DNA from: Thauera propionica
GTDB taxonomy: Bacteria > Pseudomonadota > Gammaproteobacteria > Burkholderiales > Rhodocyclaceae
Reading direction: 5' to 3'
Assembly: GCF_002245655.1 (NCBI RefSeq)
Contig: NZ_NOIH01000026.1
Coordinates: forward strand, 62,001 to 126,000
Length of the DNA: 64,000 bases
Under the pieces are notes generated by a model. That model did not search any database. It was not told the origin of the DNA and saw only the letters and a program-made list of their open reading frames with translations. Positions 1 through 64,000 of this stretch are shown here, in pieces. Numbering within the stretch: the stretch's first letter is position 1; the number at the start of each line of letters is the position of its first letter. The position numbers were made by a program, and so were the translations under genes.

Positions 1-321
1 CGCGTTGCCGAAGGCTTGATGCGGGAAAAGCCCCCGTGCCGGCGGCTTCCTGACGTTCGCCGGCAACTGCTTCAACAGGGCCGCATTCGGCTCCACCGCA
101 TGAAGACTGCCGTCGGGAGCGAGTTCACTCAGCAGGTCGGAGACGTAGCCCGGCCCACTGCCGATCTCGAGCACGTCGTGCCCTGCCTGGATACCGGCGG
201 AGCGCAGGATCGAGGCCTCGATGCCCCGCACCGCCATGGCCTGCTGGCGCAAGCGTTCGGTCTGAAACGCAGCGTCGTTCAACGCATCAAAGTCGTAAGA
301 GCCGGTACTAGTCATGATCAT
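1..321 (-). CDS. SAM-dependent methyltransferase, N-terminal part (runs off window)
   Basis: The first 107 codons of a class I methyltransferase lie on the minus strand; the C-terminus is beyond position 1. The SAM-binding motif I is clear (VLEIGSGPGYVSDLL, about residues 40-55). Two in-frame ATGs at 321 and 315 could both start the gene, and neither has a strong Shine-Dalgarno. The start resembles protein-L-isoaspartate or small-molecule methyltransferases, but too little is visible to name a substrate. The 201-bp gap upstream holds a short palindrome (TGACGATTGTCA, 451-462) of unknown meaning. Confidence 0.75.
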   Translation of the reverse strand, partial: MIMTSTGSYDFDALNDAAFQTERLRQQAMAVRGIEASILRSAGIQAGHDVLEIGSGPGYVSDLLSELAPDGSLHAVEPNAALLKQLPANVRKPPARGLFPHQAFGNA

Positions 322-522
322 TGTCCAATCGCATGGGCCGGCACCCGGGAGCCGCATGATGCCTTGCTTGCGAAGGCGGGGCCCGCTGAATGACGCGTCG
401 GATATTTTGCTGTAGTTAAGGAACGATTGCACGCTTCGGGCGAGGAATTTTGACGATTGTCATCCCTCGACCAACGGGGCTGCATAAGCCGGCACGAGGG
501 CGTCCACGACCCACTGCGTTGG

Positions 523-1125
523 TCAGGCTGGCTGACGACCGACGCCCCCTCGCAACCAGTCGCGGACAAACGCCTGCGCCTCCGGCAGCCAGCCCCCGAA
601 GTCGCTGGCGAAGCCCGCTTCGTCGGCGATGAACTCCCGCTCGCCCGCCTCGAGTGGATTGGGCTGACGCGCCCGCCGCGACATCCGCGCCAGGACGTCG
701 GCAATGCCTTCGATCCTCGTGTAGCTCTGGAGCCAGCCTTCGCGCGCCATCATCGACAACGCCGGTCGCGCCGAAGGCGGCAGGTCGTGCAGGCGGCCGC
801 CGATGTGGTCGTACACGTGCGCGCAGTAGCCTTCCAGCGACGCGCCATGATGATCGGTCCAGTCCCGTGCGAGCAGGTGGTCGTAGAAGATGTCGACGAG
901 GACGCCCGCATAGCGTCGCCGCGAGGCAGAGACCCTCGTGCGGCTGCGACAGAAGGCAGGGTGCGTCTCGGCGAACACGTCGATCGCGCGATGCAGCGCG
1001 ACGCCGCGTGCAAGATCGGCGGGCAAGGCGCCGGGCAGCGTTCCCTTGATCCAGTCGCCGACCACGCCCCCTACGATCAGGGCGGGGTCGTCACCGGCAA
1101 GCAGGGCATGGGCGAGGAAGTTCAT
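523..1125 (-). CDS. acpH: Acyl carrier protein phosphodiesterase (AcpH/DUF479 family)
   Basis: 200 residues, close to the roughly 190 of E. coli AcpH. The N-terminus MNFLAHALLA and the following GDWIKG segment are typical of the family, which hydrolyses the 4'-phosphopantetheine arm from holo-ACP to give apo-ACP. Histidines and aspartates that could form the HD-like metal site are visible (for example HRAIDVF and DIFYDHLL). The gene starts 43 bp after a small free-standing ACP gene on the same strand, suggesting that this ACP is its partner. Family membership is firm; the specific partner is inferred. Confidence 0.82.
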   Translation of the reverse strand: MNFLAHALLAGDDPALIVGGVVGDWIKGTLPGALPADLARGVALHRAIDVFAETHPAFCRSRTRVSASRRRYAGVLVDIFYDHLLARDWTDHHGASLEGYCAHVYDHIGGRLHDLPPSARPALSMMAREGWLQSYTRIEGIADVLARMSRRARQPNPLEAGEREFIADEAGFASDFGGWLPEAQAFVRDWLRGGVGRQPA

Positions 1126-1168
1126 GGGTGCATCGAGCAGGTAAGCCTCATCTCATCCCGAAGACGGG

Positions 1169-1417
1169 TCAACACGTCATCCTGCCCTGCAGATAGGCCA
1201 CCAGGTCGGCCAGCGTCACCAGACGCCGATAGTCGGCTTCGGGGATGCTCACCTTGAGCCGCTCGGACAGGCCGATCAGAAAGTTCAGCCAGTCCATCGA
1301 GTCCAGATCCACCTGCTGTCGCAAGGGGCGGTCCTGGCGCAATTCGCTGCCCTCGACTTCAGGGGCGATGGACTGCAGCGTCTCGATGAGGACGGCAAGC
1401 AGTTCGGTATCGTTCAT
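1169..1417 (-). CDS. Free-standing acyl carrier protein
   Basis: 82-residue acidic protein with the phosphopantetheine attachment motif DLDSMDW; Ser40 is the predicted modified residue. Length and helical pattern fit an ACP. It is not next to fatty acid synthesis genes and is more divergent than housekeeping AcpP. Instead it lies 24 bp after the E2 gene of a 2-oxoacid-dehydrogenase-type complex and 43 bp before an ACP phosphodiesterase. It may accept the acyl group made by that complex or by the acetyl-CoA synthetase of the same operon; this is inference from position. ATG start at 1417. Confidence 0.85.
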   Translation of the reverse strand: MNDTELLAVLIETLQSIAPEVEGSELRQDRPLRQQVDLDSMDWLNFLIGLSERLKVSIPEADYRRLVTLADLVAYLQGRMTC

Positions 1418-1441
1418 GGCGACGCTCTCGCGCAGTCGGTT

Positions 1442-2656
1442 TCAGAAATCCTCGGGATGCTGCAGCAACTCACGCAGCGCGCCAAGAAACAGAGCGCCGC
1501 GGTGGCCGTCCGAGACGCGATGATCCGCCGCAAGGCTGGCGGTAACAGCTGGCAGCACCCGCAGTTCGCCACTGACCTCGTCCACGACCGGTCGGGACGC
1601 GACTCGTCCGAAGCCCACGAGCGCCACCTGCGGCGGGTAGATCACGCCCATCACCGCTTCGACCCCCTGCTCGCCCAGATTGGTGACGGTGATCGTCGGA
1701 TCGCTCATCTCCGAACTGCGCAGCGAGCCGGCGCGGGTACGCCGGACCAGATCGGACAGTTCGTGCATCAGCACCGGCAGGGTCTTGCTGTCGACATCGT
1801 GCAGGGCCGGCGCGACCAGCCCGCCGCCGCGCAACGAGATCGCGACGCCGGCGTGCACCGCGTCCGCGGGCTCGAAACGCTCGTTGCGGTAGAAGCCGTT
1901 GAGCGCCGGAAAACCCTTCAGCGTGATGGCGACCGCCTTCAGCAATAACGCGGCCATCAGGATGCGCTCGGTGATCGGGCGGTCGGCATTCACGCCCGCC
2001 AGCCATTCGCTCGCACGTGCAAGCGGAATGGTTTCGAACAGGTAGTAATGCGGGATCTCGCGTTTGGATCGGCTCATCGCCGCGGCAATGGTGCGGCGCA
2101 TCTCCGCCTGGCGCGTGGCGGCGGCGGCAGGCGTCGCGGCTGCGGCCGCCGCAGTCGGAACGACAACTGCACGCTCGACGTCGGCGAGCGTCACCACGCC
2201 TCCGGGGCCGGAACCCGCGATGCGGGCGATATCGCGCCCCAGCTCGTCCGCGCGCTTGCGTGCAGCAGGCGACACGCGAGGGCGACCGGGCGGCGCAAGC
2301 TCGGCCGCCTGCCGTACGCCGACCGCCTCGGCGGCCACTTCCGGCGGCGGCGCCTTCCGGCGGGCCTCGCCTTTTCGCGCGCCTTGCAAGGTGACCGGCT
2401 TGCGCGCAGGCGCGGACTCGCCGTCCTCGAGCAGCGTCGCCATCACGCTGCCGACCGGCAGGCGGGTGCCGGGCTCGACCAGCAACTCGAACACGGTGCC
2501 ATCCTGCCAGATCTCGACATCGACCGCGGCCTTCGAGGTGTCGACCACCGCGACGACCTGGCCCTTCTTCACCTTGTCGCCGGGCTTGACGTGCCACTCC
2601 AGCAGCTTGCCTTCGTCCATGTCGGCACCGAGCGAGGGCAGCTTGAACTCAAACAT
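1442..2656 (-). CDS. Dihydrolipoamide acyltransferase (E2) of a 2-oxoacid/acetoin dehydrogenase-type complex
   Basis: 404 residues. The N-terminal lipoyl domain (1-77) carries the lipoylation site VDTSKAAVD with Lys42. A peripheral-subunit-binding domain follows (about 126-163, [14 protein letters not shown]), then an Ala-rich linker and a catalytic domain ending in DHRVSDG, where His379 is the predicted catalytic histidine. The protein would move an acyl group from lipoyl-lysine to CoA, or here possibly to the phosphopantetheine of the ACP encoded just downstream. Its start overlaps the end of the E1beta gene by 8 bp, so it is in one operon with E1. No E3 (dihydrolipoamide dehydrogenase) gene is in the window. 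Confidence 0.9.
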
Positions 2657-3629
2657 TCAGCATCTCCTTCACCGCGGCGACGATCTGCGCCACCTGTGGC
2701 AGCGCCGCCGCCTCCATGTGACGGGCGTAGGGGATCGGCACCTCCGCGCTGCACACCCGCCGCGGCGGGGCGTCGAGGTCGTAGAGGCAATCCTCCGCGA
2801 TGCGCGCGACAATCTCGCCCGCCAGGCTGCCGGTTTTCCAGCCCTCATCGACCACCACCACGCGGTGCGTCCTGCGCACCGATGCAGCGATGGTGTCGAG
2901 GTCCAGCGGGCGCAGCACACGCAGGTCGATCACCTCGACATCGATGCCCGTGGCGGCCAGTTCGTCCGCGGCCTGCATCGCCTTGGGCAGGCAGCCGCCA
3001 TAGGTGATCAGGCTCGCCTGCGTGCCCGTGCGCCGCACGGCCGCCCGCGAGATGTCGCAGGCGCGCCAGACCCGCTCGACCGGCAGCGCGTCCTCCAGGT
3101 TGTAGAGCTGGGCGTGCTCGAAGATGATCACCGGGTCGGGGTCGGCCAGGGCCGGGGCCAGCATGCCACGCGCATCGGCGACCGTTGCCGGTGCGAGCAC
3201 GCGGATGCCGGGGATGTGGGCGTACCAGTTCTCCAGACTGTGCGAGTGCTGCGCGGCGAGCTGGCGGCCGGCACCGGTGACCATGCGGATCACCAGCGGC
3301 ACCGCGCACTGCCCGCCGGACATGTGGCGCAGCAGCGCCGCGCTGTTCACGATCTGGTCCAGCGCCAGCAGGCTGAAATTGATCGTCATGACCTCGACGA
3401 TGGGCCGCATGCCGCCCAGCGCGGCGCCCACGCCGGCACCGACGAAGCCGAGCTCGGACAAGGGCGTGTCGCGGATGCGGTCCGGCCCGAACTCGTCCAG
3501 CAGGCCCTTCGACACGGCGTAGGTGCCGCCATAGCGCCCCACGTCCTCGCCCATCAGGAACACACGCGGATCCTGCGCCAGTGCCTCGCGCAGGGCCTCA
3601 CGCAGCGCCTCGCGGTAACTGACCTTCAT
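2649..3629 (-). CDS. Thiamine-diphosphate-dependent dehydrogenase E1 component, beta subunit
   Basis: 326 residues, the usual size for the beta chain of alpha2beta2 E1 enzymes (pyruvate, branched-chain 2-oxoacid or acetoin dehydrogenase). Typical family segments are seen: [25 protein letters not shown] and [12 protein letters not shown]. It overlaps E1alpha by 4 bp and E2 by 8 bp, so stoichiometric co-translation is likely. Sequence type resembles the acetoin/pyruvate group more than the branched-chain group, but the substrate cannot be fixed by reading. Confidence 0.9.
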
Positions 3630-4635
3630 CGCCGGCCGCCGTGCGCGACCGCCGCCGGCCCATGCACGTCCTTCAGCAGATCCGCCTCCGGCTCCCAGGG
3701 CGCGGCCTCGGCAAAGGCGACCGCGGCATCGACCTCAACCTGCGCCGCCGCATCGAGCGCGAGAAAGACATCCTCGGTCAGCAAGCCTTCGGCTTTCAGC
3801 TGCGCCGAGAAACTGTGGATCGGGCCGCGCGTCTTCCATTGCTCGACCTCGGCCTTGTCGCGGTACAGCTCGGGGTCGAACATCGAATGGGCGCGGAAAC
3901 GATAGGTCTGCAGCTCGACGAAGGCCGGCCTGCCCGACTCGCGCACCTGGTTCGCCGCCCGGCTGACAGTCTCGAACACCGCGCGCACATCCATGCCATC
4001 GGCGCGAAAGCTGTCCATGTTGTAGCTCGCGGCCTTGGCGCACAGGTCGGTCTGCGACTCCGAGCGCGACAGCGCAGTGCCCATCGCATAAAGGTTGTTC
4101 TCGCAGCAGAACAGCACCGGCAAAGCCCACAGCGCGGCAAGATTCATCGATTCGTGAAACGCGCCTTCGGCAATCGCCCCCTCGCCGAAGAAGCAGGCCG
4201 TCACGCGGGATTCGCCCTGCAGCTTGTCGGCCAGCGCCAGGCCGGCGGCCAGCGGCAGCCCGCCGCCGACGATGGCGTTGCCGCCATAGAAATGGCGCGA
4301 CACGTCGAACAGGTGCATCGAGCCGCCCCGCCCGCGCGAGCAGCCCGAAGCCTTGCCGAACATCTCGGCCATGATCGCGTCCATTGGCACGCCGCGCAGC
4401 AGCGCGTGGCCGTGCTCGCGATAGGTGGCGACCACCCTGTCCTCCTCGGCCAGTGCATGCATCGCCCCGGTGGCGCAGGCCTCCTCGCCGATGTAGAGAT
4501 GAAGGAAGCCGCGGATCTTGCCTGCCCCGTAGAGCTCGGCACATTTCTCCTCCATGCGGCGTATGCGCAGCATGTCGGCAAGCAGGCGCTGCGGTTCGCC
4601 GGCTGCGGGGCGGCTCTGCGTTGGCTGGCGTTTCT

Positions 4636-4639
<4 letters not shown>
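3626..4639 (-). CDS. Thiamine-diphosphate-dependent dehydrogenase E1 component, alpha subunit
   Basis: 337 residues. The ThDP-binding motif is present in the form [13 protein letters not shown]...NLAALW...ENN, with GEG where many enzymes have GDG; this form is common in the pyruvate/acetoin E1alpha group. The conserved phosphorylation-loop-like segment [11 protein letters not shown]...GRGGSMH is also present. It decarboxylates the 2-oxoacid (or cleaves acetoin) and passes the acyl group to the E2 lipoyl domain. Its start overlaps the stop of the acetyl-CoA synthetase gene by 4 bp, linking the two functions in one transcript. Confidence 0.9.
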
Positions 4640-6399
<1,760 letters not shown>

Positions 6400-6519
6400 G
6401 TCCAAGCTCCCCCTTCGTGCGCTCGCTACGGGCGTCAGCCTCGCAAATCGCGCTTTCTCCGACCATTGGCGAAAACCCACGTCGGGGCAGGCAATGCACA
6501 GCTCGTCGCCGCAGCGGCC

Positions 6520-7953
6520 TCAGCCCTTGATGCAGATCAGCGGCCGCAACCGCGCCACCCTGCGGGCCAGCCCCGCGCGGTCGGCTGCCTCCACCACCTC
6601 GGCGACGTCCTTGTAGGCGAGCGGCGCCTCCTCGGCCACACCGCGAAAACTCGGACTGCGGATCAGGATGCCCTTCGCTGCCAGTTCGTCCACCACATCG
6701 CGGCCATGCCAGCGGCGCAGCGCCGCGTTGCGACTCATCGCACGACCGGCACCGTGGCACGCGGAACCGAAGGCGCGTTCCTCCGCACCTGCCGCGCCCG
6801 CCAGGATCCATGACGCTGTCCCCATGCTGCCGCCGATCAGCACCGGCTGGCCCACCTTGCCGAACGCCGGCGGCAGCTCGGCATGGCCGGGACCGAAGGC
6901 ACGCGTGGCACCCTTGCGATGCACGAACAGGCGACGTTTGTGCCCGTCGGCCGAAGTATGCGTCTCTTCCTTGCAGGTGTTGTGCGACACGTCGTAGAGC
7001 AAGGGCAGCCGGGCGCCGGGCAGCAGCGCCGCGAAAGCCTCGCGCGCGAGATGGGTCAGGATCTGGCGGTTGGCCAGGGCGCAGTTGATGCCGGCCCGCA
7101 TCGCGCCAAGGTAACGCTGGCCGAGCGCGGACTTGATCGGCGCGCAGGCCAGTTCGCGGTCCGGCAGGGCGATGCCGGCTTGAGAAGCGGCGACCACCAT
7201 CTCGCGCAGGAAGTCGGTGCCGATCTGGTGCCCCAGCCCGCGCGAGCCACAGTGGATGCTCACCACGACGTCCCCCACCGCCAACCCGTAGGCCCTGGCC
7301 GCCACGGCGTCGAACACCTCGTCCATCACCTGCACCTCCAGGTAGTGGTTGCCCGATCCCAGCGTACCCATCTCGTCACGCTGGCGCTTCTTCGCCATGT
7401 CCGACACAGCCGCCGGGTCGGCACCCGTGACGCAGCCGTGTTCCTCGATGTGCGTCAGGTCGGCCTCGCTGCCGTAGCCCGCCTTCACCGCCCAGCGTGC
7501 GCCACCGCGCAGCATCGCGTCCATCTCCGCCGCCGACAGGTGCAGCGCGCCGGTGCTGCCGACACCGGCCGGAATGCGGGCGAACAGCAGGTCGGCCAGA
7601 GGCTTCTGCACCGCTCGCAGGTCGGCTTCCTTCAGGCCCGTATGCAGGGTGCGCACGCCGCACGAGATGTCGAAGCCCACCCCGCCGGCCGACACCACCC
7701 CGCCCTCGTCGGCATCGAAGGCCGCAACGCCCCCGATCGGAAAACCGTAGCCCCAGTGCGCATCGGGCATGGCATAGGACGCATCGACGATGCCCGGCAG
7801 GCTGGCGACGTTGGCGACCTGCTCGGCCACCTTGTCGTCCATTTCCTGCACGAGCTCCTTCGACGCGAAGATCACGCCCGGCACCCGCATGCGCCCGGTC
7901 GCCGGCAGTTCCCACGCGCAGGGGCCGCGCCGTTTGAGTCTAGAGGTATCCAT
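6520..7953 (-). CDS. rtcB: RNA-splicing ligase RtcB
   Basis: 477 residues, the full length of the family. It joins 2',3'-cyclic phosphate (or 3'-phosphate) and 5'-OH RNA ends through a GMP-linked histidine with Mn2+ and GTP. Visible signatures are MPDAHWGYGFPIGG, GFDISCGVRTL (metal Cys), GSGNHYLEV, SIHCGSRGLGHQ and VHRKGATRAFGPGH, around the guanylylated His region. ATG at 7953 has a GGAG 7-8 bases upstream. It follows archease by 30 bp, the classic pairing. No RtcA or RtcR is in the window. The next gene downstream (acsA) is 120 bp away. Confidence 0.95.
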   Translation of the reverse strand: MDTSRLKRRGPCAWELPATGRMRVPGVIFASKELVQEMDDKVAEQVANVASLPGIVDASYAMPDAHWGYGFPIGGVAAFDADEGGVVSAGGVGFDISCGVRTLHTGLKEADLRAVQKPLADLLFARIPAGVGSTGALHLSAAEMDAMLRGGARWAVKAGYGSEADLTHIEEHGCVTGADPAAVSDMAKKRQRDEMGTLGSGNHYLEVQVMDEVFDAVAARAYGLAVGDVVVSIHCGSRGLGHQIGTDFLREMVVAASQAGIALPDRELACAPIKSALGQRYLGAMRAGINCALANRQILTHLAREAFAALLPGARLPLLYDVSHNTCKEETHTSADGHKRRLFVHRKGATRAFGPGHAELPPAFGKVGQPVLIGGSMGTASWILAGAAGAEERAFGSACHGAGRAMSRNAALRRWHGRDVVDELAAKGILIRSPSFRGVAEEAPLAYKDVAEVVEAADRAGLARRVARLRPLICIKG

Positions 7954-7983
7954 CGCCGGTCTCCGCGAACGCCTGCCCTGTCT

Positions 7984-8409
7984 TCACACATCGACCACGC
8001 ACTGGGCCAGCCATTGCCCATCGGTCTGCCGTTCCACCTTCAACTCGCAGAAGGACGCGCCCTTCACCTCGGCCGCCGGCTGGTGGCGAGCGACGTCGAC
8101 CGCCTCGCCCCATGCCCTGGCACGCAGGACGACCCCATCTGCCGCCGCTTCGACGATCACGTCGAAGCGCGAGAACAGCATGCGCCGCGTCGCCATCTCG
8201 AACACCAGCGCATTGAGCCAGTCCAGCAACAGCAGTTCGGCATCGGGCGCGCTGCAGTCGACCTCGACCGGTGCCCGCGGCACGACGGCTGCCGGGTCGC
8301 AGATCACGGCGGTCATCGCGCTCGCGGCCCCGGCGAAGGCCTCGGCCAGGGTCGCACCGCAGCCCCGCACGCCGACGTCGGCCTCGTGCTCAAAGGTCTG
8401 CCCGTTCAC
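7984..8409 (-). CDS. Archease, RtcB activator
   Basis: 141 residues starting at a GTG with GGAG upstream. The N-terminus FEHEADVGVRG matches the archease metal-binding start, where an acidic residue and the C-terminal Asp are used; the protein ends in the typical CVVDV. Archease promotes guanylylation and multiple turnover of RtcB. It is sandwiched between a phosphoribosyltransferase gene (15 bp upstream) and rtcB (30 bp downstream), which supports the call. Confidence 0.9.
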   Translation of the reverse strand: MNGQTFEHEADVGVRGCGATLAEAFAGAASAMTAVICDPAAVVPRAPVEVDCSAPDAELLLLDWLNALVFEMATRRMLFSRFDVIVEAAADGVVLRARAWGEAVDVARHQPAAEVKGASFCELKVERQTDGQWLAQCVVDV

Positions 8410-8424
8410 GCCGAGCTCCAGCGC

Positions 8425-9057
8425 CTACGCGCCTTGCGCGCGGCGTTGGCGCAGGCAGGCGACCACCTCCTCGTCCTCGACCTGGCCGAAATGCACATAG
8501 AACTGCCCGACTGCCTGGAAATCCCAGGGTGCGTGAAGGCAGACGACTTCATCCGCATGGGCTTCGACCTTCTTCAGGCTGTCGGGTGCGCCCACCGGCA
8601 CCGCGCAGATCAGCTTCTGCGGCGCCTGCGCGCGTAAGGCGTGCAGCGCCGCGATCATCGTCGCGCCGGTGGCGAGGCCGTCATCCACGACGATGACCAC
8701 GCGCCCGCGCGGGTCGATCGGCGGACGCTCGGGCGAATACAAGGCTCGGCGCTGGCGCAGTCCCTCGAGCCGGCGCTCGCGCTCGGCCTTCAGCCAGGCC
8801 TCGTCCTCCTCGGAGGGGTCGCAGACGAAGGACCAGCCGCTCTCCTCGATCGCGCCGATCGCGTATTCCGGACTCCAGCGCGAACTGAGCTTGTGCACCA
8901 GCACCACATCCAGTTCGCCCTGCAGGGCGTCCGCCAGTGCCGCGCCCATCGGCACCGCCCCACGCGGAATCGCGAGCACCAGCGGATTCCGGCCGCGATA
9001 GGCGGACAGGGCCGCAGCGAGTTGCCGCGCGGCGTCGAGTCGGTCCTGAAAGATCAC
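8425..9057 (-). CDS. Predicted phosphoribosyltransferase (COG1926 type)
   Basis: 210 residues from a GTG at 9057 with a strong GGAGGGA site. The PRPP-binding loop is VVIVVDDGLATGATM, and the N-terminal AIPRGAVPMGAALAD loop is typical of the COG1926 group, whose substrate is unknown. It is 30 bp downstream of a second, different PRTase and 15 bp upstream of archease, so PRPP chemistry and RNA repair are co-transcribed here. It could act on a purine or pyrimidine base or a related nucleotide; the sequence does not say which. Confidence 0.85.
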   Translation of the reverse strand: MIFQDRLDAARQLAAALSAYRGRNPLVLAIPRGAVPMGAALADALQGELDVVLVHKLSSRWSPEYAIGAIEESGWSFVCDPSEEDEAWLKAERERRLEGLRQRRALYSPERPPIDPRGRVVIVVDDGLATGATMIAALHALRAQAPQKLICAVPVGAPDSLKKVEAHADEVVCLHAPWDFQAVGQFYVHFGQVEDEEVVACLRQRRAQGA

Positions 9058-9087
9058 CGGATTCCCTCCGTGGTTACCGCCATGCCC

Positions 9088-9666
9088 TCAGTCCTCGTTG
9101 CCGGCACCGCGTTCGGGCTGCAACAGCTCGATCCGCCACGACGGCTCATAGGGCGGCACATTGCATTCGATGACGTCGGTTGGCGCGACATCAAGCCGCA
9201 GGCCGACGATGTCCGCGCGCAGCGGCAGCCGCAGCACCCCGCGGTCGGCCAGCACCGCGACACGCACCTCGGCCGGCGACCAGCGCGACAGATAGCCCAG
9301 CACGCGCAGCAGCGAATGCCCGGTATAGAGCACGTCGTCGACGACCAGCACACTCCGCCCCTGCAGGTCGAGCGCCGCATGCGCCGGGTCCTCCAGCAAC
9401 TGCGTCTCGGGATGCAGCAGGGCAAGGTCGTCCGCATAACGCTTGACCTTGATATCGAGCCGCAGCGGCGGGGCCATGCCGTGGCGCTCGACCATCAGTG
9501 TCGTGATGCGCTCGGCCAGCGGTGCTCCCCGGCGCAACAGGCCAATCACCGCGATGCGCTCGCAGCCGCGCAGCAACGCGGCGGCCTGCAGCGCCATGCG
9601 CTCGACAACCGCGTCCAACTGCTCGGCGTCATAAAGACAGGTGCGACGACCGGGAGGGCGTTCCAT
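9088..9666 (-). CDS. PyrR-like phosphoribosyltransferase
   Basis: 192 residues from the ATG at 9666, which has GAGG upstream; an in-frame TTG at 9681 is a weaker alternative. The PRPP loop reads VLVVDDVLYTGHS, and the following AVLADRGVLRLPLRADIVG segment is the pattern of PyrR/uracil PRTases. In Bacillus PyrR also binds RNA, but many proteobacterial homologues lie in pyr operons as simple regulators or enzymes. Here no pyrimidine gene is nearby; it heads a run with another PRTase, archease and RtcB, and diverges from pncA-pncB. Function beyond PRTase fold is unknown. Confidence 0.8.
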   Translation of the reverse strand: MERPPGRRTCLYDAEQLDAVVERMALQAAALLRGCERIAVIGLLRRGAPLAERITTLMVERHGMAPPLRLDIKVKRYADDLALLHPETQLLEDPAHAALDLQGRSVLVVDDVLYTGHSLLRVLGYLSRWSPAEVRVAVLADRGVLRLPLRADIVGLRLDVAPTDVIECNVPPYEPSWRIELLQPERGAGNED

Positions 9667-9843
9667 GCTTGCCTCGCGCAAACAATGTCGTTCAGCCGGC
9701 CAGAGGAAGGGACTACACTGGAAACGTCATGCCGGCCCGCATGTGAAAACCATACTCCTCTTCGGGGTGCGTTGGCCATCCGGACGCCCCCGCGCGTCCT
9801 CCGCGTCGCTGTTTAGGGCGCGGGCACTGCAAGGAGCACGCCG

Positions 9844-10470
9844 ATGTCCTCCACCCGCCCGGAAGAACCTTACGCTGCAGTGGGACCGCTACAACCCGGC
9901 GATGGGCTGATCATCGTCGACGTGCAGCACGACTTCCTGCCCGGCGGTGCGCTGGGCGTGCCGCAAGGCGACGAGATCGTGCCGGCGCTCAACCGCTACA
10001 TCGAACGCTTCCGCGAACGGGGACTGCCGGTCATCCTCACCCGCGACTGGCATCCTCCCGATCATTGTTCCTTTCACGCGGCGGGCGGCCCATGGCCGCC
10101 GCACTGCATCGCGGAAACGCCGGGCGCGATGTTTGCACCAGGCTTGCGGATCCCGGCCGACGCCATCGTGCTGTCGAAGGCCACGACGCCGGAAGCCGAT
10201 GCCTACTCCGGCTTTCAGCGCACCGGACTGGCGGACCTGTTGCATGCCCGCGGATGCCGCCGCGTCTTCATCGGCGGGCTGGCCACCGACTACTGCGTCA
10301 AGGCAACGGTGCGCGACGCGCTGGCCGCAGGCTTCGACGCCGTGCTGCTGCGCGACGCCGTGCGGGCAGTCAATGTTGCTGAGGATGACGGCGCACGCGC
10401 CGTGGCCGACATGCTCGCCGCCGGCGCCCGTGAGACGACGCTCGACCAGCTGGAGCGCCGCGTGCCATGA
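9844..10470 (+). CDS. pncA: Nicotinamidase
   Basis: 208 residues, isochorismatase-like fold. The catalytic triad is visible: Asp26 (IIVDVQHDF), Lys112 (VLSKATTPEAD) and Cys151 (GLATDYCVKATV), plus the metal ligands Asp68, His70 and His74 (RDWHPPDH). It hydrolyses nicotinamide to nicotinate. AAGGAG lies 7 bases before the ATG. The stop overlaps the ATG of pncB (ATGA), so the two NAD-salvage enzymes are coupled. Confidence 0.95.
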   Translation: MSSTRPEEPYAAVGPLQPGDGLIIVDVQHDFLPGGALGVPQGDEIVPALNRYIERFRERGLPVILTRDWHPPDHCSFHAAGGPWPPHCIAETPGAMFAPGLRIPADAIVLSKATTPEADAYSGFQRTGLADLLHARGCRRVFIGGLATDYCVKATVRDALAAGFDAVLLRDAVRAVNVAEDDGARAVADMLAAGARETTLDQLERRVP

Positions 10471-11810
10471 ACCACGAGGCCTTGCTCACCGACCTGTACG
10501 AGCTGACGATGCTGCAGGCCTACTTCGACGAGGGCATGCAGGACCGGGCGGTGTTCGAGCTGTTCGTGCGCCGCCTGCCCGAGGCGCGCAACTTCCTGCT
10601 CGTCGCGGGCATCGAACAGGCCCTCGACTATCTCGAGTGCCTGCGCTTCACCCCGGATGAACTGGGTTGGCTGGCGGACAGCGGGCGCTTCAGCTCGGCC
10701 TTCCTGCAATCGCTGCGCGACTTCCGCTTCAGCGGCGACGTCTGGGCGATGCGCGAAGGCACGCCCTGCTTCGCCAACGAGCCCATCCTGCGCGTGGAGG
10801 CACCGATCGGCGAAGCGCAGTTCGTCGAATCGCGGCTGATCAACCTGATTCATTTCTCGACCATGGTCGCCTCCAAGGCCGCGCGCTGCGTGCTGGCGGC
10901 ACAGGGCCGGCTGCTGGTCGACTTCGGTCTGCGCCGGGCCCACGGTGGCGAGGCCGGACTGTTGGCCGCCCGCGCCAGCCATCTCGCCGGTTTCGCCGGG
11001 ACGGCGACGGTGATCGCGGGACAACGCTTCGGCATTCCGCTGTTCGGCACCATGGCGCATTCCTACATTGAGGCCCATGCGCGCGAGGCTGACGCCTTCG
11101 CGCGCTTTGCCGCGTCGCAGCCGGGCAACGTGACGCTGCTGATCGACACCTACGACACCGAGTTGGCCGCGCACCGCGTCGTCGAACTGGCGCCGGCCCT
11201 CAAGGCCCGGGGCGTTCGGCTGGCGGCGGTGCGACTCGACAGCGGGGACCTGGCCGCGCACGCGCGGGCCGTGCGCGCCATCCTCGACGACGGCGGCCTG
11301 ACCGACGTCCGCCTCTTCGCCAGCGGCAATCTGGACGAGTACCGGATCGCGGCCCTGCTTGCCGCAGGCGCGCCGATTGACGGCTTCGGCGTGGGTACCA
11401 TGCTGACCACCTCGGGCGACGCGCCCAGCCTCGACATGGTGTACAAGCTGCAACGCTACGCCGGCGTGCCGCGACGCAAGCGCTCGGAAGGCAAGGCCAC
11501 CTGGCCGGATGCCAAGCAGGTGTGGCGCCAGCGCGATGCGCACGGAACGCCGCGGGAAGACGAAATCACCCTGGCGGATGAGATTCGGTCGCCCTCGGAA
11601 TCGACGTCGCTGCTGGCGCCGGTGATGAGGAGCGGTCGTCGAGTAGCGCCACGCGAGTCGCTGGACGCACTGCGCCAGCATGCCGCCGACAAGCTTATGC
11701 ACCTGCCCCCCGCCCTGCGTGCCCTGGACCCGCCCGCGCAGCCCTACCCGGTCACGATCTCGCCGCGCCTGCGGGCGCTCGCCGAGGAGTTGGATCGCGA
11801 GCCGCACTGA
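10467..11810 (+). CDS. pncB: Nicotinate phosphoribosyltransferase
   Basis: 447 residues. It makes nicotinate mononucleotide from nicotinate and PRPP (Preiss-Handler salvage). Typical segments are the N-terminal LLTDLYELTMLQAYF, DFGLRRAHGGEAG in the substrate site, VRLDSGDL and the GFGVGT phosphate-binding loop. It overlaps pncA by 4 bp. The closest relatives of this type are the shorter, DUF-less bacterial PncB enzymes rather than E. coli PncB. Two unrelated PRTase genes are divergently transcribed just upstream. Confidence 0.93.
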   Translation: MNHEALLTDLYELTMLQAYFDEGMQDRAVFELFVRRLPEARNFLLVAGIEQALDYLECLRFTPDELGWLADSGRFSSAFLQSLRDFRFSGDVWAMREGTPCFANEPILRVEAPIGEAQFVESRLINLIHFSTMVASKAARCVLAAQGRLLVDFGLRRAHGGEAGLLAARASHLAGFAGTATVIAGQRFGIPLFGTMAHSYIEAHAREADAFARFAASQPGNVTLLIDTYDTELAAHRVVELAPALKARGVRLAAVRLDSGDLAAHARAVRAILDDGGLTDVRLFASGNLDEYRIAALLAAGAPIDGFGVGTMLTTSGDAPSLDMVYKLQRYAGVPRRKRSEGKATWPDAKQVWRQRDAHGTPREDEITLADEIRSPSESTSLLAPVMRSGRRVAPRESLDALRQHAADKLMHLPPALRALDPPAQPYPVTISPRLRALAEELDREPH

Positions 11811-11860
11811 CGCGACACAGTCATTCGCAACCTCACTCCGGCGCGCGTTCCTGCCGGACT

Positions 11861-13606
11861 TCAGAATGCGATGGCAACGCCGAAATGCAGGCGCAGGCGG
11901 CGCTCATCGTGCCCCCACGCCAGATCGACCGCCAGCGGGCCGGCCGGACTGCGCCAGCGCGCGCCGACACCGTAGCCGGTGCGGAAGTCCAGGTCCTTGC
12001 GTACGTCCGCCGCATCACCGGCATCGACGAACACGGCCGCACCCCACTGGGGGCGGAACCAATGCACGTACTCCGCGCTGAGCGTGCCGAGATAGCGGCC
12101 GCCAACGGTCGCCTCGCCTTCGCGCACGCCCAGGCTCTGATAGGCATAGCCGCGCACCGATTGCGCGCCGCCCGTGCGGAACAGGAAATCCTGTGGGATG
12201 CCTTCGCGCGAATCGGCCAGCGTCGCGCCTGCCTCGCCACGCAGGATCAGCACGTCGCGCTCGCCCACCGGCTGATAGCGCACCGCCCGCCCGTACAGTC
12301 GGACGAAGTCGCGATCGGCAATCGCCATCGCTGCACCGCCCCCCACCTGGAACTCGAGAACGTAGCCGCGAGTCGGGTCGAGCAGATCGTCCACCGCGCG
12401 CTGCACCCAGGTCCAGTTCGCGGTCAACGTATTGCTCGAGCGCGACTCGCCGCCTTCGGGGCGCAGCCGCTCATGCTGAAGGCGGAGGGCAAGCTGGGTC
12501 TCGATGTTGCCCCGTACCGTGTTGCGGGCAACACCGACAGCTTGCGAATGCACCAGCAGACCTTCGAGGTCGCTGCGGTCCACGAGCGCGCCGACGCTGT
12601 CGCGATGGTTGCCCGAGGGCGGCAGGAAGACGTCGGCGTAGGCGGACTGGCGGCGCTGCTCCAGACGCAGACCGGTCGACAACTCCCAGCCACGGCGCAG
12701 CAGATTCACGTCGCGATAGCTCGCCTCCGCACGCAGGCCGGTATTGCTGGAGATGCCGGCGCCGAAGGCGAGATGTTTGGGACGCGCCTCGGAGACCTGC
12801 ACGCGCACCGGGACCGCTGCAGCGAGCGTCGGATCGCGCTCGACATCGACGATGACCGAGGCGAAATGCGGTGTGTTCTGCAGCCCCGTCTGGAAGGCCA
12901 GCAGGGCCTCGCGGTCGTAGGGCTCGCCGACGCGCAGGCGGCTGTATCGCTGCACCAGATCCGCCGGCAGTTCCTGCAATCCGCTGACCTCGAGTGGACC
13001 GAGGTAGAACGCCGGCCCGCTGTCGAGCCGGACGCGGAGCCGGGCAGTGGCACGCTCCGGGTCGATCTCCGCGCGGCTGTCCACGATGCGCGCCGCCGCG
13101 TAGCGCCGCGCCGACACGCTGTCGAGCAGTTGCTGCTTGGCTGCATCCCAGTCGCCCTGGCGGAAGGGCACCCCCGGTGGCAGCGACCACCGCGCCCGCA
13201 GCAGGGTGAGATACGCGTCACCGCCCTGCTCGGCCGCCCGCGTGATTTCGCCGTCGAAGTCGAGCGTCACCTCAGCGATGGTCGTGCGCGGCCCGGGCTC
13301 GACCTTGACCACCCAGCGTCCGGCCTCGCTGCGGTCGATGCGCACCGTCGGCGTGAAGTAGCCCTCGGTGGCAAGCAGGTCGCCGACCTCACGCCGCACG
13401 CGGCGCGCCATCGCGCTGCGGTCGGCAGCGGCGTCGGGCATGGTCACGTCACTGCGTCGAAGCAGGCGGACGTGGCGCTCGAGCAACTCACGCACGACCT
13501 CGGGCGCTTCCAGCCCCACTTCGAGCGCCTGCTGTGCCGCGCCCGACAAGGGCGCACACAGCGCGCCACCGAACAGCAGGAGGGCGAGACCGCGCCGCGG
13601 ACGCAT
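11861..13606 (-). CDS. tamA: Translocation and assembly module subunit TamA (Omp85 family)
   Basis: 581 residues. A signal peptide (about 1-24, with the AAQQ cleavage region) is followed by POTRA-type domains (about 30-270) and a C-terminal beta-barrel that ends in Phe (GVAIAF), the outer-membrane signature. The Omp85 motif region VRGY (GAQSVRGYAYQ) is present. Size matches TamA (about 577 in E. coli) rather than BamA (about 800). With TamB it inserts autotransporters and other outer membrane proteins; no tamB is next to it in this window. It ends head-on to pncB. Confidence 0.88.
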   Translation of the reverse strand: MRPRRGLALLLFGGALCAPLSGAAQQALEVGLEAPEVVRELLERHVRLLRRSDVTMPDAAADRSAMARRVRREVGDLLATEGYFTPTVRIDRSEAGRWVVKVEPGPRTTIAEVTLDFDGEITRAAEQGGDAYLTLLRARWSLPPGVPFRQGDWDAAKQQLLDSVSARRYAAARIVDSRAEIDPERATARLRVRLDSGPAFYLGPLEVSGLQELPADLVQRYSRLRVGEPYDREALLAFQTGLQNTPHFASVIVDVERDPTLAAAVPVRVQVSEARPKHLAFGAGISSNTGLRAEASYRDVNLLRRGWELSTGLRLEQRRQSAYADVFLPPSGNHRDSVGALVDRSDLEGLLVHSQAVGVARNTVRGNIETQLALRLQHERLRPEGGESRSSNTLTANWTWVQRAVDDLLDPTRGYVLEFQVGGGAAMAIADRDFVRLYGRAVRYQPVGERDVLILRGEAGATLADSREGIPQDFLFRTGGAQSVRGYAYQSLGVREGEATVGGRYLGTLSAEYVHWFRPQWGAAVFVDAGDAADVRKDLDFRTGYGVGARWRSPAGPLAVDLAWGHDERRLRLHFGVAIAF

Positions 13607-13616
13607 GCTGCCGCGG

Positions 13617-14618
13617 TCAGGTCTCGCGGTGATACTCGGTCACGCGCTCGACCTCGGCCTTGGAGCCGAGGATCACCGGCACGCGCTGATGGAGCTCGCG
13701 CGGCTGTACGTCGAGGATGCGCTCGCGGCCGGTGGTAGCAGCCCCGCCGGCCTGCTCGACCAGCATCGCCATCGGGTTGGCTTCGTACATCAGGCGCAGC
13801 TTGCCGCCCTTGTCGCGGCACTTCTCGTCCAGCGGATACATGAAGATGCCACCGCGGGTCAGGATGCGATGCACGTCGGACACCATCGACGCGACCCAGC
13901 GCATGTTGAAGTCGACGCCGCGCGGCCCCGTCTTACCCTGTTGCAGTTCGTCGATGTAACGCTGCACCGGCTTCTCCCAGAAACGTGCATTCGACGCGTT
14001 GATCGCATACTCGCGCGTTTCCTCGGGAATGCTCATGAACGGGTGCGTGTAGATGAAGCTGCCCATCTCGCGGTCGAGGGTGAAGGCATGCACGCCCTGA
14101 CCGACCGTCAGCACGAACTGGGTGGATGGGCCATAGACGGCATAGCCTGCGGCCACCTGCTCGCGTCCCGGCTGCAGGAAGCTGGCCTCGGTCGGCTGTT
14201 CGCCCCCCGGCGGATTGCGCAATACGGAGAAGATGGTCCCGACAGAGATATTGACGTCGATGTTCGACGAACCATCGAGCGGATCGAACAGCAGCAGGAA
14301 GCCGCCCTTCGGATAGTCGAAGGGGATCTGGTGCACGGTCTCGACCTCCTCCGAAGCCATGGCCGCGAGGTGGCCGCCCCACTCGTTGGCCTGCAGCAGG
14401 ATCTCGTTGGCGATCACATCGAGCTTCTTCTGTGCCTCGCCCTGCACGTTGTCGGTACCGGCCTCGCCGAGCACCCCGGCGAGCGCCCCCTTGGACACGT
14501 TGACGCTGATGGCCTTGACCGCCCGGGCGACGACCTCGATCAGCAGGCGCAGGTCGGCGGTGATGCGACCGGCGCGCTGCTGCTCGATCAGGAACTGGGT
14601 GAGGGTGACGCGACGCAT
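13617..14618 (-). CDS. fbp: Fructose-1,6-bisphosphatase, class I
   Basis: 333 residues. Mg2+ and substrate motifs are clear: the [10 protein letters not shown] metal loop and [13 protein letters not shown] for the metal site, and the C-terminal GGIFMYP and [11 protein letters not shown] segments. It hydrolyses fructose 1,6-bisphosphate to fructose 6-phosphate for gluconeogenesis. It lies 10 bp upstream of tamA on the same strand and divergent from dadA. Confidence 0.96.
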
Positions 14619-14810
14619 GAGAGAACTCCGTGAATGCGGTGTGATGTCTGACAGCGCGAATTATCCCGGTTCCACGCGCCGTGCGCACGGCAAAAAAAGC
14701 GCTGCGTGTTTCGTCCGCGCGCTGTGGGGGCTATGATCCCGCCTCGGCCACGGCGGGAACCTCCCTCGGGGACCCGACTCGTACAGCCGTCATCCATCGC
14801 TCCCCGACAT

Positions 14811-16064
14811 ATGCACGTCATGGTTCTCGGCGCCGGTGTCACCGGCGTCACGACCGCCTGGTTCCTGCATCAGGCGGGACTCGAGGTCAGTCTCGTCGAC
14901 CGCCAGCCCGGCGCCGGACGCGAGACGAGCTTTGCCAACGGCGGCCAGATCTCGATCAGCCATCCGGAACCCTGGGCCAATCCCGCTGCACCATGGCTTG
15001 CGCTGCGCTGGCTCGGGCGCGAGGATGCGCCGCTGAAGATCCGCCCCGCCTTCGATCCGGCACAGTGGCGCTGGGCGACGTCCTTCCTGCACGAATGCCT
15101 GCCGTGGCGCACACGCCGCAACACCGAGGCGATCGCTGCGCTCGCCCTCTTCAGCGGCGAACGGCTGCGCGCGGTGCGCGAGAAAACCGGGATCGAGTAC
15201 GAACAGCGCATGACCGGAATCCTGCATCTGTTCCATACGGCGCGCGAATTCGCCCATGCGCCCGCGCGCGCATCGACGCTGCGAAAGCTCGGCATTCCTG
15301 TGGAAGTGCGCTCACGCCCGGAATGCCTTGCCCTGGAGCCCGCGCTCGCAGGCCGGCCGGACGGGATCGCAGGCGGCCTGTATGCACCGGACGACGAGTC
15401 GGGCAACGCGCAGCGCTTCACCGAAGCGCTCGCCGCAAGACTGGGGGAAATGGGGGTACGGCTGCACTGGAACACCGAGATCCGGCAACTGGCAGTTAGC
15501 GGCAGCCGCATCGAGGGGGTTAACGTGCGTGACGTAATGGGGCGCAAGGGCATGCTCAGCGCCGACGCCTTCGTCGTGTGCCTGGGCAGCTACAGCGGAA
15601 AACTGTTGCGCCCGCTGGGGCAACGCGTACCGATCTATCCGGTGAAGGGCTACTCGATCACGGCCGCCCTTGCTGCGCCGGAACGCGCGCCCGTGGTGAG
15701 CCTGACCGACGAATCTCGCCGCGTCGTCTGCTCCCGCCTTGGCGACCGCTTGCGCGTGGCGGGTACGGCTGAACTCGCCGGCTTCGACACGACCATCCGC
15801 CCCGAGCGCATCAAACCGCTGCTCGAATGGGCTCGCGCCCACTTCCCGGGCGCCATCGATGAGGCGCAAGTGACGCCGTGGGCCGGACTGCGTCCAGCCA
15901 CGCCGAGTAATCTTCCCCTCATCGGCCGCAGCCATGCCGAGAACCTGTGGCTCAACACCGGCCACGGCACCCTGGGGTGGACCCTGGCCTGCGGCTCGGC
16001 GGCGGCGCTGACCCTGCTGATTCAGGGCGAGAAACCGCCGGTGGCGTTCCCGTTTCAGCGCTGA
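14811..16064 (+). CDS. dadA: D-amino-acid dehydrogenase, small FAD subunit type
   Basis: 417 residues from the ATG at 14811, chosen because the FAD dinucleotide-binding motif starts at once (HVMVLGAGVTGVTTAWFL), as in DadA. In-frame ATGs upstream at 14733 and at 14706 would add a non-conserved leader. The TSFANGGQIS motif after the FAD region and the C-terminal GHGTLGWTLACGSA are typical of DadA. It oxidises D-amino acids and passes electrons to the quinone pool. No Shine-Dalgarno stands out at 14811, so the start is less sure than the function. No alanine racemase is adjacent. Confidence 0.85.
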   Translation: MHVMVLGAGVTGVTTAWFLHQAGLEVSLVDRQPGAGRETSFANGGQISISHPEPWANPAAPWLALRWLGREDAPLKIRPAFDPAQWRWATSFLHECLPWRTRRNTEAIAALALFSGERLRAVREKTGIEYEQRMTGILHLFHTAREFAHAPARASTLRKLGIPVEVRSRPECLALEPALAGRPDGIAGGLYAPDDESGNAQRFTEALAARLGEMGVRLHWNTEIRQLAVSGSRIEGVNVRDVMGRKGMLSADAFVVCLGSYSGKLLRPLGQRVPIYPVKGYSITAALAAPERAPVVSLTDESRRVVCSRLGDRLRVAGTAELAGFDTTIRPERIKPLLEWARAHFPGAIDEAQVTPWAGLRPATPSNLPLIGRSHAENLWLNTGHGTLGWTLACGSAAALTLLIQGEKPPVAFPFQR

Positions 16065-16086
16065 GTCGAGGCAGACCTCACCGCCA

Positions 16087-16584
16087 TCAGGCGCAGGCCT
16101 TCTTCTCGGCGTCGCTCTCGGCGCTCAGCGTCGCACACGCGCAACCTGACGCAGCCTGGCCTTCAGCGCCTTCCGCATTCGCAAACGTGCCGCTGTCCAC
16201 ATCGTAGCCGACGCTCTGCAGATGGAAAGCCAGCGCGGCATCCATGCCGTTGGTGTGATGATCGAACCAGGCCGGCAACTCCTGCACGAGGCGCTTGGCG
16301 AAGAAGGTGTCGCCTGCGGCGACACGCTTGCGGATGTCGTGCAGGACGGCGAGCACACGATCGTGCTCGGCGCGGTGACAGCCCGGGAAATTGACCACCT
16401 CCATCCAGCGGTTCTCCTGGGCGAAGTGGGCCTCGGTGTGCGCGACGAAAGCATCGTAGGCGGCGAGAAAATCGTCAGGCCCCGCGTTGGCAACCACGTT
16501 ATAGAGCTCGACAAACTCGCGGTGCGTGTCGTCCATGCGCGCGAGGCCGTTCTCCAGCTTCTCGCTCCATTCAAGACTGGCCAT
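16087..16584 (-). CDS. Bacteriohemerythrin
   Basis: 165 residues from the ATG at 16584; a GTG at 16596 would overlap the sspB stop (GTGA) and add four residues. The diiron ligands of hemerythrin are seen: the H of DDTHREF, HTEAHFAQE, HRAEHDR and HHTNGMDA. Such proteins bind O2 or sense it and may deliver it to oxidases. The C-terminal tail after about residue 130 is unusual, with cysteines in the order GCACAT and KKACA, not part of the fold. It is the last gene after petABC and sspAB. Confidence 0.88.
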   Translation of the reverse strand: MASLEWSEKLENGLARMDDTHREFVELYNVVANAGPDDFLAAYDAFVAHTEAHFAQENRWMEVVNFPGCHRAEHDRVLAVLHDIRKRVAAGDTFFAKRLVQELPAWFDHHTNGMDAALAFHLQSVGYDVDSGTFANAEGAEGQAASGCACATLSAESDAEKKACA

Positions 16585-16592
16585 GGCTTGTC

Positions 16593-17066
16593 TCACTTCA
16601 CAACGGTCAGGTGGGAAGGACGAGGACGGCGCGGCGCGTCTTCGCCCGCGGGCGCTTCGGCCTTCGCCTCAGCGGCCGCATCGGCCATGTCCACGACGGT
16701 TTGAGGCGTCTCACCCAGTGTCTCATCGGCATCGACACCCGCGTCATCGCCCGTGATCTCGGGCTCGAAGGCCATGCCCTGCCCGTTTTCGCGGGCGTAG
16801 ACGGCGATCACGTTGGCGATCGGCACCACGAGCGAATGCGCCACCCCACCGAAGCGGGCCTGGAAGCTGATGAAATCATTTGCGATCTGCAACTGCCCGG
16901 TCGCATCGGGCGACAGGTTCAACACGATCTGTCCGTCACGCGCATAGCCCGGCGGAACGCGCGTCTGGGCATCCACGAGCGTGGCGACGTAGGGCGTGAA
17001 TCCCTGATCGACGCACCATTCCCAGATGGCGCGGATCAGGTAAGGCTTGGTCGATACCGTGGTCAT
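16593..17066 (-). CDS. sspB: ClpXP specificity-enhancing factor SspB
   Basis: 157 residues. The folded domain (1-110) has the SspB start TKPYLIRAIWEWCVDQGFTPY and the NLSPDATGQL and ISFQARFGG segments. A flexible acidic linker and a short basic tail ending RPRPSHLTVVK (the XB module that binds ClpX) follow. It tethers ssrA-tagged proteins to ClpXP. It lies 63 bp downstream of sspA, the standard order in proteobacteria. Confidence 0.93.
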   Translation of the reverse strand: MTTVSTKPYLIRAIWEWCVDQGFTPYVATLVDAQTRVPPGYARDGQIVLNLSPDATGQLQIANDFISFQARFGGVAHSLVVPIANVIAVYARENGQGMAFEPEITGDDAGVDADETLGETPQTVVDMADAAAEAKAEAPAGEDAPRRPRPSHLTVVK

Positions 17067-17129
17067 GAGTCTTCCATCAGGCGACGCCGCGGCCGCGAGG
17101 CGCGACCATCGGCGTCGGGGGTCGGCAGA

Positions 17130-17726
17130 TCAGCGACGCATCACCTTCTCGGAGGGCGTCAGCGCATCGATGAAACCCTGGCGGCTGAATATCCGCTCGG
17201 CGTACTTCATCAGCGGCGCGGCGGCCTTGGGCAGCTCGATGCCGTAGTGCTCCAGGCGCCACAGCAGCGGCGCAATGGCCACGTCGAGCATAGAGAACTC
17301 CTCGCCGAGCATGAACTTCTGCTTGGTGAAGATCGGCGCGAGCTGGGTGAGCTGGTCACGGACGTGCGCGCGGTTCTTGTCCACGCCCTTCTGGTTCGCC
17401 TCGAGCGCTTCCAGGTGCGAGAACAGTTCCTGCTCGAAGGTGTGCAGCAGTTGGCGGGCGCGCGCGCGCATGATCGGGTCGGGCGGCATCAGCTGCGGAT
17501 GCGGAAAACGCTCGTCGATGTACTCGTTGATGATGTTCGACTCGTACAGCACGAGGTCGCGGTCCACCAGCACCGGCACGCGGTTGTAGGGGTTGATGAC
17601 GGCGATGTCTTCGGGCTTGTTGTAGAGATCGACGTCAATGACTTCGAAATCCATGCCCTTCTCGAACAGGACGATCCGGCAGCGATGGCTGAAGGGGTCG
17701 GTCGTGCCGGAATACAGGTTCATCAT
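17130..17726 (-). CDS. sspA: Stringent starvation protein A
   Basis: 198 residues from the ATG at 17726 with GGAGTGG upstream; the frame continues to 17756 without support. It has a glutathione-S-transferase fold but is an RNA-polymerase-associated regulator. The GST-N-like start MMNLYSGTTDPFSHRCRIVLFEKG and VINPYNRVPVLVDRDLVLYESNIINEY segments match the family. It follows petC with a terminator between them and precedes sspB. Confidence 0.93.
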   Translation of the reverse strand: MMNLYSGTTDPFSHRCRIVLFEKGMDFEVIDVDLYNKPEDIAVINPYNRVPVLVDRDLVLYESNIINEYIDERFPHPQLMPPDPIMRARARQLLHTFEQELFSHLEALEANQKGVDKNRAHVRDQLTQLAPIFTKQKFMLGEEFSMLDVAIAPLLWRLEHYGIELPKAAAPLMKYAERIFSRQGFIDALTPSEKVMRR

Positions 17727-17748
17727 GGTGTTGCCACTCCGGGGATAC

Positions 17749-17784
17749 AAAAGCAAAAGCGCACCACGCGGTTCCGCGTGGTGC
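17749..17784 (-). terminator. Intrinsic terminator after petABC
   Basis: A 10-bp perfect stem (GCACCACGCG / CGCGTGGTGC, 17761-17784) with a 4-base loop is followed on the minus strand by GCTTTTGCTTTTG. It lies between the petC stop and the sspA start, so it should separate the two transcripts, at least in part. Confidence 0.8.
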
Positions 17785-17834
17785 GTCTGGGTCAGGACTG
17801 CATCAACAGGCCTCGCGGCCGGTTGTCGTTCCGA

Positions 17835-18590
17835 TCAATGAATGTCCTTCCAGTAGTTCTTCTTGAGCGCGTAAGACAGCACGAACAGGCCTGCGAGGAA
17901 GATCAGCACGAAGGTACCAATCGTCTTGCGCTTCTCTGCGACCGGCTCGCCCATCCAAACGAGGAAGGAGACAAGGTCGGCGATCGACTTGTCGTACTCC
18001 TCAGCCGACATCTTGCCGGGCTTGGCGAGCGACAGTTCGACATGCTTGGAGCCGTCTGCGTTCTCGGTGACCTTGGCGACCTGCTCGCCCTGCAGCTCCC
18101 ACAGGACGTGCGGCATACCGACGTTCTCGAAGATCACGTTGTTCCAGCCGGTCGGACGAGCGGGGTCACGGTAGAACTGGCGCAGGTAGGTGTACAGCCA
18201 GTCCGCACCGCTGCCGTCACCGGAAGCGCGCGAACGGGCGATCACCGACAGGTCGGGCGGCGCGGCGCCGAACCACACCTTGCCGTCATCGCGTGCCATC
18301 GAGATCTTCATCAGATCGCCGACCTTCTCGCCGGTGAACATCAGGTTGTCGCGAATCATCTGCTCGGACAGGCCGATGTTCTGCAGCTGGTTGTAGCGCA
18401 CGTAGGACGCGCCGTGGCAGTTCAGACAGTAATTGACGAACAGCTTCGCGCCGTGCTGGAGCGCCGCCGGATCGGTGCTGACCGGGGCCTTGTCGAGGTG
18501 CACCGAAGCACCCGCCGCCAGCGCCACCGCCGGAGCGAACAGCAGCACCGCTGCCGCACGCTTGATGAGATTGATCACGCGCATTTTCAT
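17835..18590 (-). CDS. petC: Cytochrome c1 of the bc1 complex
   Basis: 251 residues from the ATG at 18590, which overlaps the petB stop (ATGA). A signal peptide ends near ALAA (about residue 26). The heme-binding motif CLNCHGASY is at about residue 55, and a C-terminal membrane anchor (TFVLIFLAGLFVLSYALKKNYW) ends the protein. The Met ligand would be in the VGMPHVLW segment. Electron carrier from the Rieske protein to soluble cytochromes. The frame continues upstream into petB but only as a shadow. Confidence 0.96.
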   Translation of the reverse strand: MKMRVINLIKRAAAVLLFAPAVALAAGASVHLDKAPVSTDPAALQHGAKLFVNYCLNCHGASYVRYNQLQNIGLSEQMIRDNLMFTGEKVGDLMKISMARDDGKVWFGAAPPDLSVIARSRASGDGSGADWLYTYLRQFYRDPARPTGWNNVIFENVGMPHVLWELQGEQVAKVTENADGSKHVELSLAKPGKMSAEEYDKSIADLVSFLVWMGEPVAEKRKTIGTFVLIFLAGLFVLSYALKKNYWKDIH

Positions 18591-19855
18591 TTGAAGTTCA
18601 CCCTTTCCGGTTCGGCCTTGCACTTGTCGAGCTTGCTGTACCACGGCATCAGCAGGAAGAACGCGAAGTACAGCACCGAGCAGATCTGCGACACCAGCGT
18701 ACGACCCGGGGTCGGGGGCAGCACGCCCAGGTAACCCAGGATGAAGAAGCAGATGACGAAGATGACCAGCGCAATCTTGAAGATCGGGCCCTTGTAGCGA
18801 ACCGACTTCACCGGGCTGCGATCCAGCCAGGGCAGGAAGGCGATGATCACGACCGAGGCACCCATGGCCACAACGCCCCAGAACTTCGCATCGAGGCCGA
18901 ACAGCGGGTAGGTGACCGCGCGCAGGATCGAATAGAAGGGGGTGAAGTACCACACCGGCGCGATGTGCGGCGGCGTCTTCAGCGGGTCGGCCGGGATGAA
19001 GTTGTTGAACTCGAGGAAGTAACCGCCACCTTCCGGCGCGAAGAACACGACCGCGCTGAAGAAGAACAGGAAGGCCACGACGCCGACGATGTCCTTGACC
19101 GTGTAGTACGGATGGAAGGGAATGCCGTCCAGCGGAATGCCGTTGGCATCCTTCTTCTTCTTGATCTCGACACCGTCCGGGTTGTTCGAGCCGACTTCGT
19201 GCAGCGCGATGATGTGTGCAGCGACGAGGCCGATCAGCACCAGCGGCACGGCGATGACGTGGAAGGAGAAGAAGCGGTTCAACGTCGCGTCGGACACGAC
19301 GAAGTCGCCGCGGATGACCAGCGACAGGTCAGGACCGATCACCGGGATCGCCGAGAACAGGTTGACGATGACCTGGGCGCCCCAGAAGGACATCTGCCCC
19401 CACGGCAGCAGGTAGCCCATGAAGGCCTCGGCCATCAGCACCAGGAAGATCAGGGTGCCGAAGATCCAGATCAGCTCGCGCGGCTTGCGGTACGAACCGT
19501 AGAGCAGACCGCGGAACATGTGCAGGTACACGACGATGAAGAAGGCCGATGCACCGGTCGAGTGCAGGTAGCGGATGAGCCAGCCACCCGGCACCTCGCG
19601 CATGATGTACTCGACGCTGGCGAAGGCCACCGGCACACCGGCGGCGTTCAGCGAGGCATCCGGCTTGTAGTGCATGACCAGGAAGATGCCGGTCAGGATC
19701 TGGATCACCAGCACCAGCAGGGCCAGCGAGCCGAAGAAGTACCAGAAATTGAAGTTCTTCGGGGCGTAGTACTCGGTGAGGTGCCCCTTGATGGACGACG
19801 TCAGCGGAAAACGCTCGTCGATCCAGTTCAGCACAGCCTGGGATTTCGTGGTCAT
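18587..19855 (-). CDS. petB: Cytochrome b of the bc1 complex
   Basis: 422 residues with the full eight-helix plan. The heme ligand histidines are in LIRYLHSTGASAFFIVVYLHMFRG and RFFSFHVIAVPLVLIGLVAAHI. The PEWY-type quinol-oxidation motif is present as PVWYFTP, a change from PEWY. It begins 4 bp after petA and overlaps petC by 4 bp. Proteobacterial bc1 variants often have PVWY in the betaproteobacteria, so I do not treat this as a defect. Confidence 0.96.
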   Translation of the reverse strand: MTTKSQAVLNWIDERFPLTSSIKGHLTEYYAPKNFNFWYFFGSLALLVLVIQILTGIFLVMHYKPDASLNAAGVPVAFASVEYIMREVPGGWLIRYLHSTGASAFFIVVYLHMFRGLLYGSYRKPRELIWIFGTLIFLVLMAEAFMGYLLPWGQMSFWGAQVIVNLFSAIPVIGPDLSLVIRGDFVVSDATLNRFFSFHVIAVPLVLIGLVAAHIIALHEVGSNNPDGVEIKKKKDANGIPLDGIPFHPYYTVKDIVGVVAFLFFFSAVVFFAPEGGGYFLEFNNFIPADPLKTPPHIAPVWYFTPFYSILRAVTYPLFGLDAKFWGVVAMGASVVIIAFLPWLDRSPVKSVRYKGPIFKIALVIFVICFFILGYLGVLPPTPGRTLVSQICSVLYFAFFLLMPWYSKLDKCKAEPERVNFK

Positions 19856-19858
19856 CGC

Positions 19859-20452
19859 TTATGCCTTCCCGTCATCGCCAACAAGAATGGTGGTATCCGC
19901 GAGATATTGGTGCGGCGGAATCTCGAGATTGGTCGGCGCCGGCATGCTCTTGTACACGCGACCTGCCAGATCGAAGATCGAACCGTGGCAGGGGCACAGG
20001 AAGCCGCCGGGCCAGTCGGCTCCCATGCCGCTTTCGGCACCGACCTTGAACTTCTCGGACGGGGAACAGCCGAGGTGGGTACAAATACCCACCGTGACCA
20101 GGTATTCGGGCTTGATGGAACGATGCTTGTTCTTGGCGTAGTCCGGCTGCTGCGGCTCATCCGAGGCCGGATCGGTGACATTGGCATCGGTCTTGTCGAG
20201 CGACGCCAGCATCTCGGGCGTGCGACGCAGGATCCACACCGGCTTGCCGCGCCATTCCACAGTCATCATCTCGCCCGGAGCGAGCTTACCCACATCCACT
20301 TCGACCGGCGCACCGGCTGCCTTGGCACGCTCGGACGGCGTCAGGCTGGCAACGAACGGCACAGCCGTTGCCACGGCGGCAACACCGCCGGCGGCGGACG
20401 TCGCCAGCAGCAGGGTGCGGCGGCTGCTGTCCATCTTTTGATCAACGCTCAT
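19859..20452 (-). CDS. petA: Ubiquinol-cytochrome c reductase iron-sulfur (Rieske) subunit
   Basis: 197 residues from the ATG at 20452. A twin-arginine-type N-terminus (SSRRTLLLATSAAGG) forms the uncleaved membrane anchor. The [2Fe-2S] cluster boxes are CTHLGCSP and CPCHGSIFD (Cys/His ligands plus the disulfide cysteines). First gene of petABC; a TATAAT box lies 53-58 bases upstream. Confidence 0.96.
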   Translation of the reverse strand: MSVDQKMDSSRRTLLLATSAAGGVAAVATAVPFVASLTPSERAKAAGAPVEVDVGKLAPGEMMTVEWRGKPVWILRRTPEMLASLDKTDANVTDPASDEPQQPDYAKNKHRSIKPEYLVTVGICTHLGCSPSEKFKVGAESGMGADWPGGFLCPCHGSIFDLAGRVYKSMPAPTNLEIPPHQYLADTTILVGDDGKA

Positions 20453-20504
20453 GACCCTCTTCCCAAAAAGGAAAACGAAAGACCCGGATACAAATAACTC
20501 CGGG

Positions 20505-20510
20505 ATTATA
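20505..20510 (-). promoter_or_regulatory. Probable -10 box of the petABC promoter
   Basis: A perfect TATAAT on the minus strand lies 53-58 bases before the petA ATG. A good -35 cannot be fixed: TTTCTC at 20528-20533 is at 17-bp spacing but weak. Just downstream is a CCCGGA...TCCGGG inverted repeat (20483-20504), which could be an operator, but six-base arms are easily chance in this genome. Confidence 0.5.
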
Positions 20511-20563
20511 ACGGAGTCACTGCAGCAGAGAAAGCACGAAGGGCGGATCGCCAGTCGCAACAA

Positions 20564-20597
20564 GGCTTTCCGGGCGGCATTCCTGCGTCGGAAAGCC
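20564..20597 (-). terminator. Possible terminator after recR
   Basis: A nine-base perfect stem (GGCTTTCCG / CGGAAAGCC) with a 16-base loop starts about 40 bp after the recR stop on the minus strand. It is followed only by TTGTTG, so it is a weak intrinsic terminator at best. It would separate dnaX-ybaB-recR from the petABC promoter. Confidence 0.4.
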
Positions 20598-20635
20598 GCG
20601 GCAGCGGCCGAATATGCTGCGACGCAACAGCTCGC

Positions 20636-21229
20636 CTAGACGGTGCGGCGTTCGACCAGGGCCTGGGCGATGGTGCCGGTGTCGGTGTGTTCGAGCTCGC
20701 CCCCGACCGGCACGCCGCGGGACAAGCGGCTGACCTTGAGGCCGCGCGCAGTCAACAGGCTGGCGACGGTATGCGCGGTGGCCTCGCCCTCGTTGGTGAA
20801 GTTGGTGGCGAGGATGACTTCCTGCACCTTGCCGTCGGTCGCGCGACCAATGAGCTTGTCGAGCTTCAGCTCGCGCGGCCCGATGCCGTCGAGCGGCGAC
20901 AGCCGCCCCATCAGGACGTAGTAGAGCCCGCTGTAGGACTGCGTCTGCTCGATCATCGCCAGATCGGCCGGCATCTCGACCACGCACAGCAGCGAGGCGT
21001 CGCGCCGCGGGTTGGCGCAGCGCGGGCACACGGCTTCCTCGCTGAAGTTGTTGCAGCGCTCGCAGTGGCGCAGCACTTCGAGCGCGTGCGCAAGCGCATG
21101 TGCCAACCGCGCCGCGCCGCGCTGATCGCGCTGCAGCAGATGGTAGGCCATGCGCTGCGCGGATTTCGGGCCGACGCTGGGCAGGCAGCGTAAGGCCTCG
21201 ATCAATTCGTCGAGGCTCGACGGCGTCAT
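20636..21229 (-). CDS. recR: Recombination mediator RecR
   Basis: 197 residues. The N-terminal HhH region ([18 protein letters not shown]), the zinc finger ([16 protein letters not shown]) and the Toprim domain ([24 protein letters not shown]) are in order. With RecF/RecO it loads RecA on gaps. Last gene of dnaX-ybaB-recR, the usual order; 10 bp after ybaB. Confidence 0.95.
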
Positions 21230-21239
21230 CGCGGCAGAC

Positions 21240-21563
21240 TCAGAACGGCAGCTTCATGCCGGGCGGCAGATTGAGGCCGGACGTGAAACCAGACATCTTC
21301 TCCTGCGTGGTCGCCTCGACCTTGCGCACGGCATCGTTCAGCGCCGCCGCGACCAGGTCCTCGAGCATTTCCTTGTCGTCCATCACCGACGCGTCGATGG
21401 AGACGCGACGCACGTCGTACTTGCAGGTCATCTGCACCTTGACCATGCCGGCACCCGACTGCCCTTCGACCTCGACCGAAGCAAGCTGCTCCTGCATCTT
21501 CTTCATGTTCTCCTGCATCTGCTGGGCTTGCTTCATCAGCCCGGCGATTCCGCCTTTCATCAT
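21240..21563 (-). CDS. ybaB: Nucleoid-associated protein, YbaB/EbfC family
   Basis: 107 residues from the ATG at 21563, chosen because family members start MMKGG and because GGAG lies 8 bases upstream; a GTG at 21572 is the alternative. A Met/Gln-rich coiled coil ([21 protein letters not shown]) is followed by the DNA-binding core. It sits between dnaX and recR as in most proteobacteria. Confidence 0.92.
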
Positions 21564-21631
21564 CTTGGACACTCCAGGTTATTGAGTTGTTTGAAAAGAG
21601 TCTTGACGCGAAGTCTGTCGTGCCGCGGCCG

Positions 21632-23680
21632 TCACAGCGGCTTCACGGTGTTTTCGACGAGGGTGGCATCGAAGCGTTCGATGAGTTCGCGCACGAAGGG
21701 ATCAGCCTCCAGTGCGGCCACCGCCTCCGCATGGCGTGCGCGACGCTCGATCTCGTCGCGCTGGGCAGGCGTTTCGCCGGCGATGTCGCCGATGACGATG
21801 CGCACGCGAATCGTGCGCCCGGTGGCCGCAGCGAGCTGGTCCTGCAGGCGGTCGACCGCGCCACGGTTCATGTCCAGCAGATGGCGATGCGCCGTCGACA
21901 GGCGCAACTGCAACTCGTCCTCGGCGCAATCGACCCACTCGCAGTGCTGGGCAAGCTCGCGCACGAGCCCACCCAGTTCGAGCGCGCGAATGATGCCTCG
22001 CCAGTCACCCATTGCGAGCAGGGACCCGACGTCGCCGCCGGTCGCCGACGCAGGCCTGATGGAGACAGGCGGTACAACCGCCGGGGCAACGGACGCTTCG
22101 GGCGCGCGCGCGACCTCAACGGTCGCAACCACCGCGGGCACGGTCTCTGCGCCGCGCTGGCGCGTCGCGGCTTCAGGTTGTGTCCGCGCGGGTGCAGTTG
22201 CCGCCGCGCCGTAATCCTCTGCATACGCCTCGGGCGGCAGGTCTTCCCAAGGCGGCACATCGTTCTCGCTCGCCGCCACCGGCGCGCTCGCTCCCGACGA
22301 CACGGCGGCGACCGCCGCAGGCACTGAAGCGACGGGAGCAGGTTCGGCCTTCTCCAGCGGGCGCTCTGCGGGCACAGGCGCCGTAGGTGAGGGGGCGGCT
22401 GCGCGAGAAGGCTGTCCCGCCGGCACGCCGGTGACCCGATTTCCGCCCCCCGCCGCGGAGAGGGCAGAAGACGACGCCAGGTCACCACCCGATCGGGCGC
22501 CCTGCGCCCCCCCCGCGCCTGCGGCCGCAGCAGCAGGCAGGCTGCGTGCCTGACCGCCGCCGGCCGGCGCGACGCCGGGTCCGCCGAGCGCCGCCGGCTG
22601 ATCGGGACGGAAAGCGTGCAGACGCAGCAGCGTCATCGTGAAACCGGTGTATTCGTCCGGCGCCAACGGCAGCTCGTCACGACCGTGAATCGCGATCTGG
22701 TAGGCGAGCTGCAGGAACTCCGCATCGAAGGCACCCGCATAGGATCCGATGCGGGCGCGCTCGACCTCGTCCGCGATCGCCTCCGGCGCGTACTGCACAA
22801 GCGCAATGCGATGCACCAGGGTCGCCAGCGACTGCAACGCGGCATCGAAGGACAGGCTGCGCGCCTCCATGCCATCCGCCACCGCGAGCAGGCCAGCGAC
22901 ATTCCCGGCCGCAAGCGCGTCGAGCACGGCGTAAAGATGGTCGTCGCCGACCGTGCCCAGCATCTGCGTGACCTGCTCCTCCTCGACCTTGCCCGCGCCA
23001 TGCGCGATCGACTGGTCGAGCAGCGACAGCGCATCGCGCATCGACCCGTTGGCGGCCTTGGCGATATGGCGCAATGCGCCGGGCTCGAAAGGCACCTCCT
23101 CGGCCTGCAGGATGCGCGTCAGATGATCGACGATATGGCCCGGCGGCATCTGCTTCAGGTTGAACTGCAGGCAGCGCGACAGCACCGTGACCGGAATCTT
23201 CTGCGGATCGGTGGTGGCGAGGATGAACTTGACGTGCTCGGGCGGCTCTTCCAGCGTCTTCAGCATGGCGTTGAAGGCGTGACCGGTGAGCATGTGCACT
23301 TCGTCGATCATGTAGACCTTGTAGCGCCCCTGTACCGGCGCATACACGGCCTTGTCGAGCAGCGCCGCCATGTCGTCGACGCCGCGGTTGGACGCGGCAT
23401 CCATCTCCACGTAATCGGGGAAGCGGTCGGCGTCGATGGCACGGCAGGCATCGCAGACGCCACAGGGCTCGGGCGTGATGCCCGTCTCGCAGTTCAACGC
23501 CTTGGCGAGGATGCGACTGATCGTGGTCTTGCCCACGCCGCGCGTCCCGGTGAAAAGCCAGGCGTGATGCAGCCTGCCCGTGGCGAGCGCATGCGTCAGC
23601 GCCCGCACGACGTGCTCCTGACCGACCAGCGTACCGAAGGACTTCGGCCGCCACTTGCGCGCAAGGACCTGATAGCTCAT
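21632..23680 (-). CDS. dnaX: DNA polymerase III subunit tau (gamma/tau)
   Basis: 682 residues from the ATG at 23680 (MSYQVLARKWRPKSF, the family start). The AAA+ domain has the Walker A GTRGVGKTT (45-53), a four-Cys zinc module (about 64-79), the Walker B region MIDEVHML and the sensor LSRCLQFN. A Pro/Ala-rich linker (about 370-550) precedes the C-terminal tau domain that binds polymerase and DnaB. I saw no A-AAA-AAG-type slippery run in the coding strand, so there is no sign of the E. coli gamma frameshift. Confidence 0.95.
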   Translation of the reverse strand: MSYQVLARKWRPKSFGTLVGQEHVVRALTHALATGRLHHAWLFTGTRGVGKTTISRILAKALNCETGITPEPCGVCDACRAIDADRFPDYVEMDAASNRGVDDMAALLDKAVYAPVQGRYKVYMIDEVHMLTGHAFNAMLKTLEEPPEHVKFILATTDPQKIPVTVLSRCLQFNLKQMPPGHIVDHLTRILQAEEVPFEPGALRHIAKAANGSMRDALSLLDQSIAHGAGKVEEEQVTQMLGTVGDDHLYAVLDALAAGNVAGLLAVADGMEARSLSFDAALQSLATLVHRIALVQYAPEAIADEVERARIGSYAGAFDAEFLQLAYQIAIHGRDELPLAPDEYTGFTMTLLRLHAFRPDQPAALGGPGVAPAGGGQARSLPAAAAAGAGGAQGARSGGDLASSSALSAAGGGNRVTGVPAGQPSRAAAPSPTAPVPAERPLEKAEPAPVASVPAAVAAVSSGASAPVAASENDVPPWEDLPPEAYAEDYGAAATAPARTQPEAATRQRGAETVPAVVATVEVARAPEASVAPAVVPPVSIRPASATGGDVGSLLAMGDWRGIIRALELGGLVRELAQHCEWVDCAEDELQLRLSTAHRHLLDMNRGAVDRLQDQLAAATGRTIRVRIVIGDIAGETPAQRDEIERRARHAEAVAALEADPFVRELIERFDATLVENTVKPL

Positions 23681-23780
23681 GGCGGGCGATTCTAGCAGAG
23701 CCATGACGGGCGTCCGGCGCCGATCGTCATCCCCGCCCTGCAGCTCCTCGATAGCTGAAGGCAATTCCAAACATCCTGCT

Positions 23781-23816
23781 TATCGATTGGACCTATCTAG
23801 ATCCACTGCCTATTCT
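23781..23816 (+). promoter_or_regulatory. Candidate regulated promoter before the 26-codon ORF and cfa
   Basis: A near-palindromic element TATCGATTGGACCTATC (23781-23797) overlaps a weak -35 (TTGGAC, 23787-23792). A -10-like TATTCT follows at 23811-23816 with an 18-bp spacer. The element aligns with the OxyR half-site pair GATAGGTTNAACCTATC at 12 of 16 defined positions. The ZIP gene promoter has the same layout (25331-25360). Binding by OxyR or another LysR-type regulator is inference. Confidence 0.4.
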
Positions 23817-23862
23817 GCACTCGTCAGCCGGACAGGCCCGGCATCGCACGGAGGACCCGATC

Positions 23863-23943
23863 ATGCATCCGAATGCCCAGGACTTCGACACCCTTTTCGA
23901 TCTGCTGTGCGCCGTGTGCGCCGAGTTCGCACTGACCGTCTGA
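23863..23943 (+). CDS. Micro-ORF of 26 codons upstream of cfa
   Basis: A very short frame, ATG at 23863 to TGA at 23941, encodes MHPNAQDFDTLFDLLCAVCA followed by EFALTV. A textbook ribosome binding site (GGAGG, 8 bases upstream) makes translation likely. The product is hydrophobic/acidic with a CxxC pair. It starts about 45 bases after a candidate promoter and ends 121 bp before cfa. It could be a leader peptide, a small functional protein, or a chance frame; I know no family for it. The rest of the 23681-24064 gap shows nothing else. Confidence 0.5.
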   Translation: MHPNAQDFDTLFDLLCAVCAEFALTV

Positions 23944-24064
23944 TCCGCACGCCACGCCCGAGAAGAAGGCCCGATTCCTGCTTGGAATACGGCAAAGCCG
24001 GGCGGCGATGGCCACCGGCCTTCCCTTTCCAGACTTCAAACCCTTACACGGCAAGGAGTACAGG

Positions 24065-25282
24065 ATGGAGAGCACTCAAAAGCCCGCCGAAACCCATGCA
24101 CGCAAGCCACTCCCGGCGCACCATCATGGCGCGCGCCGCACCCTTCGGCCACGGGAACAGGACCCGGCGCTGCGCGCGATCGCGCAACTGCTCGCCGAGG
24201 CAGACATCGAGGTCGACGGCGAACGCCCTTGGGACATGCGCATCCACAACCCGCAGACCGCGGACCGCATCCTGGCGCGCGGCAGCCTTGGCCTGGGCGA
24301 GAGCTACATGGAAGGCTGGTGGGACTGCGACCAGGTCGACGAATTCATTGCCCGCGTGCTGCTCGCCCGCCTCGACGAGAAGGTGGGGACCACGGCTCTG
24401 AGGGTGCAGGCCCTGCGCGCGCGCCTCTTCAACCTGCAGAGCCTGCGCCGCACCTGGCAGGTCGGCGAGATCCATTACGACCTCGGCAACGACTTCTTCG
24501 AGGCCATGCTCGACCCGAGCATGGCCTATACCTGTGGCTACTGGGCCACGGCCAATACGCTGGAAGACGCGCAGGCGGCCAAGCTCGACCTCATCTGCCG
24601 CAAGCTCGAGTTGCGACCCGGCATGCGACTGCTCGACATCGGCTGCGGCTGGGGCAGCCTGATGAAGTTCGCCGCCGAACACTACGGCGTCGAATGCGTC
24701 GGCCTGACAATCTCGCGCGAGCAGGCGGAGTTCGGCCAAGGGCGCTGTAACGACCTGCCGGTGGCCTTCCGGCTGCAGGACTATCGACAGTTCAACCGCG
24801 GCGGCAGCGAACGCTTCGACCGCATCGCCTCGGTCGGCATGTTCGAGCACGTCGGGGCCAAGAACCACAGCGCCTTCTTCGAGATGGCGCGCCGCAGCCT
24901 GACCGACGACGGCCTGTTCCTGCTTCACACCATCGGCAAGAACGTGCGACGCACGCCAACCGACCCGTGGATCGACCGCTACATCTTTCCCAACGGCGAT
25001 CTGCCCTCGCTCGGCCAGGTCTGCGACGCATCGGAAGACTGCTTCGTCGTCGAGGACGTGCATAGCTTCGGCGCCGACTACGACCGCACGCTGATGGCCT
25101 GGCATGCCCGTTTCGAAGCCGCCTGGCCGCGCTTCGCCGAGCGCTACGGCGAACACTTCTACCGCATGTGGCGCTACTACCTGCTCGCCTGCGCCGGCAC
25201 TTTCCGCGCACGCAGCAACCAACTGTGGCAGTTCGTGCTGTCGCCACGAGGCGTGGCGGGCGGCTACCGACGGCCCGGCTGA
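24065..25282 (+). CDS. cfa: Cyclopropane-fatty-acyl-phospholipid synthase
   Basis: 405 residues from the ATG at 24065, which has AAGGAG at the right distance; the frame is open to 24008 but without a site. The N-terminal region RGSLGLGESYMEGWWDC and HYDLGNDFFEAMLDPSMAYTCGYW, the SAM motif LLDIGCGWGSLMKFAAEHY and the C-terminal WRYYLLACAGTFRAR are typical of CFA synthases. It methylenates cis double bonds of membrane phospholipids, usually on entry to stationary phase or under acid or oxidative stress. Confidence 0.95.
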   Translation: MESTQKPAETHARKPLPAHHHGARRTLRPREQDPALRAIAQLLAEADIEVDGERPWDMRIHNPQTADRILARGSLGLGESYMEGWWDCDQVDEFIARVLLARLDEKVGTTALRVQALRARLFNLQSLRRTWQVGEIHYDLGNDFFEAMLDPSMAYTCGYWATANTLEDAQAAKLDLICRKLELRPGMRLLDIGCGWGSLMKFAAEHYGVECVGLTISREQAEFGQGRCNDLPVAFRLQDYRQFNRGGSERFDRIASVGMFEHVGAKNHSAFFEMARRSLTDDGLFLLHTIGKNVRRTPTDPWIDRYIFPNGDLPSLGQVCDASEDCFVVEDVHSFGADYDRTLMAWHARFEAAWPRFAERYGEHFYRMWRYYLLACAGTFRARSNQLWQFVLSPRGVAGGYRRPG

Positions 25283-25300
25283 GTCGGCCCCTCGATACCC

Positions 25301-25360
25301 AAGCCCTATCGACCGATTTCAAGCTTTCAATTGGTTCTATCGGTGGGCGGACTCCATACT
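25301..25360 (+). promoter_or_regulatory. Dyad-symmetric operator/promoter before the ZIP transporter
   Basis: A 39-base imperfect palindrome centred on AAGCTT (about 25305-25343) has outer arms CCTATCG and CTATCGG. Its right half contains ATTGGTTCTATC, matching the ATTGGACCTATC in front of the micro-ORF/cfa. TTGGTT (25331-25336) and CATACT (25355-25360) form a -35/-10 pair with the same 18-bp spacer as there. The layout resembles an activator site of LysR type overlapping the -35; the regulator is not known. Confidence 0.42.
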
Positions 25361-25425
25361 GAATTCACTGATTCGTGCGCTGCCCCGACCGGTGGTGACG
25401 CATGCAGATCGAAAGGAGTCCGATC

Positions 25426-26328
25426 ATGGTAGCCAAAGTCGCCCGCCTGCATTTCCTGCCCGCCAGCCCGGCTGGTGCCTTGCGCGCGCTCGCCGGCTGG
25501 CTGATCGCGCTAACCGGTTTCGCCGTGCTGCTCGCGCAGGCCGTCCGCGGCCTGGAAGGCTTCGAGCTACCGCTGTCCGGCGCACTGTCCGGCGGCGCCA
25601 TGGCCGCAGCCGCTACCGCGTTGGGCGCCGTGCCGTTGCTGGTGATGCGCAGGATCAGCGAGGGTGCGCAAGGCATGCTGCTCGGCTTCGGCGCCGGCGT
25701 GATGCTGGCCGCGAGCGTGTTCTCGCTGTTGCTGCCGGCCTTCGATGCCGCCCAGGCGCAGGGCACGGGCCAGACCGGCGCAGCGCTGCTGGTGGCCGTT
25801 GGCCTTGCGATCGGTGCCGGGCTGTTGCTGACGATGGATCGCGCCCTGCCCCACTCGCATGCGCCGGACGGCTCGCGTACCGGCACCGCGGTGTGGCTGT
25901 TCGTGTTCGCCATCGCGGTCCATAACATCCCCGAGGGGCTGGCGATCGGGGTTGCATCCGGCCTCAACGGCACCGGCGCGGGCAGCGGCGACGCCGTCGC
26001 CACCGGGATCTCGCTGCAGAACGTGCCCGAGGGCCTGATCGTCGCCATCGCGCTGGTGACGGCCGGCTACAGCCGCCTGTTCGCCTTCGGCGTCGCCGCG
26101 GTGTCAGGCCTGATGGAGCCGATCGCCGCGGTCGCCGGTTCGGTGATGGTGTCGGCTTCCGCGATGATCCTGCCGTGGGGGCTGGCGGGCGCGGCTGGCG
26201 CGATGCTGTTCGTGGTCAGTCACGAGATCATCCCCGAGTCGCACCGCCGCGGCCACGAAACGCTGGCCACCGGCGGCCTGATCGTCGGCTTCGTGGCGAT
26301 GATGCTGATGGACAGCCTGCTCGCCTGA
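25426..26328 (+). CDS. ZIP-family metal transporter (ZupT-like)
   Basis: 300 residues from the ATG at 25426, which has AAAGGAG 7 bases upstream; the ATG at 25402 is without a site. About eight membrane segments. The metal-binding helix motifs HNIPEGLAIGV (TM4) and QNVPEGLIVAIAL (TM5) are the ZIP signature with His/Asn/Glu ligands; a late SHEIIPESHRRGHE segment adds further ligands. Likely uptake of Zn2+ or other divalent metals. It shares promoter architecture with the cfa region upstream. Confidence 0.9.
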   Translation: MVAKVARLHFLPASPAGALRALAGWLIALTGFAVLLAQAVRGLEGFELPLSGALSGGAMAAAATALGAVPLLVMRRISEGAQGMLLGFGAGVMLAASVFSLLLPAFDAAQAQGTGQTGAALLVAVGLAIGAGLLLTMDRALPHSHAPDGSRTGTAVWLFVFAIAVHNIPEGLAIGVASGLNGTGAGSGDAVATGISLQNVPEGLIVAIALVTAGYSRLFAFGVAAVSGLMEPIAAVAGSVMVSASAMILPWGLAGAAGAMLFVVSHEIIPESHRRGHETLATGGLIVGFVAMMLMDSLLA

Positions 26329-26355
26329 ACGACCAGGCTTGAACGACACGCCGAA

Positions 26356-26393
26356 AAGCCGAAGGGCGCCCACATCGGAGCGCCCTTCGGCTT
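26356..26393. terminator. Bidirectional intrinsic terminator between ZIP gene and 4.5S RNA gene
   Basis: A 14-bp perfect stem (AAGCCGAAGGGCGC / GCGCCCTTCGGCTT) with a 10-base loop. On the plus strand it is followed by CTT-rich sequence and ends the ZIP transcript; on the minus strand it is followed by TTTTCGG and ends the 4.5S RNA transcript. Confidence 0.85.
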
Positions 26394-26402
26394 CTTGCAT
26401 TC

Positions 26403-26506
<104 letters not shown>

Positions 26507-26571
26507 GCCGGCATTGTAGCAGCATGCCGGCCGCACGGGGGCGCATGATGGCCCCCTTGTACGGGCCGCGA

Positions 26572-28263
26572 TCAGCCCTTCAGTTCGGGGAAGTCTTCCT
26601 CGAAGAACTCCAGCTCGCCCCGCGCGTTCTCACCCCGCGCCTCTTCGGCCTTGCGCAGTTCGACGCGGCGGATCTTGCCTGAGATGGTCTTGGGCAGGTC
26701 GGCGAAGGACAGGCGGCGGATGCGCTTGTACGGGGCCAGGCGTTCGCGGGTGAAGGCGAAGATGTCCTTGGCGAGCTCCTTGCTGGGCTCCTGGCCGGCG
26801 ACCAGGATCACGAAGGCCTTCGGCACCGCCAGACGCACCGGATCCGGGCTCGGCACCACCGCGGCTTCGGCCACCGCCGGGTGCTCGATCAGCACGCTTT
26901 CGAGTTCGAACGGGCTGATGCGATAGTCGGAGGCCTTGAACACGTCGTCGGCACGGCCGACATAGGTGATGTAGCCGTCCTCGTCGATGCTGGCGACGTC
27001 ACCGGTGCGATAGTGGCCATCGCGCATCACTTCCGCGGTCTTCGCCGGATCACCCGAGTAGCCCACCATCAGGCCCACCGGACGGCTGTCGCCTAGCACC
27101 AGCGAGATCTCACCCTCGGTCACCGGGTTGCTATCCACGTCGAGCAGGGCGATCTTGTAGCCGGGCAGCGGACGGCCCATGGAACCGGGCTTGAGCGGCT
27201 GGCCGGGCGTGTTGCCGATCTCGGCGGTGGTCTCGGTCTGGCCGAAGCCGTCGCGGATGGTGATGCCCCAGGCCTTCTGCACCTGCTCGATGACTTCCGG
27301 GTTGAGCGGTTCGCCGGCGCCGATCAGTTCGCGCAGCTTGGTCTTGACCGCCGCCAGGTCCTGCTGGATCAGCATGCGCCACACGGTCGGGGGCGCGCAC
27401 ATGGTGGTGACTTCGTACTTCACCAGCACGTCGAGCAGGGCCTTGGCGTTGAAGCGGTTGTAGTTGTACAGGAACACGCAGGCGCCGGCATTCCACGGCG
27501 CGAAGAAGCAGCTCCAGGCGTGCTTGGCCCAGCCCGGCGAGGAGATGTTCATGTGGCGGTCATTGGGCTTCAGGCCGATCCAGTACATCGTCGACAGGTG
27601 GCCAACAGGGTAGGACTGATGGGTGTGCAGCACCAGCTTGGGCTTGGAGGTGGTGCCCGAGGTGAAGTAAAGCAGCAGCGGATCGTCGACGCGGGTGACG
27701 CCGTCCGGGGTGAACTGGTCGGATTCGGCCGCGGCGTCCTCGAAGGCCTTCCAGCCAGCGGGCGCGCCGCCCACGGCGATGCGCCCGAAGCTGCCCGGCA
27801 GGCTCTCGAACTTGTCGGTGTGGGCCTTGCCGATCACCACGTGCTTGACCTGGCCGCGCTCGACGCGGTCGACCAGATCGTCCGGGGTCAGCAGCGTGGT
27901 CGCGGGGATCACCACCGCGCCGAGCTTGATCGCGGCGAGCATGGTTTCCCACAGCGGCACTTCGTTGCCGAGCATGATCAGGATGCGCTCGCCGCGCTTG
28001 ACGCCCTGCTTGCGCAGCCAGTTGGCGACGCGGTTCGAGCGCGCCGACATCTCGGCGAAGGAGAGCTTCGACTCGCGGCCATCCTCCTCGATGATCCACA
28101 GCGCCGGGTTGTCGTTGCCCTTGGCCATGGCATCGAAGTAGTCCAGCGCCCAGTTGAATTCCTTCAGCTGCGGCCACTTGAAGCCGGCGTAGGCGGTGGC
28201 GTAGTCGCTGCGGTGTTGCAACAGGAAGTCGCGTGCGGCGATGAATTCGGCGACAGCACTCAT
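26572..28263 (-). CDS. AMP-forming acyl-CoA synthetase (medium-chain type)
   Basis: 563 residues from the ATG at 28263 with GGAGAGGG upstream. ANL motifs: YFTSGTTSKPK (P-loop), GFGQTETT (A5), HYRTGDVASIDEDGY (A7) and the C-terminal KTISGKIRR lysine. The N-terminal FNWALDYFDAMA is like the medium-chain acyl-CoA synthetase group rather than acetyl-CoA synthetases. Substrate could be a fatty, branched-chain or aromatic acid; the LiuR-like operator upstream favours fatty or branched-chain acid use, but that is inference. Single-gene unit, divergent from a nitroreductase. Confidence 0.82.
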   Translation of the reverse strand: MSAVAEFIAARDFLLQHRSDYATAYAGFKWPQLKEFNWALDYFDAMAKGNDNPALWIIEEDGRESKLSFAEMSARSNRVANWLRKQGVKRGERILIMLGNEVPLWETMLAAIKLGAVVIPATTLLTPDDLVDRVERGQVKHVVIGKAHTDKFESLPGSFGRIAVGGAPAGWKAFEDAAAESDQFTPDGVTRVDDPLLLYFTSGTTSKPKLVLHTHQSYPVGHLSTMYWIGLKPNDRHMNISSPGWAKHAWSCFFAPWNAGACVFLYNYNRFNAKALLDVLVKYEVTTMCAPPTVWRMLIQQDLAAVKTKLRELIGAGEPLNPEVIEQVQKAWGITIRDGFGQTETTAEIGNTPGQPLKPGSMGRPLPGYKIALLDVDSNPVTEGEISLVLGDSRPVGLMVGYSGDPAKTAEVMRDGHYRTGDVASIDEDGYITYVGRADDVFKASDYRISPFELESVLIEHPAVAEAAVVPSPDPVRLAVPKAFVILVAGQEPSKELAKDIFAFTRERLAPYKRIRRLSFADLPKTISGKIRRVELRKAEEARGENARGELEFFEEDFPELKG

Positions 28264-28334
28264 GGTGTTCCCTCTCCTCGTTGTGATCAAAACCGTCGGC
28301 TTCCGGCTGGGCAAAAGCCCGCCGGGCGCCATAT

Positions 28335-28354
28335 TTACGTTGACGTTAACGTAA
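28335..28354 (-). promoter_or_regulatory. LiuR-like palindromic operator upstream of the acyl-CoA synthetase
   Basis: TTACGTTGACGTTAACGTAA holds three ACGT cores at 6-bp steps; its inner 15 bases TTGACGTTAACGTAA form a near-perfect palindrome, in the style of the operators reported for MerR-family LiuR, which controls branched-chain amino acid and acyl-CoA catabolism in proteobacteria. It is 72 bp before the synthetase ATG and 154 bp before the divergent nitroreductase, so it could control either. No regulator gene is next to it. Confidence 0.5.
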
Positions 28355-28508
28355 TTCATGCATCCAGATCAAATCGGCGCTATCCGTTCGCACCCGCGAC
28401 GGCGGAGCGACCAGCGCGCGCAATCGTTCCCCGTACTGCGGCAGGATCGCCGAAGCACCGCCTTGCGCCAATATACTTGCTGTTTTCCCGCAGCATCCGG
28501 AGTGACTC

Positions 28509-29330
28509 ATGCCCCTCGACCCGCAACGCCTGCGCGCCCGCTACGGCGACCTCGGCCTTTCGCTTCAGGCGGCCAGCTCGCCGCTCATCGAACACCTGCT
28601 CGATCACCGCTCGGTGCGCGCCTACCTGCCGGACCCGGTCGGTGATGACGAACTCGCCGCAATCGTCGCCGCCGCGCAGTCGGCCGCCAGTTCGTCCAAC
28701 CTGCAGGCCTGGAGCGTGGTGGCCGTGCGCGACCCGGCAACCCGCGCCGCGCTGGCCGAGTGCGCCGGCGGCCAGGCGCACGTGAAGGACGCCCCGCTGC
28801 AGCTGGTGTGGCTGGCCGACCTCGCCCGCCTGCGCCATCTCGCCGAGACGACCAGCCGCCCGGCCGAGGCGCTTGAATACACCGAGATGTTCCTCGTCGG
28901 CGTCATCGACGCCGCGCTGGCAGCACAGAACGCGGTCGCGGCGGCCGAGTCGCTCGGCCTCGGCACCGTGTATATCGGCGGCATGCGCAACCAGCCGGAG
29001 AAGGTGGCCGAACTGCTGGCCCTGCCGCCGGGGGTGGTCGCGGTGTTCGGCATGTGCGTCGGCCGTCCGGACCCGGCCCAGCCGGCCGCGGTCAAGCCGC
29101 GGCCGCCGCAGTCGGTGGTGCTGCACCACGAGAAGTACTCGCTCGAAGCCCAGGCGCCAGGCATCGAGGCCTACAACGCCACCATGGCGCGCTTCTACGA
29201 AGAACAGCAGATGAACGTACATGGCACCTGGGCAGTGCATTCGGCCAAGCGCATCGCCGGTCCGCAGACCCTGTCCGGGCGCGACCGTCTGGTCGAGGCG
29301 CTGCACAACCGCGGCTTCAAGCTCAAGTAA
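28509..29330 (+). CDS. NfsA-type NADPH-dependent nitroreductase (FMN)
   Basis: 273 residues. The nitroreductase fold start HRSVRAYLPDPV and the FMN-binding QSAASSSNLQAWSVVAVRD and GLGTVYIGGMRNQPEKV segments match the NfsA/FRP group, including the long C-terminal excursion (HHEKY...YNATMARFY). Likely reduces quinones, flavins or nitroaromatics with NADPH; physiological substrate unknown. GGAG lies 7 bases before the ATG. It is 39 bp upstream of the unknown 471-residue gene and probably co-transcribed with it. Confidence 0.87.
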   Translation: MPLDPQRLRARYGDLGLSLQAASSPLIEHLLDHRSVRAYLPDPVGDDELAAIVAAAQSAASSSNLQAWSVVAVRDPATRAALAECAGGQAHVKDAPLQLVWLADLARLRHLAETTSRPAEALEYTEMFLVGVIDAALAAQNAVAAAESLGLGTVYIGGMRNQPEKVAELLALPPGVVAVFGMCVGRPDPAQPAAVKPRPPQSVVLHHEKYSLEAQAPGIEAYNATMARFYEEQQMNVHGTWAVHSAKRIAGPQTLSGRDRLVEALHNRGFKLK

Positions 29331-29369
29331 GGCGGGCCCCGCGGCCCTGCCCCATCAAGGAAGAGACCG

Positions 29370-30785
29370 ATGCGCAAACGCGACACCATCCTGACCACCG
29401 ACCAGAAGGCACTGGCGGTCAACCTCGACAAGTTCAAGTACGGCTCCATCGTCGAGATCGGCGCCGGGCAGGAAGTGGCCCGCCGCTTCTTCCAGGTCGG
29501 CGCCGCCGCCGGCACCATCGCCAAGACCATGTCGGCCTACGACATGGCGGTCAGCGACGACATCTACGGCCATGTCGACCGCTACGTGAGCCGCGCCCGC
29601 CTGCTGCAGATGCTGGACAAGGAGTTCACCCAGGTGGTGGACCGCCTCGCCCACGTGCGGGCGAAGAACACCACCTTCTTCGCCTATGCGGCGACGGTGA
29701 CCGCACGCAGCTTCAAGCAGAAGAACGAATGCCACGGCTGGATCGGCGTGCGCCTGCAGCTGCACCCGGGCGCCGCGCCAAGCGATGTGATCCTGCACGT
29801 GCGCATGCTCGACGACACCAACGCGCAGCAATCCGAAGCGCTCGGCATCCTCGGCGTGAACCTGATCCACGGCGCCTTCTTCCACCACGACCAGCCCGAA
29901 TGGATCGTCGAAGGCCTGGGCGACGGCCTCACGCCCGAGCGCATCGAGGTCGACCTCATCCACTTCTCGGGCCCCTACTTCGAGGAAGTGGAAAACCGGC
30001 TGATGAACCTGCACCTGATCCGCAGCTGGCTGACGCGCGCCGTGGTGTTCAACCCCGACGGCGAGGTCGTGGTGCCGGGCGAGCTGTTCTACCGCAAGCC
30101 GGTGATGGTGATGCGCGGCAGCTTCAAGCCGGTGACCTGCGTCAATGTGGACATGATGGCCTCCGGCCTGAAGCAGTTCAGCCAGCTCGCCGCGGTCGAC
30201 GAGACCAGCATCCTGCAGCTGGCCGAGATCACGATGAACTCGCTGATCAGCGGCGACAACGTCGACGGTGCCGACTTCCTCGCCCGTGTGGACCTGCTGA
30301 CCTCCCAGGGCTACACGGTGATGATTTCAGACTACGTCCGCTTCTTCCGCCTGCGAGCCTACCTGCGGCGCTACACGCAGAAGCCGATCGGCATCGTGCT
30401 GTCGGTACGCGACTTCCAGTTCCTGTTCGACGAGAAGTACTACGAAGGCCTGGAGGGCGGCATCCTCGAGGCCTTCGGCAAGCTCTTCCCCGACAACACC
30501 CACGTCTACGTCTATCCCTCGCGACCGAAGGGCGCCCAGCCGGACGAGCTGGTCACGCTCGACAACGTCCAGGTGCCGGAAAACCTGCGCCACCTGCTCT
30601 CCCACCTGGTGACCAACGAGAAGCTCGTGGCCGTGCACCCCCACGACGAAGGCCACCTGCACATCGACGTCACCGAGGTGTTGCAAGGCCTGCGCCGTGG
30701 TCGCGGCGACTGGGAAACCGACGTACCCGAGGCCGTCGCCCGCCGCATCATCGACAGCCGCCTGCTGGGCTTCGATACCGAGTGA
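29370..30785 (+). CDS. Conserved protein of unknown function, 471 residues
   Basis: Soluble protein with no signal peptide or membrane segment; AAGGAAGAG precedes the ATG. It belongs to a family I recognise by its start (MRKRDTILTTDQKALAVNLD, then KYGSIVEIGAGQEVARRFF) and by VRMLDDTNAQQSEALGILGVNLI and FDEKYYEGLEGGILEAFG. Homologues in varied bacteria and cyanobacteria carry conflicting labels (nicotinate-nucleotide adenylyltransferase, TonB-dependent receptor), none supported by a motif here: I see neither the HxGH nucleotidyltransferase motif nor a TonB box or barrel. EIGAGQEVARRF looks vaguely like a nucleotide- or SAM-binding loop. Function open. Confidence 0.7.
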   Translation: MRKRDTILTTDQKALAVNLDKFKYGSIVEIGAGQEVARRFFQVGAAAGTIAKTMSAYDMAVSDDIYGHVDRYVSRARLLQMLDKEFTQVVDRLAHVRAKNTTFFAYAATVTARSFKQKNECHGWIGVRLQLHPGAAPSDVILHVRMLDDTNAQQSEALGILGVNLIHGAFFHHDQPEWIVEGLGDGLTPERIEVDLIHFSGPYFEEVENRLMNLHLIRSWLTRAVVFNPDGEVVVPGELFYRKPVMVMRGSFKPVTCVNVDMMASGLKQFSQLAAVDETSILQLAEITMNSLISGDNVDGADFLARVDLLTSQGYTVMISDYVRFFRLRAYLRRYTQKPIGIVLSVRDFQFLFDEKYYEGLEGGILEAFGKLFPDNTHVYVYPSRPKGAQPDELVTLDNVQVPENLRHLLSHLVTNEKLVAVHPHDEGHLHIDVTEVLQGLRRGRGDWETDVPEAVARRIIDSRLLGFDTE

Positions 30786-30933
30786 ATCCGCCCGCCGGGG
30801 GCAGCGCTCGCCCCCGGCCGCCTCACCCGATTTACCCGGCATGCGCCGGCCATCTATATTGGGAACAGGGGCGCCCCGGGAAAACGGCGGGCCGGGAGCA
30901 CCCAACCGCCCGACATGAGCACCCGAGGCGCCG

Positions 30934-32805
30934 ATGGAACCCGAGCAACTGCTGATCCTCGTCATTCTGGCCGCAACCGTCGGCGCCTTCCTGTGGGGCC
31001 GCTGGCGGCACGACATGGTGGCCGCCGCCGCCCTGCTCGCCTGCGTGCTCGGTGGCCTGGTCGAGCCCGGCGCCGCGTTCGCGGGCTTCGGCCACCCCGC
31101 GGTCATCACGGTAGCCTGCGTGCTGGTGCTGAGTCGCGGCCTGCAGACCTCCGGCGCGGTCGATGCGCTGGCGCGCGCCATCCTGCCGGCAAAGGCCGGC
31201 CGCACGCTCAGCCTGGCGGCGCTGATGGGTCTCGGCGCGCTGCTGTCGGGCTTCATGAACAACGTCGGCGCCATGGCCCTGCTGATGCCGGTAGCCATCC
31301 ACCTCTCGGAGCGGCTCGGACTCACGCCGGGTCAGATCCTGATGCCGCTGGCCTTCGGCACCATCCTCGGCGGCATGACGACGCTGATCGGCACCCCGCC
31401 CAACCTCATCGTCTCGGGCTTCCGCGCCACCGCCGGCCAGGGTGGCTTCGGAATGTTCGACTTCACACCGGTCGGGCTGGCCGTGGCCCTGACCGGCATC
31501 CTGCTCGTCGCGCTCGTGGGCTGGCGGCTCGTGCCGGCCCGCACGCAGGCGGGCATCGAGGGTTTCGAATCGGGGGCCTACATCACCGAGGTGCGCGTCC
31601 CTGCGGACAGCAAGGCGGCCGGCCTGAGCCTGCGCAAGATCGAGGCGGAACTCGTCGATGTGGATGCGCAGATCGTCGGTGTGGTGCACAAGGAGGTTCG
31701 CCTCATCGCGGCCAATCCCGGACGCAAGGTCCACGCCGGCGACATCCTGATGATCGAGGCCGAGGCCGAATCGCTGGCTGACGTGCTGTCCATCCTTGGC
31801 CTGAAACTGGAGGAAGCGGTCACGCCCGAGGAGGCCGCCGGGAACGGCAGCGAGGACGCCAATGGCGCCAGAGCCCAGGCCGGTGCGATCGCCACGACAG
31901 CCGCTGGCAAGGATGGAGACGGGAGCGAGACGGCCGCGGCGAAGTCGGGCGAGATCGTGCTGATGGAGCTTGCGGTGCTGCCCGGCTCGCCGCTCTCCGG
32001 GCGCTCGGCCACCGACATCATGCTGCGCACCCGCTACGGCATCAACCTGCTGGCGCTGTCGCGCGAGGGCCAGCGCTCGATGAAGCGGCTGCGCAGGATC
32101 GCCATCCAGTCCGGCGACCTGCTGCTGTTGCAGGGGCCGCCCGAGTCGATTTCGGAGTTCGCCGCCGATGCCGCCTGCGTGCCGCTGGCCGCGCGCGAAC
32201 TCTACATCCCGGACCGGCGCAAGGCATGGGAGGCAGCCTCGATCATGACCCTGTCGATCGCCGTCGCGGCCCTCGGCCTGCTGCCGGCGGCTGTAGCCTT
32301 CGCCATCGGCGTGCTCGCCTCGATGGCCCTGCGCACGGTGCCGCCGCGCGCGGTCTATGAGGCGATCGACTGGCCCATCATCGTGCTGCTGGCATGCCTG
32401 ATTCCCGTGGCAAGCGCGATGGAAACCACCGGCACCGCCGACCTGATCGCGCGCACCCTGATGGACAATGTGGCACAGGGCCACGCCGTCGCGGGGCTGG
32501 TCGTGATCCTGGTCATCACCATGTTCCTGTCGGACGTCATGAACAACGCCGCCACCGCCGCGGTGATGTGCCCGATCGCGATCGGCACTGCGTCGGCGCT
32601 GGGCGTTAATCCTGACTCGTTCCTGATGGCAGTGGCCATCGGGGCGTCGTGTGCCTTCCTGACACCGATCGGTCACCAGAACAACACGCTGATCCTCGGC
32701 CCGGGCGGTTTTCGCTTCGGCGACTACTGGAAACTGGGCCTGCCCCTGGAGATCGTGGTAGCCGCAGTTGCCATACCGATGCTACTTTGGGCGTGGCCAT
32801 TATGA
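30934..32805 (+). CDS. SLC13/CitT-family anion transporter with two RCK_C domains
   Basis: 623 residues. Membrane segments occur in the N-terminal (1-195) and C-terminal (about 430-620) halves, each with a duplicated motif typical of SLC13: GFMNNVGAMALLMP and VMNNAATAAVMCPIAIG, and the Ser/Asn-rich hairpins TLIGTPPNLIVSG and TPIGHQNNTLILGPGG. Between them are two regulatory TrkA-C (RCK_C) domains (about 204-290 and 350-425) split by a low-complexity Ala/Gly linker. Family members carry sulfate, dicarboxylates or other anions with Na+. Substrate unknown; no sulfur genes adjoin it. Confidence 0.85.
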   Translation: MEPEQLLILVILAATVGAFLWGRWRHDMVAAAALLACVLGGLVEPGAAFAGFGHPAVITVACVLVLSRGLQTSGAVDALARAILPAKAGRTLSLAALMGLGALLSGFMNNVGAMALLMPVAIHLSERLGLTPGQILMPLAFGTILGGMTTLIGTPPNLIVSGFRATAGQGGFGMFDFTPVGLAVALTGILLVALVGWRLVPARTQAGIEGFESGAYITEVRVPADSKAAGLSLRKIEAELVDVDAQIVGVVHKEVRLIAANPGRKVHAGDILMIEAEAESLADVLSILGLKLEEAVTPEEAAGNGSEDANGARAQAGAIATTAAGKDGDGSETAAAKSGEIVLMELAVLPGSPLSGRSATDIMLRTRYGINLLALSREGQRSMKRLRRIAIQSGDLLLLQGPPESISEFAADAACVPLAARELYIPDRRKAWEAASIMTLSIAVAALGLLPAAVAFAIGVLASMALRTVPPRAVYEAIDWPIIVLLACLIPVASAMETTGTADLIARTLMDNVAQGHAVAGLVVILVITMFLSDVMNNAATAAVMCPIAIGTASALGVNPDSFLMAVAIGASCAFLTPIGHQNNTLILGPGGFRFGDYWKLGLPLEIVVAAVAIPMLLWAWPL

Positions 32806-32986
32806 CGAACGGAGTGGCAAGCCCTCGGCAGAGGCGACCGCCGCGCCGCGAAAGACGAAGCGTGACGCACTCGGCAGTCACGCAAACGTCGCACGGGACA
32901 GATTACCCAAATTGGGGCACATTGCTGGCTGGCGGCTCAACCCCGCCTACATCAGCACCCGATCAACCCGCGATGCCAAGGACGAG

Positions 32987-35749
32987 ATGACGCGCAATTC
33001 GCTGCACCTGCGACTGTGGCTGACCATCGGCCTTGCCGTGCTGCCGCTGTTCCTGTTCGTGCTGGTCGACTACCAGGAACGGCGGACGCAGGCCGTCGAG
33101 CGCGCACATGCCGAGGTCGAGCAGCGCCTTGCCGCCGCCCGCCGCGAAGCGCTCGGCGCGCACAAGATGGTCGAGTTCGTGCTGCGGATCATGGCGCGGT
33201 CGAACGACCTGCAGTCGCTCGACGGAACGAGTTGCAGCGAGATCGCCAAGCGCCTGCTGGTTTCGCGGGACGACTTCGCCAACATCGGCGCGGCCCTGCC
33301 GGACGGTAGCCTGTTCTGCAGTGCACGGCCGACGAGCGCAACGATCAATGTCTCCGATCGCACGTGGTTCCAGGCAGGCATGCGGGGCGGGGGCATCACC
33401 TACGGCGAGTTCATCGTCGGCCGGGTATCGGGCAGGCCGGGCATGGTGTTCGGCTACCCCTTGCACGGACCGCAGGGCGAAGTGCGGGGCGTGCTTTTCG
33501 CCTCGATCTCGCTCGACTGGGTGGACAAGCTGATTGACGACTTCAAGCTGCCGCCTGGCTGGGAGGCCAGCCTCATCGACATGGACGGCAGGATCCTGTC
33601 CCACCAGCCGGACGTGGACCGCTGGCGCGACCACGTCGTCGCCCCCGATCAGCTCGCCGCGTTGCGCCGGGCGTTGAACGAAGGCAGCGGCATCATCGAG
33701 CTGCCCGGATTCGACGGCATGCGCCGGCTGTACGGTGTCGCTGCGCCCGGCTTTGCGCCCGACAGCGGTCTGATGACGATCGGCGCCCCGCTCGAGCAGT
33801 CCCTCGACGCGGTCGACCGCCGTTTCCAGATCCACCTCGCCCTGCTGGGGGCGGTGACGATCCTGTCAGCGCTGCTCGCGCGGCTCTACATCTACCAGCT
33901 GATCGAAGTGTGGGCGGTACGCGTGCGCGACACCGTCGCCCGCATCGCCGCAGGCAGCCTCGGCACACGCGTCGGCAAGGGCACGTCGGTTCATGAACTG
34001 GACGAAGTGACGGCGGGCATCGACCGCATGGCTGCAGAGATCGAACGGCGCGATGCCGAATTGCGTCGGCTGTCGATGGCGGTCGAGCAGAGCCCGGAAT
34101 GCATCGTCATCACAGATACCAACGCCCGCATCGAGTACGTCAATGAGGCCTTCTGCCGCATCACCGGCTACTCGCGCGAGGAGGCCATCGGTCGCAACCC
34201 ACGCATCCTGAATGCCGGCCTCACGCCGCGCGAGACCTACGACGAACTGTGGGCCACGCTGTCGCGCGGCGAAGTCTGGCGCGGCGAGTTCCACAACACC
34301 CGCAAGGACGGCGCGAACTACCTGGAACTGGCGACGATCGCGCCGATCAAGCAGCCCGACGGCACCATCACGCACTATGTCGCGGTCAAGGAAGACATCA
34401 CCCAGCGCAAGCAGTCCGAGGCGCTGCTGCACCGGCTGGCCTACTACGACGCGCTGACCGGGCTCCCCAACCGCGCCCTGCTGCGCGACCGCCTGCAGCA
34501 GGCGATCCGAGGCAGCGGCCGCAGCGAAGCCTGGGGCATGCTGATGCTGCTCGACATCGACCGCTTCCAGCAGCTCAACGACTCGCGCGGCCATGCCAGC
34601 GGCGACCAGTTGCTGAAGGAACTCGGCAACCGCCTGCGCGCCGCCATGCGCGAGGACGACACGGTGGCGCGCCACGGCGACGATGACTTCGCGATCGTGA
34701 TCGAGAACATCGGCGACAGCCAGGACGACGCCATCGCGCACGCCGAGCTGATCGCGAGAAAGCTGCACGCCGAACTCGATGCGCCCTACGCACTCGGCGA
34801 GAACGGCAGCGAACCTCATTACGCCACGCTGAGCATCGGCGTGAGCCTGTTCCGCGGCAAGGCTGCCGCGCCCGATACGCTGCTCAAGCAGGCGGAGGTC
34901 GCGCTCTACAAGGCGAAGGAGGATGGCCGCAACACCATCCGCTTCTTCAACCCTGAAATGCAGGCCGTGGTCGATGCGCACGCACGCATGGAGATCGGCC
35001 TGCGCGAGACCCTGCAGTCGGGCGGTTTCCGCCTGTTCTACCAACCCCAGGTCGACCGCCACGGCCGCCTCGCCGGCGCCGAGGCGTTGATCCGCTGGCC
35101 CGGCGCCGACGGCCGGATGATCTCGCCGGCCGAGTTCATCCCGCTGGCCGAGGATACCGGCCTGATCGTGCAGATCGGCCAGTGGGTGCTGAGCACCGCC
35201 TGCGCGCAGATCGCGCAGTGGCAGCAGGCGCCGGCCACCCGCCACCTGTCGATCGCAGTCAACGTGAGTGCGCGCCAGTTCCACCAGGCCGACTTTGTCG
35301 AAGTCGTTCACCGCACGGTCGAAGCGGCGGGCATCGACCCAAGCCGGCTGAAGCTCGAGTTGACCGAGAGCGTCATCCTCGGCGACCTCGACGAGACCGT
35401 CGCGCGGATGAACCAGCTCCGTGCCCTTGGCATCCAGTTCGCGCTCGACGACTTCGGCACCGGCTATTCCTCGCTGTCCTACCTCAAGGGCCTGCCCTTC
35501 GCCCAGCTCAAGATCGATCAGTCCTTCATCCGCGACATGACGCAGGACGAAGGCAGCGAGATCATCGTGCTCGCCATCCTGTCGATGAGCCGCGCGCTCG
35601 GTCTCGAGGCGATCGCCGAAGGCGTCGAAACGCCGACACAGCGCGAATTCCTGCGCCTTCACGGCTGCGAGTTCTACCAGGGCTACCTGTTTGGCAAACC
35701 CCTGCCGATCGAGGCCTGGGGCGACTTCCTCGCCACGGCCTCGGGCTGA
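32987..35749 (+). CDS. Membrane PAS-GGDEF-EAL protein, probable c-di-GMP phosphodiesterase
   Basis: 920 residues from the ATG at 32987 (AAGGA upstream); the frame is open to 32768 but overlaps the transporter gene. Order: membrane segment (9-27), periplasmic Cache-like sensor (about 30-278), second membrane segment (282-303), HAMP (303-355), PAS (about 362-480), GGDEF (478-640), EAL (660-915). The GGDEF signature is degenerate (RHGDDDFAI), so cyclase activity is unlikely. The EAL domain keeps GAEALIRW, NVSARQF, ELTESV, DDFGTGYSS, KIDQSF and EGVET, so it should hydrolyse c-di-GMP. Confidence 0.9.
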   Translation: MTRNSLHLRLWLTIGLAVLPLFLFVLVDYQERRTQAVERAHAEVEQRLAAARREALGAHKMVEFVLRIMARSNDLQSLDGTSCSEIAKRLLVSRDDFANIGAALPDGSLFCSARPTSATINVSDRTWFQAGMRGGGITYGEFIVGRVSGRPGMVFGYPLHGPQGEVRGVLFASISLDWVDKLIDDFKLPPGWEASLIDMDGRILSHQPDVDRWRDHVVAPDQLAALRRALNEGSGIIELPGFDGMRRLYGVAAPGFAPDSGLMTIGAPLEQSLDAVDRRFQIHLALLGAVTILSALLARLYIYQLIEVWAVRVRDTVARIAAGSLGTRVGKGTSVHELDEVTAGIDRMAAEIERRDAELRRLSMAVEQSPECIVITDTNARIEYVNEAFCRITGYSREEAIGRNPRILNAGLTPRETYDELWATLSRGEVWRGEFHNTRKDGANYLELATIAPIKQPDGTITHYVAVKEDITQRKQSEALLHRLAYYDALTGLPNRALLRDRLQQAIRGSGRSEAWGMLMLLDIDRFQQLNDSRGHASGDQLLKELGNRLRAAMREDDTVARHGDDDFAIVIENIGDSQDDAIAHAELIARKLHAELDAPYALGENGSEPHYATLSIGVSLFRGKAAAPDTLLKQAEVALYKAKEDGRNTIRFFNPEMQAVVDAHARMEIGLRETLQSGGFRLFYQPQVDRHGRLAGAEALIRWPGADGRMISPAEFIPLAEDTGLIVQIGQWVLSTACAQIAQWQQAPATRHLSIAVNVSARQFHQADFVEVVHRTVEAAGIDPSRLKLELTESVILGDLDETVARMNQLRALGIQFALDDFGTGYSSLSYLKGLPFAQLKIDQSFIRDMTQDEGSEIIVLAILSMSRALGLEAIAEGVETPTQREFLRLHGCEFYQGYLFGKPLPIEAWGDFLATASG

Positions 35750-35769
35750 ACGCCGTCAGCTTTGTGGCG

Positions 35770-38553
35770 TCATGATGCACTGCCGGCGCAGGCGGTCTGC
35801 GCGCTGGCAGCCATGCGCCGCAAGGCCGGCAGGCACGAACCGCAGGACGTGCCGCACTTCAGCTTGTCCTGCACCTCACCAAGACTCGCGCCCGACGCCA
35901 GCGCCGCCTCGATGGCGCCGGCGCTGATGCCGTGGCAGCTGCACACGATGCGCCCCGCCGCGCCATCGGCGGCTCCGAGCCCGGTCGGCGGCACGGCGAG
36001 CGGCGCGAAAAGCCAGGGACGCAACATGCCGAGCGGCTCGCCAGAGACCATCAGTGGCAGCAGCCAGTCCACGGCCGCGACTTCGCCCGCGAAGCGCAGC
36101 GCCAGCACCTGGCCGTCCTCGACCCGGGCGCGCTTGACGACGCCGCGCCGCGCATCGGCAAAGGCCAGCGGCGCCTGTGCCGCGTCGCACCCGAGAAGCT
36201 GATCGATCTCCTGCAGCACCGCATCGTCGGCCGGGGCCGCATGCGCCAGACGCAACTGGAAGACGATGCGCTCACGGCCGGCCAGACTGATCGAAGCATG
36301 GTCGAAGCCGGCCAGCAGCGGTTGCAGCGCACTGCGCCAGTGCGCCGCCTGCCCCGCATCACGGGCGATAGCCACCCATGCCGCCTGCCATCCGGGCACG
36401 TAGGGCGCGATCGACACCGCGGCCTGCTTGAGCGCCGGCTGCTTCGACACCGGATCGCTGAGCGGCACCGTCAGAGCGTTGGCACCCGCCTGCGCCAGCG
36501 TGCCGGCGCCCCAGTGCATCGGCAGCCAGGCCTGCCCCGGCGCGACGCTGTCATCCGAGGCGAGCGGCAGCACCACCTCGCCGCGCCGACCCGCCAGGCG
36601 CACCAGCTTGCCCACCTGCAGCCCGCGACGAAGCAGATCGACCGGATTCAGGGCGACCTCAGCGCGCGGCGTATGCCCCCACAGCAGCGGCACCTTGCCG
36701 GTGCGGCTCATGCCGTGCCACTGGTCGCGCAGCCTGCCCGTCAACAGCACCAGCGGGCGGCGCGCATCGACCGCTTCCGGCAACAGCGCATGGCGCACCG
36801 GAAAGGCGACGGGCGCGAAGCGCGCACGGCCGTCCCCGGTCGGGAACACGCCGTCGGCAAAGAGTCGCGCCGTTCCGCCCGTGGCGCCTGCGGGGAACGG
36901 CCACTGCTGCGGGCCGCAGGCATCGAGCAGCGCGTGCGAGAGCCCGCTCATGTCACAGTCACGGCCGGCGCTCAGGGCGACATGCTCGGCGAACACCGCC
37001 GCTTCGTCCGCCCAGTCGAAGCCGCCGCCAGCCGCGTCCCCCTCCCCGGCCAACCGCCGCTGCAAGCGCCGCGCGAAGTCTGCGGCAATCGCCCAGTCCG
37101 GACGCGCCTCGCCCGGCGCCGGAACCGCGGCCACCAGACGCGACACGCGCCGCTCGGAGTTGGTCACCGTGCCGGTCTTCTCGCCCCAGCTCGCCGCTGG
37201 CAGCAACAGATCGGCGAAGGCGGCGGTTTCCGTATCGGCATAGGCCTCCTGCACGACGACGAACTCCGCCGCCCGCAGCGCCTCATGGACCCGCGCCTGA
37301 TCGGGCAAGGAGTGCGCCGGGTTGGTGCACGCAATCCACACCGCCTTGACCCGGCCATCACCCAGCGCCTCGAACAACTCCACCGCCGTCAGGCCCGGTC
37401 GTTCCGGCAGGGAAGGCACACCCCACGCCGCGGCGAGTTCGGCGCGATGCGCGGGGTTGGCGAGCTCGCGATGGCCCGGCAGCAGGTTGGCCATCGCCCC
37501 CACTTCCCGCCCGCCCATCGCGTTGGGCTGGCCTGTGAGCGAGAACGGGCCCGCACCGGGACGGCCGATCTGGCCCGTCGCCAGATGCAGGTGGATCAGC
37601 GCCGCGCTGTTGGCCGTGCCGTGGTGCGACTGGTTGAGGCCCTGGCACCACAAGGACAAGGCTGCCCTGGACTGGCCGAAGCGGCGCGCCGCCTCGGCGA
37701 TGCGTTCGGCCGGCACGCCACAGGCGGCCGCGACATTGCCGGGCGAGCACTCGGCGAGCTGGCTGCGCAGCGCATCGAAGCCGCCGGTGTGGTCGCGGAT
37801 GAAGTCGCGGTCGACCAGGTCCTCCCACAGCAGCACGTGCAGCATTGCGTTGTACAGCAGCAGGTCCGAGCCGGGCGCGATCTGCAGGTGCAGGTCGGCA
37901 AACTCGGCGGTCTCGGTACGGCGCGGATCAACCACCGTGATCGTCAGCGCCGGGTTGGCCTTCTTCGCGTCCTCGATGCGACGGAACACGATGGGGTGCG
38001 CCCATGCGGTGTTGGAACCGGCAATCAGCAGATGGTCGGCCGCCGCAAGGTCCTCGTAGCTGCACGGCACGCTGTCGGCACCGAGCGTGGCCTTGTAGCC
38101 GGCCACGGCGCTCGACATGCACAGCCGTGAATTGGAGTCGATGTTGTTGGTGCCGACCAGCGCCCGTGCCAGCTTGTTGAAGACGTAGTAGTCCTCGGTC
38201 AGCAGCTGGCCCGAGACATAGAAGGCCACGGCATCGGGACCATGGCGACGGATGACGTCGGCGAAGCGCCCGGCGGCCGTATCGAGTGCCAGATCCCAGC
38301 CCACGCGCCGGCGCGCCGCGCCGCGGGCATCGCGCATCTCCGGATGGCGCGCGCGCCCCGCCGCGCCCGTCGTCAGATGCAAGGTCGAACCCTTGGTGCA
38401 CAGACGGCCGAAGTTGGCCGGATGCGTGCGGTCGCCGCGCACGCCGACGATGCGGTCGCCCTCGTGCTCGATGATCACGCCGCAGCCCGTGCCGCAGTAA
38501 CAGCACACGGAACGCGTTTCGCGCAGCGCGGGGGACGATTCGGTCGTGTTCAT
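35770..38553 (-). CDS. nasA: Assimilatory nitrate reductase, molybdopterin catalytic subunit with C-terminal BFD domain
   Basis: 927 residues. The N-terminal [4Fe-4S] motif CCYCGTGCG...RLCTKG binds the cluster next to bis-MGD; the molybdopterin domains follow (GSNTAWAHP, GQPNAMGGREVG, SWGEKTGTVTNSERR). A C-terminal bacterioferritin-associated-ferredoxin-like [2Fe-2S] domain (CSCHGISAGAIE...KCGTSCGSCLPAL) is fused, as in Klebsiella NasA. Cytoplasmic, reduces nitrate to nitrite. No separate NasC-type electron-transfer subunit is encoded here, so the BFD domain may take electrons from another donor. Last gene of the nrt-nir-nas operon, 46 bp after nirD. Confidence 0.95.
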   Translation of the reverse strand: MNTTESSPALRETRSVCCYCGTGCGVIIEHEGDRIVGVRGDRTHPANFGRLCTKGSTLHLTTGAAGRARHPEMRDARGAARRRVGWDLALDTAAGRFADVIRRHGPDAVAFYVSGQLLTEDYYVFNKLARALVGTNNIDSNSRLCMSSAVAGYKATLGADSVPCSYEDLAAADHLLIAGSNTAWAHPIVFRRIEDAKKANPALTITVVDPRRTETAEFADLHLQIAPGSDLLLYNAMLHVLLWEDLVDRDFIRDHTGGFDALRSQLAECSPGNVAAACGVPAERIAEAARRFGQSRAALSLWCQGLNQSHHGTANSAALIHLHLATGQIGRPGAGPFSLTGQPNAMGGREVGAMANLLPGHRELANPAHRAELAAAWGVPSLPERPGLTAVELFEALGDGRVKAVWIACTNPAHSLPDQARVHEALRAAEFVVVQEAYADTETAAFADLLLPAASWGEKTGTVTNSERRVSRLVAAVPAPGEARPDWAIAADFARRLQRRLAGEGDAAGGGFDWADEAAVFAEHVALSAGRDCDMSGLSHALLDACGPQQWPFPAGATGGTARLFADGVFPTGDGRARFAPVAFPVRHALLPEAVDARRPLVLLTGRLRDQWHGMSRTGKVPLLWGHTPRAEVALNPVDLLRRGLQVGKLVRLAGRRGEVVLPLASDDSVAPGQAWLPMHWGAGTLAQAGANALTVPLSDPVSKQPALKQAAVSIAPYVPGWQAAWVAIARDAGQAAHWRSALQPLLAGFDHASISLAGRERIVFQLRLAHAAPADDAVLQEIDQLLGCDAAQAPLAFADARRGVVKRARVEDGQVLALRFAGEVAAVDWLLPLMVSGEPLGMLRPWLFAPLAVPPTGLGAADGAAGRIVCSCHGISAGAIEAALASGASLGEVQDKLKCGTSCGSCLPALRRMAASAQTACAGSAS

Positions 38554-38599
38554 GCTCAGCCTCGGTGGCGATGTGCGTTGCGGGTCGGACGGGCCGCCC

Positions 38600-38911
38600 T
38601 CAGAGGGCGAGCCACACCTGTCCGTCCTCGACCTTGACCTCGAAGCGCCCGCAGTGCCCCACGTCGGGCGCCACGGCCTGGCCATCCTCGAGACCGATGT
38701 TCCAGCCATGCAGCGGGCAGGTGACCTTGCGCCCATGGACGATGCCCTGCGACAGCGGCCCGCCCTTGTGCGGGCACTTGTCGTGCAGCGCGAACACCTC
38801 GTCCTCGGCGTTACGGAACAACGCGATGTCGCCCCCCGTCGGGCGCCGCACCACACGCGCGCCCAGCGGCGGAATCTCGTCCAGCGGGCAGATATGCTTC
38901 CAGTTGCTCAT
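38600..38911 (-). CDS. nirD: Nitrite reductase (NAD(P)H) small subunit
   Basis: 103 residues with a Rieske-type fold: CPHKGGPL and CPLHGWNIGLEDG carry the Cys-x-His and Cys-x2-His ligands, so unlike E. coli NirD (which lost them) this one should hold a [2Fe-2S] cluster. It lies 27 bp after nirB and 46 bp before nasA. Confidence 0.93.
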   Translation of the reverse strand: MSNWKHICPLDEIPPLGARVVRRPTGGDIALFRNAEDEVFALHDKCPHKGGPLSQGIVHGRKVTCPLHGWNIGLEDGQAVAPDVGHCGRFEVKVEDGQVWLAL

Positions 38912-38938
38912 GTTTGCGTCCTCGTGTGCCGCAGGTGC

Positions 38939-41416
38939 TCAGGCCTCGACCGTGAGCGGAATGAACTGCTTGACCGCCCGGGCCTCGCGGCTGGTCTGCC
39001 AGGGGTCCCGGGCGTCCTTCAGCGCGAACAGCAGGCGCGCATGCAGCGCCTTGCGGCTGTCAGCGTCCTCGACGACCTTGCGTTTCACGTACTCCAGGCC
39101 GACGCGCTCCAGCCAATGCACCGTGCGCTCCAGGTACCAGCCTTCCTCGCGGTAGAGCTGCAGGAAGGCAGCGGCATACTCCATGACTTCCTCGTCGCTG
39201 CCGACCTTGCACAGGAACTGCGCCACCTCGGTCTTGATGCCGCCGTTACCGCCGACGTAGAGCTCGTAGCCCGAGTCGACGCCGATCACACCCACGTCCT
39301 TGATGCCGGCCTCGGCACAGTTGCGCGGGCAGCCCGACACCGCTAGCTTGACCTTGTGCGGCGCATACATGTCGAACAGCATCCGCTCGAGCTTCACGCC
39401 CATGTCCATCGCCAGCTGGGTGCCGAAGCGGCAGTGCTCGGCGCCGACGCAGGTCTTCACGGTGCGGATCGACTTGCCGTAGGCGTGGCCCGAAACCATG
39501 CCGGCGGCGTTGAGGTCCGCCCAGATCGCCGGCAGGTCCTCCTTCCTGATGCCGAGCAGGTCGATGCGCTGGCCGCCGGTCACCTTCACCGTGGGGACCT
39601 TGTATTTCTCGGCAGCGTCGGCGATCGCGCGCAGCTCGGAAGGCGTCGTCAGCCCGCCCCACATGCGCGGCACGACCGAGTAGGTGCCGTCCTTCTGGAT
39701 GTTGGCGTGGGCGCGCTCGTTGATGAAGCGCGACTGCGGGTCGTCCTGGGCCTCGTGCGGCCAGGACGAGATGAGGTAGTAGTTGATGGCCGGCCGGCAC
39801 TTGTCGCAACCGTTGGGCGTGCGCCAGTTCAGCGTCTCGAACACCGCCTCCTTGGTCGTCAGGTGGTGGGCGAAGATGGCCTCGCGCACCACCTTGTGCG
39901 AGTGCTCGGTGCAGCCGCACACCGGCTTGTCTGCGGCGCTGACCGACTGGTAGGCGCCGCCGACCGTGGACGCGAGGATCTGCTCGACCAGGCCGGTGCA
40001 GGAGCCGCAGGACGAAGCGGCCTTGGTGTGCTTCTTGACCTCGTCGAGCGTGAACAGCCCTTTTTCCTTGATCGCCTTGACGATGGTGCCCTTGCACACG
40101 CCGTTGCAGCCGCAGACTTCGGCGCTGTCCGGCATGCTGGCGGCGCGGTTCTCGCCCTTGTGCCCGACGTCCCCCAGGTTGTTCTGCCCGAACATCAGGT
40201 GGTCGCGGATCTCGTGGATGTCCTGCCCGTCCCTCATCAGCTGGAAGTACCAGGCGCCATCGGCGGTGTCGCCATACAGCACCGAGCCGACGATGCGGTC
40301 GTTGCGCAGCACGATGCGCTTGTACACCCCGCCCTGGCGGTCGTGCAGCACGATTTCCTCGGTGTCCGCACCGCCGCTGAAATCACCGGCCGAGAACACG
40401 TCGATGCCGGTCACCTTGAGCTTGGTCGAGGTCACCGAGCCCTCGTAGCGGCCGATGCCGAAGTTGGCGAGGTGGTTGGCGCACACCTTGCCCTGCTCGA
40501 ACAGCGGTGCGACGAGACCATAGGCGATGCCGCGGTGGGCCACGCATTCGCCCACCGCGTAGATGCGCGGATCGGTGACGGTCTGCAGCGTGTCCGACAC
40601 ATGGATGCCGCGCACCCGCCCGCTGCCGCAGTAAAGGCCGGCGGACTCGGCGAGCGCGAAGTTCGGGCGGATACCGGCCGCGACCACCACCAGGTCGGCG
40701 GGAATCTCCATGCCGTCCCTGAAGCGCACCGCGCCCACACGCGCCGTCATGTCACCGTCTTCGTTGCGCGCCGGCAGCAGCGCCTCGGTCTGGCGGGCGA
40801 GCAGGAACTTCATGCCCTTGGCCTCGAGCGAGGCCTGCAGCATGTCGGCCGCGGCCTGGTCGAGCTGGCGCTCCATGATCCATTCGCCGATGTGCACCAC
40901 GGTGACGTCCATGCCGCGCAGCATCAGGCCGTTGGCGGCCTCCAGGCCGAGCAGGCCGGCACCGATGACCACCGCGTGCCGGTACTTGCCGGCGGCCTCG
41001 ATCATCGCCTCGGTATCGGCAATGTCGCGGTAGCCAAGCACGCCCGGCAGGTCGTTGCCGGGAATCGGCGGAATGAAGGGGGTCGAGCCCGTGGCGAGCA
41101 GCAGGCGGTCGTAGTCGGCCTCGGTGCCATCCTCGGCCATGACCTTGCGCCTGACGCGGTCGATCTTCACCACCTTGCTGCCCGCGTGCAGCGTGATGCC
41201 GTTGTCGCGGTACCAGTCGAGATCGTTGAGCATGATCTCGGGCAGGCTCATTTCGCCCGCCAGCACCGGCGACAGCAGGATGCGGTTGTAGTTGCCGTGC
41301 GGCTCGGCGCCGAACACGGTGATGTCGTACAGATCGGGAGCGAGCTTGAGCAGTTCCTCGATCGTGCGCACCCCGGCCATGCCGTTGCCGACGAGGACGA
41401 GTTTCTGTTTCTTCAT
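38939..41416 (-). CDS. nirB: Nitrite reductase (NAD(P)H) large subunit
   Basis: 825 residues. FAD/NAD(P)H domains come first (LVLVGNGMAGVRTIEEL; HAVVIGAGLLGLEAAN), then a BFD-like [2Fe-2S] module (CGCNGVCKGTI...SSCGSCTGLV, about 420-470) and a siroheme/[4Fe-4S] domain with CVGAEHCRFGTQ and VSGCPRNCAEAG, whose cysteines hold the coupled cluster. It reduces nitrite to ammonium with NAD(P)H. Together with nirD and nasA it completes nitrate-to-ammonium assimilation. Siroheme synthase is not in the window. Confidence 0.96.
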   Translation of the reverse strand: MKKQKLVLVGNGMAGVRTIEELLKLAPDLYDITVFGAEPHGNYNRILLSPVLAGEMSLPEIMLNDLDWYRDNGITLHAGSKVVKIDRVRRKVMAEDGTEADYDRLLLATGSTPFIPPIPGNDLPGVLGYRDIADTEAMIEAAGKYRHAVVIGAGLLGLEAANGLMLRGMDVTVVHIGEWIMERQLDQAAADMLQASLEAKGMKFLLARQTEALLPARNEDGDMTARVGAVRFRDGMEIPADLVVVAAGIRPNFALAESAGLYCGSGRVRGIHVSDTLQTVTDPRIYAVGECVAHRGIAYGLVAPLFEQGKVCANHLANFGIGRYEGSVTSTKLKVTGIDVFSAGDFSGGADTEEIVLHDRQGGVYKRIVLRNDRIVGSVLYGDTADGAWYFQLMRDGQDIHEIRDHLMFGQNNLGDVGHKGENRAASMPDSAEVCGCNGVCKGTIVKAIKEKGLFTLDEVKKHTKAASSCGSCTGLVEQILASTVGGAYQSVSAADKPVCGCTEHSHKVVREAIFAHHLTTKEAVFETLNWRTPNGCDKCRPAINYYLISSWPHEAQDDPQSRFINERAHANIQKDGTYSVVPRMWGGLTTPSELRAIADAAEKYKVPTVKVTGGQRIDLLGIRKEDLPAIWADLNAAGMVSGHAYGKSIRTVKTCVGAEHCRFGTQLAMDMGVKLERMLFDMYAPHKVKLAVSGCPRNCAEAGIKDVGVIGVDSGYELYVGGNGGIKTEVAQFLCKVGSDEEVMEYAAAFLQLYREEGWYLERTVHWLERVGLEYVKRKVVEDADSRKALHARLLFALKDARDPWQTSREARAVKQFIPLTVEA

Positions 41417-41452
41417 GGCGATTCCAGTGGTCGAACGTCGTGTCGGGCGGAT

Positions 41453-42244
41453 TCAGGCAGCGTGCTTGAGCTGCTTCTGGTACAGGAACTCCATGATCGC
41501 GGCGCGGTACTCGGCGAAGTCCGGGTCGTGCGCCAGCGCCAGGCGATCGCGCGGGCGCTCGAGCTTCACCTCGAGGATCTCGCCGATGGTGGCCGCCGGA
41601 CCGTTGGTCAGCATCACCACGCGGTCCGACAGCAGCACCGCCTCGTCGACGTCATGCGTGACCATCACCATCGTCGCGCCGGTGTCGGACAGGATCTTCA
41701 TCAGCTCGTCCTGCAGGCGGGCGCGGGTCAGCGCATCGAGGGCGCCGAAGGGCTCGTCCATCAGCAGCACGCGCGGCTGCATCGACAGCGCACGGGCGAT
41801 GCCGACGCGCTGCTTCATGCCGCCCGAGATCTCGTGCGGGAACTTGGTCTCGGCATGCGACAGCCCGACCAGCGCCAGCGCGTCGTGGGTGCGCTGCTTG
41901 AGGCTGGCGCGCCCTTCCTTGCGGCCGAACACGCGCTCGACCGCGAGGTAGACGTTGTCGTAGCAGGTCAGCCACGGCAGCAGCGAGTGGTTCTGGAACA
42001 CCACCGCGCGCTCGGGACCGGGTCCGGCGATCTCGCGGCCGTCGCACAGCATCACGCCTGTGCTCGGCGTGGTGAGGCCGGCGATCAGGTTCAGCAGCGT
42101 CGACTTGCCGCAGCCGGAGTGGCCGATCAGCGCGATGCTCTCGCCCTCGTGGATGTCGAGCTGGATGTCGCGCAGTGCGACGAAGCGGCCCTTCTTGGTG
42201 TCGAAGCTCTGCCCGACGTCCTGGATTTGAACGGTCTTCTTCAT
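41453..42244 (-). CDS. nrtD: Nitrate/nitrite ABC transporter ATP-binding protein
   Basis: 263 residues. Walker [10 protein letters not shown], signature ISGGMKQR, Walker B VLLMDEPF and the H-loop VTHD are intact. It lacks the NrtA-like C-terminal domain of cyanobacterial NrtC, so it is the NrtD/NasD type. Only 17 bp from nrtB and 36 bp from nirB, co-transcribed. Confidence 0.94.
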
Positions 42245-42261
42245 GGTCCTGTCTCCTGCGC

Positions 42262-43194
42262 TCAGCGGCTTTCGTAGTTGAAGCGGCGCGCGACCAGCAT
42301 CAGCGCCTGTTCGAGCAGCAGGCCCACTACGCCGATGACGAAGATCGCGATGATGATGTGCTCGACCTTGAGGTTGTTCCACTCGTCCCACACCCAGAAA
42401 CCGATGCCCACACCGCCGGTCAGCATCTCCGCGGCGACGATCACCAGCCAGGCGGTGCCGATGGACAGGCGGATGCCGGTGAGCATGTAGGGCAGCACGG
42501 CCGGAAACAGGATCTTGGTGAAGATCTTCCATTCCGACAGGTTCAGGACGCGGGCGACGTTGAGATAGTCCTGCGGGATGCGGGTGACGCCCTGGGCGGT
42601 GTTGAGGATCATCGGCCAGATCGAGCAGATGAAGATCGTCCAGGTCGCGGCCGGGTCGGCGCGCTGGAACACCAGCAGGCCGATCGGCAGCCAGGCCAGC
42701 GGCGACACCGGGCGCAGCAGACTGATGATGGGGTTCATCATCTTCGACAGCACCGCGAAGCGCCCCAGCATGAAGCCCGCCGGGATGCCCACCAGCGCGG
42801 CAATGCCGAAGCCGATGCCGACGCGCTCGAGCGAGGCCAGCACGTTCCAGCCGATGCCCTGGTCGTTCGGCCCTTCGCGATAGAAGGGGTCCGAGAACAG
42901 CGCCACCGCGGCCTCCCAGGTCTTGGCCGGCGTGGGGATGCCACCGCCGTTGGCCGTGCCGAGGTGCCACAGGCCGACCAGCAGGGCCAGGCCGATGATG
43001 GGCGGCAGCAGGGCGGCCGCGAGCGCGCGCAGGGCATCGCCCGCCCTTTCCGCGAACCCCGGACCGCTCGGCACCACGACCGCCGGCGTGATCGGTTTGA
43101 CTTCGGCACGGCCGCCAGCGGCCTCGCCTTCCCTCGCGGTCCCGCTTGCGGGCGCCAGGCCCGTGCTGCGCTCCGCCATTGCGACGACAGTCAT
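42262..43194 (-). CDS. nrtB: Nitrate ABC transporter permease
   Basis: 310 residues from the ATG at 43194, which has GGAGGAA 7 bases upstream. About six membrane segments of the BPD_transp_1 fold; the EAA-type loop is in [21 protein letters not shown]. The N-terminal 35 residues are a hydrophilic Ala/Pro extension. It follows nrtA by 28 bp. Confidence 0.93.
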
Positions 43195-43222
43195 TTCGAG
43201 TTCCTCCGCCTTGGCCACGACA

Positions 43223-44482
43223 TCAGGCCTTGATCTTGAAGCCGCCGGCATAGGCCGCCGGGTTCGAGCCGTCCCACACCACGCCGTCGATCAGCGTCGC
43301 GCTGCGCATCTCGCTCGCTGGCACGGCGACACCGACCGCCGCGGCCGCCTGCTTGTAGACGTCGGTGCGGTTGATGGCCTTCGCCACCGCGAGGTAATCG
43401 ACGTCCCTGTCGAGCAGGCCCCAGCGACGGTGCTGGGTCAGGAACCACATGCCGTCCGAGAGGTAGGGGAAGGTCACCGCGCCGTCCCTGAAGAACTTCA
43501 TCGCGTTGGCGTCCGCCCACTTCCTGCCCAGACCGTTGTCGTACTGGCCGAGGATGCGGCCCTCGATGACATCGACGTCGGTATTGACGTAGGAGCGCGC
43601 CGCGATGACCGCAGCGGTTTCCTTGCGATTGGCGTCCGAGGCATCGATCCAGCGCGAGGCGTCGAGCACGGCAGCCGTCAGGGCACGCGCGGTGTTGGGG
43701 TGCTTCGCCACCCAGTCGGACGTGGTGCCGAGCACCTTCTCCGGGTGGTCGGTCCAGATGTCCTGCGTGGTAACGGCGGTGAAGCCGACGCCGTCGATGA
43801 TGGCGCGCTGGTTCCACGGTTCGCCGACGCAGAAGCCGTGCATGTTGCCGACCCGGGCGTTGGCCACCATCTGCGGCGGCGGCACGACGATGGCCTTGAC
43901 GTCCTGGAACGGGTGGATGTCGTTGGCCGCCAGCCAGTAGTACAACCACATCGCATGCGTGCCGGTGGGGAAGGTCTGGGCGAAGGTGTAGCTGCCGGGG
44001 CTGCCGGCGGCGACCACCTTCTTCAGGGATGCGCCATCCACCGCACCCTTTTCCTTCATCTGGGTCGAGAGCGAAATCGCCTGGCCGTTGTTGTTGATCG
44101 ACATCAGCACGGCCATGTCCTTCTTCGGCCCGCCGATGCCCAGATGCACGCCATACACCAGCCCGTAGAGCACGTGCGCCGCATCCAGTTCACCCGACAC
44201 CAGCTTGTCGCGCACCGACGCCCAGCTCGCCTCCTTGCTCGGGATGATCTTGATGCCGTACTTCTCGTCGAACTTCTTGACTGCGGCCATCACCACCGAG
44301 GCACAGTCGGTCAGCGGGATGAAGCCGACCCTGATCTCCTTTTTCTCGGGGGCGTCCGAGCCGGCCGCCCACGCACCGCCGGGGAACAGGCCGGGCAACA
44401 GGGCGGCCACGCCGGCGGCTGCGCCCGCCTTGATGAAGCCGCGGCGCGACAGTTCGGGCGTTTCGGTCTTGAGCGATTTCAT
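43223..44482 (-). CDS. nrtA: Nitrate ABC transporter substrate-binding protein (Tat-exported)
   Basis: 419 residues from the ATG at 44482 with AAGGAG 8 bases upstream. A twin-arginine signal (LSRRGFIKAGAAAGVAALLPGL) is present, with a cleavage region around AWAA. The VGFIPLTDCASVVMAAVKKF start of the mature domain is typical of NrtA/NasF nitrate binders. It is the first structural gene of the operon, behind the attenuated leader at 44508-44645. Confidence 0.94.
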   Translation of the reverse strand: MKSLKTETPELSRRGFIKAGAAAGVAALLPGLFPGGAWAAGSDAPEKKEIRVGFIPLTDCASVVMAAVKKFDEKYGIKIIPSKEASWASVRDKLVSGELDAAHVLYGLVYGVHLGIGGPKKDMAVLMSINNNGQAISLSTQMKEKGAVDGASLKKVVAAGSPGSYTFAQTFPTGTHAMWLYYWLAANDIHPFQDVKAIVVPPPQMVANARVGNMHGFCVGEPWNQRAIIDGVGFTAVTTQDIWTDHPEKVLGTTSDWVAKHPNTARALTAAVLDASRWIDASDANRKETAAVIAARSYVNTDVDVIEGRILGQYDNGLGRKWADANAMKFFRDGAVTFPYLSDGMWFLTQHRRWGLLDRDVDYLAVAKAINRTDVYKQAAAAVGVAVPASEMRSATLIDGVVWDGSNPAAYAGGFKIKA

Positions 44483-44507
44483 GATGAGCTCCTTGAAAGG
44501 CAAGCGG

Positions 44508-44562
44508 AAAAGCAAAAGGCGCCCATCCCGCACTCCGCACGATGCGAAGGGGAATGGACGCC
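44508..44562 (-). terminator. Conditional intrinsic terminator in the nrtA leader
   Basis: A 12-bp stem (GGCGTCCATTCC with GGGATGGGCGCC, including two G-T pairs) spans 44518-44562 on the minus strand and is followed at once by TTTTGCTTTT. It ends 26 bases before the nrtA ATG, so transcription from the upstream promoter must read through it. The 5' arm overlaps hairpin P2 (44556-44569), so P2 and the terminator cannot form together. Confidence 0.85.
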
Positions 44563-44614
44563 GTTGTCCTGTGTTCGAGTCGGTTGTTCGAACGCCAAGC
44601 CCTCGTTGGCTCAG
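44556..44614 (-). ncRNA. ANTAR-type two-hairpin antitermination element
   Basis: Hairpin P1 (44595-44614) has a 7-bp stem CTGAGCC/GGCTTGG closing the hexaloop AACGAG. Hairpin P2 (44556-44569) has a 4-bp stem GGAC/GTCC closing the hexaloop AACGGC. Both loops have A at position 1 and G at position 4, the rule known for RNAs bound by ANTAR proteins. The linker (about 25 nt) can also pair GTTCGA with TCGAAC. NasR, encoded immediately upstream, is the expected binder; holding P2 would block the terminator. Confidence 0.82.
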
Positions 44615-44630
44615 CCTCGCCTTTCCTTAC

Positions 44631-44645
44631 GCATCAAGCGTGCCA
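44631..44645 (-). promoter_or_regulatory. Sigma-54 promoter of the nrtABD-nirBD-nasA operon
   Basis: TGGCACGCTTGATGC on the minus strand matches the -24/-12 consensus TGGCACG-N4-TTGC with one change (A for the first T of TTGC) and exact GG-to-GC spacing. Transcription would start near 44619, only about 5 bases before hairpin P1, giving a leader of about 137 nt. Confidence 0.8.
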
Positions 44646-44722
44646 GGGAAGAGAATTGCCTCGAAACCCGCTTGCTGTCTGGCCTGGAAACGATTCGTCG
44701 CGAAACTCAGGGAAATGCCGCA

Positions 44723-44770
44723 CGCACTGCTGCAGTGCAACAGCCGCGCTCCTCGCACGCCCGTGGTGCG
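44723..44770 (-). promoter_or_regulatory. Two NtrC-like enhancer sites
   Basis: TGCACT-N5-AGTGCG (44723-44739) and a weaker CGCACC-N5-CGTGCG (44754-44770) fit the NtrC dyad TGCACC-N5-GGTGCA. Their centres are about 112 and 143 bp upstream of the predicted start at 44619 and 31 bp (three helical turns) apart, the usual place for NtrC enhancers. They lie between the nasR stop and the promoter. Confidence 0.68.
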
Positions 44771-44831
44771 CCGCCGTCGATGTCGCGCCACCCTGGTCGG
44801 GGCCGCGGGCCGCGGCGATCGGACACCCCGA

Positions 44832-46148
44832 TCAGGGTCTGGCGAGCACATCCGCCAGCGCCAATGTCGCGCCGGCCACCTCGGCCAGGCGACGCCCCTG
44901 GCTCATCGCCGTCTGGCGCAGCAGGCGGTAGGCCTCGTCCTCGGACAGGCCGCGGCAGGACATCAGAAGGCCCTTGGCGCGCTCGATCAGCTTGCGTTCC
45001 TCCAGCGCGGCGCGCGCCGCGTCGAGCTCGTCGCTCATGGCCTGCAGCCGCTGCGACTGGGCGTGGAGGAGATCGACGATGGAGCGCCCCAGGCGCGGGC
45101 CGAGCGGTTCGGCGCCCGGCGCCTCGACCCGCTCGGCGCCTGGCGCCGTGCGGGCGGGCACCGCTTCGTCGGCAAGCTCGCCGCCCATGAGCATCTCCAG
45201 CGGCGCCCGCGGCTCGGATGCGGCGGACAAGGCCTGCAGCAGACTCGCTTGGTTGCGCGCCTCGTCCCGCGTCGCGGCGATCTTGCGCGCGCAGGCCTCG
45301 CCCAGGCCGCGCGCCAGCGCCACCTCGACCTCGTGCAACTGGTCGAGGCGCTGCGAGCAGCACGCGAACCAGCCCTCCGCGCGGGCGGAATCCAATGGCG
45401 CCCCGGGGCCGGACGCAAGCAGCACGCGGCGCAGCCGCTCGAGCTCGGCCAGCGGCATGATGGATTGCAGTGCCTGCCACTGGCGCAGCACCTCGACGCC
45501 GCAGAAGGCCTCGAAGCGCCGGAAGCACTGGGACTGCGCCTCGACCAGGTACTGGATGGCCTGCACGGCATCGGCCGCCGGATGCCCCGCTGCGAATGAC
45601 GCCGCGCCCAGCGCCCGCTCCTGTCCGGCAAACTCCTTGCCCTGCATCAGGTTGAAGAGCGCCACCAGCAGCCGTGAAACCTCCGGGTCCACCGCAACGT
45701 CGGCCGCATCGAACACCAGCGCGAGCAGCGCGCCGACGATCTCGCTGTAACGTGCGGTCGCCGCGTCGGGGCGGCAGCGCTGAGCGGCAACGTCGGCGCG
45801 CACCTCGGGCAAGGCATCGAGCGCATGCAGCGCGAGCGCAATGCGGGTGAACAGCCTGGCGCCGCCCAGCACCGACGCTCCGGCACGCTCGCCGCCCAGT
45901 TCGGGCCGGTCGAGCCAGGCCCGCACCTCGGCCTCCGCCGCCCGGCTGGCATCGAGCTGCGCCTCGCGCTGGGCGCCGAATCGTGCGCCGTCCGACGCGA
46001 GGAAGACATTCGAGGCGCCGCGTTCACGCTGCAGCTGGTGCACGAGTTCGCTCACCGCCTGCACCAGCTCGCAACTGAGCGCGAGCCGTTCGAGATCGTC
46101 GATTTCGCAGCGGCGCGCTGCGAGCAGGAATGCGAGCGCCGTCTTCAT
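44832..46148 (-). CDS. nasR: Nitrate-responsive NIT-ANTAR transcription antiterminator
   Basis: 438 residues from the ATG at 46148, with GGAGG 6 bases upstream. A helical NIT sensor domain (about 25-290; QLQRERGASNVFLAS is its typical start) binds nitrate or nitrite. A C-terminal ANTAR domain (about 375-430; LEERKLIERAKGLLMSCRGLSEDEAYRLLRQTAM) binds hexaloop RNA hairpins. In Klebsiella NasR lets polymerase pass the nasF leader terminator when nitrate is present. Here it lies directly upstream of such a leader. A single-protein NasR system, not the NasS-NasT pair seen in many other proteobacteria. Confidence 0.92.
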   Translation of the reverse strand: MKTALAFLLAARRCEIDDLERLALSCELVQAVSELVHQLQRERGASNVFLASDGARFGAQREAQLDASRAAEAEVRAWLDRPELGGERAGASVLGGARLFTRIALALHALDALPEVRADVAAQRCRPDAATARYSEIVGALLALVFDAADVAVDPEVSRLLVALFNLMQGKEFAGQERALGAASFAAGHPAADAVQAIQYLVEAQSQCFRRFEAFCGVEVLRQWQALQSIMPLAELERLRRVLLASGPGAPLDSARAEGWFACCSQRLDQLHEVEVALARGLGEACARKIAATRDEARNQASLLQALSAASEPRAPLEMLMGGELADEAVPARTAPGAERVEAPGAEPLGPRLGRSIVDLLHAQSQRLQAMSDELDAARAALEERKLIERAKGLLMSCRGLSEDEAYRLLRQTAMSQGRRLAEVAGATLALADVLARP

Positions 46149-46247
46149 GCCGTCCTCCGGGGGTGTGGGGTCTGCGCGACGGAGTCGCACCCATGGAGAC
46201 AAGCAAGAGCCGTGCGCGCGTCCGAGCGCCGCCGCGCACGCGTGGTC

Positions 46248-46267
46248 GACCGGGGCGTGGCCCGGTC
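46248..46267 (-). terminator. Hairpin after bluB, possible weak terminator
   Basis: A 7-bp perfect stem GACCGGG/CCCGGTC with a 6-base loop lies 11 bp after the bluB stop on the minus strand. There is no T tract, so factor-independent termination is unlikely; it may protect the 3' end or pause polymerase before nasR. Confidence 0.3.
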
Positions 46268-46278
46268 GCGCAACGCCC

Positions 46279-47019
46279 CTACTTCAGGATCGGCCGCACA
46301 CGCCCGATTTCCTCAACCAGACGCCCGCCCGCCTCGTCGGCCTTGCCCCGCCAGCCGTCGAAGTGCAGCAGTTCGGTCAGCGGCATGCGCTTGAGCCAGC
46401 CGGCCGACTCCAGCTCGGGCTTGTCGTAGAAATGGCTGACGTAGCCGATGCACAGATAGGCGATCGGCACGATGTCCTGCGGAATGCCGAGCGCCTCGCG
46501 CAAGGTCTGCTGGTGCAGGATGCTGACCCAACCCACGCCTAGGCCCTCGGCGCGGGCGGCAAGCCACAGGTTCTGCACCGCGCACACCGCGCTATAGACG
46601 TCCATCGCGCCGATGTGGGTACGGCCGATCACCACCGGGCCGTTGCGGCTGCGGTCGCAGGTGATGCACAGGTTGACCGGCGCCTCGAGGATGCCTTCGA
46701 GCTTGAGCTTGCGATAGGTGTCGCGCTTGCCCTCCTCGAACATCAGCTCAGCCTCGGCATGGGCGGCGCGGAAGTCGGCTTGGATCTTCTGCCGCACTTC
46801 GCGCGAGCGCACGAGCACGAAATCCCACGGCTGCATGAAGCCGACCGACGGCGCATGGTGGGCGGCCGTCAGTACGCGCGCGAGCACCTCGTCCGGAATC
46901 GGGTCGGGCAGGAACTGGCCGCGCACGTCGCGCCGGGTATGGATGGCACGATAGACGGCGGCGCGCTCTTCGGCGCTGAACTGCGGATCGGCCTGGACGG
47001 CCTGCGAAGGACTGCTCAT
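46279..47019 (-). CDS. bluB: 5,6-dimethylbenzimidazole synthase
   Basis: 246 residues from the ATG at 47019 with AAGGGG 7 bases upstream. BluB-specific nitroreductase-like segments: YRAIHTRRDVRGQFLPDPIPDEVL, AHHAPSVGFMQPWDFVLV, and GRTHIGAMDVYSAVCAVQNLWLAARAEGLGVGWVSI. It cleaves FMNH2 with O2 to make the lower ligand of vitamin B12. A cobalamin riboswitch directly upstream confirms the pathway. No other cob gene is adjacent. Confidence 0.95.
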   Translation of the reverse strand: MSSPSQAVQADPQFSAEERAAVYRAIHTRRDVRGQFLPDPIPDEVLARVLTAAHHAPSVGFMQPWDFVLVRSREVRQKIQADFRAAHAEAELMFEEGKRDTYRKLKLEGILEAPVNLCITCDRSRNGPVVIGRTHIGAMDVYSAVCAVQNLWLAARAEGLGVGWVSILHQQTLREALGIPQDIVPIAYLCIGYVSHFYDKPELESAGWLKRMPLTELLHFDGWRGKADEAGGRLVEEIGRVRPILK

Positions 47020-47036
47020 GAAATTCCCCTTGTCGT

Positions 47037-47072
47037 CGAGCAGTGGACAGCCGCCGACCAGGCGGCTGCTCG
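47037..47072 (-). promoter_or_regulatory. Expression-platform hairpin after the cobalamin aptamer
   Basis: On the minus strand AGCCGCC pairs with GGCGGCT around a 5-base loop, and CGAGC at the base pairs with GCTCG. It lies between the aptamer and the bluB ribosome binding site. There is no T run, so control is more likely at translation or by Rho than by intrinsic termination. Confidence 0.5.
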
Positions 47073-47075
47073 ATA

Positions 47076-47246
47076 CGCTTCGGGGCCGGTCTTCCGGCTG
47101 TGGATCATCTCGTCCGGGCGCCTTCCCGGTCCTTGCGGACCAGTGGCTGGGCAAACCTTGCCCGGACAATCCCCATCACGGCGCTGGGCGCGCAGCGGAG
47201 TTGCACCGCTTTCCCGATTCTCCCGCGACTGGCACGGGCACCCCGA
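47076..47246 (-). ncRNA. Cobalamin riboswitch (bluB leader)
   Basis: The minus strand reads GGTGCC...GGGAATCGGGAA-like core, then GTGCAACTCCGCTGC, GCCACTGG, GGGAAGGCGCCCG and the B12-box-like AGCCGGAAGACCGGCC, in the conserved order of the AdoCbl aptamer. The whole lies 57-227 bases upstream of bluB. Ligand binding should reduce bluB expression when B12 is plentiful. Confidence 0.92.
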
Positions 47247-47295
47247 AGCTCGAAGGGCGAGAGATTACCCCAAAGGCAGGCCTCGCCGGAACCGC

Positions 47296-48048
47296 TCAGC
47301 CGCGCTGGCGACGCGCCTCGAACAGGCAGATCCCGCTCGCGACCGATACGTTCAGGCTCTCGACGCTGCCGTGCATCGGAATGCGGGCGAGTTCATCGCA
47401 GGTCTCACGCGTCAGGCGGCGCAGGCCGTCGCCTTCGGCGCCCAGCACCCAGGCCACGGGCACCTTCTGGTCGATCTCGTAGAGCGACTTGTCGGCTTCG
47501 CCAGCAGCGCCGACCACCCACACGCCCGCCTCCTGCATCTCGCGCAATGCGCGGGCCAGGTTGGTGACGGTGATGTAGGGCACGGTGTCGGCCGCACCAC
47601 TGGCGACCTTGACCGCGGTGGCGTTGAGGCCGACCGCACGGTCCTTGGGCGCCACCACCGCATGCGCGCCGGCGGCGTCTGCCACGCGCAGGCAGGCGCC
47701 GAGGTTGTGCGGGTCCTGCACGCCATCGAGCACCAGGATCAGCGCGTTCTCGTCGAGGCTGTCGAGCACGTCAGCGAGCTTGATGTCGCGCCGCGTGGCG
47801 TCGACCTTGGCCACCACGCCCTGGTGGCGACGCGTGCCGACCAGCGCGTCGAGCTTGTCGCCCTCGCTGGGCGTGATGCGCGCACCGGCGGCCTCCGCCT
47901 GGGCGACGAACTTGCGCACGCGCGCATCCTTGCGGTCGCCCGACAGGAAGATCTCCAGCACCGAATCCGGCGCGTGGCGCAGCTTGGCAGAAACGGCATG
48001 GAAGCCGTAGATCAGACGGGTGGAGGCGGTTTCTGGGGCTTTAGCCAC
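47296..48048 (-). CDS. rlmB: 23S rRNA (guanosine-2251-2'-O)-methyltransferase
   Basis: 250 residues from a GTG at 48048 (AAGGGAA upstream) that overlaps the rnr stop. N-terminal L30e-like substrate domain (YGFHAVSAKLRHAPDSV) and SPOUT fold with the knot motifs LVLDGVQDPHNLGACLRVADAAGAH, VLGAEGDGLRRL and ESLNVSVASGICLFE. The rnr-rlmB pair is the usual order. Confidence 0.94.
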   Translation of the reverse strand: MAKAPETASTRLIYGFHAVSAKLRHAPDSVLEIFLSGDRKDARVRKFVAQAEAAGARITPSEGDKLDALVGTRRHQGVVAKVDATRRDIKLADVLDSLDENALILVLDGVQDPHNLGACLRVADAAGAHAVVAPKDRAVGLNATAVKVASGAADTVPYITVTNLARALREMQEAGVWVVGAAGEADKSLYEIDQKVPVAWVLGAEGDGLRRLTRETCDELARIPMHGSVESLNVSVASGICLFEARRQRG

Positions 48049-51000
48049 GGCGGGTTCCCTTGGTCGAGGTCTTGCCGCCAGAACGTGCGGCCGGTTTGGA
48101 GGCGCGCGATTCTACCGGCTCGGCAGCGGTCGCGGATGCCTTCGCCGCCTTCGCGGCGGTTTTCTTCACCGGCTTGGCCGCGGGCTTCGCCTTGGCGCTT
48201 GCCTTCGACTTCGCCTTGGCCGCGGGCGTCTTTGCCTTCTTCGCCGGCTTGTCCTCCGTCTTCTCCGCCGCCTTGCGCTTCTTGCCCGCCCGCACGCTGG
48301 CCGCCTCTTCGGCCGCGAGCTTCTGCGCGGCGGCGTCCTGATCGACCGCCTTCTGCCAGATATCGTCGAGCACGCTCGGTTGCGCCACCTTCGGCGCGGG
48401 CACTACCGCCCCGGCCCTGGCGCGCGATCTGCGCGCCGGCGTAACAGGTGCAGGCGCCGCCTCAGGCACAGGCTGAACCTTGGCCCGCGGCTTACGCACC
48501 GGCTTCGCCGCGGTGGCGTCCGGGGCGATCACGTCCTCGGCCGGTGCGGCGGCAGGCTTCACCCGCGCCTTCCTCGCCGGCTTGGCGGCCTCCACGGCGG
48601 GCGCCACGTCCGGTGCAGCCTCGGCAGCCGCCGCCAGCGCGACCGTTTCAACGGCTGCCTTCTTCCTGCGCGCACGGCGGGGCGTGGCGGCCTCGGCCTC
48701 CTCGACCTCGACAGCCACTGCGGCAGGTTTCTCGACCGCCAGCGGACCTTCGATCAGGCGGAAGTCGATCTTGTTGGTGGCCATGTCGACCCGCACCAAC
48801 TGCACCTTGACCCGATCCGACAGGCGGAATTGCTTGCCCGTGCGCTCGCCCAGCAGGGCGTGGCGAGTCTCGTCGTAGTGGAAGTAGTCGCTGCCCAGGT
48901 CGGAAATGTGCAGCAGGCCCTCGATGAAGATGTCGTCGAGGGCGACGAAGAGGCCGAAGGACACGACCGCCGACACGCTGCCGGTGAAGATCTCGCCGAC
49001 GCGGTCCTGCATGAAGTAGCACTTGAGGAAGGCGACCACATCACGCGTGGCCTCGTCGGCGCGGCGCTCGGTCATCGAGCAGTGCAGGCCGATCTGCTCC
49101 CAGTCGCCGGGCCGGTACTCACCGCCTTCCAGCGCAGCCTTGATGCCGCGATGCACGAGCAGGTCGGGATAGCGCCGGATCGGCGAGGTGAAGTGGGTGT
49201 AGGCCTCGTAGGCGAGGCCGAAGTGGCCGACGTTGTCCGGGCTGTACATCGCCTGCTTGAGCGAACGCAGCATCACCGTCTGCAGCAGCTGCGCGTCCGG
49301 GCGGTCCCTGACCTGCTCGAGCAGCTTGGCGAAATCGCCGGCGCGCGGCTCATCCCCACCACCGAGCCCGAGGCCGAACTCCTTCAGGAACTCGCGCAGC
49401 TTGGCGAGCTTGTCCTCGGAGGGCGACTCGTGGATGCGGTACAGCGCCGGATGCTCGCGCTTGGCGAGGAAGTCGGACGCGCACACGTTCGCGGCAAGCA
49501 TGCATTCCTCGATCAGGCGGTGGGCGTCGTTGCGCACCTCGGGCACGATCTGCGCGATCTTGCCGTTGTCGTCGAAGATCATCCGCGTTTCGGTGGTCTC
49601 GAAGTCGATCGCGCCGCGCTTGGCGCGCGCCTTCAGCAACACGCGGAAGAGCTGGTCGAGGTTCTCGAGGTGCGGCAGCAGATCGGTCAGTTCGTTGCGC
49701 ACCACCGGATCCTTGTCGTACAGCGCCGCAGCCACCTTGGTGTAGGTGAGGCGCGCGTGCGACCAGATCACCGCGGGATAGAAGCGGTAGGACTTGATGT
49801 CGCCCGTCATCGAAATCGCCATGTCGGCGACCATCGCCAGACGCTCGACCTGCGGGTTCAGCGAACACAGGCCGTTGGAGAGCTTCTCCGGCAGCATCGG
49901 GATGACGCGGCGCGGGAAATACACCGAGTTGCCGCGGTCGAAGGCATCCTTGTCCAGCCCCTTGCCCGCCTCGACGTAATGCGACACATCGGCAATCGCG
50001 ACGATGAGGCGGAAACCCTTGCCCTGCTTCTCGCAGTACACCGCGTCATCGAAGTCCTTGGCGGTCTCACCGTCGATCGTGACCAGTGGCAGCTGGGTCA
50101 GGTCCTCGCGGCCCGCCCAGTCCTTCTTGCGCACCGCCGCCGGCAGCTTGCGCGTCTCGGCCTTGGCTTCCGCCGAGAAATCGAACGGCAGATCATGCTT
50201 GCGCAGCGCGATCTCGATCTCCATGCCCGGGTCGGCGTAGTTGCCGAGCACCTCGACGATGCGGCCGATGGGCTGGGCGAACTTGGTCGGCTGCTCCACC
50301 AGTTCGACGGTGACGATCTGCCCCGGTTCCGGCTTCTTGCGCCCGCCGGGGGCAACGAGGATGTCCTGCGCCAGGCGGCGGTTCTCGGGCACGACGATCA
50401 TCACGCCATGCTCGTTGATGATGCGGCCGACCACGCGCGTGTTGGCGCGCTCGAGCACCTCGACCAGCTTGCCCTCAGGGCGTCCGCGTCGGTCCTGGCC
50501 GGAAATCCGCACCAGGACGCGGTCGCCGTGCAGCACTTCGCGCATCTCACGCGGGCCGAGGAAAATATCCGGCCCGCCATCGTCACGGCGCAGGAAACCG
50601 AAGCCGTCCGGGTGGCCCTCGACGCGGCCCTTGATCAGGTCGGCCTTCGCCGGCAGCAGGTAGGCGTCGCGGCGGTTGCGCACAATCTGGCCGTCGCGCT
50701 CCATGGCGCGCAGCCGGCGGTCGAAGTGTTCGCGTTCGTGCGCCTGGATGTCGAGTGCGTCCGCCAATTCGGCGAAAGGCATCGGCACGCCGCGCTCCGC
50801 CAGTACCTGCAGCACGTATTCGCGGCTGGGCAGGGGCTGCTCGTACTTCTGCGATTCGCGTTCGTGGAAGGGATCGGCCTGCCGGATCGCACTGGTGTGC
50901 GCGGCTGCCGCTTTGCGCGCCGCGCGGCTGCGCCCGGCGCCCGGCGCGGCGGCCCTGCCGGTCTGGCGCGCCGCTGAAGGCGCAGCGCCCCGATCTGCGG

Positions 51001-51055
51001 CATTGCGCTTGGTCGGCGTGGTGTTCTTTTGGGTGTTTTTCGTTCTTCGAGTCAT
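48041..51055 (-). CDS. rnr: Ribonuclease R with a long basic C-terminal tail
   Basis: 1004 residues from the ATG at 51055; a TTG at 51061 is in frame. An N-terminal basic leader is followed by a winged-helix/cold-shock region and the RNB core (TIDGETAKDFDDAVY with the catalytic Asp cluster; RFYPAVIWSHARLTY; TSPIRRYPDLLVHR) and an S1 domain (GEIFTGSVSAVVSFGLFVALDD...GLLHIS). E. coli RNase R has 813 residues. Here about 230 extra residues after the S1 domain are Ala/Lys/Pro/Arg-rich, histone-H1-like repeats (KPVRKPRAK, KAKSKASAKAKPAAKPVKK). The tail may bind RNA or ribosomes. Confidence 0.93.
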   Translation of the reverse strand: MTRRTKNTQKNTTPTKRNAADRGAAPSAARQTGRAAAPGAGRSRAARKAAAAHTSAIRQADPFHERESQKYEQPLPSREYVLQVLAERGVPMPFAELADALDIQAHEREHFDRRLRAMERDGQIVRNRRDAYLLPAKADLIKGRVEGHPDGFGFLRRDDGGPDIFLGPREMREVLHGDRVLVRISGQDRRGRPEGKLVEVLERANTRVVGRIINEHGVMIVVPENRRLAQDILVAPGGRKKPEPGQIVTVELVEQPTKFAQPIGRIVEVLGNYADPGMEIEIALRKHDLPFDFSAEAKAETRKLPAAVRKKDWAGREDLTQLPLVTIDGETAKDFDDAVYCEKQGKGFRLIVAIADVSHYVEAGKGLDKDAFDRGNSVYFPRRVIPMLPEKLSNGLCSLNPQVERLAMVADMAISMTGDIKSYRFYPAVIWSHARLTYTKVAAALYDKDPVVRNELTDLLPHLENLDQLFRVLLKARAKRGAIDFETTETRMIFDDNGKIAQIVPEVRNDAHRLIEECMLAANVCASDFLAKREHPALYRIHESPSEDKLAKLREFLKEFGLGLGGGDEPRAGDFAKLLEQVRDRPDAQLLQTVMLRSLKQAMYSPDNVGHFGLAYEAYTHFTSPIRRYPDLLVHRGIKAALEGGEYRPGDWEQIGLHCSMTERRADEATRDVVAFLKCYFMQDRVGEIFTGSVSAVVSFGLFVALDDIFIEGLLHISDLGSDYFHYDETRHALLGERTGKQFRLSDRVKVQLVRVDMATNKIDFRLIEGPLAVEKPAAVAVEVEEAEAATPRRARRKKAAVETVALAAAAEAAPDVAPAVEAAKPARKARVKPAAAPAEDVIAPDATAAKPVRKPRAKVQPVPEAAPAPVTPARRSRARAGAVVPAPKVAQPSVLDDIWQKAVDQDAAAQKLAAEEAASVRAGKKRKAAEKTEDKPAKKAKTPAAKAKSKASAKAKPAAKPVKKTAAKAAKASATAAEPVESRASKPAARSGGKTSTKGTRRG

Positions 51056-51082
51056 TGACAATCTTCTTTCAGTGCTTATAAT
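51055..51082 (+). promoter_or_regulatory. Consensus promoter of the first tRNA-Leu gene
   Basis: TTGACA (51055-51060) and TATAAT (51077-51082), both perfect, are separated by 16 bp and lie 13 bp before the tRNA. The -35 box overlaps the divergent rnr start codon, so rnr must be transcribed from within or beyond the tRNA promoter region or by a leaderless-like short 5' end. Confidence 0.88.
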
Positions 51083-51094
51083 GCGCGTCTTCTT

Positions 51095-51179
<85 letters not shown>

Positions 51180-51191
51180 GTTTCACAGGAA

Positions 51192-51216
51192 AGCCGCTCT
51201 TCGGAGCGGCTTTTTT
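51192..51216 (+). terminator. Terminator of tRNA-Leu copy 1
   Basis: Stem AGCCGCTC/GAGCGGCT with a TTCG tetraloop followed by seven T residues, starting 12 bases after the tRNA end. Classic intrinsic terminator. Confidence 0.93.
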
Positions 51217-51311
51217 GTTGTCCGTTGGTTTGTCGCATGCCATCCGCAACGCACTCGCCTCCACGGACGATGCCGATACCCGCCACCGCAAGCGAAGTGG
51301 CGAAGAAAGAC

Positions 51312-51340
51312 TTTGCAGGCGCAGAAACCTTTGCTATTAT
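51312..51340 (+). promoter_or_regulatory. Promoter of the second tRNA-Leu gene
   Basis: TTTGCA (51312-51317) and TATTAT (51335-51340) with a 17-bp spacer lie 10 bp before the second tRNA. Weaker match than the promoter of copy 1, but well spaced and placed after the first terminator, so the two copies are separate units. Confidence 0.75.
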
Positions 51341-51350
51341 GCGCCTCCCT

Positions 51351-51435
<85 letters not shown>

Positions 51436-51447
51436 GTTGCAGGGAAA

Positions 51448-51471
51448 AGCCGGCTAAAAGCCGGCTTTTTT
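51448..51471 (+). terminator. Terminator of tRNA-Leu copy 2
   Basis: Stem AGCCGGCT/AGCCGGCT with an AAA loop followed by six T residues, 13 bases after the tRNA. The following 51472-51674 stretch up to the purA stop shows no gene I can support. Confidence 0.92.
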
Positions 51472-51674
51472 CGTTTACGCCGCCGTTCGTGCCGGCCCGT
51501 GCCGCCAGCGCTGAATCGGACATTGCCGCAGCACGCACGACGCTGGCCGGAAACGAGGAAGCGGCGCCCCCGGCAACAGGGTCACCTGGGGCGACCCTGC
51601 GCACGAACGACACCGCTTCCATCACGAAGCAGGCGCGGCCAGACAGCGGCCAACGCGAGCTTTCGAACCGACGC

Positions 51675-52988
<1,314 letters not shown>

Positions 52989-54143
52989 TTACTCTCCCTG
53001 TAACGGCACGATCGCCCAGCGATCTCCCCGCTTCACCAGTTGCCGGTCGCAGCCGGCCTCGTTCCAAGTTCCATCATGTCCGGGTAGCGCGGTGACGACG
53101 ATCTCGCCACGCGCACGCAGTGCCGCCACCTCCCGGCCGAGCTCCGCATCGTCGACGCAGGGCGCGAGAATGCCCGCGGCCTCGCCGCGCGCAGGCAACC
53201 GCCAGACCAGCTCGCGCAGGTCGAGGCTGAAGCCGGTCGCCGGCCGCGCACGACCGAAGGCTTCGCCCACGCGGTCGTAGCGGCCGCCCAGCGCGAGCGC
53301 CGCGGGCGAGTCCGCGCCGTAGGCCGCGAAGACGATACCGCTGTGATAGTGATAGCCACGCAGATCCGACAGGTCAAAACTGATCGGCAGGTCGGCCAGC
53401 GCCGCGGCAAGCTGACGCAGTTCGCCCAGCAAGCCAGCGATCTCCTCGTCCTGCGGCAGGCAGGCGGCCGCCCGCTCGAGCACCTCCGGCCCACCGTAGA
53501 GGCCCGGCAGCGCCAGTAGCGCCGTACGCACCGGTTCAGCGACGTCATCGAGCACGACCTGCAGCGTGGGCACGTCCTTGGCCTGCAGCAGGTCGAACAG
53601 TTCCTCCTCCCGCCCCGGCACCAGGCCGGCACGCGCAGCGAGCGCGTGAAAGAGACCGACGTGGCCGATATCGATGCGCGACGCCGGCACCTCAGCCAGA
53701 CGCAACACCTCGGCCAGCAGGCGCAGGATCTCGACGTCCGCCTCGATGCCGGCATGGCCATAGAGTTCGGCGCCCAGTTGCAGCGGCTCGCGGGTGGCGG
53801 TTAGCGTTGACGGCAGCGTGTGCAGGGCGCTGCCGCAATAGCACAGCCGCGAGACGCCCTGGCGATTGAGCAGATGCGCATCGATGCGCGTCACCTGCGG
53901 AGTCATGTCGGCACGCACACCCATGGTGCGACCCGACAGCTGATCCACCAGCTTGAAGGTGCGCAGCTTGAGGTCCTGCCCGGCACCGGTAGTGAGCGAA
54001 TCAAGGTACTCGAGCAGCGGCGGCATCACCAGCTGATAGCCGCGAACGCGGAAGGCATCGAGCAGCCGGCGACGCAAGGTCTCGAGCTGGTGGGCTTCGG
54101 ACGGCAGGGCGTCCTGGATGTGATCGGGCAATACCCAGCGCAT
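52989..54143 (-). CDS. hisZ: ATP phosphoribosyltransferase regulatory subunit
   Basis: 384 residues. A histidyl-tRNA-synthetase-like fold without aminoacylation: [12 protein letters not shown], the class II motif 1 region, [14 protein letters not shown] (motif 2-like) and [13 protein letters not shown]. It partners the short HisG in organisms lacking the long form; hisG is not in this window. Distinct from hisS at 61.2-62.5 kb, which has the full catalytic set. Confidence 0.92.
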
Positions 54144-54149
54144 GGGGGT

Positions 54150-54335
54150 TCAGCTCAAGACGAAAAGAAGCAGCACACCCGCCAGCATCGAGGTCAGGCC
54201 GATGAAGCGGATCTGACCGTCGGCCATGCTGGCGAGACGCAAAAAAGTTTCGCGCCAGGCGGCTGGCGCGACGAAAGGAAGGATGCCTTCGATGATCAGC
54301 ATCAGCGCGAAGGCAGTCAACAGGGAAGCACCCAT
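54150..54335 (-). CDS. Small membrane protein, DUF2065
   Basis: 61 residues, two membrane segments (about 6-24 and 41-60), with the DUF2065 pattern MLIIEGILPFVAPAAWRE. It sits 7 bp after hflC and 6 bp before hisZ. Members of this family regularly follow hflKC, so a role with the HflKC/FtsH complex is possible but unproven. Confidence 0.85.
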   Translation of the reverse strand: MGASLLTAFALMLIIEGILPFVAPAAWRETFLRLASMADGQIRFIGLTSMLAGVLLLFVLS

Positions 54336-54342
54336 GGGGGAA

Positions 54343-55227
54343 TCAGTTCCTTGCGGAGCCCCCGGCGTCCTTCATGAAGCGGAAGAAGTCCGAACTCGGG
54401 TCCACCACCAGAACGTCGTCCTTGCCGGCAAAGCTGGCGCGGTAGGCTTCAAGACTGCGGTAGAAGGAGTAGAAGGACGGATTCTTGCCGAACGCCTCAG
54501 CGTAGATCGCGGTCGCCTTGGCGTCGCCTTCACCCTTGACCTGCTGAGCACTGCGATAGGCCTCGGCCACGATGACCTCACGCTGACGATCGGCATCGGC
54601 CCGGATCTTCTCGGCCTCGGCGGCACCCTGCGAGCGCAGTTCGTTTGCCACACGCTTGCGCTCGGCCTCCATGCGGCGATAAACGGACTCCGACACCTCG
54701 TTGGGCAGATCGACGCGCTTGAGGCGCACATCGACGATCTGCACGCCGATGGTACGGGCGTCGCGGTCGGCGCGCTCGCGCATCTGATCCATGATGAGCT
54801 CACGCTCGCCGGACACCACGTCGTGCACCGTGCGGCGGCCGAACTCCTCGCGCAGGCCGGCATTGACCGTCTGCGTGAGGCGGGTACGCGCACGCGCCTC
54901 GTCGCCCGCGACCGACTCGTAGTAGAGGCGCGGATCAACGATGCGCCACTTCACGAAGTGGTCCACCAGCACGTTCTTCTTCTCGGAGGTGATGAAGCGC
55001 TCGGGCTCCGCGGTATCCATGGTCAGGATGCGTTTGTCGAAGTAGCGCACGTTCTGGATCAGCGGCAGCTTGAACTTGAGACCCGGCTCGTCAATGACTT
55101 CCTTGATCTCGCCAAGCTGGAACACCATCGCGTGCTGGCGCTGGTCTACGGTAAACAGCGATGCCGACGCGATCAGGATGATGACCAGCAGCGCGCCGCC
55201 AATCAGGGGAAACTTGTCACGCATCAT
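54343..55227 (-). CDS. hflC: FtsH modulator HflC
   Basis: 294 residues. One N-terminal membrane anchor (8-27) and a SPFH/band-7 domain (FTVDQRQHAMVFQLGEIKEVI...). A coiled-coil region rich in Glu/Ala/Arg (ELRSQGAAEAEKIRADADRQ) follows. It overlaps hflK by 4 bp and forms the periplasmic HflKC cage around FtsH. Confidence 0.95.
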   Translation of the reverse strand: MMRDKFPLIGGALLVIILIASASLFTVDQRQHAMVFQLGEIKEVIDEPGLKFKLPLIQNVRYFDKRILTMDTAEPERFITSEKKNVLVDHFVKWRIVDPRLYYESVAGDEARARTRLTQTVNAGLREEFGRRTVHDVVSGERELIMDQMRERADRDARTIGVQIVDVRLKRVDLPNEVSESVYRRMEAERKRVANELRSQGAAEAEKIRADADRQREVIVAEAYRSAQQVKGEGDAKATAIYAEAFGKNPSFYSFYRSLEAYRASFAGKDDVLVVDPSSDFFRFMKDAGGSARN

Positions 55228-56513
55228 CGTTCTCCACGCTCACGGCTTCGCATCAGGTCACGGTTGCGGGGGTCGGACGCCAATCCGGGGGCGTTCGAAC
55301 TCAGCGCTGCCGCCGACTGGGGTTCGGGCGTGATGGACGCCGCCTTTGCGGACCCACCCGCCTGCTGCATCAGCTTGTCGAGTGGCAGGAACAGCAGATT
55401 GCCGTTGCCCTTGGCGTCGATCATGACCTTGGACGTGTTCGACATCACTTCCTGCATGGTCTCGATGTACATCCGCTGGCGGGTCACTTCCGGCGCGCGG
55501 CTGTACTCGGCAAACACCTGGTTGAAGCGGCTCGCCTCACCCTCGGCATTCGCGACGACACGCTCGCGGTAGGCATTGGCTTCCTCGATCAGGCGCGACG
55601 CGGTACCACGCGCCCGCGGGATCACGTCGTTGGCGTAGGCCTCGCCCTCGTTCTTCTGGCGCTCGCGATCCTGGCCCGCCTTCACCGCGTCATCGAACGC
55701 CGCCTGCACCTGCTCGGGCGGCTGGGCGTTCTGCATCGTCACGCGGCTGATCTGGATGCCGGTCTCGTAACGGTCGAGGATGCGCTGCATCAGCTCGTGC
55801 GCGGTCGCGGCGATCTCCTCGCGACCTTCGTACAGCACGAAGTCCATTCGGCTCTTGCCGACGATCTCCCGCATCGCGGTTTCGGCCGCCTGGGCGACGG
55901 ATTCGTCCGGGAAGCGGTTGTTGAAGACGTAGTTCTCCGGGCTCTTCAGCACGTACTGCACGGCGAACTGGATGTTGATGATGTTCTCGTCATCGGTCAG
56001 CATCAACGACTCGCGCAGCACCTTGTTACGCTCCGAACCGCGATACCCCACCTCGACCGTACGCACGCCGGTCAGATCGACGATCTCGTGAGTTTCGAAC
56101 GGGTACGGCAGGCGCCACCGCAGGCCTGGCTCAGTCGTCTGCACGTATTCGCCAAGGCGCAGAACCACGCCACGCTGGTTGGCATCGACCGTGTAGATGC
56201 CGCTCGCGAGCCAGACCACGCCGGCCAGCGCAAGCAACGCACCGATGCCGCCGCCGAACTGCTTGAAGGAGAAATTCGGCAGTTGCGGACCACCGTCGCC
56301 GCCCCCGCCCCCTCCGCCGCCCATGCCACGGTTCTGGCGCTTGCCGCCGAACATGCCGGTCAGACGCTGGTTGAAATCGCGCCAGACCTCCTCGAGATCG
56401 GGAGGTCCCTGGTTATTGCCGCGGTTGCCGTCGCCGCGCTGACCATCGTTGCGGTCACGGTCGCGGTCATTGTCGCCGCCCTGGCCGCCCCAGCGGGGGT
56501 CGTTAAGTGACAT
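55224..56513 (-). CDS. hflK: FtsH modulator HflK
   Basis: 429 residues from the ATG at 56513 (MSLNDPRWGG, the family start); an in-frame GTG at 56531 overlaps the hflX stop (GTGA). A Gly/Asp/Arg-rich cytoplasmic start (about 5-85) precedes a membrane anchor and the SPFH domain (SGIYTVDANQRGVVLRLGEY). The Gly-rich GGGGGGGDGG run is a low-complexity stretch. Partner of hflC. Confidence 0.94.
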   Translation of the reverse strand: MSLNDPRWGGQGGDNDRDRDRNDGQRGDGNRGNNQGPPDLEEVWRDFNQRLTGMFGGKRQNRGMGGGGGGGGDGGPQLPNFSFKQFGGGIGALLALAGVVWLASGIYTVDANQRGVVLRLGEYVQTTEPGLRWRLPYPFETHEIVDLTGVRTVEVGYRGSERNKVLRESLMLTDDENIINIQFAVQYVLKSPENYVFNNRFPDESVAQAAETAMREIVGKSRMDFVLYEGREEIAATAHELMQRILDRYETGIQISRVTMQNAQPPEQVQAAFDDAVKAGQDRERQKNEGEAYANDVIPRARGTASRLIEEANAYRERVVANAEGEASRFNQVFAEYSRAPEVTRQRMYIETMQEVMSNTSKVMIDAKGNGNLLFLPLDKLMQQAGGSAKAASITPEPQSAAALSSNAPGLASDPRNRDLMRSRERGER

Positions 56514-56527
56514 GAGAATGCCCGTAA

Positions 56528-57673
56528 TCACGATTGAGAAGGAAGTTCATCCACCGTACCGGATTCCCGGCCGGCATCTTCATGGAAGGTCTGCTGCGCC
56601 GCTTCGGCAAGCGCTTCGCGAAGCAGATCAAGACCTTCGCCCGTTCGGGCGCTCAAAAAAACGCGCCGAATGTTACCACAGTCACCCCGCTCGACCGCCG
56701 GCTCGGCGCGCGTGAGGTCGATCTTGTTCCAGACGAGGACCTGCGGCACGTCGGCCGCACCGATCTCGGCAAGAACCTCGTTCACTGCGGCGATCTGCGC
56801 ATCGCGATCCTCGCTCGCGGAATCCACGACATGCAGCAGGAGGTCGGCCTGCACCGTTTCCTCGAGCGTCGCGCGAAACGCGGCAACGAGGGCATGAGGC
56901 AGGTCGCGGATGAAGCCGACGGTGTCCGACAGCACGACACTCGCTCCGCCCACATAGAGCCGGCGCGAAGTCGTGTCGAGTGTGGCGAAGAGCTGATCGG
57001 CCGCATAGGCCCCCGCCTTCGTCAGCGCATTGAACAGCGTCGATTTGCCCGCATTGGTGTAACCGACCAAAGAGACAGACAGAACGTCGCGGCGTTCCCG
57101 GGCGCGGCGCCGAACCTTGCGTTGTTTTTCGATCTGGGCGAGGCGCGACTTCAACATCTTGACCCGGTTGCCGAGCAAGCGCCGGTCGGTCTCCAGCTGT
57201 TTCTCACCCGGGCCGCGCAGGCCGATACCGCCCTTCTGCCGCTCAAGGTGGGACCAGCCGCGCACCAGCCGGGTGGACAGATGCTCGAGCTGAGCGAGCT
57301 CGACCTGCAGCTTGCCCTCGTGACTGCGCGCGCGCTGGGCGAAGATGTCGAGGATCAGCGCAGTGCGGTCGATGACCATGCACTCGAGCTGACGCTCGAG
57401 GTTGCGCTGCTGCGCGGGCGACAGGGCATGGTTGAAAATGACGATGTCCGCCTCATGCGCACGCAGTGCCTCACCGATCTCCTGCACCTTGCCGCTGCCG
57501 GCAAACAGCTTGGGATCGGGCGCTGCGCGCTTGCCCTGCACGACGGCCTCGACACTCGCGCCCGCACTGAGCACCAGCAGCTTCAGTTCGGAAAGACGTT
57601 CGTCGATTGCACCCTGGCCGAGGTCAAGCTGAACCAGGATTGCCCGCTCGCCGGATGCGGGGCGCTCAAACAT
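56528..57673 (-). CDS. hflX: Ribosome-splitting GTPase HflX
   Basis: 381 residues from the ATG at 57673 (AGGGGGTG upstream; MFERPASGERAILVQL matches the family). HflX N-domain with Asn-His-Ala-Leu-Ser-Pro segment (IFNHALSPAQQRNLE), then G domain: G1 GYTNAGKST, G3 DTVGFI, G4 NKID. It lies 49 bp after hfq, the usual hfq-hflX-hflKC order. Confidence 0.96.
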   Translation of the reverse strand: MFERPASGERAILVQLDLGQGAIDERLSELKLLVLSAGASVEAVVQGKRAAPDPKLFAGSGKVQEIGEALRAHEADIVIFNHALSPAQQRNLERQLECMVIDRTALILDIFAQRARSHEGKLQVELAQLEHLSTRLVRGWSHLERQKGGIGLRGPGEKQLETDRRLLGNRVKMLKSRLAQIEKQRKVRRRARERRDVLSVSLVGYTNAGKSTLFNALTKAGAYAADQLFATLDTTSRRLYVGGASVVLSDTVGFIRDLPHALVAAFRATLEETVQADLLLHVVDSASEDRDAQIAAVNEVLAEIGAADVPQVLVWNKIDLTRAEPAVERGDCGNIRRVFLSARTGEGLDLLREALAEAAQQTFHEDAGRESGTVDELPSQS

Positions 57674-57724
57674 GCACACCCCCTGCGGCCGGGCGGGACC
57701 GGCCGCATGAAATCGCCAGGGCGA

Positions 57725-57961
57725 TCAGTTGCCGTCTTCCTGCTGCTGGATGACGACCGGACGGGCCGGCACGACGGTGGAGATGGCATGCTTGTACACC
57801 ATCTGCGTGACGGTGTTCTTGAGCAGCACGACGTACTGGTCGAACGACTCGACCTGGCCCTGCAGCTTGATTCCGTTGACCAGATAGATCGAAACCGGAA
57901 TGTGCTCGCGGCGCAGCGTGTTCAGGAACGGGTCTTGTAGAAGTTGCCCTTTGTTGCTCAT
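57725..57961 (-). CDS. hfq: RNA chaperone Hfq
   Basis: 78 residues from the ATG at 57961 with GAGG 7-8 bases upstream. Sm1 ([23 protein letters not shown]) and Sm2 ([10 protein letters not shown]) motifs are complete; proximal-face QDPFLN and rim residues present; the C-terminal tail is short ([14 protein letters not shown]). Binds sRNAs and mRNAs. A TATAAA -10 box lies at 57984-57989 upstream. Confidence 0.97.
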
Positions 57962-57983
57962 GAGTGAACCTCGGTATTTTCTG

Positions 57984-57989
57984 TTTATA
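57984..57989 (-). promoter_or_regulatory. Probable -10 box of the hfq promoter
   Basis: TATAAA on the minus strand, 23 to 28 bases before the hfq ATG, in an AT-rich patch that stands out in this GC-rich DNA. No good -35 is seen. A short 5' leader would result. Confidence 0.4.
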
Positions 57990-58074
57990 AGAATGTAATG
58001 GATTTGATGTTGCACCGCCACATCGCAGTATGCATCGAAATCCGGGTGTGGAAACAGGTTCCTGCGCTGCGCGC

Positions 58075-59403
58075 TCAGTCCCTCGCAGCGTAAGGATTGT
58101 GCGTGGTCCGGAACTGGATGCGCAAGGGCGTACCCTGCAGCTTGAAGGCATCCATGAAGCAGCGTTCGAGATAGCGCACGTAGGATGCGGGAATGTCGTC
58201 CAGCGCGTTGCCGTGGATCACGATCACCGGCGGATTCATGCCGCCCTGGTGTGCGTAGCGCATCTTCGGGCGCTGCATGCCATGGCGCGGCGGCGCCTGA
58301 CGCGCGACGGCCTGCTGCAGCGTGCGGGTCAGGCGCGGGGTCGACAGGTTGGCTGTGGCCGCCGCATAGGCCGCGTCGACGGACTTCAGCAGACCGCCGA
58401 TACCCTGCGCCTGCAAGGCCGAGATCTGATGGAAACGGGCAAAGCCGAGGAAGGCCAGCTTGCGCGCGATGTCGGCCTTCAGGCGGTCGCGCTGGTAATC
58501 GTCGACCGCGTCCCATTTGTTGATCGCCACCACCAAGGCCCGCCCGGCCTCGAGCGCGAAGCCGGCGATGTGCGCATCCTGATCGGAAATATCCTGGGCC
58601 GCGTCGAGCACGAGGACGATCACGTTGGCTTCCTGGATCGCCTGCAGGGTCTTGATCACCGAGAATTTCTCGATGGCCTCGAACACCTTGCCGCGCCGGC
58701 GCAGGCCAGCGGTATCGATCAGGGTGTAGCGCTTGCCGCCGCGCTCGAACGGGATCGCAATCGCGTCGCGTGTGGTGCCCGGCAAGTCAAAGGCGATCAC
58801 GCGCTCTTCGCCAAGCAAGGTGTTCACCAGCGTCGACTTGCCGACATTGGGTCGGCCGACGATGGCCACCTTCGGGCCTTCATCCTCGGCCGCTTCCTTG
58901 TCGCTATCGAGCGGGAAGGGCGACAGCACGATCTCGACGAGCTGTTTGATGCCGTCGCCATGCGCGGCCGACACCGGAAGCGGATCGCCCAGGCCCAGCG
59001 CATGGAAGTCGGCCGCGACAATCGCACGGTCGAGACCTTCCGCCTTGTTGACCACGAGGTGCACCGGCCGACCGGCGCGGCGCAGGCGTGCCGCGATCTG
59101 CTCGTCGTGTGGTGTCCGCCCGGCACGGCCATCGACCAGGAACAGCAGCACGTCGGCCTCGGCAATGGCCTGCTCGGCCTGCCGCGCCATCTCGTGCATG
59201 ATGCCGTCCTTGGCGACGGGGTCGAAGCCCGCGGTATCGACGACCAGGTAGTCGCGATCGCCGACCCGGCCGATGCCGTAGTGGCGGTCACGCGTCAGTC
59301 CGGGCTGGTCCGCGACCAGCGCGTCGCGGGTGCGCGTGAGACGGTTGAACAGGGTCGACTTGCCGACATTGGGCCGGCCGACCAGGACGATGGTAGGTTT
59401 CAC
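58075..59403 (-). CDS. der: Ribosome-assembly GTPase Der (EngA)
   Basis: 442 residues from a GTG at 59403; the family start [18 protein letters not shown] fixes it. Two tandem G domains (G1 GRPNVGKS at about 9 and again at about 182; G3 DTAGF and DTAGL; G4 NKAE and NKWD) and a KH-like C-terminal domain. Needed for 50S assembly. It follows bamB by 15 bp. Confidence 0.97.
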
Positions 59404-59418
59404 TTAAAGTAATCCGCC

Positions 59419-60561
59419 TTAACGCAGTTCGTAGGCGGTGATCTCACCGTCACGGCCCTGCACGATGAAGCCACGCCCGTAGGCGAGTGGTGGCGCAGAC
59501 AGCGGACCGTCGCCGGCGCGCGCGCGCGCGGCAAAGGCCCCGGAATCTCGACTGAGCGCGTGCACGTAACCCTCCACATCGCCGACGACGACGTAATCGC
59601 CGACGATCAGCGGGCGCGACACTGCCCTGCGCGCCATCGAGTCCTGTTTCCAGACGCTGGCACCACTGTAGACATCAAGCGCATGCACGGCATCGCGCTC
59701 GTCGGTGATCACCGCGAAGCGCGCATCTCGGTCCATGCCCACGCTGCTCGAGAAATCGCGCGCCCACAGTGCGTTGCCATTGCTGGTATCGAAGCAGGCC
59801 GCGCGCCCCTGGTAGGACACCGCGCACACCTCGCGCCGACCCACGACCGGCGTACCGGCGACGTCGGCCACGCGCTCCAGTTCGGTCGAACCGCGCGGCA
59901 CTGCGACCGACAGCTCGGTGATGGCCCCACCGTTGGCCGCGTTGATCACCACCAGCTTGCCACCGGGGAAACCAGCCAGCACCACGTTGCCCTCGAGCAC
60001 GACGCCCGAGAAGTTGCGCAGCGCAAGCGGAGGGTTGGCACGCTGATAGACCCAGCGCCGGCTGCCGTCACGCGCGCTGAGCGCGATCAGGCGGTTATCG
60101 GAGGCTCGCAACACGACGAGATCGCTGCTGACGGCAGGCTGGGCAAGCACTTCGGCGCCGATCGTGGCGCGCCAGCGTTCGCTGCCGCTGTCCGCGTCAT
60201 AGGCGATCGCAATACCGCTGGCCGTGACCACCACGGCGATGCGACCATCCGCCCCGACGCCTGCCGACAACCGCGTATCGGCATCCACGCGCCACACCTG
60301 ACGGCCGCTGTCGAAGCGGGCGACGTCGCCATCCTCGCCGGCGGCATAGACGCTCTCGCCGACGACCGCCGGCTGGAACAGATAGGCGCCCGATTCGCCG
60401 ATGTCGACGCTCCACAGTGCAACCAGCTCGGCACTGGGCTTGAAGTCCGCCAATTCGGCGGGCTTCGGTTTGGCGCTGGCGAAGGGGTTGAGGGACGAGC
60501 AGCCGGTCGCCAGCACAATCGCGGCAACGAGTGGCACCACACGCAGGGAAGCAAGCTTCAT
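59419..60561 (-). CDS. bamB: Outer membrane assembly lipoprotein BamB
   Basis: 380 residues. Lipoprotein signal with lipobox LATGC (Cys21). Eight-bladed PQQ-like beta-propeller repeats, e.g. YAAGEDGDVARFDSGRQVWR and DVYSGASVWKQD. Part of the BAM complex. It begins 3 bp after yfgM. Confidence 0.95.
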   Translation of the reverse strand: MKLASLRVVPLVAAIVLATGCSSLNPFASAKPKPAELADFKPSAELVALWSVDIGESGAYLFQPAVVGESVYAAGEDGDVARFDSGRQVWRVDADTRLSAGVGADGRIAVVVTASGIAIAYDADSGSERWRATIGAEVLAQPAVSSDLVVLRASDNRLIALSARDGSRRWVYQRANPPLALRNFSGVVLEGNVVLAGFPGGKLVVINAANGGAITELSVAVPRGSTELERVADVAGTPVVGRREVCAVSYQGRAACFDTSNGNALWARDFSSSVGMDRDARFAVITDERDAVHALDVYSGASVWKQDSMARRAVSRPLIVGDYVVVGDVEGYVHALSRDSGAFAARARAGDGPLSAPPLAYGRGFIVQGRDGEITAYELR

Positions 60562-60564
60562 CGG

Positions 60565-61212
60565 TCAGCCTTCCAGGGATTCGAGTTTGACGCGCACGAC
60601 TTCGCGCAGGGTCGTGGCCTGATCGCCACCGCTGGCCAGCGCTTCGATCGCAGCCTGGTAGGCAGCACGGGCCTCCGCGGCCTTGCCCTGTGCTGCGAGC
60701 ACATCGCCGCGCAGGTCGGCATAGCGCGCAGCATACGTGGCGGTCGGCGCGGCCTGCAGACGCGCGAGCGCCGCGTCCAGTTCGCCCTTCTGCAGCAACA
60801 CTGCGGCCAGGCGCAGGCGCGCCAGATCGCGCAGGGCCGGGTCCTTACCCTTGTCCGCCGCCCACTCGAGCTGGGCGCGCGCATTGTCGAGATCGCCGCC
60901 GCTGAACTGGACGCCGGCGGAGAGCAAGGCGCCGAGCTGCGCGTAGGCTGTGCCCGAGTACTCGCCGATCAGCCGACCTGCTGCATCGCGTGCCTTCTGC
61001 GCGTCCTGCTGCTCGGCCGCCTGCTGCACGGCAAAATACAACGCGCCGGCTTCACCCGCATTCCGATTCTGGTACCACTGCCAGCCCTGCCAGCCGACCG
61101 ACGCCAGCGCGGCGATCATGGCGATCGTCGTCACCAGCGTGCCGTACTGCGCCCACCAGGCCTTGAGTTCGGAGATCTGTTCCTGTTCTTCGAGGTCGTA
61201 CACCGCCATCAT
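60565..61212 (-). CDS. yfgM: Ancillary SecYEG translocon subunit, YfgM family
   Basis: 215 residues; two adjacent ATGs (61212, 61209) both possible, the former overlapping hisS by 4 bp. A cytoplasmic start ([21 protein letters not shown]), a single membrane segment (about 24-42) and a periplasmic TPR-like domain follow. Links the Sec translocon with periplasmic chaperones in E. coli. The hisS-yfgM-bamB-der order is strongly conserved. Confidence 0.93.
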
Positions 61213-62504
61213 TCAGCCCCTTCTTCTTCATTGCCGTAAAGCAGTTCCGCCATCGCCTCGGGCAGCGCCTCGAGCGACACACGCTGCTGGCCACCCGGCC
61301 CGCGCAGGGGCTTGATCCCCACTTCGCCGGCGAGCGCTTCATCCTCGCCGATGACGACCGCCACCGGGGCGCCACTGCCGTCGGCCTTCTTCATCTGCGA
61401 CTTGAAGCTGCCGCCACCGCAATGCAGGATCGCGGCGAAACCATGCTCGCGCAAGGCCTCGGCCGCACGGAAAGCCAGCCGCGCAGCAGCGTCGCCCATG
61501 TGCACCACGTAGGCGTCGACCACCGGGCGCTCGGGTTCGCCACCGCACTCCTTCCACAACAACAACAGGCGCTCGATGCCGATCGCGAAGCCCGCGGCCG
61601 GCTGCGACTTGCCGCCGAGTTGCTCGACCAGGCCGTCGTAGCGCCCGCCGGCGCAGATCGTGCCCTGCGCACCCAGACGCGTGGTGACCCACTCGAACAC
61701 GGTACGGTTGTAGTAGTCCAGCCCGCGTACCAGTCGGTGATTGATGCGGTACGGAATTCCGGCATCCTTGAGGAAGACCTGCACCGCCTCGAAGTGCGCC
61801 TTCGACTCCTCGCCGAGGTAGTCGGCAAGCTTCGGCGCGGCCTCGACGATCGCCTGCAGGTCCGGGTTCTTGGTGTCCAGAATGCGCAGCGGGTTGGTGT
61901 ACAGGCGGCGCTTGCCGTCCTCGTCGAGCTTGTCCTGGTGCTGTTCGAGATAGGCGATCAGCGCGGCGCGATGCTGCGCACGCTCCTCTGGCGAACCGAG
62001 CGAGTTGATCTCGAGTGCGACATCCTCCAGCCCGAGATCCTCCCACAGGCGCGCGCACATCAGGATCAGTTCGGCGTCGGTATCCGGCCCGGCAAAACCG
62101 AGCGCCTCGACACCGATCTGGTGGAACTGGCGGTAACGGCCCTTCTGCGGACGTTCGTGGCGGAACATCGGCCCGTAGTAGTACAGCCGCTGCGGACCGG
62201 CCGAGGCCACCAGGTTGTGCTGGATCGTAGCACGCACGCAGGATGCCGTACCTTCCGGGCGCAACGTGAGATGCTCGCCATTCAGCGCATCCTCGAAGGA
62301 GTACATCTCCTTCTCGACGATGTCGGTGACCTCGCCGATGGCGCGCTTGAACAGCGGCGTCGGCTCGACGATGGGCATGCGGATCGGGCGATAGCCATAG
62401 CTCTGCAGCCAGTCGCGCACAATGTCTTCGAAGTATTCCCAGGTTTCGGCGTCTTCGGGCAGGATGTCATTCATCCCGCGCACGGCCTGCAAGGTCTGGC
62501 TCAT
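61209..62504 (-). CDS. hisS: Histidyl-tRNA synthetase
   Basis: 431 residues. Class II motifs: motif 1 near [18 protein letters not shown], motif 2 [22 protein letters not shown], the His-specific [16 protein letters not shown] and AGGRYDGL, and motif 3 [13 protein letters not shown]-terminal anticodon-binding domain. It follows ispG by 59 bp. Confidence 0.97.
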
Positions 62505-62563
62505 GAGTGCTTGGTCTTTGCGTTGTTGCGTCGATGCGCTGTTGTTATCTTGCGGCGCGGCCC

Positions 62564-63823
62564 TCAGCCGCCCTTCTTCACGTACTTGGTGGCCACGTAG
62601 TCGTCCACGATGGCCTTGAACTCGGCGGCGATGTTGTCACCGCGCAGGGTGACAACCTTCTCGCCATCCACATACACCGGCGCCGCGGGCGATTCGCCGG
62701 TACCCGGCAGCGAGATGCCGATGTTGGCGTGCTTGGACTCGCCCGGGCCGTTCACCACGCAGCCCATCACGGCCAGCGTCATGTTCTCGACACCGTCGTA
62801 CTGCTCGCGCCACACCGGCATCTGCGCACGCACATAATCCTGGATGCCCGACGCCAGTTCCTGGAAGAAAGTGCTGGTGGTGCGTCCACACCCCGGGCAG
62901 GCAGTGACCATCGGCGTGAAGGCGCGCAAGCCCATGGTCTGCAGGATCTCCTGCGCAACCACGACTTCCTGCGTGCGGCTGCCCCCCGGCTCGGGGGTCA
63001 GCGAGATACGAATGGTGTCGCCGATACCCTCCTGCAGCAGCACGGCAAGCGCGGCGGTGGAGCCGACGATACCCTTGCTGCCCATGCCCGCCTCGGTGAG
63101 ACCGAGATGCAGGGCGTATTCGCTGCGGCGGGCAAGGTCACGGTACACCGCGATGAGATCCTGCACGCTCGATACCTTGGCCGACAGGATGATGCGGTTG
63201 CCGGCAAGGCCGTATTCCTCGGCCTTCGCGGCCGATTCGAGCGCGGAGACTACGAGCGCCTCGCGCATGACCGCACCGGCGTCGCGTGGCTCGGCGCGTT
63301 TGGCGTTGGCGTCCATGATGCGGGCCAGCACAGACTGGTCCAGACTGCCCCAGTTGACGCCAATGCGCACCGGCTTGTCGTAGCGGCAGGCAAGTTCGAC
63401 GATGGCTGCGAACTGCGGATCGCGCTTGCTGCCCGCGCCGACGTTGCCGGGGTTGATGCGGAACTTGGCGAGCGCCTCGGCGCAGGCTGGGAAGTCGGTC
63501 AGCAGCTTGTGACCGTTGTAGTGGAAGTCGCCGACAAGCGGCACATCCATGTTGAGCGCCAGCAGACGGTCGCGGATGTGTGGCACGGCCTTGGCTGCGG
63601 CCTCGTTGTTCACCGTGATGCGCACGATCTCCGACCCCGCGCGCGCCAGCTCGGCAACCTGCATCGCCGTGCCGAGCACATCGGCGGTATCGGTGTTGGT
63701 CATCGACTGCACGACGACCGGCGCCCCCCCGCCCACGCGGACGCGCCCGATGACGACCTCGCGCGTGAGCCGACGAGCCAGGGGAGATGCTTCGATGGGA
63801 GAGTGCGAGAAATCTTGCGTCAT
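62564..63823 (-). CDS. ispG: 4-hydroxy-3-methylbut-2-enyl-diphosphate synthase
   Basis: 419 residues. TIM-barrel start with [26 protein letters not shown] and INPGNVG; the [4Fe-4S] ligands are in ACPGCGRT and [10 protein letters not shown]. Penultimate step of the MEP isoprenoid pathway. Starts 15 bp after rodZ. Confidence 0.97.
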
Positions 63824-63838
63824 CTTGATCGACAGAAA

Positions 63839-64000
63839 TTACTTGACGGTGAGCCTTGCCACCGAAACCTTGGTATGCGGCGCCAGATCGACCGGCTTGC
63901 CATCGAATTCGAGCACCACGTTCGTCGCATTGCCGATAACCAGAGCAAACGGCGGCGTGCCCTGCACATTGCGCTCGGTGCCGGCGCGGTTGACACCCGA
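63839..64000 (-). CDS. rodZ: Cytoskeleton protein RodZ, C-terminal end (runs off window)
   Basis: The last 53 codons of a gene whose start is beyond 64000. The tail VQGTPPFALVIGNATNVVLE and the following PVDLAPHTKVSVARLTVK are the DUF4115 domain that ends RodZ. The place next to ispG agrees with the rodZ-ispG-hisS order. Confidence 0.88.
   Translation of the reverse strand, partial: SGVNRAGTERNVQGTPPFALVIGNATNVVLEFDGKPVDLAPHTKVSVARLTVK

Follow-up and report, generated by a model that had tools for sequence, protein, structure and literature searches.

A putative NasR-controlled leader of the Klebsiella nasF kind, with a predicted hairpin in its linker, ahead of the nitrate assimilation operon of Thauera propionica

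Control of nitrate assimilation by an RNA leader has been described for nasF of Klebsiella oxytoca, where NasR, a one-component NIT-ANTAR regulator, is paired with two hairpins whose hexaloops carry A at position 1 and G at position 4 (A1/G4), the second hairpin (P2) overlapping the terminator (passages of PMC3369936 and PMC7496416). Passages of PMC5424462 place the Klebsiella nas genes under Ntr control and call nasR mainly gammaproteobacterial. A dual hexaloop element with a mutually exclusive terminator is also found in the eut leaders of Enterococcus, with EutV as their regulator (in part of PMC3369931). The linkers between the eut hairpins measure 5-12 nt, and their lengthening abolishes or sharply reduces function (parts of PMC3369931 and PMC8934654). 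The use that an ANTAR dimer makes of the two hairpins is described differently in parts of these same sources, either as spanning both or as a hand-over between them. Leader curation elsewhere used linkers of 2-25 nt (PMC8164766, in part).

The DNA analysed here, called the window, is a stretch of 64,000 nucleotides from Thauera propionica. On its minus strand, nasR is followed by a 349-bp gap and then by nrtABC-nirBD-nasA, with the following genes:

44832-46148, minus strand: nasR, putative one-component nitrate-responsive NIT-ANTAR antiterminator (Pfam NIT 2.7e-52, ANTAR 7.9e-20)
43223-44482, minus strand: nrtA-like nitrate-binding protein with a TAT signal, first gene after the leader (Pfam NMT1_2 1.3e-102; AAGGAG precedes the ATG)
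42262-43251, minus strand: nrtB-like permease (Pfam BPD_transp_1)
41453-42247, minus strand: nrtC-like ABC ATPase, start approximate (reading frame, without a Pfam scan)
38939-41416, minus strand: nirB, nitrite reductase large subunit (Pfam)
38600-38911, minus strand: nirD-like small subunit, named by inference (reading frame, without a Pfam scan)
35770-38556, minus strand: nasA-like assimilatory nitrate reductase (Pfam Molybdopterin, Fer2_BFD)

The Pfam scores bear out the NIT-ANTAR gene that had been proposed directly upstream of the leader. Its stop codon ends at 44832, and the ATG at 46148 is the probable start, as the reading frame and a GGAGG ahead of it suggest. The encoded protein matches the solved NasR 4akk (5.8e-42), with alignment of two arginines that we take to be the nitrate site, and is about 80% identical to NasR of Thauera butanivorans and Thauera sp. 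Sel9. The genome contains this single ANTAR gene, so there is no second one, together with one NtrC above the family cut-off and one RpoN. On its upstream side, nasR adjoins a nitroreductase-family gene (46279-47169), perhaps bluB, which is preceded by a cobalamin riboswitch (107 bits; 47067-47260, minus strand). Elsewhere in the window, two tRNA genes lie on the plus strand (51095-51176 and 51351-51432), about 175 bp apart and with the same Rfam score, possibly as a result of a recent duplication.

The gap between nasR and nrtA holds the following elements, among which the linker hairpin, named PL, is a further structure:

44755-44769, minus strand: upstream NtrC-type dyad GCAC-N7-GTGC (sequence motif)
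44724-44738, minus strand: downstream NtrC-type dyad GCAC-N7-GTGC, 31 bp from the upstream dyad
44631-44645, minus strand: sigma-54 promoter TGGCACGCTTGATGC (TGGCACG-N4-ATGC), with a predicted start site near 44619
44594-44615, minus strand: hairpin P1, GCTGAGCC-AACGAG-GGCTTGGC, 8-bp stem, hexaloop AACGAG at 44602-44607
44573-44593, minus strand: linker hairpin PL, 6-bp stem GTTCGA/TCGAAC with a 9-nt loop, abutting P1 and 3 nt from P2
44556-44569, minus strand: hairpin P2, GGAC-AACGGC-GTCC, 4-bp stem, hexaloop AACGGC at 44560-44565, putative antiterminator hairpin
44518-44562, minus strand: intrinsic terminator with a 12-bp lower stem (arms 44562-44551 and 44529-44518), the 5' arm beginning inside the P2 loop
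44508-44517, minus strand: T tract TTTTGCTTTT, directly after the terminator

Taken together, these elements point, with a probability of roughly 0.87, to a leader through which NtrC and sigma-54 would start, and NasR would antiterminate, the transcription of the nitrate assimilation operon of Thauera, a spacer role for PL being included in this account. Judged by its sequence, the leader is genuine, complete and of the Klebsiella nasF kind, from which we infer switching by NasR; the start site is predicted, and the binding of NtrC and NasR and the response to nitrate would be those expected of the respective families. The two dyads, the promoter, the A1/G4 hairpins and the T tract of the earlier note were all recovered where it had placed them, on the minus strand, and its logic of NtrC, sigma-54 and NasR antitermination is supported at this level. 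Its distance of about 5 nt between P1 and the start site holds, at 4-5 nt, for a start near 44619.

Sigma-54 promoters follow a TGGCAC-N5-TTGC-like consensus, and a consensus exists for NtrC sites as well. The sequence TGGCACGCTTGATGC is the only TGGCAC-N6-TGC match within the window, although 1.22 are expected by chance, and therefore it is its position, not the number of matches, that counts. Its -12 element is ATGC, not TTGC; among 68 NasR leaders described below, ATGC is found in 12 and CTGC in 27. The window has eight GCAC-N7-GTGC dyads against 3.76 expected, a number reached by 5 of 100 shuffles, so a single dyad carries little weight; however, these two are 31 bp apart and beside the promoter. 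Pairs of dyads 28-33 bp apart were found in 23 of the 68 leaders, other dyads in 30, and none in 15. The locus thus combines a TGGCAC-type box and paired upstream NtrC-type dyads, in a genome with NtrC and RpoN genes.

The 12-bp terminator overlapping P2 was confirmed in its length and overlap, with the amendment that its stem includes two G-U pairs. Mutual exclusion between P2 and the terminator is also supported by the sequence, the 5' arm of the latter (44562-44551) overlapping P2 (44569-44556). A P1 of 6 bp or more, followed by a linker, P2 and an overlapping terminator, is found at a single place in the window and in none of 60 dinucleotide shuffles, under criteria fixed after the element had been seen. 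The leader transcript folds with z = -3.56 against shuffles, and the named structures have energies of -24.3 kcal/mol (ON) and -39.7 kcal/mol (OFF). When successive prefixes of the transcript are folded, P1 and the linker hairpin have appeared at 52 nt and P2 at 64 nt, other pairings are predicted at some lengths thereafter, and the terminator displaces P2 by 100-106 nt.

Thus, a switch of the following kind can be proposed. Under nitrogen limitation, phosphorylated NtrC on the two dyads would activate the sigma-54 promoter, and transcription would yield P1 within about 26 nt, next PL, and next P2. Were nitrate absent, the 12-bp terminator would take P2 and transcription would end at the T tract. 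In the presence of nitrate or nitrite, NasR would be released from autoinhibition, recruited by P1 and would hold P2, permitting RNA polymerase to read on into nrtABC-nirBD-nasA. The order seen in prefix folding fits recruitment by P1 with stabilisation of P2, in the manner described for EutV and NasR in parts of PMC3369931, PMC8934654 and PMC7496416. Since PL would absorb most of the linker (24 nt), with 3 nt remaining unpaired, P1 and P2 would stay within reach of one NasR dimer.

The leader was sought at 102 NasR loci, 25 of them from family genomes (the window included) and the other 77 from named records; a small number are incomplete (L104, L106 and L107, with G103 split over contigs), and two pairs are duplicates (L003 = L046, L012 = L078). 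The finder, which demands a sigma-54 box, hexaloops in both P1 and P2 and an overlapping terminator, accepted a leader at 68 of them, G103, from the genus of the window, having the same leader. Two of the remaining 34 were removed by hand (L068, L091), and weaker criteria show a leader in at least eight of the 34; in Herbaspirillum and at several gammaproteobacterial NasR loci, no leader is seen in the flanks examined. The P2 loop is AACGGC in 45 leaders and AAAGGC in 19, so that the hexaloop conservation suggested as a check is found in 64 of 68. The A1/G4 of P1 is no test in these relatives, because the finder required both nucleotides.

Compensatory changes, also suggested as a check, are found in P1 and the terminator. 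In an alignment of 32 leaders, that of the window included, the four inner P1 pairs show both-side changes in up to 16 rows and are never broken, and the outer two are broken in 3 and 9 rows. Both-side changes occur at 10 of 18 predicted pairs, the upper terminator stem covarying too. The P2 arms, GGAC and GTCC, carry no covariation signal because they are invariant in all 32; the P2 stem of 4 bp in the window extends to 5 bp in several relatives. Three features that mark an ANTAR leader are found here: A1 and G4 in both hexaloops, a P2 that overlaps an intrinsic terminator, and a structure that is conserved and covaries. For a further mark, a short linker (5-12 nt in eut, 2-25 nt in the curation of PMC8164766), the value is 24 nt, of which 3 would be unpaired with PL formed, and up to 59 nt in relatives.

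Rfam at the gathering threshold placed no family over the leader, and therefore a covariance model, R1 (Infernal), was built from the leaders of relatives; since R1 includes the window sequence, its match in the genome of the window is not independent evidence. At E 0.001, R1 matches 176 of 395 family genomes among the matches listed. Over the genomes G000-G149, again among the matches listed, it is found in 24 of the 25 with NasR, and of the 71 R1-positive genomes 70 also match a complete or partial NasR; the 20 listed genomes that lack any such match are all negative. Of the 80 genomes that match NasR or for which an ANTAR-region match is listed, 12 lack R1, and three R1-positive genomes have no ANTAR-region match among the matches listed. 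The model thus tracks ANTAR genes.

In the genome of the window, a single R1 match is significant, the next best having an E of 0.3. Within the genus, 7 of 17 positive genomes have two or three matches among those listed (e.g., G649, G759, G767). At the locus L040 a leader precedes an nrtC-like gene and a second leader separates this gene from nirB; the window has one leader before nrtABC-nirB. Another member of the genus, G675, has a second nasR copy (C1:1275595-1276742) that matches in several separate pieces and, from its sequence, is likely a pseudogene; the leader of this copy (L178) looks complete.

The earlier note singled out a NasR version in a betaproteobacterium; that this is special is not supported, NasR being common in the present sample. 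A NasR match over at least 76% of the protein was obtained in 25 of 150 sampled family genomes, the window's included, among the matches listed, and further NasR proteins occur in named records of Thauera, Azospira, Variovorax and Herbaspirillum. This stands in contrast to the mainly gammaproteobacterial distribution given in the cited part of PMC5424462.

Neither could the leader be kept as a compact example, since its 24-nt linker, with a hairpin of its own that had been overlooked, compares with 2-4 nt in Pantoea deleyi. The least certain step of the explanation is the spacer role of PL, for which the chances appear about even: because a longer linker abolishes eut antitermination, the PL helix would serve to keep P1 and P2 close. 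It is also possible, if on the less probable side, that the leader works exactly as in Klebsiella, with NasR tolerant of many linker lengths and PL incidental, GC-rich linkers folding by chance. The range of linkers among relatives, from 0 to 59 nt, agrees with such tolerance, but the loss or sharp reduction of eut antitermination upon lengthening (PMC3369931 and PMC8934654, in part) argues against it.

The comparison of linkers bears on the choice between these two possibilities. Among 19 related linkers, whose 3' arms were registered by hand, the arms GTTCG/CGAAC are kept in 13 while the insert between them varies from 5 to 27 nt and in sequence; in two others the arms differ but remain complementary (ATCCG/CGGAT and TTGCA/TGCAA), and four have one mismatch each, namely L032 and L149, from near Thauera relatives (outer pair A.C), and L166 and L167. 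This pattern argues against an incidental hairpin. The pairs of the linker hairpin covary in a further set of 13 leaders, of which 12 belong to a single genus having NasT-like ANTAR matches; no pair is broken in more than 3 of the 13 rows. Single sequences give weak support in a fixed-arm shuffle test of the 5-bp linker helix (p 0.0005-0.42), so that the support is comparative.

Folding statistics point in the same direction. When the NasR and NasT leaders are pooled, linkers with a length of 16 nt or more fold better than their mononucleotide shuffles in 16 of 33 clusters (p<0.05; Stouffer 6e-15), although pooled p-values overstate the effect because related sequences are not independent. These clusters were formed by complete linkage with one linker each, in place of a single-linkage clustering that had put 81 linkers into one lump; a looser cut gives 11 of 22. 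Against dinucleotide shuffles, p falls below 0.05 for 15 of 45 distinct NasR linkers. NasR linkers fold at p<0.05 in 15 of 43 cases (median p 0.11), against 3 of 43 for flanks of the same length upstream of the promoter (median 0.53) and 3 of 42 for downstream flanks (median 0.32), which lean to folding too (Stouffer 0.013). The excess over both flanks speaks against chance folding. On the other side, of the 45 distinct linkers with 16 nt or more, 7 have a mononucleotide p above 0.5, a misassigned row among them, and the unpaired linker length, below shuffles in 22 of 33 clusters (Wilcoxon 0.0035), is a weak test. The linker statistics leave out L068, L091 and L088, with wrong or doubtful hairpin assignment, the later ones also L067; L018 was put back by hand with its other P1 assignment.

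At an Ideonella NasR locus from a named record, the linker measures 46 nt (folding p 0.023). An alternative helix between the 3' arms of the linker hairpin and of P1, which in some relatives share the sequence GTTCG, was weighed but rejected for the window, where the P1 arm is GGCTTGGC. A rule by which linker type would follow regulator type (NasR long, NasT short) was also dropped, because long structured linkers occur in a genus with NasT-like matches as well, and short ones in the NasR leaders of Variovorax.

A further explanation, which we consider unlikely, is that PL represents the central one of three hexaloop hairpins, having lost its A1/G4 loop in this lineage, and that NasR or NasT dimers step along hexaloops, any two of which suffice. 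It draws on an order-level sample of 30 loci fetched by the P2 core, 14 of which passed as leaders: 9 of the 14 (L112, L115, L122-L125, L128, L133, L136) have a third A1/G4 hexaloop hairpin upstream of P1, against 0.04 expected from shuffles, and in 8 of the 9 it begins some 9-16 nt past the promoter, as does P1 of the window (gap 15). Moreover, of 28 clusters of long-linker leaders, each represented by one member, 6 show a purine-1/G4 hexaloop in the middle hairpin, where 0.88 are expected and none of 300 shuffles exceeds 4. Instead of a middle hairpin, 15 of 18 short-linker NasR leaders, mostly from Variovorax (L050, L051, L053, L056-L062, L069, L071, L074, L081, L103), carry an additional hairpin ahead of P1 (mostly AGACC..GGTCT), with a promoter-P1 gap of 35-43 nt and linkers of 8-14 nt. 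Against it, the middle loop in the window and its group has 5-27 nt and is not a hexaloop; a strict A1/G4 middle hexaloop occurs in just 2 of 28 clusters, within the shuffle range (0.38 expected; shuffles reach 3); and compact two-hairpin leaders exist as well.

These counts suggest a possible three-hairpin ancestor. A broader proposal, rather unlikely, is that the nitrate leaders of the order would descend from a three-hairpin array, up to three of its members with ANTAR hexaloops, from which lineages kept different pairs, the remaining hairpin acting as a spacer that keeps the NasR or NasT sites close; in the window, the middle hairpin would have lost its hexaloop and kept its helix. If true, such a descent would support the stepwise hand-over of an ANTAR dimer between hairpins.

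That the terminator simply ends transcription of nasR, with P1 and P2 as chance hairpins, is hardly credible: it does lie downstream of nasR on the same strand, but a sigma-54 promoter stands between them, P1 covaries, the nearly invariant P2 core overlaps a terminator in relatives, and the element co-occurs with ANTAR genes.

Returning to the reading preferred here, a NasR-controlled leader with PL as a predicted part of its architecture, the type of switch is already known, and it is the structural variation in the linker that is new. No description of a structured linker or of three hexaloops in ANTAR leaders was found in the titles, abstract openings and term counts of the open-access papers listed. 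The spacing rule, according to the parts of the sources available, stems from eut leaders with linkers of 5-12 nt, and natural variants now exist for testing it: NasR linkers that reach 59 nt and in many cases fold, an enteric one of 2-4 nt, and the order-level leaders with three hexaloops. Searches with a linker limit of 25 nt, as used in the cited part of PMC8164766, could miss real ANTAR leaders.

With respect to known systems, the leader of the window is like Klebsiella nasF in its one-component regulator, its two A1/G4 hexaloops, its P2-terminator overlap and its role in nitrate assimilation. The enteric NasR leader used for comparison was that of Pantoea deleyi (L250), not nasF itself; it differs in having no linker hairpin, whereas the window has a 6-bp one. 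The eut leaders share the dual hexaloop element and the exclusive terminator, but their linkers measure 5-12 nt against 24 nt in the window, and EutV is a response regulator while NasR binds nitrate itself. NasT/NasS leaders have the same kind of RNA element, and the leaders that lie beside NasT-like ANTAR matches in relatives fit the model, some with long structured linkers; nevertheless, NasT/NasS is a two-protein sensor, and the window has one protein, NasR.
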